A stretch of 35,707 nt of DNA, taken from Giesbergeria sp. (GTDB lineage Bacteria; Pseudomonadota; Gammaproteobacteria; Burkholderiales; Burkholderiaceae_C). Location of the stretch: NCBI GenBank assembly GCA_023150295.1, contig JAKLLE010000037.1:1-35707 (forward strand). Direction: 5' to 3'. The notes beneath the pieces are model-generated. The model was not told the origin of the DNA and made no database searches. It was given only the letters and a program-made list of their open reading frames with translations. Both the position numbers and the translations under genes were made by a program. How positions within the stretch are numbered: position 1 is the first letter of the stretch; each line of letters opens with the position of its first letter. Below are positions 1-35,707 of the stretch, one piece after another.

Positions 1-87
1 GAGGGAGCACTGCGGGTCACCCACGGGGGAATCGATGCGATAGCGCTGCGCATTCTTCCTGACAACCGCAAAGTGCTCAAATATTGA
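1..87 (+). CDS. possible C-terminal end of an unidentified protein (partial)
   Basis: Frame 1 is open from the left edge to a TGA at 85-87, giving 28 residues that end in ILPDNRKVLKY. The stretch reads like a protein end and is followed by an intergenic-looking gap with a hairpin. It is too short to identify, and an open run of this length is common by chance in GC-rich DNA, so this is a weak call. I assign no function. Confidence 0.3.
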   Translation, partial: EGALRVTHGGIDAIALRILPDNRKVLKY

Positions 88-181
88 GCACCGAAGTGTT
101 TCCGCCATGTTGCGGTTTTGAATTTTGCAAGTCCCTCAAGCGGCTGAAAAATCCCATGCGAACCTCTGGTGCTGGTGGCTC

Positions 182-216
182 CCTGGGCCGCGCTGGCCCA
201 GGCAAAACGCTGTTTT
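182..216 (+). terminator. hairpin with downstream T tract, possible terminator
   Basis: CCTGGGCC at 182-189 pairs perfectly with GGCCCAGG at 195-202 across a 5-nt loop. A T5 run lies at 212-216, nine bases after the stem. The gap between stem and T run makes it weaker than a canonical intrinsic terminator. It would serve a plus-strand gene ending at the left edge. Confidence 0.35.
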
Positions 217-318
217 TCGGTGGTCAGGAAACATTTTGTGGCACCGTAGGCACTTTGGCTAGGGGCTCCCGGGCCGGTTCAATGCCGACTTTCACTTTCT
301 GTCAAAGGCTAACCATCC

Positions 319-333
319 CCCGGCAAAGCCGGG
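319..333 (-). terminator. short GC hairpin just past the ffh stop
   Basis: CCCGGC at 319-324 and GCCGGG at 328-333 form a 6-bp stem with a 3-nt loop, starting 14 bases beyond the ffh stop. No U tract follows on the minus strand, so it may be only a transcript-end stabiliser. Confidence 0.35.
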
Positions 334-347
334 CGCCTTCGGCCTCT

Positions 348-1724
348 TCAAAACGGCATCCTGGGCATGCCGCCGCCCAGGCCCTTCATGCCGCCCATCT
401 TCTTCATGAGCTTCATGAGGCCACCGCCCTTCATCTTCTTCATCATCTCCTGCATCTGCTCGAACTCCTTGAGCAGGCGGTTGACCTCGTGCACCTGCAC
501 GCCCGCACCCGCGGCGATGCGCTTCTTGCGCGTGGCCTTGATGAGCTCGGGCTTGCGGCGCTCCAGCGGCGTCATGCTTTGGATGATGCCTTCCTTGCGC
601 TTGATGTCCTTCTCGGCCTTGTCCAGGTCGACCTGACCGGCCTTGGCCGTAAGCTGGGTGGGCAGCTTGTCCAGCAGGCTCGACAACCCGCCCATCTGCT
701 TCATCTGCTGGAGCTGCCCGAGGAAGTCGCTCAGGTCGAAGCCGTCGCCGCTCTTGACCTTGGCGGCGAGCTTCTGCGCGGCCTCCATGTCCACGCCCGC
801 GGCCACCTGCTCGACCAGGGCCACGATGTCGCCCATGCCCAGGATGCGGCCGGCGTGGCGCTCGGCGTCGAACACCTCCAGGCCGTCGATCTTTTCGGAC
901 ACGCCGGCGAACTTGATCGGCGCGCCCGTGATGGCGCGCACCGACAGCGCTGCGCCGCCGCGCGAGTCGCCGTCGAGTTTGGTCAGCACGATGCCAGTGA
1001 GCGGCAGCGCCTCCTTGAAGGCCTTGGCGGTGTTCACCGCGTCCTGGCCCTGCATGGCATCGACGACGAACAGGGTTTCGACCGGGTTCAGCGTGGCGTG
1101 CAAGTCCTTGATTTCCTGCATCAGCACTTCGTCGATGGCCAGGCGGCCAGCGGTGTCCACCAGCAGCACGTCGAAGTAGTGCTTCTTGGCATAGTCCAGC
1201 GCGGCCACGGCAATGTCGTGGGGCTTCTGGTCGGGCGTGCTCGGGAACCATTCGGCGCCGGCCTGCTTGGTCACGGTCTTGAGCTGCTCGATGGCGGCCG
1301 GGCGGTACACGTCGCCCGACACCGTGAGCACCTTCTTCTTGCGTTTTTCGATCAGGTGCTTGGCCAGTTTGGCCGTGGTGGTGGTCTTGCCCGCGCCCTG
1401 CAGGCCGGCCATCAGAATGACGGCGGGCGGCTGGGCGGCAAGGTTGATGTCGCTCACCCCCTCGCCCATGGTCGCGGCCAGTTCCTTGTTGACGATACCC
1501 ACCAACGCCTGGCCGGGCTTGAGCGACCCCAGCACCTCCTGGCCCAGCGCTTTGTCCTTCACGCGGGCGATGAAATCGCGCACCACGGGCAGCGCCACGT
1601 CGGCTTCGAGCAGGGCCATGCGCACCTCGCGCAGCATGTCCTGCACGTTGGATTCGGTAATGCGGGCCTGGCCGCGCATCTCCTTGACGAGGCGCGAGAG
1701 TTTTTCGGTAAGGGCGGAGGCCAT
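348..1724 (-). CDS. ffh: signal recognition particle GTPase Ffh
   Basis: Ffh is the protein of the bacterial signal recognition particle. It binds 4.5S RNA and hydrophobic signal sequences and delivers ribosomes to FtsY at the inner membrane. The 458-residue product has the usual order. An N-terminal helical bundle is followed by the NG GTPase domain with the P-loop GLQGAGKTTTTAKLA, DTAGRL and TKLDGDSRGG. A methionine-rich M domain ends in a Met/Gly/Lys-rich tail (MMKKMKGGG, MKKMGGMKG). The length matches the family. The start was set at the ATG preceding ASALTEKLSRL because this is the normal Ffh N-terminus; the open frame extends further upstream without resemblance to Ffh. It is transcribed divergently from the CcsA-like gene, 89 bp away. 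Confidence 0.97.
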   Translation of the reverse strand: MASALTEKLSRLVKEMRGQARITESNVQDMLREVRMALLEADVALPVVRDFIARVKDKALGQEVLGSLKPGQALVGIVNKELAATMGEGVSDINLAAQPPAVILMAGLQGAGKTTTTAKLAKHLIEKRKKKVLTVSGDVYRPAAIEQLKTVTKQAGAEWFPSTPDQKPHDIAVAALDYAKKHYFDVLLVDTAGRLAIDEVLMQEIKDLHATLNPVETLFVVDAMQGQDAVNTAKAFKEALPLTGIVLTKLDGDSRGGAALSVRAITGAPIKFAGVSEKIDGLEVFDAERHAGRILGMGDIVALVEQVAAGVDMEAAQKLAAKVKSGDGFDLSDFLGQLQQMKQMGGLSSLLDKLPTQLTAKAGQVDLDKAEKDIKRKEGIIQSMTPLERRKPELIKATRKKRIAAGAGVQVHEVNRLLKEFEQMQEMMKKMKGGGLMKLMKKMGGMKGLGGGMPRMPF

Positions 1725-1813
1725 GTTGGGGGTTCCAGGAAAGTCCGCAAAGGGCTGCGGAAGGAGGGCTTGCGCCAGGCCGCATGGCCTGGGCGAAAGG
1801 TACACTGTGCAGC

Positions 1814-2611
1814 ATGATTTTAGCGAGTAGCTCCCCCTGGGGCCTGTGGCTCGGGCTGGCCGCCGCCGCAGCCTATGCCGTCCCGGCGCTGGCCGCCGCG
1901 TCGCTCCAGGCCCGCAGCGCGCGCGCAGCCTTGTGGCTGGCCTGGGTGCTGCACGGCAGCGCACTGGCCTGGGGCATGCTGGAAGCCACGCCCCGCTTTG
2001 GGTTTGCACCGGCGCTGTCCGTCACGGCCTGGCTGGTGCTCACCGTGTACGCAATCGAGCGCCAGTTGTTTCCGCAACTGCAGGCGCGCTGGGCACTGGC
2101 CGCATTGGGCAGTGTGGCCGTGCTGCTGGCGCTGGTGTTTCCGGGCAGCGCACTGCCCCTGTCGGCCACCGCATGGCTGCCGTTGCACCTGGCCCTGGGC
2201 ATCTCGGCCTATGGCCTGCTGGCCGCCGCCGTGGTGCATGCGGCACTGATGACGCGCGCAGAACGCCGCATCCGCCTGGCCGAAGATCCGGACAGCGGCA
2301 TGCCCCTGCTCACGCTAGAGCGCCTGACCTTCCGGTTTGTATCCGCAGGCTTTGTGCTGCTGACCGCCACGCTTGGGGCGGGCATGCTGTTCAGCGAGGC
2401 GCTGTACGGTCGCGCTTGGCATTGGGATCACAAGGCGGTGTTCTCCCTGCTGTCGTGGCTGACCTTTGCCGCCCTGCTGGTGGGTCGCAAACGCTTTGGC
2501 TGGCGCGGCCGCAGCGCGGTGCGGGTTCTGTATGCGGGCGCTGTGCTGCTGCTGCTGGCCTACGTGGGTTCGCGCTTTGCGCTGGAAGTGGTGCTGGGGC
2601 GTTCCGCATGA
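1814..2611 (+). CDS. CcsA/YpjD-type cytochrome c assembly family membrane protein
   Basis: A 265-residue polytopic membrane protein with about eight hydrophobic segments. It carries the AWHWDHKAVFSLLSW stretch near residue 200, which corresponds to the tryptophan-rich haem-handling motif of the CcsA family. Proteins of this subgroup (E. coli YpjD type) are commonly encoded beside ffh, as here; their exact role is not settled. The ATG at 1814 was chosen over one at 1784 because it places the first hydrophobic helix near the N-terminus. A TACACT box at 1801-1806 could be a -10 element. The stop overlaps the next start (ATGA), so the two genes are probably translationally coupled. Confidence 0.85.
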   Translation: MILASSSPWGLWLGLAAAAAYAVPALAAASLQARSARAALWLAWVLHGSALAWGMLEATPRFGFAPALSVTAWLVLTVYAIERQLFPQLQARWALAALGSVAVLLALVFPGSALPLSATAWLPLHLALGISAYGLLAAAVVHAALMTRAERRIRLAEDPDSGMPLLTLERLTFRFVSAGFVLLTATLGAGMLFSEALYGRAWHWDHKAVFSLLSWLTFAALLVGRKRFGWRGRSAVRVLYAGAVLLLLAYVGSRFALEVVLGRSA

Positions 2612-2838
2612 AGTACCTGGTGCTGTTTGCCGTGCTGGCGCTGGCCTATGCTCTGTGGCGCCAACAGCGGCGAACCCCGCCGCCCGTTCAGCAATCGCGC
2701 CCGCCGTCAGCCCCGGCCGCCCCGCAGGACATGGTGGCCTGCGCCCATTGCGGCGTGCACCTGCCGCGCGACGAAGCGATCACCCTGGACACGCGCCACT
2801 ATTGCTGCGCCGAGCACCAGCAACGCGATGCCCGCTGA
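2608..2838 (+). CDS. small membrane-anchored zinc-motif protein (PP0621-like)
   Basis: A 76-residue protein with one N-terminal hydrophobic segment (YLVLFAVLALAYALW), a Pro-rich linker, and a C-terminal Cys/His cluster (CAHCGVHLP, then HYCCAEH) that looks able to bind zinc. It resembles the small PP0621-type proteins found between ccsA-like genes and pilS in pseudomonads and Burkholderiales. Function is unknown. It overlaps the upstream gene by 4 bp (ATGA), and the next gene begins inside its last codons, so it sits in a tightly packed operon. Confidence 0.75.
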   Translation: MKYLVLFAVLALAYALWRQQRRTPPPVQQSRPPSAPAAPQDMVACAHCGVHLPRDEAITLDTRHYCCAEHQQRDAR

Positions 2839-4552
2839 GCCCCACCCGCCCACCGCCTGGCCCCTGCCGCCACCTGGTGCGGAAGACACACCGTTCCTGC
2901 GCCTGTGGCATGGCTTCCTGACCGGGCGCGTGATGGTGGCCTTGGCGCTGCTGCTGCTGATGGCGGCAGGCCTGGCGCTGAACCAGAGCACCGACAACTG
3001 GATGCTGGCCCTGTGCCTGGGCTACCTGGTGGCCACGGCCATGGTGCGGGTCATGGCCCGACACCAGGCGCCTCGCCCCCATGCAGGCCTGCACTGGCTG
3101 CCCACCATCGGGGTGGATCTGGCGGTGGTGGCAGCGCTGCAGTTGCTGTACAGCGGCAACATGAACTTCACGCCACTGTTTGCCTTGCCCGTGCTGATGG
3201 CGGCAGTGCTGGGCACCCTCACCCTGGCCATGGGCACCACCGCAGCGGCCACGCTGCTGCTGCTGGGCTGGGCCGCGTGGTCGGGCACCAATTCGTCAGG
3301 GGGCGATGCGGCGCCGCGCTACCTGCAGGCCGCGCTCACCGGCACTGGCTATTTCATCGTGGCCTTTCTCACGCACCAACTGGCCTCTCGCCTGGTGCGC
3401 GAGCAGCACCTGGCCCATACCAGCCGCATGGCAGCACAGGTGCAAGGGCAGGTCAGCAGCCTGGTGATCAAGAATCTCAACGACGGGGTGCTCGTGCTGG
3501 ACGAGTCGTTTACCGTGCGCATGGCCAATCCGGCTGCGCTGACTTTGCTGGGCAGTGCGCCCCACATGCAGCCCCCATTCAGCCTGCTGGAAAACCGCTA
3601 CTGGCATCCCCTCATGCTGCTGGCGCGGCGCTGTTTTCGGCAGGGCCAGTCGCAGGTGGCCGACGTGAACCTGCTGGCCGAAGGCCAGAGCCCCGTGGGC
3701 CTGCACGCACAGACCTGGCTGACCTCAGCGGGCCAGCAGCACACCGCCACCGAAGAAGAACGCCTGTGCGTGGTGTTTCTGCACGACCTGCGCGAGATGC
3801 AGGCGCGCCTGCGCACCGAAAAGCTGGCCGCCATGGGGCGCATGTCGGCGGCCGTGGCCCATGAGATCCGCAATCCACTGGCCGCCATCGTGCAGGCCAA
3901 CGCGCTGCTCGAAGAAGACCTGCAGGATCCTGCGCAGCGGCGCCTGACCCAGATGGTGCAGCAAAACGCCGACCGGCTGGCACGCATTGCCGAGGAAATC
4001 CTGGACATTGCGCGCGTCAAGCACCAGATCAGCCACGCGAGCTCATCCACCCTTGCGCTGGACGACACTGTGGCGCAAATCTGGCATGACTGGCGCGACC
4101 AGGACCTCGCGCAGCGGCGCGGCCAGCTCCATCTGAGCGCACAGAGCATCCATGTGGAGTTCGACCCCGAGCACCTGCGACGCGTGCTGGTCAACCTGCT
4201 GGACAACGCCTTGCGCTACATGGGGCCCGAAGAGGACTCCCTGCAGCTGTCCACGCGTGTGACGGCTTCGGGCCGTGCGAGCGTGCAGGTCTGGAGCGAC
4301 GGCGCTCCGCTGGACCAGTCGATCGAGCGGCACCTGTTCGAGCCCTTTTTCTCGTCCGAAAGCCGCTCCAGCGGCCTGGGCCTGTACATCTGCCGGGAGC
4401 TGTGCGAGCGCCACGGCGCCACCATCGACTACCAGCGCACAGGGCGCACCACGCTGCGCGGCGATATGCAGGGCAACGCCTTCACGGTAAGCTTCCGCAA
4501 GACCGGCCGACTGAAGGAGCCCGCGTCGCTGTTTGACACCGTTGTTGTTTGA
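2828..4552 (+). CDS. pilS: PilS-type sensor histidine kinase
   Basis: A 574-residue membrane histidine kinase. The N-terminal third holds about six hydrophobic helices typical of PilS. A PAS-like segment (LNDGVLVLDESF) and the kinase core follow: an H-box in which the phospho-acceptor His lies in AVAHEIRNPLA, an N-box (VNLLDNALRY) and a G-box (SSGLGLYICREL). PilS senses pilin in the membrane and phosphorylates PilR to control type IV pilin transcription. The start overlaps the upstream gene by 11 bp; the ATG at 2828 is the first that excludes the antisense-like extension. The cognate regulator begins 5 bp downstream. Assignment to PilS rather than another kinase rests on architecture and pairing. 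Confidence 0.85.
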   Translation: MPAEPHPPTAWPLPPPGAEDTPFLRLWHGFLTGRVMVALALLLLMAAGLALNQSTDNWMLALCLGYLVATAMVRVMARHQAPRPHAGLHWLPTIGVDLAVVAALQLLYSGNMNFTPLFALPVLMAAVLGTLTLAMGTTAAATLLLLGWAAWSGTNSSGGDAAPRYLQAALTGTGYFIVAFLTHQLASRLVREQHLAHTSRMAAQVQGQVSSLVIKNLNDGVLVLDESFTVRMANPAALTLLGSAPHMQPPFSLLENRYWHPLMLLARRCFRQGQSQVADVNLLAEGQSPVGLHAQTWLTSAGQQHTATEEERLCVVFLHDLREMQARLRTEKLAAMGRMSAAVAHEIRNPLAAIVQANALLEEDLQDPAQRRLTQMVQQNADRLARIAEEILDIARVKHQISHASSSTLALDDTVAQIWHDWRDQDLAQRRGQLHLSAQSIHVEFDPEHLRRVLVNLLDNALRYMGPEEDSLQLSTRVTASGRASVQVWSDGAPLDQSIERHLFEPFFSSESRSSGLGLYICRELCERHGATIDYQRTGRTTLRGDMQGNAFTVSFRKTGRLKEPASLFDTVVV

Positions 4553-4557
4553 TTCCC

Positions 4558-6057
4558 ATGAACGCCCCTGCCGCATCCATTCTGGTGGTCGATGACGAGC
4601 CCGACCTGCGCACGCTCTACGAGCTGACCCTGCTGCGCGAGGGCTACCACGTGAGCACCGCCGCCACGCTGCAAGAGGCGCACGAACAATTGCAGACCCA
4701 GCGCTTTGACGTGGTCATCACGGACATGCGCCTGCCCGACGGGTTTGGCATGGAGCTGCTGCACGCGCTGCGCGACCAGCAGCGCCCCGAGCGCTGCGTG
4801 GTGATGACGGCCTATGGCTCGGCCGAAAACGCCGTCGAGGCGCTGCGCTCGGGCGCATTCGATTACCTCACCAAGCCGGTCGATCTGAAGCAGTTCCGCT
4901 CCGTCGTGGCCTCTGCCGTGCAAGGGGGCGAGGGTGTGCCCGCGCCACGCAGCCAGCGGGCCGCCGTGTCCCGCACCGAACCCGCGCCAGGCGCCACAGG
5001 TGCCACCAGCAGCAACCCGGCCCTGGACCGCCTGGTGGGCGAATCCGAAGCCATGCGCACCGTCAAGCAGCGCGTGGCCAAGGTAGCCCGGGGCATGGCG
5101 CCCGTACTCATCCGGGGCGAGTCGGGCACCGGCAAGGAACTTGTGGCACGCGCCCTGCACTCCAGCAGCCAGCGCGCTGGCGGGCCCCTGGTGGCCGTCA
5201 ACTGCGGGGCCATTCCGGAAAACCTGCTCGAAGCCGAGTTCTTTGGCGCACGCAAGGGCTCGTACACCGGCGCAACCGCCGACCGCGTGGGCTACTTCCA
5301 GGCCGCGCAGGGCGGCACGCTGTTTCTGGACGAGATTGGCGATCTGCCGCTGTCCATGCAGTCCAAGCTGCTGCGCGCCATTCAGGAACGCAGCGTGCGC
5401 CCACTGGGATCGACGCAAGAGGAAACGGTGGACGTGCGCATCCTCAGCGCCACGCACCACGACCTGGCCGCCGCCGTGCAAACCGGGCGCTTCCGCCAGG
5501 ACTTGTACTACAGGCTCAACGTCATCGAAATCTTCATTCCCCCCCTGCGCGAGCGCAAGGAAGACCTGCCCGCGCTGTGCCAGGCCCTGCTCGATCGCAT
5601 TGCCCGCGAATCCCACGGCCCCGTGGCCCGGCTGACGCCTGCCGCCCTGGTCGCCATTGCCAGCTACCCGCTGCCGGGCAACGTGCGTGAGCTGGAAAAC
5701 CTGCTGCACCGTGCGGTGGCACTGAGCGACGGTGACGAGCTGTACGTGGAACCCTTCCCCTGCCTGGGCACCCCGGCAGAAGCCGCGCCCCCCACCTCTG
5801 CGCCCAGCCCATCCGCGGCCCCCAGTGCATCCAACGGCAGCAGTCCTGCCCATGCGCGACCCTTGCCCAAAGACCTACAGGCCTGGCTGGACGAGCAGGA
5901 GCGCGACATCCTGGTGCGCGCGCTGCACGCCAACCACTTCAACCGCACGGCCACTGCCGCCCAGCTGGGCATCAGCCTGCGCCAGATCCGCTACCGCATT
6001 GCACGGCTGAACATCCAGGGCCCACAGGATGACCCGCATGCCGACGCCGAGCACTGA
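4558..6057 (+). CDS. pilR: PilR-type sigma-54-dependent response regulator
   Basis: A 499-residue NtrC-family activator. The receiver domain (about 1-120) has the acidic pocket VVDDEPD and the phospho-acceptor Asp in VVITDMRLPDG. The AAA+ domain (about 160-390) has the Walker A GESGTGKE and Walker B FLDEIGDLP. The sigma-54 contact loop reads GSYTGA instead of GAFTGA. After a Pro/Ala/Ser-rich linker (about 400-440) a Fis-type helix-turn-helix ends the protein (TAAQLGISLRQIRYRI). With PilS it would activate pilA transcription at a sigma-54 promoter elsewhere. The ATG at 4558 was preferred to a TTG 9 bp upstream. The ampD gene starts inside its 3' end. Confidence 0.88.
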   Translation: MNAPAASILVVDDEPDLRTLYELTLLREGYHVSTAATLQEAHEQLQTQRFDVVITDMRLPDGFGMELLHALRDQQRPERCVVMTAYGSAENAVEALRSGAFDYLTKPVDLKQFRSVVASAVQGGEGVPAPRSQRAAVSRTEPAPGATGATSSNPALDRLVGESEAMRTVKQRVAKVARGMAPVLIRGESGTGKELVARALHSSSQRAGGPLVAVNCGAIPENLLEAEFFGARKGSYTGATADRVGYFQAAQGGTLFLDEIGDLPLSMQSKLLRAIQERSVRPLGSTQEETVDVRILSATHHDLAAAVQTGRFRQDLYYRLNVIEIFIPPLRERKEDLPALCQALLDRIARESHGPVARLTPAALVAIASYPLPGNVRELENLLHRAVALSDGDELYVEPFPCLGTPAEAAPPTSAPSPSAAPSASNGSSPAHARPLPKDLQAWLDEQERDILVRALHANHFNRTATAAQLGISLRQIRYRIARLNIQGPQDDPHADAEH

Positions 6058-6628
6058 GCCTGTGGCGCAGCCCTGGCAAGGCGGATGGCACACCGGCGCC
6101 CATGCGCTCGCCTCCCCCCATTTCGGCCCCAGGCCCGGCGGCGCCCTGGTCGATCTGATCGTGGTGCACTCCATCAGTCTGCCGCCGGGCGAGTACGGCG
6201 GGCACGCGGTGCAAGACCTGTTCCTGGGCAGTCTCGACTGGGATGCACATCCCTACTTCCAGCGCATTCGGGGCCTGCAGGTCTCGGCCCATTTTTTCAT
6301 CACGCGCGAAGGCACGCTCTGGCAGTTTGTCGACTGCGACCAACGCGCCTGGCACGCAGGGCGCTCCAGCTACCGGGGCCGCGCGGAATGCAACGACGAC
6401 TCCGTGGGCATTGAACTCGAAGGGTTGGAAGGCCTGCACTTCGAGTACGCGCAATACGCAGCCCTGGCGCGCCTGTGCAAGGACTTGGCGCTGCGCTACC
6501 CGATTGCCCACGTGGCCGGACATGAACACATCGCCCCTGGCCGCAAGGCCGACCCGGGTGCTGGTTTTGATTGGCCCCGCCTGCAAGAACTGCTTGGCTG
6601 GGCGCCCCAGCGCTTTCCCGCAGTCTGA
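6029..6628 (+). CDS. ampD: 1,6-anhydro-N-acetylmuramyl-L-alanine amidase AmpD
   Basis: A 199-residue cytoplasmic zinc amidase of the N-acetylmuramoyl-L-alanine amidase type 2 family. It removes the stem peptide from anhydro-muropeptides during peptidoglycan recycling, and its loss induces AmpC in many bacteria. Zinc ligands are visible: His47 in VVHSISLPPGEYGG, His165 in AGHEHIAPGRKADPG, and Asp175. It starts inside pilR (ATG 6029, 29-bp overlap; a second ATG lies at 6038) and has no signal peptide, consistent with cytoplasmic AmpD rather than periplasmic AmiD. The recycling ligase gene mpl lies elsewhere in this window. Confidence 0.92.
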   Translation: MTRMPTPSTEPVAQPWQGGWHTGAHALASPHFGPRPGGALVDLIVVHSISLPPGEYGGHAVQDLFLGSLDWDAHPYFQRIRGLQVSAHFFITREGTLWQFVDCDQRAWHAGRSSYRGRAECNDDSVGIELEGLEGLHFEYAQYAALARLCKDLALRYPIAHVAGHEHIAPGRKADPGAGFDWPRLQELLGWAPQRFPAV

Positions 6629-6971
6629 CCCCCTACCTGCCATTTCCCGGTGCGCCACAAACGGTGATTCACCACCGACCACCTGCGCACACAAACTGTC
6701 AGCCATGCGGAGATGTGCACCGTGAACCCACGACAGTGTCAACGGACAAGTTCTAAGTCGGCAGTTGAATGCGCTCGACTTCCCGCGAGCACTGCGCACA
6801 TGTGTGCCATCGTCGACCCATCCTGCAAAGCCTGTCAGTGATCGTGCGCGCACAAGGCGCGATCACTGCATCGCCTTGCGTATGTTTTGACGCAACAAAT
6901 CCGCGCGGGGCAACGCAAGCGTGCTTTTCTTTTTGCAGCACTGCTTTCATAATTCACGCACTGGAAAAACC
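6629..6971. other. 343-bp intergenic region with an inverted repeat
   Basis: No gene is convincing on either strand. It contains the 9-bp inverted repeat listed separately and a CACATGTG palindrome at 6797-6804. Just before the next gene there is a T-rich patch with a CATAAT box at 6948-6953 that could be a -10 element. No good -35 hexamer was found at the right distance. Confidence 0.5.
6836..6868. promoter_or_regulatory. inverted repeat upstream of the 128-aa gene
   Basis: CAGTGATCG at 6836-6844 and CGATCACTG at 6860-6868 are perfect inverted repeats. The stem can grow to about 12 bp with one G-T pair around a GC-rich loop. No T tract follows, so it is not a typical terminator. It lies 103 bp before the next start codon, where an operator or 5'-leader structure would be expected. 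Confidence 0.4.
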
Positions 6972-7358
6972 ATGTTGACCTGGGACGAAGAAGTCACCTC
7001 CGCATTGGCACACACTGCATACGCTGGTCTGCAACAACACCGCGTGGTGGACGCGCCACCCCCTGCATCCGCCACCGCAGTATCGACACACCGCACTGCT
7101 GCAAGCCCCACGGGCCCTGCCCACGCCGCTACCGAATCCAGAGCACACCGCGCACATGCCTTGCCGCAGATCATCGAGTCGCTGGGGCAGGACGAAGTTG
7201 AGTTCTTCGATGCCTGCCATGGGGCTTTGTCTGTCCGCGACAAGACCGAATTCTTGGTGCCATTCATCGACACCAACACGGCTCCGATCTTCCACATCGG
7301 CGTTGCCGCGCAGTACCCGTACATCCTGCGCGGCAGCGGCGCGAGCTCCTGGAACTAG
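6972..7358 (+). CDS. hypothetical 128-residue protein
   Basis: I do not recognise this protein. Reading from the ATG at 6972 (MLTWDEEVTSALAHT) it is soluble, with an Ala/His/Pro-rich middle (about residues 25-60). The more ordered C-terminal half has FDACHGALSVRDKTEFLVP followed by an aromatic end (QYPYILRGSG). No signal peptide or membrane helix is seen. The gene stands alone, with a long 5' gap holding an inverted repeat and a CATAAT box 18 bp upstream of the start. Codon use is GC-rich like its neighbours, which argues that it is real. An upstream in-frame start at 6921 is less likely because it would add an unrelated leader. Confidence 0.6.
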   Translation: MLTWDEEVTSALAHTAYAGLQQHRVVDAPPPASATAVSTHRTAASPTGPAHAATESRAHRAHALPQIIESLGQDEVEFFDACHGALSVRDKTEFLVPFIDTNTAPIFHIGVAAQYPYILRGSGASSWN

Positions 7359-7381
7359 CACAGCGCCATGCCACCACACAC

Positions 7382-7428
7382 AACGCCCCGCACACCACGG
7401 CCCCCATTGCACCGTGCCGTGGGGCGTT
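7382..7428 (+). terminator. bulged hairpin after the 128-aa gene
   Basis: AACGCCCC at 7382-7389 pairs with GGGGCGTT at 7421-7428. ACGGC and GCCGT extend the stem after a 7-nt bulge on the 5' side. There is no T run, so termination is uncertain. Confidence 0.35.
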
Positions 7429-7528
7429 ATTGCATTCATGGAGATGGGAGGGTCCCCAACCCCATGGATCGCTTCGGGTCTTGCACAGACCTGAAGTGCT
7501 CTTAATCCAATGACCCGAGGAGAAAATG

Positions 7529-8131
7529 ATGGCAACTGCGAAGAAACCGGCCGCCAAGAAGGCAGCCGCACCCGCGAAGAAAGCTGCACCCGCCAAGAAG
7601 GCTGCTGCTCCTGCAAAGAAGGCCGCTGCGCCCGCCAAGAAGGCTGCCGCTCCTGCAAAGAAGGCCGCTGCACCCGCCAAGAAGGCTGCCGCTCCTGCGA
7701 AGAAGGCCGCTGCGCCCGCCAAGAAGGCTGCCGCTCCTGCAAAGAAGGCCGCTGCACCCGCCAAGAAGGCTGCTGCTCCTGCGAAGAAAGCTGCTGCTCC
7801 TGCAAAGAAGGCCGCTGCACCCGCCAAGAAGGCCGCTGCTCCTGCGAAGAAGGCAGCACCCGCCAAGAAGGCTGCTGCTCCCGCAAAGAAGGCTGCACCC
7901 GCCAAGAAGGCTGCACCCGCCAAGAAGGCTGCTGCTCCTGCAAAGAAGGCTGCACCCGCCAAAAAGGCTGCTGCTCCTGCAAAGAAGTCTGCACCCGCCA
8001 AAAAGGCTGCTGCTCCTGCGAAAAAGGCCGCTGCCAAAAAGCCTGCCGCCGACAAGCCTGCCGCCCCTGCGGCACAGACCACGCTCAACCCTCAAGCAGC
8101 CTGGCCTTTCCCTACGGGCTCCAAGCCCTGA
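7529..8131 (+). CDS. histone H1-like Lys/Ala/Pro repeat DNA-binding protein
   Basis: A 200-residue, extremely basic, low-complexity protein made of repeated AAPAKKA/APAKKA units (residues about 10-170), ending in a non-repetitive tail (LNPQAAWPFPTGSKP). Such proteins resemble the C-terminal domain of eukaryotic histone H1 and the bacterial AlgP/HctB-like proteins. They are expected to bind and condense DNA without sequence specificity. Two ATGs are adjacent (7526 and 7529); the second was chosen because AGGAG at 7518-7522 then lies at an ideal 6-nt spacing. A strong terminator follows. The repeat number probably varies between strains because the DNA is itself repetitive. Confidence 0.9.
   Translation: MATAKKPAAKKAAAPAKKAAPAKKAAAPAKKAAAPAKKAAAPAKKAAAPAKKAAAPAKKAAAPAKKAAAPAKKAAAPAKKAAAPAKKAAAPAKKAAAPAKKAAAPAKKAAPAKKAAAPAKKAAPAKKAAPAKKAAAPAKKAAPAKKAAAPAKKSAPAKKAAAPAKKAAAKKPAADKPAAPAAQTTLNPQAAWPFPTGSKP
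7560..8045 (+). repeat. in-gene tandem repeats encoding APAKKA units
   Basis: The DNA consists of near-identical units such as GCTGCTCCTGCAAAGAAG and GCACCCGCCAAGAAG, repeated through most of the histone-like gene. Unit length varies because single Ala codons are present or absent. Third positions alternate between two spellings, which suggests duplication of blocks longer than one unit. Confidence 0.9.
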
Positions 8132-8155
8132 GTTTCAGGGCCATGCCCTGCAACC

Positions 8156-8182
8156 AACCCGGTGCCCTGCACCGGGTTTTTT
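8156..8182 (+). terminator. intrinsic terminator of the histone H1-like gene
   Basis: AACCCGGTGC at 8156-8165 and GCACCGGGTT at 8169-8178 form a perfect 10-bp stem with a 3-nt loop, running into a T6 tract at 8177-8182. It begins 25 bp after the stop codon and is the clearest plus-strand intrinsic terminator in the window. Confidence 0.92.
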
Positions 8183-8191
8183 GTCGACATT

Positions 8192-9106
8192 TCAGATTGC
8201 GCGCGTCGCTGGATCAAAGTCCAGCGTGTAGTTCTGAGGGCCGCGCGCAGCAATCTTGAGGGCACCCATGCGGTTGCCCAGTGCGGCACAGCGATCCAAG
8301 GGCCAGCCCTGCCCCAAGCCAAACAGAAGCGCCCCACGCCACGCATCCCCGCACCCCGTCGGGTCGACCACCGCAACCGGTGCTATCGGCGGCACAGTCG
8401 TGCATTCACCTTGCACCCAGACCTCACAGCCCTGGCCGCCCAGCGTCACCACCATTCCCTGCACCCGGTGCGACAGTGCGGCCAGATCCAGACCTGTACG
8501 CTCACACAGCATCTTGCCTTCGTAGTCGTTGACGGTCACCCAGGTGGCCAGCTCCACAAAATGCAGCAACTCCGGGCCAGAAAACATGGGCAGGCCCTGC
8601 CCTGGATCGAACACGAAGGGAATACCGGCATCGTGCATCTGCTGCGCGTGCTGCAGCATGGCGTCGCGCCCATCAGGGGCGATGATCCCCAGACGGATGC
8701 CCTGGGTGTTGCCCCCGCCGATGCGCAGGGAGTGTGCCTGCATCATGGCACCAGGGTGGAAAGCCGTGATCTGGTTGTTGTCGCGGTCGGTCATGATCAT
8801 GGCCTGCGCGGTGTAGGTGTCCTGCACCTGCTCCACACAGCGGGTGCTGATGCCCAGCGCCTGCAGGCGCTCCAGGTAGCCCGCCCCATCGCTGCCCAGC
8901 ATGGCCATGGGCACAGGCTCGCCGCCCAACAAACGCAGGCTGTAGGCAATGTTGCCTGCACACCCCCCAAAGTCGCGCCGCAGTGCAGGCACCAGAAAAG
9001 ACACATTCAGGATGTGCAACTGATCGGGAAGGATCTGCTCGGCAAAACGCCCTTCGAAGCCCATGATGGTGTCAAAGGCCATCGAGCCACAAATCAATAC
9101 AGCCAT
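8192..9106 (-). CDS. PfkB-family carbohydrate/nucleoside kinase
   Basis: A 304-residue member of the ribokinase/PfkB family, most like bacterial adenosine-kinase-type sugar or nucleoside kinases. The family signatures are present: an N-terminal FGGCAGNIAYSLRLLGG (the GG motif near residue 47) and a C-terminal VDPTGCGDAWRGALLFG containing the catalytic Asp. The anion-hole motif reads GCGD where GAGD is usual. Substrate cannot be told from sequence. The ATG at 9106 gives MAVLICGSMAFD, the expected first strand. It is the last gene of the accB-accC-prmA-DUF3426 run, 35 bp after the preceding gene. Confidence 0.82.
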   Translation of the reverse strand: MAVLICGSMAFDTIMGFEGRFAEQILPDQLHILNVSFLVPALRRDFGGCAGNIAYSLRLLGGEPVPMAMLGSDGAGYLERLQALGISTRCVEQVQDTYTAQAMIMTDRDNNQITAFHPGAMMQAHSLRIGGGNTQGIRLGIIAPDGRDAMLQHAQQMHDAGIPFVFDPGQGLPMFSGPELLHFVELATWVTVNDYEGKMLCERTGLDLAALSHRVQGMVVTLGGQGCEVWVQGECTTVPPIAPVAVVDPTGCGDAWRGALLFGLGQGWPLDRCAALGNRMGALKIAARGPQNYTLDFDPATRAI

Positions 9107-9141
9107 GGTTTCTTTCGTTGGTTTCGCCGCATGAGCGGCGT

Positions 9142-10593
9142 TCAGGGATAAAAGGCGATCACCCGGTAGCCCGTGATGCGCGCCCCCGATGGGGTGAGCA
9201 CCAGGGCGCGAGACACACTCCACTCGCCCCGGGCCGCCAGCTCTTGCGGCGCATTCCAGTGTTCGGGCAGCAGCACGCGCCGCAGCACCGGCTGGTCCGC
9301 CGCATCGGTCAGGGTCAGTTCCAAGGCAGGCATGGCCACCGCCAGGGATGAGCGGTTCTTGAGCACCAAGGACAGTTGGTACTCGTCGCCACGCAGCTTC
9401 TGGAACGAGGAGCTGTCCACCTCCACAGCAGCAATATCTCGGCGGGCAGCCAGCACGCAACCCATGCGTGCGCACACGGCTTGCAGTCCCGGCTTCAGGG
9501 CGGGAATGCGCGCTGCCAGTTCGTCGCGCTCCAACACAGCCACCTGCAGTGCCAATAAGGCCAGCAGCGCGAGCGATGCCATCGAGAGCAGCACACGCAC
9601 CCAGGGCTTGCGCCAGAAGGCTTTGCGCTGTGCCGCCCGCATGAACGACAACTCCTGCACCCCTGGTTCGGCAGCGTCCTCGGGGTCTTCCGGCAACACG
9701 GTGGAAGACCCCGTGGCACCGGCCACGTCAGCCTTTGCAGGAGCGGGCGTCTGCAATGGGCCTTGGGCATCCTCCTCGCGTGCCTGAGCGTCTGCCCCCC
9801 TGGCTGCGGGAGGCGCCGACGCAGTCCCGTCCCCGTCCTTGGATCCATGCGGCTCTGGATCGACCGCCATACTTCCCGACGCCTGGGAGGGCGGACGCAG
9901 CGGCGAAAAATCGCTGCCCCTGTCCTTGGGCAGAAGCTCCAAGGCAGGCGCGCCCAACCCGGCGGGAGGCACCAACGGAACCTCCTGCGATTCGTTCACC
10001 GGCGCGGGCGCTCCATCCCCCGCCTTCGCAGGCGATGGCAATTCAATGCGCGGCCAGTCCATCGTTGCGCCAGCGTCGACAGAGGACTCGGTGTCCCCGA
10101 ACGACGGCGCCTGAACCGGCAACACCGCCTCTGCGGGCGCGCCATCCTCAGCGCCGGAACCCTGCACCAGGAATGCAGGAACCACCGGATCGGGCACCTG
10201 CAAAACCGCTGCCGGAGAGGTCAAGGGAACACGGTGCGGGGGAGCCAGATCGGGGGCAGAGACCTCAGGCCCGGAAGGCGGCGCACTGGTGACTGGCTCC
10301 GCGCGCAATGGCGCGGCGGGGGCCTTCGGCAGTATCGTGGTTGGCGCACCTTCGGCTGCGCCCCAAATCCGGCCCACAGGCTCGGTTCGACGCACGGGTG
10401 CAGGCGGGGGACGCAGACGGTCCAAAGCCATGTCTGGCAGCAAAGGCGCTGGCGCATGGGCCTGGAGGTGGGCCGAGGCATCGAACACCAACTGGCACTG
10501 CCCGCAGCGCACCCACCCGTCGGAGATGCGCAACTGATCTGCCACCACCTTGAACAGGGTTCCACAGGACGGGCAGCGGGTGGTCTGGCTCAT
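9142..10593 (-). CDS. zinc-ribbon / DUF3426 membrane protein
   Basis: A 483-residue protein of three parts. The N-terminal zinc ribbon (MJ0042 type) has CPSCGTLF and RCGQCQLVF. A roughly 280-residue Pro/Ala/Ser/Glu-rich middle is probably disordered. One transmembrane helix (about residue 335-360, VLLSMASLALLALLALQVAVL) leads to a C-terminal DUF3426 domain with alternating beta-type sequence. The arrangement puts the zinc ribbon in the cytoplasm and DUF3426 in the periplasm. Function is unknown. The gene follows prmA by 62 bp, a conserved neighbourhood in Burkholderiales as I recall. Confidence 0.82.
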   Translation of the reverse strand: MSQTTRCPSCGTLFKVVADQLRISDGWVRCGQCQLVFDASAHLQAHAPAPLLPDMALDRLRPPPAPVRRTEPVGRIWGAAEGAPTTILPKAPAAPLRAEPVTSAPPSGPEVSAPDLAPPHRVPLTSPAAVLQVPDPVVPAFLVQGSGAEDGAPAEAVLPVQAPSFGDTESSVDAGATMDWPRIELPSPAKAGDGAPAPVNESQEVPLVPPAGLGAPALELLPKDRGSDFSPLRPPSQASGSMAVDPEPHGSKDGDGTASAPPAARGADAQAREEDAQGPLQTPAPAKADVAGATGSSTVLPEDPEDAAEPGVQELSFMRAAQRKAFWRKPWVRVLLSMASLALLALLALQVAVLERDELAARIPALKPGLQAVCARMGCVLAARRDIAAVEVDSSSFQKLRGDEYQLSLVLKNRSSLAVAMPALELTLTDAADQPVLRRVLLPEHWNAPQELAARGEWSVSRALVLTPSGARITGYRVIAFYP

Positions 10594-10655
10594 GGGCTGT
10601 GGATTGTAGGGCCGGCTCGTCGCGGGCGGCGCATCGCAGGGGGCAGTGTGGCGCG

Positions 10656-11543
10656 TCAGCGCCGGGCGGTCATCAGGATCCAGCCGTCTTCCTGGTCGGC
10701 CACCGTGAGCGCCAGCCACGGGGCGTAGGCCTGCATCAATTCGTCGGCCTGGCGCTCCAGAATGCCCGCCAGCACCAGGTGCCCGCCTGGGGCCACATGG
10801 CTGCACAGCAGCGGGGCCAGCACCCGCAAGGGCGTGGCCAAAATATTGGCGAGCACAGTCTGGTAGCTGCCCTGGGCCAGCTCTGGCAGCCCCGTGCGCA
10901 ACTGCACGCCATTGGCCTGCGCATTGAGCGCTGCGGACTCCACAGCCGCTGGGTCGATGTCGACCGCATCGATGTCCGTCGCGCCAAACTTGGCCGCACC
11001 AATGGCCAAAATGCCCGAGCCACAACCGTAGTCCAGCACCCTGCCCAATGCGGCTGGGTTACCCTGGCGCGCAATCCAGCGCAAGCACATACGTGTGGTG
11101 GGATGCGTGCCGGTGCCGAACGCCAGGCCTGGGTCCAGACGTATCACCCGCTGCGCCTGCGCGGGCGGCTCGTGCCAGGTGGGCACGATCCAGAAATCGG
11201 GCGTGATGTCCACCGGCGCAAACTGCGACTGCGTCAGCCGCACCCAGTCCTGATCCTGCAACGGCGCCAGCGCCAACACGGTACAGCCCTCAAAAAAGTC
11301 CTGTGCGGCCAGCAGCGCCTGTGCTTCGAGCGCGGCCTCCTCGGTGGCAAACAAGGCCACCACCTTGCTGCGCTGCCAGCCCGCCTGGGGCGGCGGCATG
11401 CCGGGCTCACCAAAGAGTGCCTGCTCGGCGTCGGTCTGCGCGTCAGCATCTTCGACCGACACGCTGAGCGCTTCCAGCGCTTCCAGCGCCTCGCTCAAGG
11501 TTTCCACCCGGTCTTGCGGGCACAGCAGGCTCAGTTCATGCAT
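10656..11543 (-). CDS. prmA: ribosomal protein L11 methyltransferase PrmA
   Basis: A 295-residue S-adenosylmethionine methyltransferase that trimethylates ribosomal protein L11. An N-terminal substrate-recognition domain (about 1-110) precedes the Rossmann domain. The Rossmann domain has the SAM loop DYGCGSGILAIGAAKFGA, the acidic VDIDPAAV, and the NILA motif (VLANILATPL) characteristic of PrmA. The signature FGTGTHPTTRMCL lies just before the SAM loop. Length is that of E. coli PrmA. The ATG at 11543 gives the typical MHELSL start. It lies 46 bp downstream of accC in the same run. Confidence 0.95.
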   Translation of the reverse strand: MHELSLLCPQDRVETLSEALEALEALSVSVEDADAQTDAEQALFGEPGMPPPQAGWQRSKVVALFATEEAALEAQALLAAQDFFEGCTVLALAPLQDQDWVRLTQSQFAPVDITPDFWIVPTWHEPPAQAQRVIRLDPGLAFGTGTHPTTRMCLRWIARQGNPAALGRVLDYGCGSGILAIGAAKFGATDIDAVDIDPAAVESAALNAQANGVQLRTGLPELAQGSYQTVLANILATPLRVLAPLLCSHVAPGGHLVLAGILERQADELMQAYAPWLALTVADQEDGWILMTARR

Positions 11544-11589
11544 GTTCAGGTTTCCCGCAAATGGCGCCCGGCGTGGGCACCTGCTTCAC

Positions 11590-12939
11590 TCAGCGCTGGC
11601 GCTGCGACAGCCACTCTTCCAGGTAGTGGATGTTGGTGCCGCCTTCCATGAACTTGGCGTCCACCATCAGTTCGCGGTGCAGGGGCACGTTGGTGTTGAT
11701 GCCTTCGATCACGGTCTCGGACAGGGCCGTGCGCATGCGGGCCAGTGCCTGCTCGCGCGTGTCGCCGTGCACGATGAGCTTGCCGATCATCGAGTCGTAG
11801 TTGGGCGGTACAAAGTAGTTGGTGTAGGCGTGGGAGTCCACGCGCACGCCCGGCCCGCCCGGTGCATGCCACATCGTGATCCGCCCCGGCGAGGGGATGA
11901 ACTTGTAGGGATCCTCCGCATTGATGCGGCACTCGATGGCATGGCCTCGAATCTCGATCTGGCGCTGGGTGAAGGGCAACTTTTCGCCCGCAGCCACCAT
12001 GATCTGCGTCTTGACGATGTCCACGCCCGTGATCCATTCGGTCACCGGATGCTCCACCTGCACGCGGGTGTTCATTTCGATGAAATAGAACTCGCCGTTC
12101 TCGTAGAGGAACTCGAACGTGCCCGCACCCCGATAACCGATCTTCTTGCACGCAGCAACGCAGCGGTCGCCAATGCGGTCGATGAGCCGCCGTGCAATGC
12201 CGGGCGCAGGCGCCTCCTCGATCACCTTCTGGTGGCGCCGCTGCATGGAGCAGTCGCGCTCGCCCAGGTACACGGCGTTGCGGTGCTTGTCGGCCAGGAT
12301 CTGGATTTCTATGTGGCGCGGGTTCTGGAGGAATTTCTCCATGTAGACCGCCGGGTTGCCAAACGCAGCGCCCGCTTCGGCCTTGGTCATCTGCACCGCG
12401 TTGATGAGCGCCGCCTCGGTGTGCACCACACGCATGCCACGCCCGCCACCGCCCCCTGCCGCCTTGATGATGACGGGGTAGCCCACCGCCTTGGCAATGC
12501 GCTTGATCTGCACCGGATCGTCGGGCAGTTCGCCGTCCGATCCCGGCACGCAGGGCACGCCCGCCTTGATCATGGCCTGCTTGGCCGAGACCTTGTCGCC
12601 CATGATGCGGATCGATTCGGGCGACGGGCCAATGAACTGGAAGCCGCTGCGCTCCACACGCTCGGCAAAGTCGGCGTTCTCCGACAAAAAACCGTAGCCT
12701 GGGTGGATGGCCTCGGCATCGGTCACCTCGGCCGCCGAGATGATGGCCGGCATGTTGAGGTAGGACAGCGGCGAGGGCGCCGGGCCAATGCAGACGGCTT
12801 CCTCGGCGAGCTTGACGTACTTGGCATCGCGGTCGGCCTCGGAATAGACCATCACCGCCTTGATGCCCAGTTCGTGGCAGGCGCGCTGGATTCGGAGGGC
12901 GATTTCGCCGCGATTGGCGACCAGAATCTTTTTAAACAT
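11590..12939 (-). CDS. accC: acetyl-CoA carboxylase, biotin carboxylase subunit
   Basis: A 449-residue biotin carboxylase that uses ATP and bicarbonate to carboxylate biotin on AccB, the first half-reaction of malonyl-CoA synthesis. The start [17 protein letters not shown] is diagnostic. The glycine-rich ATP-grasp loop [14 protein letters not shown] and the active-site segment [13 protein letters not shown] are intact, and the C-terminal biotin carboxylase domain is complete. It lies 177 bp downstream of accB on the same strand; the spacer shows no good terminator. The upstream open frame was not used because AccC is known to start at MFKK or an equivalent. Confidence 0.97.
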
Positions 12940-13116
12940 GTTGTTTGTCCACCATGCGACGTGATGAATGCGAACGCAGCGCCTGCAAAGGAAGCGCCCC
13001 GCACAAGGGCGACCAGCATTCCCGCATTCGGGCGTTGGCCATATCCCCCCTATCGGAGACGGCAGCCCCACGAAAGAAGAAAGGAGCTGCACCGCCGCTC
13101 ACGGGCTTGCTCCCGA

Positions 13117-13572
13117 TCACTCGATCACGAACAGGGGTTGACCGTATTCCACCGCCTGACCGTTTTCGCCCAGGATGCGCGTGACGGTGCCAGACTTGTC
13201 GGCCTCGATCTCGTTGAGAATCTTCATGGCCTCGATGATGCAGATGGTCTCGCCCTCTTTCACCTGGCTGCCAACTTCCACAAAGGGCTTGGCACCGGGG
13301 CTGGAGGAGCGGTAGAACGTCCCCACCATGGGCGACTTGACGACATGGCCCTTGATTTCGGCGGCGGCAGGTGCGGGCAACTCGGCGACCGCTGCAGCGG
13401 GCTGGCTTGGGGCGGCTGCCGGTGCAGGCGCGGCGGCAGGTACATACTGCTGTACCACGGTCGGGCCGCTTTTGACGATGCGAACCTTGCCCTCGGCCTC
13501 GGTGATTTCCAGTTCGGAAACGTTGGACTCGGAGACCAGGTCAATCAGGGTCTTGAGTTTGCGCAAATCCAT
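13117..13572 (-). CDS. accB: acetyl-CoA carboxylase, biotin carboxyl carrier protein
   Basis: A 151-residue BCCP. The N-terminal region ([13 protein letters not shown]) is followed by an Ala/Pro-rich flexible linker (about 45-72) and the biotinyl domain with the target Lys117 in [10 protein letters not shown]. It carries biotin between AccC and the carboxyltransferase AccAD. A Shine-Dalgarno-like GGGAG lies directly before the ATG. Upstream on the minus strand, TACATT (13611-13606) could be the -10 box. accB starts the run that continues through accC, prmA, the DUF3426 gene and the PfkB-type kinase. Confidence 0.96.
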
Positions 13573-13689
13573 GGGAGCTCCCTCAGCAAAACTGAACAGG
13601 GCGCGAATGTACCCCAATTCACCCCATCGCGGGCCTACGATCGACTTTTTTATTCAATAGCTGTCATCTTCAAGACTGCAACCCACCCA

Positions 13690-14292
13690 CTACCCCAGAC
13701 CGGCCCAGGCCTTGAGATCACTCGCAGTCACCTGTCCCATTTTACGGTGCAAGATGCGCTGATCTGCACCGAAAAGCACAGAAAACGGCAGCCCGCCATG
13801 CAAATTGCCCAGGGAACGGGCCAGTTCGATTCCGCCCTGTCCGGCCATCGCCACCGGGAAGGCCACCGGCGATCGCGCCAGGAAATCCTTGACGGATGCC
13901 AGCTGATCGACCGCAATTCCGAGCACCTGCCAGTTTTTGGCTGCATTTTCACGGTAAAAACTGTCCAGCAAGGGCAGTTCGGCAATGCAGGGCGGGCACC
14001 AGGTGGCCCAAAAGTTCACCAAGAGCGGCTTGCCTTGCAGGGATCGCATGGACAGGTGAGCACCGGCAGGCGTTTCAAAGCTGCGATCCCAGAACGCGTG
14101 GCCTGCGTCCTGCTCGGCAGCGCTGGGACGGCTGCGCCACCAGGCCCAGCCCCCGCCAGCCGCCGCCGAGGCAATGCCCACACCACCCAGCAGCACCCAT
14201 TGCCGGCGCGACAGCAACGATGCCTCCCCTGCAGACGCCCTCAACTCGGCCTGTGCTGGATCTTGCGCTTCATCCGTCATGCGCTGATTCAC
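13690..14292 (-). CDS. TlpA-like membrane-anchored thioredoxin
   Basis: A 200-residue TlpA/ResA-type thiol-disulphide oxidoreductase. The N-terminus has a twin-Arg followed by a hydrophobic stretch (SRRQWVLLGGVGIASAAAGGG), which could be a Tat-type signal anchor. The thioredoxin domain carries WATWCPPC (Cys99 and Cys102) and should face the periplasm. It probably reduces cytochrome c or other periplasmic disulphides. The GTG at 14292 was chosen: it overlaps the upstream stop (GTGA) and has GGAG 8 nt ahead. An ATG at 14280 would shorten it by four residues. accB lies about 120 bp further on and may have its own promoter. Confidence 0.88.
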   Translation of the reverse strand: MNQRMTDEAQDPAQAELRASAGEASLLSRRQWVLLGGVGIASAAAGGGWAWWRSRPSAAEQDAGHAFWDRSFETPAGAHLSMRSLQGKPLLVNFWATWCPPCIAELPLLDSFYRENAAKNWQVLGIAVDQLASVKDFLARSPVAFPVAMAGQGGIELARSLGNLHGGLPFSVLFGADQRILHRKMGQVTASDLKAWAGLG

Positions 14293-14885
14293 GTTTCGTT
14301 CTCCAACAAGCGGCGCAGGGCCTGTGCATCGCCCCGGGGCGGGCGACCCTTGCGATCGGCACGCAACGCACCGCGCAGGTCGTCCAGGTCATACACCAAC
14401 AGGTGCACCCCCACCACCAAGCCCAGCGCCCGGTGCGGACAGGCAACACTGAGCACATCCACCGGCTGGCCGTGCAAACCCGGCACGGAGCCAGGTTCGT
14501 AGTTCACGCCCTGGTTGATCAGGGCGATCTCGGCCGATTTCGGATCATCGCAAAACAACTGCAGGTAAATGTCCGACAGACGCGTGGCCGTGCCGTGCCA
14601 GACGGCACCACCAATGTGGGGCCGGAACGCCGCCAGCCGCTCCATCCACTCCAGCGCCAGCGCGCGCAAGGCGCGCAGCTCGGTGGGCTGGGTGTCGGCG
14701 CAATACAGGGCTATGTGCTCGCGCACCGCGTCCTCGACCACATCGTTGTCCGGCAAAGGGCTGCGCGCAGGCAGCCCCAGCAGCTTGACGGCCCGCCGCT
14801 TGGCGGGGCCATACTCCAGCCCTTCCTCCACCACCATGCGGGCGGCGGCCTGGGCGATTTCGGCGTCAAGGGGCGAGGAAGTCAT
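14289..14885 (-). CDS. conserved hypothetical protein upstream of the TlpA gene
   Basis: A 198-residue soluble protein that I do not recognise with confidence. It has an all-helical N-terminal half (EEGLEYGPAKRRAVKLLG). A region resembling a compact alpha/beta enzyme fold (GAVWHGTATRLSDIYLQLF, CDDPKSAEIALINQG) and a basic C-terminus (RADRKGRPPRG) follow. The GAVWHGTATRLSDIYLQLF segment faintly recalls nucleotidyltransferases, but I cannot support that further. It overlaps the thioredoxin gene by 4 bp (GTGA), so the two are translationally coupled. It is divergent from mpl with about 160 bp between them. Confidence 0.75.
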   Translation of the reverse strand: MTSSPLDAEIAQAAARMVVEEGLEYGPAKRRAVKLLGLPARSPLPDNDVVEDAVREHIALYCADTQPTELRALRALALEWMERLAAFRPHIGGAVWHGTATRLSDIYLQLFCDDPKSAEIALINQGVNYEPGSVPGLHGQPVDVLSVACPHRALGLVVGVHLLVYDLDDLRGALRADRKGRPPRGDAQALRRLLENET

Positions 14886-14974
14886 AGCAAGCGCATTGTG
14901 ACCGCTGCGCCACCCAGGCACGCAGATCCCCCCGCACAGCCCAGGGACGCCCAGGCCCTGCGGACACAGAAAAT

Positions 14975-15029
14975 GCTATTATTTTGATAGCTGTTTGCGC
15001 AATTAGAATGCGCCCTGAGTGCCAATTTT
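14975..15029 (+). repeat. 55-bp two-hairpin dispersed repeat, copy A
   Basis: Co-linear with the other four copies without gaps. Stem 1 is GCTAT-7 nt-ATAGC (14975-14991). Stem 2 is GCGCA-7 nt-TGCGC. It ends in the conserved GCCAATTTT. It occupies the gap between the 198-aa gene and mpl and ends 18 bp before the mpl start. Confidence 0.85.
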
Positions 15030-15046
15030 CTTCAAATTACACACCC

Positions 15047-16465
15047 ATGCACATCCATATCCTGGGCATCTGCGGAACCTTCATGGGCGGGCTGGCCGCG
15101 CTGGCGCGCGCAGCAGGCCATCGCGTCACGGGCTGCGACGCGGGCGTTTACCCCCCCATGAGCGACCAACTGCGCGCATTGGGCATCGACCTGATCGAGG
15201 GCTACGGCGCGGACCAGTTGGCATTGCAGCCGAATCTGTACGTCATTGGCAACGTGGTGAGCCGCGCGCGCCTGGCCGACGGCAGCCCCAAGTTCCCGCT
15301 GATGGAGGCCATTCTGGACAGCGGCGCCGCCTACACCAGCGGCCCCCAGTGGCTCAGCGAACATGTGCTGCAGGGGCGCCATGTGCTGGCCGTGGCAGGC
15401 ACCCACGGCAAGACCACCACCACGTCGATGCTGGCCTGGATCCTGGAATGCGTGGGCCAGCAGCCAGGCTTTCTGGTGGGTGGGGTTCCGTTGAACTTTG
15501 GCGTGTCGGCTCGCCTGGGCGCAGACCGGCGCCCGCAACCGGGTGCTGGCCCCATGGGAGATGCGCCGCTGTTCGTGATCGAGGCCGATGAATACGACAC
15601 GGCCTTTTTCGACAAGCGCAGCAAGTTCGTGCACTACCGACCGCGCACCGCCGTGCTCAACAACCTGGAGTTCGACCACGCCGACATTTTTGACGACCTG
15701 GGTGCCATCGAGCGCCAGTTCCACCACCTGGTGCGCACCGTCCCGCCTTCAGGCTGCGTGGTGGTCAACGGCCTGGAAGAAAGCCTGACCCGGGTACTGC
15801 ACCAGGGCTGCTGGAGCCCGGTGCTGAGCTTTGGCACCACCGTGAGCGACTTCACCGCGCAGGGCGAACCGCACGATTTCGAAGTGCTCTACCAAAGCCG
15901 CCCAGTCGCCCAGGTGCAATGGGCGCTGGGCGGCGTGCACAACCAGCTCAACGCACTGGCGGCCATGGCAGCAGCCCACCACGTGGGCGTCGCCCCGCAA
16001 GACGCGGCCCAGGCCCTGTCCCAGTTTCAGAACGTGCGTCGCCGCATGGAACAGCGCGGCGTGGTGCGCGGCATCACCGTGTACGACGACTTTGCGCACC
16101 ACCCCACGGCGATCCGCACCACGCTGGACGGGCTGCGTCGGCGCGTGGGCCAGGGCGCGCGGATTCTGGCCGCGTTCGAGCCGCGCAGCAACACCATGAA
16201 ACTGGGCACCATGAAAGCCCAGCTCCCCTGGGCGCTGGAGAGTGCCGATCTGGCGTTCTGCCACACCGCCGGGCTGGACTGGGATGCCGCCGCAGCGCTG
16301 GCGCCCCTGGGTACCGGCCCCGGCGGCCGCGCGCACACCGCCCCCGATGTGGAACGCCTGGTGGCGCAGGTGGTACAGGCCGCACAACCGGGTGACCACA
16401 TCGTCTGCATGAGCAACGGCGCCTTTGGCGGCGTGCACGAGCGCCTGTTGCGGGCGCTGGAGTGA
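15047..16465 (+). CDS. mpl: UDP-MurNAc:L-Ala-gamma-D-Glu-meso-DAP ligase Mpl
   Basis: A 472-residue Mur ligase that reattaches the recycled tripeptide to UDP-MurNAc, joining peptidoglycan recycling to synthesis. The start MHIHILGICGTFMGGLA is the Mpl signature (MurC has a different first loop). The ATP loop AGTHGKTTTTSMLAW, the DEYDTAFFD segment, the central-domain NNLEFDHADIF and the C-terminal FEPRSNTMK are all present. The ATG at 15047 gives this N-terminus. Copy A of the dispersed repeat lies directly upstream and must contribute to the mRNA leader or the promoter. AmpD, which makes the tripeptide substrate, is encoded at 6029. Confidence 0.95.
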   Translation: MHIHILGICGTFMGGLAALARAAGHRVTGCDAGVYPPMSDQLRALGIDLIEGYGADQLALQPNLYVIGNVVSRARLADGSPKFPLMEAILDSGAAYTSGPQWLSEHVLQGRHVLAVAGTHGKTTTTSMLAWILECVGQQPGFLVGGVPLNFGVSARLGADRRPQPGAGPMGDAPLFVIEADEYDTAFFDKRSKFVHYRPRTAVLNNLEFDHADIFDDLGAIERQFHHLVRTVPPSGCVVVNGLEESLTRVLHQGCWSPVLSFGTTVSDFTAQGEPHDFEVLYQSRPVAQVQWALGGVHNQLNALAAMAAAHHVGVAPQDAAQALSQFQNVRRRMEQRGVVRGITVYDDFAHHPTAIRTTLDGLRRRVGQGARILAAFEPRSNTMKLGTMKAQLPWALESADLAFCHTAGLDWDAAAALAPLGTGPGGRAHTAPDVERLVAQVVQAAQPGDHIVCMSNGAFGGVHERLLRALE

Positions 16466-16604
16466 AACACCACCCCCTTGTGGCGCTGCGGGCAGGGGAA
16501 CGCTACCGATGCGGCGGGGCGGCCCTTGCACGGTGGCCCTGGCCTGGGGGCGCACCGCTTTCAAGCGGCAGGGTGCGAAACCGGCAGGATTCGTCGTGCC
16601 AATT

Positions 16605-16659
16605 GCTATTATTTTTATAGCTATTGACGCTTGATGGACGGGCGCTGCAGGCCAATTTC
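16605..16659 (+). repeat. 55-bp two-hairpin dispersed repeat, copy B
   Basis: Stem 1 is GCTAT-7 nt-ATAGC. Stem 2 is reduced to CGC/GCG around the same loop, and the end reads GCCAATTTC. It lies between the convergent ends of mpl and the 103-aa gene and directly abuts the latter's stop codon at 16661. A short AATAGCTGATGG follows, so the stop may itself sit in repeat-flanking DNA. Confidence 0.88.
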
Positions 16660-16660
16660 A

Positions 16661-16972
16661 TCAATAGCTGATGGTCATGCCCTGCAGGTCTATGCGCACC
16701 ACAGGGCGGGCCAGTGCCGCCGAAACAGCCCGCGCAAACAGGCCCAGCCACTGGCGATCGCTCAGGCGGGAGACACCCGCGTCTCGCGCCACGACCAGCA
16801 CCTTGTCGGCCAGCAGCACTTTGCCGCTGGCGCGCAGGGGCTCGCACTCCATGGCGGTGAATTCGCCATCGAGCCAGAGCCGCGCCTCTTCGTGCGCCAT
16901 GGGTTCGACGCCATCGAGTTCGAAACGAAATTCCTGGCTTTGGTCCAGGGACACCGTCACTACGCTTTGCAT
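16661..16972 (-). CDS. hypothetical 103-residue protein
   Basis: A small soluble protein, MQSVVTVSLDQSQEFRFEL at its start, rich in Leu, Ala and acidic residues with no membrane helix. I do not recognise a family. The ATG at 16972 is preceded by GAGAGG, a good Shine-Dalgarno at correct spacing. It follows aroG by about 40 bp on the same strand and probably shares its transcript. Its last codons and stop abut dispersed-repeat copy B, so the C-terminus (MTISY) may have been altered by that element. Confidence 0.65.
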   Translation of the reverse strand: MQSVVTVSLDQSQEFRFELDGVEPMAHEEARLWLDGEFTAMECEPLRASGKVLLADKVLVVARDAGVSRLSDRQWLGLFARAVSAALARPVVRIDLQGMTISY

Positions 16973-17010
16973 GTAGGGCCTCTCAGTGAGAAATTGGAAC
17001 AGCTGCGAGC

Positions 17011-18141
17011 TTACACCTTGGCACGATGGCGCCGGGCCAGCACGGCCTGGGACAGGTCGTCCAGCGCGTGGAGCGAGTCGTCCCAGCCCAGGCAGGCATC
17101 GGTGATGCTCTTGCCGTATTCCAGTGCACAGGACTGATCCTTGCCCGGCGTGAACTTTTGCGCACCTGCCACCAGGTGGCTTTCGATCATGACACCGAAC
17201 ACACTGTGCGAACCGGAGGCCATCTGTGCGGCAATGTCGCGCGCCACATCGCGCTGCTTTTCGTGCTGCTTGCTGCTGTTGGCATGGCTGCAGTCCACCA
17301 TCAGCGTGGGCAGGAGCTTGGCGGCTTCCAGCTCCTTGCAGGCAGCGGCCACGCTGGCAGCGTCGTAGTTGGGGGTCTTGCCGCCGCGCAGGATGACGTG
17401 GCAGTCCTTGTTGCCCTTGGTGTTGACGATGGCCACCTGGCCGTTCTTGTGCACCGACAGGAAATGGTGGCCCCGGCTGGCCGACTGGATGGCGTCGGTG
17501 GCGATACGGATGTTGCCGTCCGTGCCGTTCTTGAAGCCGATCGGCGCCGACAGGCCCGAGGCCAGTTCGCGGTGCACCTGGCTCTCGGTGGTGCGCGCAC
17601 CGATGGCGCCCCAGGCGATCAGGTCGCCGATGTACTGGGGCGAGATTACATCGAGGAACTCGCTGCCTGCCGGCACGCCCAGGCGGTTGATCTCGATCAG
17701 CAACTGGCGTGCGATGCGCAGGCCCTCGTCGATGCGGTAGCTCTCATCCAGGTAGGGGTCATTGATGAGACCCTTCCAGCCCACCGTGGTGCGCGGCTTC
17801 TCGAAATACACACGCATCACGATCTCCAGCGTGTCCTGGTACTGCGCACGCACATCCTTCAGGCGGCGGGCGTAGTCCAGCGCGGCGGCCGGGTCGTGGA
17901 TGGAGCAGGGGCCGATCACCACCAGCAGGCGGTCGTCCTTGCCGTGCATGATCTGGTGGATGGTCTTGCGCGTCTGGGTGATCAGCTGCTCCACCGCCGT
18001 GCCACGGATGGGGAAGAAGCGGATCAAGTGTTCGGGAGGGGGGAGCACGGTGATGTCCTTGATGCGTTCGTCGTCGGTTTCACTGGTTTTCTCGACGCTT
18101 TGGTACCAGGCATCACTGGCGCTCAGGGCTTTGGGGCTCAT
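17011..18141 (-). CDS. aroG: 3-deoxy-7-phosphoheptulonate (DAHP) synthase, class I
   Basis: A 376-residue class I (AroF/G/H type) DAHP synthase. It condenses phosphoenolpyruvate and erythrose 4-phosphate, the committed step to aromatic amino acids. Conserved blocks are present: VVIGPCSIHDP, RVYFEKPRTTVGWKGLIND, GFKNGTDGN and VDCSHANSSK. It is about 25 residues longer than the E. coli enzymes, mainly at the N-terminus. Which aromatic amino acid feeds back on the enzyme cannot be read from sequence. Expression is almost certainly controlled by the leader-peptide attenuator in the 170 bp upstream, whose codons include Phe, Tyr and Trp. The symbol aroG is used for the class; an aroF or aroH name is possible. 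Confidence 0.95.
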   Translation of the reverse strand: MSPKALSASDAWYQSVEKTSETDDERIKDITVLPPPEHLIRFFPIRGTAVEQLITQTRKTIHQIMHGKDDRLLVVIGPCSIHDPAAALDYARRLKDVRAQYQDTLEIVMRVYFEKPRTTVGWKGLINDPYLDESYRIDEGLRIARQLLIEINRLGVPAGSEFLDVISPQYIGDLIAWGAIGARTTESQVHRELASGLSAPIGFKNGTDGNIRIATDAIQSASRGHHFLSVHKNGQVAIVNTKGNKDCHVILRGGKTPNYDAASVAAACKELEAAKLLPTLMVDCSHANSSKQHEKQRDVARDIAAQMASGSHSVFGVMIESHLVAGAQKFTPGKDQSCALEYGKSITDACLGWDDSLHALDDLSQAVLARRHRAKV

Positions 18142-18180
18142 GGGGTGCTTTCTGTGAGAAGTGGAAAAAGAAAAACGCTC

Positions 18181-18218
18181 AAAACAAAAAACCGCCGGGC
18201 TTTGCAGCTTCGGCGGTT
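18181..18218 (-). terminator. attenuator terminator in the aroG leader
   Basis: On the minus strand AACCGCCG (18218-18211) pairs with CGGCGGTT (18197-18190) across a 13-nt loop and runs into TTTTTTGTTTT. This is a full intrinsic terminator placed between the leader peptide and the aroG start, about 40 bp before the start codon. It would end transcription before aroG unless disrupted. Confidence 0.9.
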
Positions 18219-18254
18219 GGGTGGGAAGTGTCTGGGTGCTCGCGCGCTTGCCTC

Positions 18255-18311
18255 TCATCCGCCTGGGACCGAGAACCAAAACCAAAAGTAAAAAGCGAAA
18301 CGCGATGGCAT
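18255..18311 (-). CDS. aroG leader peptide (aromatic attenuation peptide)
   Basis: An 18-residue ORF, MPSRFAFYFWFWFSVPGG, ending in TGA. Residues 5-13 hold eight aromatic residues (five Phe, one Tyr, two Trp) interrupted by a single Ala. This is the hallmark of attenuation leader peptides such as PheL, but with codons for all three aromatic amino acids. It ends 114 bp before aroG and 37 bp before the terminator stem. No strong Shine-Dalgarno is seen, and a TACATT box sits just upstream, so the transcript may start very near the ATG. Confidence 0.88.
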   Translation of the reverse strand: MPSRFAFYFWFWFSVPGG

Positions 18312-18369
18312 AGGGGCTGAATGTAGCATATTTGCATTGCACGGCCGCATCGCGACCGCGCCTGGAATA

Positions 18370-18912
18370 TCAGCCGCGCAGCCGCTTCCACCAGGCCGCC
18401 ATGCGCATCCAGGGCGACTCGCTGGGCGGCGGCGCAGACTGGGGCGCGCCACTGAGCAGACTGGTGCCGCCCTGCTCGTACATATCGATGAGCAACACCC
18501 CCTCGCCCAGGGTGCGCCAGGACAACAGCTCCACCCGGTCGAACGCAGCGCCTTCGCGGGAACTGCGGCGCTCCAGCGCCTTGAGCCAGTCTTCGGCTGC
18601 GCGGCGCAGTTCGCGCAAGGCGTTTTGGTAGGCACCAAACTCATACAGCGCATGCCAGGCCGAGCCCAGCCCGGTGATGAAACGCTGGTGCTCACGCACC
18701 GTGCGCACCAACGCCTGTGCGTGCTGTGTGACCAGCGCCGCCTCCTGGCGCGCATGGCGCCCCTTCACGGCCTCGTCGATCACCTGGGCCAAGGTGCCCA
18801 CGCTGTCGCGCATCTGGCGCGAATCCTCGTCCGCCACGCCTTCGCGCAAAAAACGGCTGATGTCGCCAAATGTCTGGAGCGTTTGCAAGGACAAGGGGCG
18901 AGAGGCAGCCAT
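18370..18912 (-). CDS. conserved hypothetical helical protein
   Basis: A 180-residue protein that looks almost entirely alpha-helical (long runs such as QALVRTVREHQRFITGL and RRAAEDWLKALERR). It has no signal peptide, membrane helix or cysteine cluster. I do not recognise a family. Reading from the ATG at 18912 gives MAASRPLSLQTLQTFGDI; upstream sequence in frame is Pro/Gly-rich and looks non-coding. It lies upstream of aroG on the same strand. The two are separated by the attenuator region, so aroG has its own control. Confidence 0.65.
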   Translation of the reverse strand: MAASRPLSLQTLQTFGDISRFLREGVADEDSRQMRDSVGTLAQVIDEAVKGRHARQEAALVTQHAQALVRTVREHQRFITGLGSAWHALYEFGAYQNALRELRRAAEDWLKALERRSSREGAAFDRVELLSWRTLGEGVLLIDMYEQGGTSLLSGAPQSAPPPSESPWMRMAAWWKRLRG

Positions 18913-19082
18913 GGCCCGATTGTCCAACCTTCCCCCGCCATGCGCACCGGCCACCGACGCCCCCAGCCCCGAGGTGGTGCATGGCCGCAACACCTGCGGG
19001 CCCTTCCGCCCCCAAACCCCAGTAGCGGGCGCGGCCCCACCAGGGCTCCCGCGCAAGGGCCGCCCCGCCGCGCTGGGAGCGT

Positions 19083-19137
19083 CCCCCCTCCCCAATCGCG
19101 CAGCGATTGGAGAGAGGGGGGAAGGCCCGCAGGGCCT
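19083..19137. repeat. intergenic GC-rich inverted repeats past tldD
   Basis: CCAATCGC (19092-19099) and GCGATTGG (19103-19110) form an 8-bp stem that is extended outward by C-rich (19083-19091) and G-rich (19111-19121) arms. A second hairpin AGGCCC-GCA-GGGCCT lies at 19123-19137. Together they sit 20 bp beyond the tldD stop. They could terminate or protect its transcript, or be a family-specific repetitive extragenic palindrome. No further copy of this sequence was noticed in the window. Confidence 0.5.
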
Positions 19138-19157
19138 CAGGGGGGAGCCCCCTCCAC

Positions 19158-20642
19158 TTACGCCGTGCCGCCCACCGTCAGCCCATCGATGCGCAAGGTG
19201 GGCTGGCCCACGCCCACGGGCACGCTCTGGCCTTCCTTGCCGCAGGTGCCGACGCCGCTGTCCAGGCACATGTCGTTGCCGATCATGCTGACCTTCTTGA
19301 GCGATTCAGGGCCGCTGCCCACGATGGTGGCGCCCTTGACGGGATAGAGGATCTTGCCGTTCTCCACCCAATAGGCCTCGCTGGCCGAAAACACGAACTT
19401 GCCCGAAGTGATGTCCACCTGACCGCCGCCAAAGTTGGTGGCGTACAGGCCCTTGCGGATGCTGGCGATGATCTCCTTCGGGTCCTTGTCGCCTGCCAGC
19501 ATGTAGGTGTTGGTCATGCGCGGCATGGGAATGTGGGCATAACTTTCGCGGCGCCCGTTGCCCGTGGGTGCCACGTTCATCAGGCGTGCATTCATGCGGT
19601 CCTGGATGTAGCCGCGCAGAATGCCGTCTTCGATCAACACATTGCAGCCGCTGGGCTGGCCCTCGTCGTCCACGTTGAGCGAGCCACGCCGGTCGGCCAG
19701 GGTCCCGTCGTCCAGCACGGTCACGCCCTTGGCGGCCACGCGCTGGCCGATGCGCCCGCTGAAAGCGCTGGAGCCCTTGCGGTTGAAGTCGCCCTCCAGT
19801 CCATGGCCCACGGCCTCGTGCAGCAGGATGCCGGGCCAGCCGGGGCCGAGCACCACGGTCATTTCGCCCGCTGGGGCGGGGCGCGATTCCAGGTTGACGA
19901 GTGCCGTGTTCACGGCCTCGTCCACATAGCGCCCGATCTGGGCGTCATCGAAGTACGCCAGGCCGAAACGGCCGCCGCCGCCTGCAGAGCCCATTTCACG
20001 GCGTCCGCCCTGTTCGGCAATCACCGTGACCGACAGGCGCACCAGCGGGCGCACGTCGGCCGCCAGGGTGCCATCGGCACGCGCTACCAGCACCACGTCG
20101 TACTCGCTGGCCAGCCCGGCCATGACCTGCACCACGCGCGGATCGCGGGCACGGGCGCGCTGCTCCACCTTCTCCAGCAGGGCCACCTTGGCGGTGCTGT
20201 CCAGCGAGGCGATCGGATCGACCCCCGGGTACAAGCTGCGGCTCTTGGCCACCTTGCGCGCCTTGGTGGCTACGCGCGCCGAACGCCCCGCCGCCGCAAT
20301 GCTGCGTACCGTGCGTGCCGCGTCCAACAGGGAAGCCTCCGAGATGTCGTCCGAGTAGGCAAACGCGGTCTTTTCGCCGCACACCGCGCGCACGCCCACG
20401 CCTTGGTCGATGGAGAAGGAGCCGGTCTTGACGATGCCTTCCTCCAGGCTCCAGCCCTCGCTGCGGGTGGCCTGGAAGTACAGGTCGGCATCATCGACGC
20501 GGTGCGCACGGATCTCGGCCAGGGCGCGGGCCAGGTGGCTTTCATCCAGGCCGTAGGGGGCAAGCAGGCATTGGCTGGCCAATGCGATGCGGTCAATGGT
20601 GGGCGCGCTGCGTGGCGCCCCGGTCGATGGGCGAGAGGTCAT
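19158..20642 (-). CDS. tldD: metalloprotease TldD
   Basis: A 494-residue TldD. With TldE/PmbA it forms a zinc peptidase that trims peptides, including RiPP leader peptides and the CcdA antitoxin. The zinc site HEAVGHGLEGD (HExxxH type) is intact near residue 265, and the C-terminal domain carries the conserved TNTYMLAGD region. The partner gene tldE/pmbA is not in the window. It follows rodA by 41 bp on the same strand and is probably cotranscribed. Its presence has no visible link to the radical SAM operon, 13 kb away. Confidence 0.94.
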   Translation of the reverse strand: MTSRPSTGAPRSAPTIDRIALASQCLLAPYGLDESHLARALAEIRAHRVDDADLYFQATRSEGWSLEEGIVKTGSFSIDQGVGVRAVCGEKTAFAYSDDISEASLLDAARTVRSIAAAGRSARVATKARKVAKSRSLYPGVDPIASLDSTAKVALLEKVEQRARARDPRVVQVMAGLASEYDVVLVARADGTLAADVRPLVRLSVTVIAEQGGRREMGSAGGGGRFGLAYFDDAQIGRYVDEAVNTALVNLESRPAPAGEMTVVLGPGWPGILLHEAVGHGLEGDFNRKGSSAFSGRIGQRVAAKGVTVLDDGTLADRRGSLNVDDEGQPSGCNVLIEDGILRGYIQDRMNARLMNVAPTGNGRRESYAHIPMPRMTNTYMLAGDKDPKEIIASIRKGLYATNFGGGQVDITSGKFVFSASEAYWVENGKILYPVKGATIVGSGPESLKKVSMIGNDMCLDSGVGTCGKEGQSVPVGVGQPTLRIDGLTVGGTA

Positions 20643-20683
20643 GCGGCGATTTTACGGGCGCGCCCGGCTCGGGCGATCAAGCC

Positions 20684-21856
20684 TCAAGCCACCATGGGCT
20701 TGCCCGACACCGGCAGGCGCTGCGCCCGCGCGATGGACATCAGAATGCCCAGCGCCAGCCCCAACGTGACCATGGCCGTGCCGCCATAGCTGACGAAAGG
20801 CAGCGGCACCCCCACCACCGGCAGCATGCCGCTGACCATGCCCATGTTCACAAAGGCGTAGGTAAAAAAGATCATGGCCACCGCCCCGGCCATCAGACGA
20901 CCAAACAGCGTGCCTGCACCCACGGCAATAGCCAGGCCGCGCCAGACCAGCAGCAAAAAACCCACAACGAGGTAGAGGTTGCCCAGCAGGCCAAACTCCT
21001 CGGAATACGCCGCAAAGATGAAGTCCGTGGTGCGCTCGGGGATGAACTCCAGGTGGGTCTGCGTGCCCGCCATGAAGCCTTTACCAAACACACCGCCCGA
21101 ACCGATGGCGATCATGCCCTGGATGATGTGAAAGCCCTTGCCCAGCGGGTCACGCGTGGGGTCCAGCAGCGTGCAAATGCGCTGCTGCTGGTAGTCGTGC
21201 AACACGGGCCAGCGCACGCCATCGGCGCACCAGTCGTCGCCCATCACCACCAACAGCGCAATGCCGGCCAGGCCCAGCAGCACCGGGGGCAGCACCAGCT
21301 TCCAGGGCAGTCCGGCAAAAAAGATCACCGATAGCCCCGAAGCCAGCACCAGCAGGGAGGTGCCCAGGTCTGGCTGCTTCATGATCAGCCCCACGGGCAC
21401 CGCCAGCAGCAGCCCGGCCACCGCAAAGTCCAGTGGGCGCAGTTGTCCTTCGCGCCGCTGGAACCACCAGGCCAGCATCAGCGGCATGGCGATCTTGAGA
21501 ATCTCGCTGGGCTGGATAACGATGCCCACGTTGACCCAGCGCTGCGCCCCTTTCTTGGTGATGCCGAACAAGGCCACCGCCACCAGCAGCGCCACCCCGG
21601 TCAGGTACAGCGGCACGGCAAACGCCATGATGCGCTGCGGTGGCACCTGGGCCACCAGGAACAGAAGCCCCCCGGCAATCAGCATGTTGCGGCCATGGTC
21701 CACGAACCGGGTGCCATGGTCGTAGCCTGCCGAGTACATGGCCACCAAGCCGGCACCAGCCAGCATCAACACGAAAAGCACCAGCCACCCGTCGAAACCC
21801 CGGAACAGGGGCAGCACGCGTTGCAGCAAGGTTGGGTTGTCGATCGAGGTGGCCAT
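20684..21856 (-). CDS. rodA: SEDS peptidoglycan glycosyltransferase RodA (MrdB)
   Basis: A 390-residue SEDS-family membrane enzyme that polymerises lipid II during rod-shaped elongation, together with the transpeptidase PBP2. About ten membrane helices are visible. The family signature FVNMGMVSGMLPVVGVPLP and the terminal VSYGGTAMV are intact. The start MATSIDNPTLLQRVLPLF at 21856 was taken as the first ATG. It lies 36 bp downstream of the kinase-HDOD gene. No mrdA or mreBCD gene is seen here, so only the downstream part of the usual cell-shape cluster could be adjacent, or the gene stands apart. Confidence 0.94.
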   Translation of the reverse strand: MATSIDNPTLLQRVLPLFRGFDGWLVLFVLMLAGAGLVAMYSAGYDHGTRFVDHGRNMLIAGGLLFLVAQVPPQRIMAFAVPLYLTGVALLVAVALFGITKKGAQRWVNVGIVIQPSEILKIAMPLMLAWWFQRREGQLRPLDFAVAGLLLAVPVGLIMKQPDLGTSLLVLASGLSVIFFAGLPWKLVLPPVLLGLAGIALLVVMGDDWCADGVRWPVLHDYQQQRICTLLDPTRDPLGKGFHIIQGMIAIGSGGVFGKGFMAGTQTHLEFIPERTTDFIFAAYSEEFGLLGNLYLVVGFLLLVWRGLAIAVGAGTLFGRLMAGAVAMIFFTYAFVNMGMVSGMLPVVGVPLPFVSYGGTAMVTLGLALGILMSIARAQRLPVSGKPMVA

Positions 21857-21892
21857 GGCGCGATTATCGCGGCCATGGCCCGGCGCCCGGCC

Positions 21893-24313
21893 TCAGGCCC
21901 GCTGGCGGAAGGCCATGACCGCCTGGTTGCGCAGCGTGCGCAGCAGGCCCAGCACCTTGTCATCCACCAGCAGGGCGCCGGGGCGCCCCTGGTCCGCGTA
22001 GATCAGGGCAAAAGGCCGCCCCTTGAGCTGCAAGGGCAGCAACAGAAAGGTCGGCGCATTCAGCCCTTTGCGGTACCAGGAGGGCAGGCGCTCCTGCATG
22101 CGCGCCTCGGTGGCGTCGCTGATCAGGGTATCGGCCCCGCGCAGGCACACCGCAGTGAACAGATCACCCGTATCGCGCAAGGGCACGGTCAAGGCCCGCA
22201 CCGCCGCTTCGCTGCCCTCCCCCAGCCCGAAGCGCCCGGTCAGCACATCGGTGCGCGCATCGCGCAGTGCAAACACGACGCGGCGGGCGCCCAGCGCGCG
22301 GAACATGGCCTCCAGGATCGTGCACAGCACGTCGTTCAGTGCAAACCCCTCGTGCACCATGGCGTTGGTCACATCCTGGATGCCGGCCGACAGCACGTCG
22401 GCCATCTGCGCCAGCGCCTCGGGCCCACTGGCGGGGGCCTGCACGGTCAGTGGCTGGGTCGCATGGGGATGCAGTTCGTGCGGCGCCAGCTCGTCACCCT
22501 GGGCAGCGTCCACCACCGGCTGGGGAAGGCGCAACAGGCGCGCAGCAGGGCTGTCGGGCGCCACCTGCAGCTCCAGCGCCTGCGCCAGCGCCACCAGCTG
22601 CTGGCGGGCACGCACCGTGGCATCCACAAAGGCCTGCGGTTCCAGCGCCAGGGTGCGGGACCAGTCTGTCCCCAGCTTTTGCAAGCGCGCGTCCAGCAGG
22701 TTCGGCGGCGTCTGCAACAGGGTGCTGGCCACCTCGTTGGCCGCCCGGGCGAGCCAGCGCAGGCCCTCGCTGCCTTTTTCGGGGGGGCGGTGGGGTGGTG
22801 CCCCCATGGGTTTGCGGATGCAGCGTTGCAAGCTCTCAGGCAGGCCCCAGACACGCGCCACGCCAGCGCCCAGGTCTTCCAGCCCCAGGCCCAGCACCTG
22901 CACGGCAGCGGCTTCCTCGTCGGTCCCTGCCGCCACGCCGGCGCGGATCTGAGCGGCCTCCTCGGCAAAGTAGAAAGAGCACAGCATGCGCCCCAGGTTC
23001 TGGAACAGCGCACCGATGAAGGACTCCTCGGACAGCGCAGCGCCCCCCAGCTCGGCGGCGAGCGAAGCCGCCATCATGGCGCGCAGAAATTCCTCGCGCA
23101 CCTGCCCGGCATGCTGCTTGTCCTGCATGTGCTCCAACAGCACCAACCCCAGCGCCATGTTGCGCACGGCGTTGAAGCCCACCAGACTGACCGCGCGCGA
23201 GACCGTGCTCACCGAACCGTGGCTGGCATGCACGAACAGCACGCTGTTGACCAGTCGCAGCAGCTTGTGCGTCAGCGCCACGTCCTTGAGGATTTCGCGC
23301 GTGAGGTCGCTGATGCTGTCGTCCTCGGAGCTGGCCACGCGCTGGATGCGCGCCACCGAATCCGACAGCGCCGGAAAGTCGCTCTTGTGGCGCATGCGCC
23401 GCAGCAGGAAGTCGAGCGTGGCATTGCCCGCTGCGGTCGAGGCGCTCACCGGCGCAGCCCAGGCCTGCAGCGCGTCGCGGAAGTCGGCGGCCGTGGCATA
23501 GCGCTGGGCCGGATCGCGGGCCAGTGCATGCTGAAGGATGGAGCGCAGGGTGTCGTCCACCCCGCTGCCCAGGTCCTCAGGCAGCTCGATGCGGTCGTTG
23601 GCAATGCGGTACAGCGCCTGCCAGGTGTCGGTCTGGTGGATCAAGGGGCGGCCCGTCAGCAGCTCCACCAGCACCAGCGCGGCAGAGTAGATGTCCATGG
23701 CGGGCGCGGGCGGCATGCTGGCCGTGGCCTCGGGCGCCATGTAGGCCGGGGTGCCGCTGGCCAGTTGCGCATCGGGCTGGCTGGCCACAGCCGCGGCCAG
23801 GCCAAAGTCCATGACCCGCGCGTTGCGCTGGGCATCCACCATCACGTTGGAGGGCTTGAGGTCGCGGTGCACGATGCCCGCCGCATGGGCCGCCTGCAGG
23901 CCGTCGAGCACATCGGCCATCAGGGCCACGGCCTCGTGCGGCGCGCAGCGGCCCTGCTGCGCCAGGTGCTCGGCCAGCGTGCAGCCGGGCACATATTCAA
24001 AAACGATGTAGGGCTGCTGGCCCTGCACGTCGGCCTCAAACACGGGCACGATGTGCGGATGCGACAGGCGGCCCACATGGCGGGCCTCACGCAGCCATTG
24101 TTCCAGCACGCCCGCAGCGCCCTGCCCCTGCACGGGCGGCAGCAGCTTGATGGCCACCTCGCGCTGCAGGCGCGGGTCGTGCGCCAGCCACACACTGGCC
24201 TGCGCCCCCCGGCCCAGCAGGCGCCTGAGTTCAAACCGCCCTACGGCAGCGGGCTGCGCAGCGCCGCCCGTCAGCAGGCGCTTGGCGGTGGAGAGCGGGG
24301 CAAAATCAGACAT
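21893..24313 (-). CDS. Ser/Thr protein kinase - HDOD - GAF-like fusion protein
   Basis: An 806-residue cytoplasmic three-part signalling protein. Residues about 25-290 form a Hanks-type kinase with GRGAQASVW, the ATP-anchoring Lys56 in VAIKLL, the catalytic HRDLKPSNVMVD and MDFGLA. Residues about 310-500 form an HDOD domain (DFPALSDSVARIQRVAS, LLRLVNSVLF), a degenerate HD-type module used in regulatory complexes. Residues about 640-800 look like a GAF-type sensor domain (LDTILEAMF-type start, ending in VLGLLRTLRNQAVMAF). All kinase residues needed for activity appear present. No transmembrane helix is seen. The targets are unknown; the rodA gene follows by 36 bp, which hints at cell-envelope control. 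The start at 24313 gives MSDFAPLSTAKRL. Confidence 0.85.
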   Translation of the reverse strand: MSDFAPLSTAKRLLTGGAAQPAAVGRFELRRLLGRGAQASVWLAHDPRLQREVAIKLLPPVQGQGAAGVLEQWLREARHVGRLSHPHIVPVFEADVQGQQPYIVFEYVPGCTLAEHLAQQGRCAPHEAVALMADVLDGLQAAHAAGIVHRDLKPSNVMVDAQRNARVMDFGLAAAVASQPDAQLASGTPAYMAPEATASMPPAPAMDIYSAALVLVELLTGRPLIHQTDTWQALYRIANDRIELPEDLGSGVDDTLRSILQHALARDPAQRYATAADFRDALQAWAAPVSASTAAGNATLDFLLRRMRHKSDFPALSDSVARIQRVASSEDDSISDLTREILKDVALTHKLLRLVNSVLFVHASHGSVSTVSRAVSLVGFNAVRNMALGLVLLEHMQDKQHAGQVREEFLRAMMAASLAAELGGAALSEESFIGALFQNLGRMLCSFYFAEEAAQIRAGVAAGTDEEAAAVQVLGLGLEDLGAGVARVWGLPESLQRCIRKPMGAPPHRPPEKGSEGLRWLARAANEVASTLLQTPPNLLDARLQKLGTDWSRTLALEPQAFVDATVRARQQLVALAQALELQVAPDSPAARLLRLPQPVVDAAQGDELAPHELHPHATQPLTVQAPASGPEALAQMADVLSAGIQDVTNAMVHEGFALNDVLCTILEAMFRALGARRVVFALRDARTDVLTGRFGLGEGSEAAVRALTVPLRDTGDLFTAVCLRGADTLISDATEARMQERLPSWYRKGLNAPTFLLLPLQLKGRPFALIYADQGRPGALLVDDKVLGLLRTLRNQAVMAFRQRA

Positions 24314-24407
24314 CGCGGGCTTCGGTTGTAACAACCTGTTTGCGCATCTTAGGCCCGCCACCGGTTTTTGCACCAGTGTTTGCCCCCTGTCCATTGTTTG
24401 TCGCACC

Positions 24408-24992
24408 ATGGCCACAACCCATCTGCTCTATCTGCACGGTTTCCGCTCCTCGCCCCAATCCGCCAAGGCCCGGCGCATGGCGCAGCTGGTCGCCCAGCAG
24501 CACCCCGGCGTGCACTTCTGGTGCCCGCAGCTCCCCCCTTCGCCGCGCCTGGCCATGGCGCAGGTGGCCCAGGGCATCGCCCCGTGGCCGCGCGGCCAGA
24601 TGGCGGTGGTGGGTTCCTCGCTGGGCGGCTACTACGCCACCTGGGTGGCGCACCAGGCGCACTGCCCCAGCGTGCTGCTGAACCCGGCAGTGAACCCGGC
24701 CCGCGACCTGGAGCGCTACATTGGCGAACAAACCGCGTGGCACCAGCCCGAGGAGCGCTTTTTCTTCCGGCCCGAATACGTGCAGGAGCTGCGCGAACTG
24801 GATCTGCGCGGCCAGCCCCCCGCCGGAGCGGAGCTGGCCATCATCGCCCAGGGGGACGAAGTGCTGGACTGGCGCGAGATGGTGGCACGCTACCCCCAGG
24901 CCCAGCTGCGCCTGCTGGAGGGCGGAGACCATGCGCTGAGCGACTTCGAGTTGCACCTGGACGCCATTGTGGACTTCCTCGAACTGGCCTGA
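24408..24992 (+). CDS. YqiA/YcfP-type alpha/beta-hydrolase esterase
   Basis: A 194-residue small alpha/beta hydrolase. The first strand and oxyanion segment LLYLHGFRSSPQSAKA, the nucleophile elbow GSSLGGYYAT, and a late His in GGDHALSDFE form the expected triad with an Asp in between. Proteins of this type (COG3150) hydrolyse short acyl esters; the natural substrate is unknown. The ATG at 24408 starts MATTHLLYLHGF. It is divergent from the kinase gene (94 bp gap) and opens the long plus-strand run to ruvC, with the RNase gene 37 bp downstream. Confidence 0.87.
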   Translation: MATTHLLYLHGFRSSPQSAKARRMAQLVAQQHPGVHFWCPQLPPSPRLAMAQVAQGIAPWPRGQMAVVGSSLGGYYATWVAHQAHCPSVLLNPAVNPARDLERYIGEQTAWHQPEERFFFRPEYVQELRELDLRGQPPAGAELAIIAQGDEVLDWREMVARYPQAQLRLLEGGDHALSDFELHLDAIVDFLELA

Positions 24993-25029
24993 GCCATCCC
25001 TGCGGCAAGCCCATGGGACAATCGCGCCC

Positions 25030-27108
25030 ATGTACGCATTGTTTGAAGAAGCCGGCAAGTTCCTGGCTGGCCGCATCCTGTCCGAAGCCGAAACCTCGGC
25101 GCAGATCGAGCTCGATTCGGGCAAACGGGTCAAGGCCAAGGGGGCCCACATCCTGCTCAAGTTCGAGAAACCCGCCCCTGCCGAGCTGATGGCCCAGGCC
25201 CAGGCCGTGGCCGCCACCATCGAGCTGCCCCTGGCCTGGGAGTTCGCCCCCGAGGACGAATTCGGCTTTGCCGACCTGGCGCGCGACTATTTCTCGACCA
25301 ACGCCACGCTGGCCGAGCAGGCCGGTGCGCTGTTCGCCCTTTTCGATGCGCCGCACTACTTCCGCCGCGCTGGCAAGGGCCGCTTCAAGAAGGCCCCGGC
25401 CGAAATCCTGCAGCAGGCGCTGGCTGCCATCGAGAAGAAAAAGCTGGTGCTGCAGCAGATCGAGGAATGGGCAGGCCAGCTGGGCCGGGGTGAATGCCCG
25501 CAGCCCATCCGCGACCAGCTCTACAAAATCCTGTTCCGCCCCGACAAGAACGCACCCGAATACAAGGCCGTGGTGGAAGCCAGCCGCGCCACGCACACCG
25601 CGCCGCTGGACCTGCTGCAAAAGGCAGGTGCCATCGATTCGAGCTACCAGTTCCACTGGAAGCGCTTTTTGTTCGACTACTTCCCCAAGGGCACGGGCTT
25701 TCCGGCCATCACCGCACCCCAGCCGCCCGCAGACCTGCCGCTGGCCCCCGTGCAGGCCTATTCGATCGACGACTCGCAGACCACCGAGATCGACGACGCG
25801 CTCTCGGTGCAGGGCCTGGGCACGGGCACCGTGGTGCTGGGCATCCACATTGCTGCACCGGGCCTGGCCATCCAGCCCGGCAGCGAGCTGGACAAACTGG
25901 GCCGCACGCGCCTGTCCACCGTGTACATGCCGGGCTACAAAATCACCATGCTGCCCGACCCGGTGGTGCAGATCTACACGCTGGATGCAGGCCGCGCCAA
26001 CCCGGCCGTGTCGCTGTACGTGACCATCGACGAAGCCACCCTGGAGATCACCGCCACCGAAACACGCCTGGAGCGCGTGCCCGTGGCCGTGAACCTGCGC
26101 CACGACCAGATCGACCACATCGTCACCGAGGCCTGGCTAGAGGACGCAGCAATTCAGCATGAAAACACGCCACAGGCCTTGCTGGACTTGCGCGAGCAGC
26201 TATCATTTTTATACCGCCTGGCACTCCAGCTCAAGGCCGGGCGTGAGCAGGTGCGCGGCAAGCCCGAGACCTTCAACCGGCCCGACTACACCTTCCGCCT
26301 GCAAGGCAACGACGGCGCCGAGCCGCAGGGCACGGAGCAGGTCTCCATAGGCACGCGCAAGCGCGGCGCGCCGCTGGACCTGATCGTGGCCGAGGCCGCC
26401 ATCGTGGCCAACAGCACCTGGGGCAACCTGCTGGCAGAGCACGGCGTGCCGGGCATCTACCGCAGCCAGGCCAGCCTGGCGCCCGGCGTGAAGGTGCGCA
26501 TGGGCACCAAGGCGCTGCCGCACGCGGGCATTGGCGTCAAGAGCTATGCCTGGGCCACCTCGCCGCTGCGCCGCTATGTCGATCTGGTGAACCAGTGGCA
26601 GATCATTGCCTGCGCGCGCCACGGCAAGACGGCAGCGCTGGCCGCGCCCTTCAAGCCCAAGGACGCCGACCTGTTCTCCATCATCAGCAGTTTCGACACC
26701 GCCTACAGCGCCTACAACGGCTACCAGGCGGGCATGGAGCGCTTCTGGACGCTCAAGTACCTGGAGCAGAACGGCATCACCGAGATCGAGGCCACCGTCT
26801 TCAAGGAAGGCCCGGGCGGCAGCTTTCTGGTGCGTGCCGATGCGCTGCCGCTGGTCTTCCCGGTGCTGGGCGCACAAAACCTGCCGCGCGGTGCCCGCGT
26901 GCGCGTGCGCCTGGGCACGGTGGACGAAATCGCACTGGACGTGCACGGCACCCTGGTCGAGCGCCTGGACAACCCCGCAGACCCCAGCGACGACGGCCCG
27001 ATGGACGATGCCGAGGACGACGACACGGTGCAGGCCGGCCCCATCGCCATTGCGGTGGACGTCAACGAGCCCGAGGCGGGCGCGAGCGTTGATAATCCCT
27101 CCCCGTGA
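25030..27108 (+). CDS. RNase II-family 3'-5' exoribonuclease
   Basis: A 692-residue RNB-domain exonuclease that degrades single-stranded RNA processively. The catalytic cluster is intact in YSIDDSQTTEIDDALSV (about residue 240), and the RNB end signature ATSPLRRYVDLVNQWQI is present. The N-terminus lacks a clear pair of cold-shock domains, and the C-terminus ends in an acidic tail after the S1-like region. Residues 378-396 are encoded by copy C of the 55-bp dispersed repeat. The start MYALFEEAGKFLAG at 25030 was chosen over a longer frame. The next gene starts at an overlapping GTGA. Confidence 0.9.
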   Translation: MYALFEEAGKFLAGRILSEAETSAQIELDSGKRVKAKGAHILLKFEKPAPAELMAQAQAVAATIELPLAWEFAPEDEFGFADLARDYFSTNATLAEQAGALFALFDAPHYFRRAGKGRFKKAPAEILQQALAAIEKKKLVLQQIEEWAGQLGRGECPQPIRDQLYKILFRPDKNAPEYKAVVEASRATHTAPLDLLQKAGAIDSSYQFHWKRFLFDYFPKGTGFPAITAPQPPADLPLAPVQAYSIDDSQTTEIDDALSVQGLGTGTVVLGIHIAAPGLAIQPGSELDKLGRTRLSTVYMPGYKITMLPDPVVQIYTLDAGRANPAVSLYVTIDEATLEITATETRLERVPVAVNLRHDQIDHIVTEAWLEDAAIQHENTPQALLDLREQLSFLYRLALQLKAGREQVRGKPETFNRPDYTFRLQGNDGAEPQGTEQVSIGTRKRGAPLDLIVAEAAIVANSTWGNLLAEHGVPGIYRSQASLAPGVKVRMGTKALPHAGIGVKSYAWATSPLRRYVDLVNQWQIIACARHGKTAALAAPFKPKDADLFSIISSFDTAYSAYNGYQAGMERFWTLKYLEQNGITEIEATVFKEGPGGSFLVRADALPLVFPVLGAQNLPRGARVRVRLGTVDEIALDVHGTLVERLDNPADPSDDGPMDDAEDDDTVQAGPIAIAVDVNEPEAGASVDNPSP
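26161..26215 (-). repeat. 55-bp dispersed repeat, copy C, inside the RNase gene
   Basis: Read on the minus strand it is co-linear with copies A, B, D and E: GGTAT-7 nt-ATAGC, then CTGCTCGCGCAAG and GTGTTTTC at the end. Stem 1 is slightly degraded (GGTAT for GCTAT) and stem 2 is mostly lost. It is exactly in frame with the RNase and contributes residues 378-396 with no stop. Confidence 0.7.
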
Positions 27109-27968
27109 AACCGCTGACTTCCTTTCTTTCCCAATGGAGCACGCTGCAGTTGACGCTGGGCGTGTCGGTGGCGCTGCATGCAGCCGTGCTCTCGGTGCGC
27201 TTTGTCGACCCTGCGGGGTTTGACCGCATGTTCCAGGACACGCCGCTGGAGGTCATCCTGGTCAACGCCAAGTCCAGCGAAAAGCCCGACAAGGCCCAGG
27301 CCATTGCCCAGTTTGCGCTGGCCGGTGGGGGCGACGCGGACAAGGGCCGCGCCACCAGCCCGCTGCCCTACTCGGCACTGACCGCCGTGGGCGACGATTT
27401 CGAGGATGCCCAGCGCAAGATGGACGCGCTGCAGGAGCAGCAGACCCAGTTGCTGGCCCAACTGCGCAAGGACATTGCAGCGCTGCCCGTGCCCGACCCG
27501 CGCAAACCGGCGCAGAACGCGCAGGAGGCGGCCGAGCAGGAACGCCGCCGCCAGCTCATCAAGATGCTGGCCGAGATCGAAAAGCGCATCAACGAAGAAA
27601 ACTCCCGCCCCAAGAAGCGCTACATCAGCCCTGCCACGCGCGAGGAGGTGTACGCCGTCTACTACGACCAGCTTCGCCGCAAGGTCGAGGACAAGGGCAC
27701 GATCAACTTCCCCGAATACGGCGGCAAGAAGCTCTACGGCGAGCTGGTCATGATCCTCACCGTCAACCACGACGGGCGCGTGCTGGGCACCGAAATCGTG
27801 CAGGGCTCGGGCAACACGCGCCTGGACCGCCAGGCGCAGGCCATTGCCGTGGGCGCCGGGCCGTTCGGCAGCTTCAACCCCGACATGCGCCAGAAGGCGG
27901 ACCAGATCGCCGTCGTCTCGCGCTTCAAGTTCACCCGCGACCAAACGCTGGAAACCTCCGTCCGATGA
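27105..27968 (+). CDS. TonB-family energy-transducer-like protein
   Basis: A 287-residue protein with one N-terminal membrane helix (LQLTLGVSVALHAAVLSV) and a long charged helix-rich middle that may be coiled coil (about 95-165). The C-terminal TonB-like domain (about 195-287) contains YYDQLRRKVEDKG and LYGELVMILTVNHDGRV. TonB proteins carry proton-motive energy to outer-membrane receptors, but this one lacks the usual Pro-rich spacer and has no exbB/exbD beside it, so another envelope role is possible. It starts at a GTG overlapping the RNase stop (GTGA), and its stop overlaps aroE (ATGA). Confidence 0.8.
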   Translation: MKPLTSFLSQWSTLQLTLGVSVALHAAVLSVRFVDPAGFDRMFQDTPLEVILVNAKSSEKPDKAQAIAQFALAGGGDADKGRATSPLPYSALTAVGDDFEDAQRKMDALQEQQTQLLAQLRKDIAALPVPDPRKPAQNAQEAAEQERRRQLIKMLAEIEKRINEENSRPKKRYISPATREEVYAVYYDQLRRKVEDKGTINFPEYGGKKLYGELVMILTVNHDGRVLGTEIVQGSGNTRLDRQAQAIAVGAGPFGSFNPDMRQKADQIAVVSRFKFTRDQTLETSVR

Positions 27969-28819
27969 CCCGCCCCGCCGACCTGTACTGCGTCATGGGC
28001 AACCCGGTGGAGCACAGCCGCTCGCCGTGGATCCACGCCCGCTTCGCCGAACTCACGGGCCAGGCCCTGGTGTACGAACGCCGCCTGGTGCCGCTGGACG
28101 GCTTTGCCCAGGCGCTGCGCGACTTCGCCGCCGCGGGCGGGCGCGGCTGCAACATCACCGTGCCCTTCAAGCTGGAGGCCGCGCAGGCCGCCAGCGTGCG
28201 CAGCGAGCGCGTGCAGCTGGCGGGCGCGGCCAACACGCTGAGATTCATCGACGGCGCCCTCCATGCCGACAACACCGACGGCCTGGGTCTGGTGGCCGAC
28301 ATCGAACAAGGCGCTGGCTTCTCCCTGGCCGGGCGCGACGTTCTGCTGGTGGGCGCGGGCGGCGCCGCCGCAGGCGCCCTGGGCCCGCTGCTGGCCGCAG
28401 GCCCGCGCCGCGTGGTGGTGGCCAACCGCACCCTGGAGCGTGCCCAGGCGCTGGTGCAGGCCCATGCCGCACTCGCAGCGCTACAAAAAACAGAGCTACT
28501 CGCGCAATCCCCACAAGCGCTGGAGCACGATTTTGACCTCATCATCAACGCCAGCGCCAGCAGCCTGGCAGGTGCCGACGTGCCCGTGCCCGCGCGCGTG
28601 CTGCGCCCCGGCAGCCTGGCCTACGACATGATGTACGGCCCCGCCGCCGAGGGCTTCCTCCACTGGGCCCGCCAGCACGGCGCGACGCCGCGCGACGGCC
28701 TGGGCATGCTGGTGGAGCAGGCGGCCGAGGCCTTCCACATCTGGCGTGGCCTGCGCCCGCCCAGCGGCCAGGTGCTGGCCGAGCTGCGCGCGCTGATGGC
28801 CGCACCCACCGCGCACTGA
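27965..28819 (+). CDS. aroE: shikimate dehydrogenase
   Basis: A 284-residue NADP-dependent enzyme that reduces 3-dehydroshikimate to shikimate. Shikimate-binding residues are present (GNPVEHSRSP, NITVPFK, NTDGLGL). The Rossmann loop GAGGAAAGAL and the NADP-specific NRT follow, then DLIINAS and the C-terminal GLGMLVEQAAEAF. Residues about 172-190, between NRT and DLIINAS, are encoded by copy D of the dispersed repeat, yet the overall length remains normal. It overlaps the TonB-like gene by 4 bp (ATGA). aroG, the pathway's first gene, is at 17011. Confidence 0.95.
   Translation: MTRPADLYCVMGNPVEHSRSPWIHARFAELTGQALVYERRLVPLDGFAQALRDFAAAGGRGCNITVPFKLEAAQAASVRSERVQLAGAANTLRFIDGALHADNTDGLGLVADIEQGAGFSLAGRDVLLVGAGGAAAGALGPLLAAGPRRVVVANRTLERAQALVQAHAALAALQKTELLAQSPQALEHDFDLIINASASSLAGADVPVPARVLRPGSLAYDMMYGPAAEGFLHWARQHGATPRDGLGMLVEQAAEAFHIWRGLRPPSGQVLAELRALMAAPTAH
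28480..28534 (+). repeat. 55-bp dispersed repeat, copy D, inside aroE
   Basis: GCTAC-7 nt-AGAGC matches stem 1 with two changes. GCGC-11 nt-GCGC preserves stem 2, and the end reads CGATTTT, all without gaps relative to the other copies. It is in frame with aroE and free of stops, contributing residues about 172-190. Confidence 0.75.
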
Positions 28820-28840
28820 GAGACCGAGAGTCTTTCCTCC

Positions 28841-29575
28841 ATGAAAGCCCTGCTGCGCTGGATCGGCCTCGTCGCGTGTGCGGTGCTGGCGCTGGAGCTG
28901 TTCTTCGTGCTGCGCATCGCCGCCATGGCGGCAGTCAACCCCGAATCCACCACCTTCCAGCGCTCCGAGGCCTGGGCGCAGATCGCCAGCGGCGGCCCGC
29001 TGCGCTGGCGCCAGCAGTGGGTGCCTTATGCGCAGATCAGCGGCCACCTCAAGCGCGCCGTGATCGCCTCGGAGGACGACGGCTTCGTCAACCACGAGGG
29101 CGTGGACTGGAACGCCATCGAAAAAGCCTGGGAACGCAACGCCAAGGCCGAGGCACAAACCGCCAAGGCCCAGGCCCGCGCGCCCGACAAGCCGGTGCGC
29201 GCGCCCAAGATCCGCGGCGGCTCCACCATCACCCAGCAGCTGGCCAAGAACCTGCTGCTCTCGGGCGAGCGCACCCTGGTGCGCAAGGGCCAGGAATTTT
29301 TGCTCACGCTGGCGCTGGAGCAGTTCCTGACCAAGGAGCGCATCCTGGAGATTTACCTCAACAACGTGGAATGGGGCAACGGGGTCTTCGGCGCCGAGGC
29401 CGCCGCGCGCCACTACTACCGCAAGAGCGCCGCCGACCTCGCCCCGCACGAGGCCGCGCGCCTGGCCGTCATGCTGCCCGCGCCCAAGCGCTTCGAAAAA
29501 ACACCGAACTCAGCCTACCTCAGCGGGCGCACGCGCACCATCCTGGCGCGCATGGGCGCAGCGGAGCTGCCCTGA
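28841..29575 (+). CDS. mtgA: monofunctional biosynthetic peptidoglycan transglycosylase
   Basis: A 244-residue GT51 glycosyltransferase that polymerises lipid II without a transpeptidase domain. It has one N-terminal membrane anchor (VACAVLALELFFVLRI). The catalytic Glu lies in VIASEDDGFVNHEGVD. The GT51 motifs RGGSTITQQLAKNLLL and LEIYLNNVEWGNGVFGAEAAA are intact. An Ala/Lys-rich insertion (about 102-123) separates the first two motifs. The start at 28841 lies 21 bp after aroE, in the same run. Confidence 0.95.
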   Translation: MKALLRWIGLVACAVLALELFFVLRIAAMAAVNPESTTFQRSEAWAQIASGGPLRWRQQWVPYAQISGHLKRAVIASEDDGFVNHEGVDWNAIEKAWERNAKAEAQTAKAQARAPDKPVRAPKIRGGSTITQQLAKNLLLSGERTLVRKGQEFLLTLALEQFLTKERILEIYLNNVEWGNGVFGAEAAARHYYRKSAADLAPHEAARLAVMLPAPKRFEKTPNSAYLSGRTRTILARMGAAELP

Positions 29576-29591
29576 GCCCAGCCCACCGGCC

Positions 29592-30083
29592 ATGCACCAC
29601 CCCACATCGCAAACACCCCTGCGCATTCTCATGGTGTGCATGGGCAACATCTGCCGCAGCCCCACGGCCCACGGCGTGCTCGAGAAAATGGTGGCCGATG
29701 CAGGCCTGGCATCGCACATCACGGTCGATTCGGCTGGAACGCACAGCTACCACGTGGGCGAGCCGCCCGACGAACGCGCCCAGCAACACGCTGCACTGCG
29801 CGGCTACGACCTCTCGGCCCAGCTCGCACGCCGCCTCGTGGCCCGTGATTTCGACACCTTCCACCTGGTGCTGGTGATGGATGCCGCCAACGAAACCCAC
29901 GCCCGCCCGCTGTGCCCACCCGGACAACACCACCGCCTGCGCCGCCTGACCGACTACTGCACCACCCTGCAGGTCAGCGAGGTGCCCGATCCGTACTACG
30001 GCGGCGCGGCAGGCTTCGAGCAGGTGCTGGACATCGTGGAAGATGCCTGCCGCGGGCTGCTGGCGACGCTGGCGCCCCGTTAG
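29592..30083 (+). CDS. low-molecular-weight protein tyrosine phosphatase
   Basis: A 163-residue cysteine phosphatase of the LMW-PTP/arsenate-reductase-like fold. The phosphate loop VCMGNICRSP has the nucleophile Cys16 and Arg22 in the CX5RS motif, and the general acid Asp lies in PDPYYGG. It should dephosphorylate tyrosine or low-molecular-weight targets in the cytoplasm. The start at 29592 is 16 bp after mtgA. No tyrosine kinase or capsule operon is adjacent, so it is probably not the Wzb type. Confidence 0.92.
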   Translation: MHHPTSQTPLRILMVCMGNICRSPTAHGVLEKMVADAGLASHITVDSAGTHSYHVGEPPDERAQQHAALRGYDLSAQLARRLVARDFDTFHLVLVMDAANETHARPLCPPGQHHRLRRLTDYCTTLQVSEVPDPYYGGAAGFEQVLDIVEDACRGLLATLAPR

Positions 30084-30090
30084 GGCCTGT

Positions 30091-30177
30091 TCACTGAGCT
30101 TCCTCGCCAACCTCTTTGAGGGTGCTCTTTCCGGAGCCATTGGGCCCCGCAAACATGCGCATGCGCGGCGTGGCCAC
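30091..30177 (-). pseudogene. truncated zeta-toxin-like gene, P-loop remnant only
   Basis: From a GTG at 30177 the frame reads MRMFAGPNGSGKSTLKEV and stops after 28 residues. GPNGSGKST is the Walker A motif of zeta/AAA-type toxins, which phosphorylate UDP-sugars or other small substrates. The remaining 200 or so residues of the family are missing. It starts 3 bp after the stop of the small gene at 30180, the usual order of this pair. The frame is closed by TGA at 30091-30093, beyond which the phosphatase gene begins, so the truncation is a deletion. Confidence 0.7.
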
Positions 30178-30179
30178 CT

Positions 30180-30413
30180 TCAACTGCGGGCGCGCCGCTT
30201 GCTGCCTGCAGGTACGGTGATAGGCTCGGGCAAGGCCTTGAGCACGCGGTGGCTCCCATCGGGGTGGGACTCGACCAACTGGCCGTCCAACACCTCCAGC
30301 ACATAACTGCCATGGGCCATGGCGCGGACGTAGGCCTGCTTGAAGGCGCCACTGGCCAGATCTGGAATACGCTTTTCCAGCGCATCCATGGCTTGTTCGC
30401 TCAATCCATTCAT
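30180..30413 (-). CDS. small protein paired with zeta-like toxin (putative antitoxin)
   Basis: A 77-residue protein, MNGLSEQAMDALEKRIPDL at its start, with an HSYVLEVLDG-type core and a basic C-terminus (SKRRARS). I recall this type of small gene directly before zeta-type ATPase genes in Burkholderiales, where it is taken as an antitoxin or accessory factor; no function is proven. A GGAG Shine-Dalgarno lies 7 nt before the ATG. The toxin downstream is a remnant, so the locus is a decaying module in which the partner is still intact. Confidence 0.7.
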   Translation of the reverse strand: MNGLSEQAMDALEKRIPDLASGAFKQAYVRAMAHGSYVLEVLDGQLVESHPDGSHRVLKALPEPITVPAGSKRRARS

Positions 30414-30507
30414 TGCAAGCTCCACAGCAACAGAGGTATCAGTCAAGTTTACTGCAGCCCCCCGGTGGCATGCCAACAACAGGCCCATTGCCCCCTATCA
30501 TCCCCCC

Positions 30508-31239
30508 ATGCTTGCCAAGTTGATGGGTTTCTTCCTGCTGGGCCTGGTGCGCGTGCTCACCGGCTCGCAGGCGCGCTGGTATGGCTGCCCGCCCAAGGCG
30601 GAGCAGCGCATCTACTTCGCCAACCACCAGAGCCATGCCGACCTGGTGATGATCTGGGCCGCGCTGCCCGAGGAACTGCGCAGCATCACCCGGCCCATCG
30701 CTGCGCGCGACTACTGGACGAAGACCCCCTTCCGGCAATGGATCACCAGCGCGGTGTTCAACGCCATTTACGTGGAGCGCCAGGCGGCCACGCCGCCCAC
30801 GGCCCCGGCCAGCCCGGCGGTGGACGCGGGCGGCGCCCCGCCCGGCGGGCCAGACCCGGCGCCCGAGGCACCGCCTCCCCCCAGCCCCGAGGCCCTGCGC
30901 GCCGCGCTGCCCGAGGGCGACCCGCTGGCACCGCTGGTGCGCGCGCTGGAAAGCGGCGACTCGATCATCATCTTCCCCGAGGGCACGCGCGGCCATGGCG
31001 ATGACCCGCAGCCCTTCAAGTCGGGCCTGTTCCGGCTGGCGCAGATGTTCCCCCAGGTGGTGCTGGTGCCGGCCTGGATCAACAACGTACAGCGCGTCAT
31101 CCCCAAGGGCGAGGTGGTGCCCGTGCCCATCCTGTGCTCGGTGACCTTCGGTGCGCCCATCCAACTGGAGCCCGGCGAGGAACGCCGCCCTTTCCTCGAC
31201 CGCGCGCGCCGCGCCGTCATGGCCTTGAGGGAGGTGTGA
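30508..31239 (+). CDS. plsC: 1-acyl-sn-glycerol-3-phosphate acyltransferase
   Basis: A 243-residue acyltransferase that makes phosphatidic acid from lysophosphatidate at the inner membrane. An N-terminal hydrophobic segment is followed by the catalytic HX4D motif in ANHQSHADLV, and FPEGTRG forms the second substrate block. Between them lies a roughly 45-residue Pro/Ala/Gly-rich insertion (about 91-135, APPGGPDPAPEAPPPP) that most family members lack. The ATG at 30508 is the first in frame with the conserved domain. The cdsA-like gene follows 4 bp after its stop, so the two successive steps of phospholipid synthesis are encoded together. Confidence 0.9.
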   Translation: MLAKLMGFFLLGLVRVLTGSQARWYGCPPKAEQRIYFANHQSHADLVMIWAALPEELRSITRPIAARDYWTKTPFRQWITSAVFNAIYVERQAATPPTAPASPAVDAGGAPPGGPDPAPEAPPPPSPEALRAALPEGDPLAPLVRALESGDSIIIFPEGTRGHGDDPQPFKSGLFRLAQMFPQVVLVPAWINNVQRVIPKGEVVPVPILCSVTFGAPIQLEPGEERRPFLDRARRAVMALREV

Positions 31240-31243
31240 CGCG

Positions 31244-32242
31244 ATGAATTCCTTTCTGCGCAGCCTCTCCACCACGCAGCAGATCGGTGCGCTGTTCCTG
31301 GTGGTCTTTGGTGTGCTCTCGCTCGTCACCATCTGGGCTTTTGTGCGCGGCCTGCGCGAAACGCCTGCGGGGGATGCCGACGCCGCCGCCGCACGCAAGG
31401 CCAAGGGGCGGCGCCTGCGCGGGCTTTTGCAGACTTCCTGGGCCATGGCCACGGTGTTCTGGGTCGGCTGGGTGCTGGGCGACACGGCAGCCACGGTATT
31501 GTTCGCGCTGGTGGCGTTTTTTGCGCTGCGCGAGTTCATCACGCTCTCGCCCACGCGGCGCGGCGACCACCGCAGCCTGGTGCTGGCCTTCTTCGTGGTG
31601 CTGCCGCTGCAGTTCGTGCTGGTGGGCACGCGGCACTTTGACCTGTTCACGGTGTTCATCCCGGTTTATGTGTTCCTGGCACTGCCCGTGGTGAGCGCGC
31701 TGGCCAACGACCCGCAGCGCTTTCTGGAGCGCAGCGCCAAGCTGCAGTGGGGCATCATGGTCTGCGTGTACGGCATGAGCCATGTGCCCGCGCTGCTGCT
31801 GCTGGACTTTCCGGGACAGGAGCCGGGCCGGGGCGCCTTCCTGGTGTTCTACTTGGTGCTGGCGGTGCAAACCTGCATGGTGGTGCAGCACCTGCTGGGG
31901 CGGCGCTTTCCGCACCAGCCCGTGGCGCCCGCGGTGAGCCAGAGCTTCCAGTGGGCGAGCTGGCTGGCCGGTGTGGCCGTGGGTGGGCTGGTGGGCGGGC
32001 TGCTGTCGTTCATCACCCCGTTCAAGCCGGGGCAGGCGCTGGGCATGGCACTGCTGGCCTGCACGGCGGGCAGTCTGGGGCATCTGGTGATGAAGGCGCT
32101 CAAGCGCGACCGGGGCGTGACCAGCTGGGGCATGCAGGGCCAGTCGGTCACCGGCGCGGGCGGCCTGCTCGACCGCGTGGATGCGCTGTGCTTCGCCGCA
32201 CCGGTGTTCTTCCATTCGGTGCGCTGGTATTTTGGTTTATGA
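31244..32242 (+). CDS. phosphatidate cytidylyltransferase (CdsA-like)
   Basis: A 332-residue polytopic protein with about seven or eight membrane helices. The C-terminal segment HLVMKALKRDRGVTSWGM..GGLLDRVDAL corresponds to the CdsA signature (SxxKRxxKxKDxGxxxPGHGGxxDRxDS) and retains the KR, D and DR.D residues. It converts phosphatidic acid and CTP to CDP-diacylglycerol. Being coupled to plsC, it resembles paralogous plsC-cdsA pairs, so it may be a second rather than the only copy. The whole gap to ruvC is filled by dispersed-repeat copy E. Confidence 0.85.
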   Translation: MNSFLRSLSTTQQIGALFLVVFGVLSLVTIWAFVRGLRETPAGDADAAAARKAKGRRLRGLLQTSWAMATVFWVGWVLGDTAATVLFALVAFFALREFITLSPTRRGDHRSLVLAFFVVLPLQFVLVGTRHFDLFTVFIPVYVFLALPVVSALANDPQRFLERSAKLQWGIMVCVYGMSHVPALLLLDFPGQEPGRGAFLVFYLVLAVQTCMVVQHLLGRRFPHQPVAPAVSQSFQWASWLAGVAVGGLVGGLLSFITPFKPGQALGMALLACTAGSLGHLVMKALKRDRGVTSWGMQGQSVTGAGGLLDRVDALCFAAPVFFHSVRWYFGL

Positions 32243-32243
32243 A

Positions 32244-32298
32244 TGAATTGGCCTCCAGCGCTTATCCACAAAGCGCCAGCAGCTATCAAAACAATAGC
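32244..32298 (-). repeat. 55-bp dispersed repeat, copy E, filling the cdsA-ruvC gap
   Basis: Read on the minus strand it has the most regular structure: GCTAT-7 nt-ATAGC, then GCGCTT-7 nt-AAGCGC, ending in GGCCAATTC. It begins 1 bp after the cdsA-like stop and ends 2 bp before the ruvC ATG. The ruvC ribosome-binding region is therefore made of repeat sequence and has no evident Shine-Dalgarno. Confidence 0.9.
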
Positions 32299-32300
32299 AA

Positions 32301-32849
32301 ATGAGAATCCTTGGCATTGACCCCGGCTTGCAGACCACCGGCTTTGGCCTGCTGGACGTGGAAGGCCACCAACTGCGCTACGTGGCCAGCGGCACCATCC
32401 GCACCACAAAAATAGCCCTGGGCGACCTGCCCGGTCGCCTGAAGGTGCTGTTCGACGGCATTGGTGAGGTGGTGGCGCGCTACGAGCCCGACGTGGCCAC
32501 GGTCGAAATCGTGTTCGTCAACGTCAACCCGCAGTCCACCCTGCTGCTGGGACAGGCGCGCGGCGCCTGCCTGACCGCCCTGGTGGCGCGCGACCTGCCC
32601 GTGGCCGAATACACCGCGCTGCAAATGAAAAAAGCCGTGGTCGGCCATGGCCGCGCCGCCAAGTCCCAGGTGCAGGAGATGGTGCGCCGCCTGCTCGACC
32701 TGCCCGGCCTGCCCGGTACCGACGCCGCCGACGCGCTGGGCCTGGCCATCACCCACGCGCACGCGGGCGCAGCCATGGCCAGGGTGGCGCAGGTCACCGA
32801 CTTGCAGCGGCGCCAGCATGCGATGTACAAGGGCGGGCGAAGCTACTGA
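32301..32849 (+). CDS. ruvC: Holliday junction resolvase RuvC
   Basis: A 182-residue resolvase. The acidic catalytic residues are visible: Asp7 in [16 protein letters not shown], the Glu in ATVEIVFVN, and the paired Asp near the C-terminus in [14 protein letters not shown]. It resolves Holliday junctions with RuvAB. ruvA and ruvB are not in the window. The start directly abuts repeat copy E, which supplies the upstream mRNA. Confidence 0.97.
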
Positions 32850-32867
32850 CTCTTGCCCTGCATCCAC

Positions 32868-33326
32868 ATGCCTACGACGTTTACGCTTTTCAAATACCCG
32901 CACGGCGGCCGACCCCTGATCGGCCCGGTGCGGCGCGGGGTGATGTATGGCGGTGCAGCGCTGGCGCTGCTGGCCACGGTGCTGGCCTTCCCTGTGGGCG
33001 CGGTGCTGTGGCTGGTTCCGGTGGTGGCGCGGCTGTCGGCGGCGCGCTACCTGCAGATCGGGCCGCGCTACCTGCTGTGTGGCGACACGATTGTGTATTT
33101 TGGCAACGTGCAGCGCATGGTGCTCGCCAGAAGCGAGGGGCGCCTGTCCCTGTACGGCGCCGACAAGGGCAAGCCGCTGGTCATCGAGCGCAGCAAGTTT
33201 CCCACCAACGCGCGCAAGCCCGACAAGATCGCCAAGAACAAGGACACCAAGTTCGAAAAGGTCTCGGCACGCATCATTCAAGGCGTGCTCAAGGCCGCGC
33301 CCGGCACACCGCTGGAGGAGGCCTGA
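32868..33326 (+). CDS. unrecognised membrane protein, first gene of radical SAM operon
   Basis: A 152-residue protein with a hydrophobic hairpin or one long membrane segment (about 25-56, GGAALALLATVLAFPVGAVLW). A soluble C-terminal domain follows, with beta-type sequence and a basic stretch (SKFPTNARKPDKIAKNKD). I do not recognise a family. It starts 18 bp after ruvC at an ATG without a strong Shine-Dalgarno. The radical SAM gene begins 2 bp after its stop, with GGAGGAGG in its last codons as that gene's ribosome-binding site. It may anchor or export the product of the operon, but this is inference. Confidence 0.65.
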   Translation: MPTTFTLFKYPHGGRPLIGPVRRGVMYGGAALALLATVLAFPVGAVLWLVPVVARLSAARYLQIGPRYLLCGDTIVYFGNVQRMVLARSEGRLSLYGADKGKPLVIERSKFPTNARKPDKIAKNKDTKFEKVSARIIQGVLKAAPGTPLEEA

Positions 33327-33328
33327 GC

Positions 33329-35152
33329 ATGGACGCAGCCGCTCCCACGCGCACCTTTGAGCGCTCCATCCACCTGCTCTACGTGCCCACGCTGTGCTGC
33401 AACCTGAGCTGCAGCTACTGCTACCTGGGCAAACAGACCAGCGAGGCAGCGCTCAAGCGCGACGCCGAACGCGCCGTGCACACGCTGCGCCACACGCTGG
33501 ACGCGCTGCGCGACGCCGACGTGCTGGCGTTCAATGTCTCGCTGCACGGCGGCGAAGTGACCACGCTGCCGCTGGACGTGCTTGATGCGCTGTTCGGCAT
33601 GATTCGCGCGCACTACCGCGAGCATTTCGACGCGCTGGGCGCCCTGGGGCACCGCAAGTCGGCGCCGCACATCAAGACCAACCTGTTCAAGTTCGCGCCG
33701 CTCTACGAACTGTTCGACCGGCACAAGGTGTCCATCAGCGCCAGCATCGACCTGCCGCTGGCCCTGCACGAGCGCCACCGCACCACGCGCGGCGGCACCG
33801 GTTGGCTGCCGCGCACGCTGGAGAACATCCGCCTGCTGGCGCGCTACCCGCACGCCAAGAAGATCTCGGCCACGCTCAGCAGCGAGCATTTGCAGGACAT
33901 GCAGGCGCTGGTGGACGACATCTGGTTCATCCACCGCGAGCTGGGCTTCGACATGAACCAGTTCAACCTGATGTTCGCCTTCGGCTCCGAGCTCAACCGC
34001 GCCGCCAAGGGCGAGGCCGTGCTCACCCCAGCCACGCCCGCGCAACAGCAGCAGCTCTACGACACACTGCACGCGGCCTTCATGGGCACCGAATTGGAAG
34101 AGGGCCTTCGCCGCCACTGGTTCGACGAGTTCACGCCCGGCTACTGCACCAACGCCGCCAACTGCGGCGAGCGCTTTTACCTGCTGCAGAGCGACGGCTC
34201 GGTGTATTCGTGCGTGCGCGGCCAGGGCATCCCGGAATTCCGCTACGGCAACGTGTTCGAGCAGCCCATCCTCGACATCCTGGACAACGGCGCGCGCAAA
34301 ATCCGTGCGGTGCACCAGGCGCACGGATTTGACAGCGCCTGCCAGGGCTGCGGCCACCTCTCCACCTGCCACACCGGCTGCCCGGTGGTAAAGCACCAGA
34401 ACCACAATGGCCGCTCCTACACCTGCGGCCTGCAAAAGCGCATCTACGCCGACGCCCCGCTCACCTACCCCGCCGACCCGCCCGACATACAGCAGGATTA
34501 CGCGCAGCAGTACCAGCTCGCCACGCACCCCGGCCTGGCCTTCGCGCAACCCGCGCCACGCCCCACCACGCGCCGCCTGGTGCTGCCCAGCGACCTGGGC
34601 GAGGAGAAAAACACCCTGCCCGCGCTCATCGATGCCGACCCGGTGCTGCAGGCGCTGTTCGATGGCAGCGCCTTCGTGCTTGAAGTCAATGGCGAGGCCG
34701 TCGCGCTGGAATCGCAGTTGCTCAAAGCCCAGCGCTGCCTGCACACCCTGGTGCCCGGCGACCGTGTCGTGCTGCACCTGCGCCGCGACCTGCTGGCGCG
34801 AAACTGCCCCGAGGCCGTGCGCAACACCGTCTATCTACAGATGCTGCGCGACACGCCCGTGGTCTATGGCGACGAGCAGCGCACCAAGCAGGCGCATGTG
34901 TTCACATACCAGCTCTACGCCGACTTCCTGGAGCCCAGCGCCCTGCTCGGTGACGACTTCGCGCAGGTGGACCTCTCCGGCCTCATCGAGTTGCACCGCG
35001 CGCACTACCAGCGCGGCGTGCTCAACAACCTGTTCGTCACCACCTTTTTTTTGCGCGAGTACCACTACCAGAAGCAGAAGGCCAACGCCTTCTACCATGT
35101 GCAGACGGCCAACCTGCCGTTCCAGAACTTTGAATTCCATTTCCTGCCATGA
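33329..35152 (+). CDS. radical SAM/SPASM-domain enzyme, probable peptide or protein maturase
   Basis: A 607-residue radical SAM protein. The cluster motif CNLSCSYC (Cys24, Cys28, Cys31) opens the barrel. A SPASM-type auxiliary cluster region follows: CGERFYLLQSDGSVYSC, then CQGCGHLSTCHTGC, which fits the spacing CX2CX5CX3C, and a last Cys in SYTCGLQKRIY. SPASM enzymes usually modify ribosomally made peptides (thioether, carbon-carbon or cyclophane links, epimerisation) or act as anaerobic sulfatase/dehydrogenase maturases. About 220 residues follow the SPASM region with no recognised domain. It is coupled to both neighbours (2-bp gap upstream, ATGA overlap downstream). I could not assign it to a named maturase family. 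Confidence 0.85.
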   Translation: MDAAAPTRTFERSIHLLYVPTLCCNLSCSYCYLGKQTSEAALKRDAERAVHTLRHTLDALRDADVLAFNVSLHGGEVTTLPLDVLDALFGMIRAHYREHFDALGALGHRKSAPHIKTNLFKFAPLYELFDRHKVSISASIDLPLALHERHRTTRGGTGWLPRTLENIRLLARYPHAKKISATLSSEHLQDMQALVDDIWFIHRELGFDMNQFNLMFAFGSELNRAAKGEAVLTPATPAQQQQLYDTLHAAFMGTELEEGLRRHWFDEFTPGYCTNAANCGERFYLLQSDGSVYSCVRGQGIPEFRYGNVFEQPILDILDNGARKIRAVHQAHGFDSACQGCGHLSTCHTGCPVVKHQNHNGRSYTCGLQKRIYADAPLTYPADPPDIQQDYAQQYQLATHPGLAFAQPAPRPTTRRLVLPSDLGEEKNTLPALIDADPVLQALFDGSAFVLEVNGEAVALESQLLKAQRCLHTLVPGDRVVLHLRRDLLARNCPEAVRNTVYLQMLRDTPVVYGDEQRTKQAHVFTYQLYADFLEPSALLGDDFAQVDLSGLIELHRAHYQRGVLNNLFVTTFFLREYHYQKQKANAFYHVQTANLPFQNFEFHFLP

Positions 35153-35700
35153 AAACCAACGACCTGCAGCGCACCGCCTACACCGTGGAATGCTTTCTGA
35201 ACGCCCTGCGGCTGGAAGACGGCCCCGCGCGCACCCAGGTCGAAGAACCCCTGGTGCGCTGGTTGGCCGACAGCGCACGCGGCAAGCAGGATCACCTGAT
35301 CTACCAGGAAGGCCGCATCACGTGCCACGCGGGGGAAAAGGTGGTGCAAAGCTACGACGTGCCGCAGGCACGCCAGATCCAGACCCTGTGGTGCAACAGC
35401 GCCAAGCTCTCGGCCATCGACAGCGCCGCCTACAGCCGCAATGCGCAGTTGGTCATGCTGGGAACCGCCGGGTTGTTCCTCACCCTGCCCGGCCAGCTAC
35501 CGGCCAAGGAACGGGACAAGGGTCGCAGCAGCAATAACAACAACAATAACAACAACAATAACAATAACAACAGAGGGACTTGCAGAATTCCTCAACCCAG
35601 CCGAATTTGCCTCTGCGTGAGGCGCAAAAAAAGTTGCGGGCACCGCCCAAAAGGCTGGAAGATCAGGGTATCGAAGTCTGAACTTGGTGCCCGCCCATGA
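35149..35700 (+). CDS. unrecognised 183-aa protein with poly-Asn tract and Cys-bearing basic tail
   Basis: The start overlaps the radical SAM stop (ATGA). Residues 1-120 look like a folded domain (MKTNDLQRTAYTVECFLNAL, ITCHAGEKVV). Residues 127-128 are Ser-Ser and 129-141 are thirteen Asn. Residues 142-183 are basic, with four Cys (145, 154, 156, 163). The layout recalls a leader plus core of a modified peptide and fits a substrate of the neighbouring enzyme, but nothing proves this. Codon use changes from GC-rich to a mix with AGA, AGG, ATT and CTT after the Asn run, so the tail may be a recent addition. The stop again overlaps an ATG, which supports the frame. Confidence 0.6.
   Translation: MKTNDLQRTAYTVECFLNALRLEDGPARTQVEEPLVRWLADSARGKQDHLIYQEGRITCHAGEKVVQSYDVPQARQIQTLWCNSAKLSAIDSAAYSRNAQLVMLGTAGLFLTLPGQLPAKERDKGRSSNNNNNNNNNNNNNRGTCRIPQPSRICLCVRRKKSCGHRPKGWKIRVSKSELGARP
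35532..35573 (+). repeat. AAC/AAT triplet repeat
   Basis: The run encodes the 13-Asn tract. It is organised as two 12-bp units CAATAACAACAA, then two 6-bp units CAATAA, then CAACAG. It is AT-rich in a GC-rich genome. Because the step is three bases, changes in copy number would alter the Asn count without shifting the frame. Confidence 0.9.
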
Positions 35701-35707
35701 ATACTAC
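35697..35707 (+). CDS. possible start of a fourth operon gene (partial)
   Basis: ATG at 35697 overlaps the TGA of the 183-aa gene by ATGA, the same coupling used twice upstream. Only MNT is readable before the window ends, so nothing can be said of its product. Confidence 0.35.

Follow-up and report, generated by a model that had tools for sequence, protein, structure and literature searches.

A conserved Phe/Tyr/Trp leader peptide and a probable transcription attenuator upstream of aroG in Giesbergeria and related Burkholderiales

In a Giesbergeria genome and in its relatives, the DAHP synthase gene aroG is preceded by a short open reading frame (ORF) crowded with phenylalanine, tyrosine and tryptophan codons, and by an intrinsic terminator whose 5' arm can pair with the end of that ORF instead. 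Judging from sequence comparison and computed folds, this arrangement is very probably a ribosome-mediated transcription attenuator of aroG, and the leader with its RNA switch most likely turns the gene on when aromatic amino acids run short.

Organisation of the aroG locus and start of the leader

The window (the whole stretch of DNA analysed, 35,707 nucleotides) carries on its minus strand, in this order, an extended -10 box, the leader ORF, a terminator hairpin with its U-run, and aroG. The features are as follows; counts out of 101 refer to the unique family loci described below.

18320..18328, minus strand: extended -10 element TGCTACATT, with 8 nt between the end of the box and the leader ATG
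18255..18311, minus strand: leader ORF of 18 codons, MPSRFAFYFWFWFSVPGG followed by a stop (ATG at 18311, TGA ending at 18255)
18273..18299, minus strand: putative control codons 5-13, F A F Y F W F W F in the leader translation
18259..18263, minus strand: segment 2, GGCGG, predicted 5' strand of the antiterminator, found after the last aromatic codon in 99/101
18252..18256, minus strand: GAGAG block just 3' of GGCGG, from the 38-sequence alignment A1
18211..18218, minus strand: segment 3, AACCGCCG, 5' arm of the terminator and alternative partner of segment 2, with CCGCC in 100/101
18190..18197, minus strand: segment 4, CGGCGGTT, 3' arm of the terminator, with GGCGG and then at least four T in 101/101
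18186..18191, minus strand: U-run of the intrinsic terminator, read from the sequence
17011..18141, minus strand: aroG, DAHP synthase of 376 aa and presumed controlled gene (NCBIfam match; ATG at 18141, stop ending at 17011)

The initial annotation had described an 18-codon ORF with eight aromatic codons in nine positions, an intrinsic terminator between it and aroG, and a leader GGCGG able to pair with CCGCC in the 5' arm of the terminator; all three were found again on the minus strand (ORF at 18311-18255, hairpin and U-run at 18218-18186, GGCGG at 18263-18259 complementary to CCGCC at 18216-18212), and its coordinates and counts for leader, terminator and aroG were correct on re-checking. 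To that first reading the present analysis adds the apparent leaderless start of the leader and the existence of a second DAHP synthase gene without such a leader.

The aroG product matches the DAHP synthase model TIGR00034 at 534.9 bits (cut-off 173.2) and narrowly misses the stricter AroG model NF006723 (548.7, cut-off 568). A second DAHP synthase gene in this genome (L002, G000:C85:33136-34191) is 57% identical to aroG; an aromatic leader was not found in its upstream region, nor in five further upstream regions of the second DAHP synthase gene taken from the same family, f1 (L204, L206 and L216-L218). On the plus strand, a 421-codon open frame runs antisense to aroG (17026-18291) and is probably a mere by-product of codon bias.

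Conservation was assessed in a family set of 111 loci, made up of 30 loci from a search of 60 relatives (the window's own locus included, all of family f1), a scan of named genomes, and L002. The scan contributed its best 80 most similar loci, which biases the set towards near kin. The genera covered are Acidovorax, Giesbergeria, Polaromonas, Variovorax, Ramlibacter, Hydrogenophaga, Comamonas, Curvibacter and others; Acidovorax is placed in the Comamonadaceae (Burkholderiales), to which we take the remaining genera to belong as well. Leaving out the paralog L002 and two loci with only 31 nt upstream of aroG (L010 and L038) gave 108 informative loci, and removing seven exact duplicates gave 101 unique ones.

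The motif TGNTANANT lies 6-8 nt ahead of the first in-frame ATG (counting only those at least 4 nt past the box) in all 101 unique relatives, the distance from box end to ATG being 6 nt in 17, 7 nt in 50 and 8 nt in 34, and the box reads exactly TGCTACATT in 75 of them. An information profile of the region was aligned on the box pattern, and its high values there are partly built in; the unanchored count, taken from the unextended ATG, finds TGNTANANT at 6-8 nt in 97/101 leaders as against 12 of 20200 shuffled upstream regions. A consensus scan of the window's own region for a two-hexamer sigma-70 site did not find one. At the usual spacing from a -10 element, transcription would begin on the leader AUG or a few bases away from it. 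The short gap of 6-8 nt between box and ATG makes the leader transcript look leaderless, and such a start would leave the leader mRNA without a ribosome-binding site.

Aromatic codons and alternative pairing within the family

An aromatic leader is present upstream of aroG in all 108 informative loci of the family set, starting 161 to 293 nt before the gene (in L024 and L085 it lies 293 nt upstream, about 120 nt beyond the usual distance). The initial annotation had suggested aligning the upstream regions of aroG; in that alignment the aromatic codons proved conserved in close relatives, the opposite of a leader that drifts while its gene is kept. At least six aromatic codons in nine occur in 107 of the 108 leaders, the exception, L023, having five. 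Among 2000 first-order-shuffled upstream regions, drawn from 100 of the 111 upstream regions (four of these shorter than 450 nt), a short ORF with at least five in nine arose 26 times and one with at least six twice. Over the last four codon columns, pairwise comparison of the 101 unique leaders yields 6039 aromatic-to-aromatic, 1777 synonymous and 784 other differences, the pairs not being independent. Codons for all three aromatic amino acids occur together in 99/101 leaders (Trp is missing from L030 and L083). Of the aromatic residues Phe is the most frequent, with a mean of 4.3 per leader, followed by Tyr with 1.7 and Trp with 1.1; Trp stands mostly at two aligned positions (77/101 and 22/101).

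The spacing between the codons and the RNA segments is likewise conserved. From the last aromatic codon to GGCGG there are 12 nt in 60 leaders, 15 in 32, 14 in four, 11 in two and 18 in one. GGCGG stands in frame 0 in 93 of these 99 leaders and in frame 2 in six, where the peptide reads PAVER, PAVES, PAEER or PAAER; since the word is kept where the peptide differs, it is the RNA word rather than the amino acids that is conserved. In alignment A1 (38 sequences), three of the five columns of the neighbouring GAGAG block are invariant and two are conserved in at least 90%. The block may provide extra antiterminator pairing, or may be a Shine-Dalgarno-like element that holds the ribosome; its pairing partner is weak in the window's own sequence.

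The window's own hairpin (18218-18190) folds at -17.1 kcal/mol (z -3.31), which none of 200 shuffles equals, and a consensus terminator scan was uninformative, with one terminator-like site in the region and 0.5 on average in shuffled sequence. The antiterminator of the window is no more stable than its shuffles (z -0.59; 54/200 fold as well), a result that we count against the attenuator; as this single-sequence fold is not significant, we rely on comparison across relatives. Folding both alternative structures, as the initial annotation had advised, gave the terminator in the whole untranslated leader of 98/98 relatives, and the GGCGG:CCGCC helix in the stretch from GGCGG to the 5' arm of 98/98, the latter being expected once both words are present (L069 and L089, without GGCGG, and L078, with a 5' arm reading CCGTC, were left out).

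The effect of a stalled ribosome was modelled by giving it a footprint of 12 nt, counted from the first base of the codon in the A site. In these computed folds, the antiterminator excludes the terminator and is freed by a stall at the control codons: it forms in 97/98 relatives when the last aromatic codon occupies the A site and in 653 of 684 stalls over all aromatic codons, and is predicted in only 36/98 one codon further on, in 1/98 two codons on, and in 0/98 at the stop. Footprints of 9-15 nt shift this boundary by at most one codon, later for 9-10 nt and earlier for 14-15 nt; with the largest footprints (14-15 nt), GGCGG becomes free in only 36/98 when the ribosome stalls on that last aromatic codon, which also weighs against the attenuator. 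In leaders with a late stop codon, the terminating ribosome may sit partly past GGCGG, and masking there would therefore depend on timing.

Distribution and covariation beyond the family

The wider search used a sequence-only model (R1) built from 38 leaders and without aroG sequence; since R1 includes the terminator, finding a terminator in its matches is expected. It has one match in the window's own genome and matches 41 of 60 genomes, comprising 34/36 genomes of f1 and 7/24 others; in both missed genomes of f1 (G011 and G016) aroG lies at a contig end. Four relatives hold five weak second matches (E 9e-4 to 8e-3). Across the order, R1 matched 106 of 399 genomes, and across the class 9 of 276, three of which belong to f1; of the remaining class-level matches, those in G444, G580, G675 (f61) and G676 (f66) have a leader and DAHP synthase, and two do not. 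Loci L253 and L254 have neither a leader nor the DAHP synthase motif.

Ninety-five regions (94 outside f1 and L317, a contig end of f1) were parsed, 82 successfully and 13 not. Leader and terminator were thus recovered in 82 of the 94 regions outside f1, and the DAHP synthase motif in 82/82; the 82 leaders come from 13 further families of the order and from f61 and f66. Among the 12 unparsed regions inspected, nine have the DAHP synthase motif, which an aromatic leader (at least four aromatic codons in nine) accompanies in six and not in the other three (L294, L307 and L312); in L314, L315 and L316 the motif was not found. Because 24 of the 82 parsed regions had been chosen beforehand as upstream regions of DAHP synthase genes, the fair figure is that for the 72 loci outside f1 found only through R1: the motif is present in 67 of them (58 parsed with leader and terminator, nine unparsed), and the five without it are the weakest matches (E 4.6e-4 to 7.9e-4).

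The leader is far from universal, and many other DAHP synthase genes in the order lack it. Starting from the genes, the 85 distinct regions upstream of DAHP synthase outside f1, with paralogs counted, hold an ORF with at least five aromatic codons in nine in 25 cases, one of which (L184) lacks the terminator words; the 60 regions without a leader we again count against the attenuator. The 1.2-Mb genome G216, listed as 100% complete, keeps leader and terminator upstream of DAHP synthase (L292). In two families outside the order, L249, L251 and L252 have the leader arrangement before DAHP synthase, with T/A/T at the covarying site considered next.

Beyond the family GGCGG also changes its reading frame. 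Covariation was sought at the base beside the five-base core. Outside f1, the bases in the leader, the 5' arm and the 3' arm read T/A/T in 35/75, C/G/C in 10/75 and otherwise in 30/75 (T/A/T also occurs within the family set, in L049). The association of leader T or C with arm A or G has a Fisher p of 4e-6, kinship ignored. The terminator arms pair at this base in 74/82 outside f1. Leader and 5' arm are unpaired there in 25/75 outside f1, a point against the attenuator, and in 16/98 of the family set, the window's own sequence (A against G) included.

Amino-acid content is looser outside the family. Among the 82 leaders of other families, 34 contain all three aromatics, 44 Phe and Tyr, three only Phe, and one Phe and Trp; Trp, missing from 47 of the 82, is kept in the family set and variable elsewhere.

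Proposed mechanism, alternative readings and known systems

We propose that transcription starts at or a few bases from the leader AUG, and that a first ribosome would load on the leaderless mRNA before RNA polymerase has left the leader. If charged Phe, Tyr and Trp tRNA is plentiful, the ribosome would reach the stop codon and cover GGCGG, and the CCGCC/GGCGG terminator would form ahead of aroG. Were a Phe, Tyr or Trp codon left undecoded, the ribosome would stall at or before the last aromatic codon; the free GGCGG would then pair with CCGCC, the terminator would be blocked and aroG would be transcribed. The attenuator postulated in the initial annotation gains support because the aromatic run, the GGCGG/CCGCC/GGCGG triad and the spacing are all conserved, and from three-way covariation outside the family.

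One alternative is that the hairpin simply ends a transcript coming from upstream, or acts as a constitutive brake, and that the aromatic ORF is incidental to a T-rich sequence; aromatic codons are T-rich, and a terminator by itself would reduce aroG expression. We give this account almost no credence: the codon differences are predominantly aromatic-to-aromatic (over non-independent pairs), the distances from box to ATG and from last aromatic codon to GGCGG are conserved, and GGCGG is conserved both in the leader and in the arm. It is also very improbable that the main role of the leader transcript or peptide is in trans, like that of rnTrpL and peTrpL of Sinorhizobium meliloti, with attenuation secondary. 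In favour of this, a terminated leaderless transcript, such as the one predicted here (about 125 nt for a start at the AUG and an end in the U-run), is reported as the source of both products (PMC7298713); against it, the ends of the peptide vary, and conservation falls on the aromatic block and on the words that pair in the RNA.

Which amino acids the attenuator reads is a separate matter. From its codons, the window's own leader likely senses all three. An attenuator sensing mainly Phe (with Tyr), in which Trp codons are tolerated aromatic spacers, would accord with the high share of Phe, with the presence of Trp in only 35 of the 82 parsed leaders outside the family, and with the reported response of the Corynebacterium glutamicum aroR leader to Phe alone (PMC11802643); we think it unlikely, though deserving of some weight, as Trp occurs in nearly all family-set leaders, mostly at two aligned positions, exceeding loose drift, and as modelled stalls at nearly all aromatic codons give the antiterminator. 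Returning to a leader that senses all three, we advance tentatively, expecting it to fail slightly more readily than to hold, a broader reading: that this is an old attenuator of the entry enzyme (in parts of at least 14 families of the order and in two families outside it); that one leaderless peptide polls all three end products; that lineages adjust it by exchanging Phe, Tyr and Trp codons for one another within a fixed RNA frame; and that leaderless initiation belongs to the design, since it would couple the first ribosome to RNA polymerase with no need of a ribosome-binding site.

In Escherichia coli, the DAHP synthase genes are controlled by TyrR and TrpR. No match to TrpR (PF01371) was found in the window's own genome; the TyrR-type HTH_50 domain (PF18024) has three weak hits there, the best at 28.8 bits with a cut-off of 27, and a TyrR-like regulator may be present. 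The hit over the cut-off (L255, G000:C1:21-143) lies near a contig end. About 650 nt upstream of trpE contain no ORF with more than three aromatic codons in nine, and 400 nt upstream of pheA contain no short ORF with an aromatic run. In the region upstream of trpE (L132) there are two short frames, each with two nearby Trp codons (WGW and WPW). With no TrpR match and no aromatic-run ORF before trpE or pheA, the aroG leader RNA may be a main sensor.

DAHP synthase controls the flow into the synthesis of every aromatic amino acid, and the locus offers a system in which one leader may read three of them, a natural series of codon sets for asking what weight a stall at each codon carries, and a case bearing on whether leaderless starts serve attenuation. 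It also points to a short ORF and a regulatory RNA that stand uncurated in many genomes: Rfam has no match in the window at gathering score, and at E up to 5 the leader region gives only two unrelated families (E 1.3 and 4.7). A literature search, in which most subscription papers were outside reach, found no paper evidently about an aroG attenuator in Burkholderiales.

In mechanism, the proposed attenuator resembles E. coli pheL-pheA and trpL-trpE, which likewise combine control codons, alternative antiterminator and terminator, and a terminator before the structural gene; these differ in reading a single amino acid each and in serving branch operons rather than the entry enzyme. The E. coli pheL and trpL leaders are translated from a ribosome-binding site. 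Single leaders with codons for several end products are found in E. coli thrL and ilvL, which differ in belonging to the Thr/Ile and branched-chain pathways and not to the aromatic one. A leaderless attenuator has reportedly been described for ilvBNC of C. glutamicum. For trpL of S. meliloti, an attenuator transcript with its 5' end at the leader ATG is reported (PMC7298713); that leader differs in being a Trp leader before trpE(G) in an alphaproteobacterium, and its 5' end is reported, whereas the one here is inferred.

The closest counterpart in target is C. glutamicum aroR, for which the primary paper is Neshat et al. 2014. As reported, aroR is a leader peptide with Phe and Tyr codons before aroF, a DAHP synthase gene, at which stalling raises transcription (PMC11802643, PMC4046766), and its Phe-Tyr-Phe run reportedly responds to Phe and not to Tyr (PMC11802643). 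The likeness, drawn from published descriptions, is an aromatic leader peptide before a DAHP synthase gene; aroR differs in coming from an actinobacterium, in having no Trp named and in responding to Phe only. A table of 2005, drawn from Merino's website, places putative attenuators immediately upstream of DAHP synthase genes, predicted for aroAI-alpha_Y > tyrA in Vibrio and aroAI-beta > tyrA in Thermus (PMC1173090); these entries differ in being predictions only, and the passages concerned give no leader peptide or control codons. A betaproteobacterial entry, for Bordetella parapertussis, is the gyrA-serC-pheA-tyrA cluster and not aroG (PMC1173090). Leader-peptide attenuation, attenuators of DAHP synthase genes (in C. 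glutamicum, and predicted in Vibrio and Thermus) and leaderless attenuator transcripts are each already known separately; what appears to be new, within the literature search as scoped above, is their combination in a conserved, apparently leaderless Phe/Tyr/Trp leader on aroG, in the family and beyond it.
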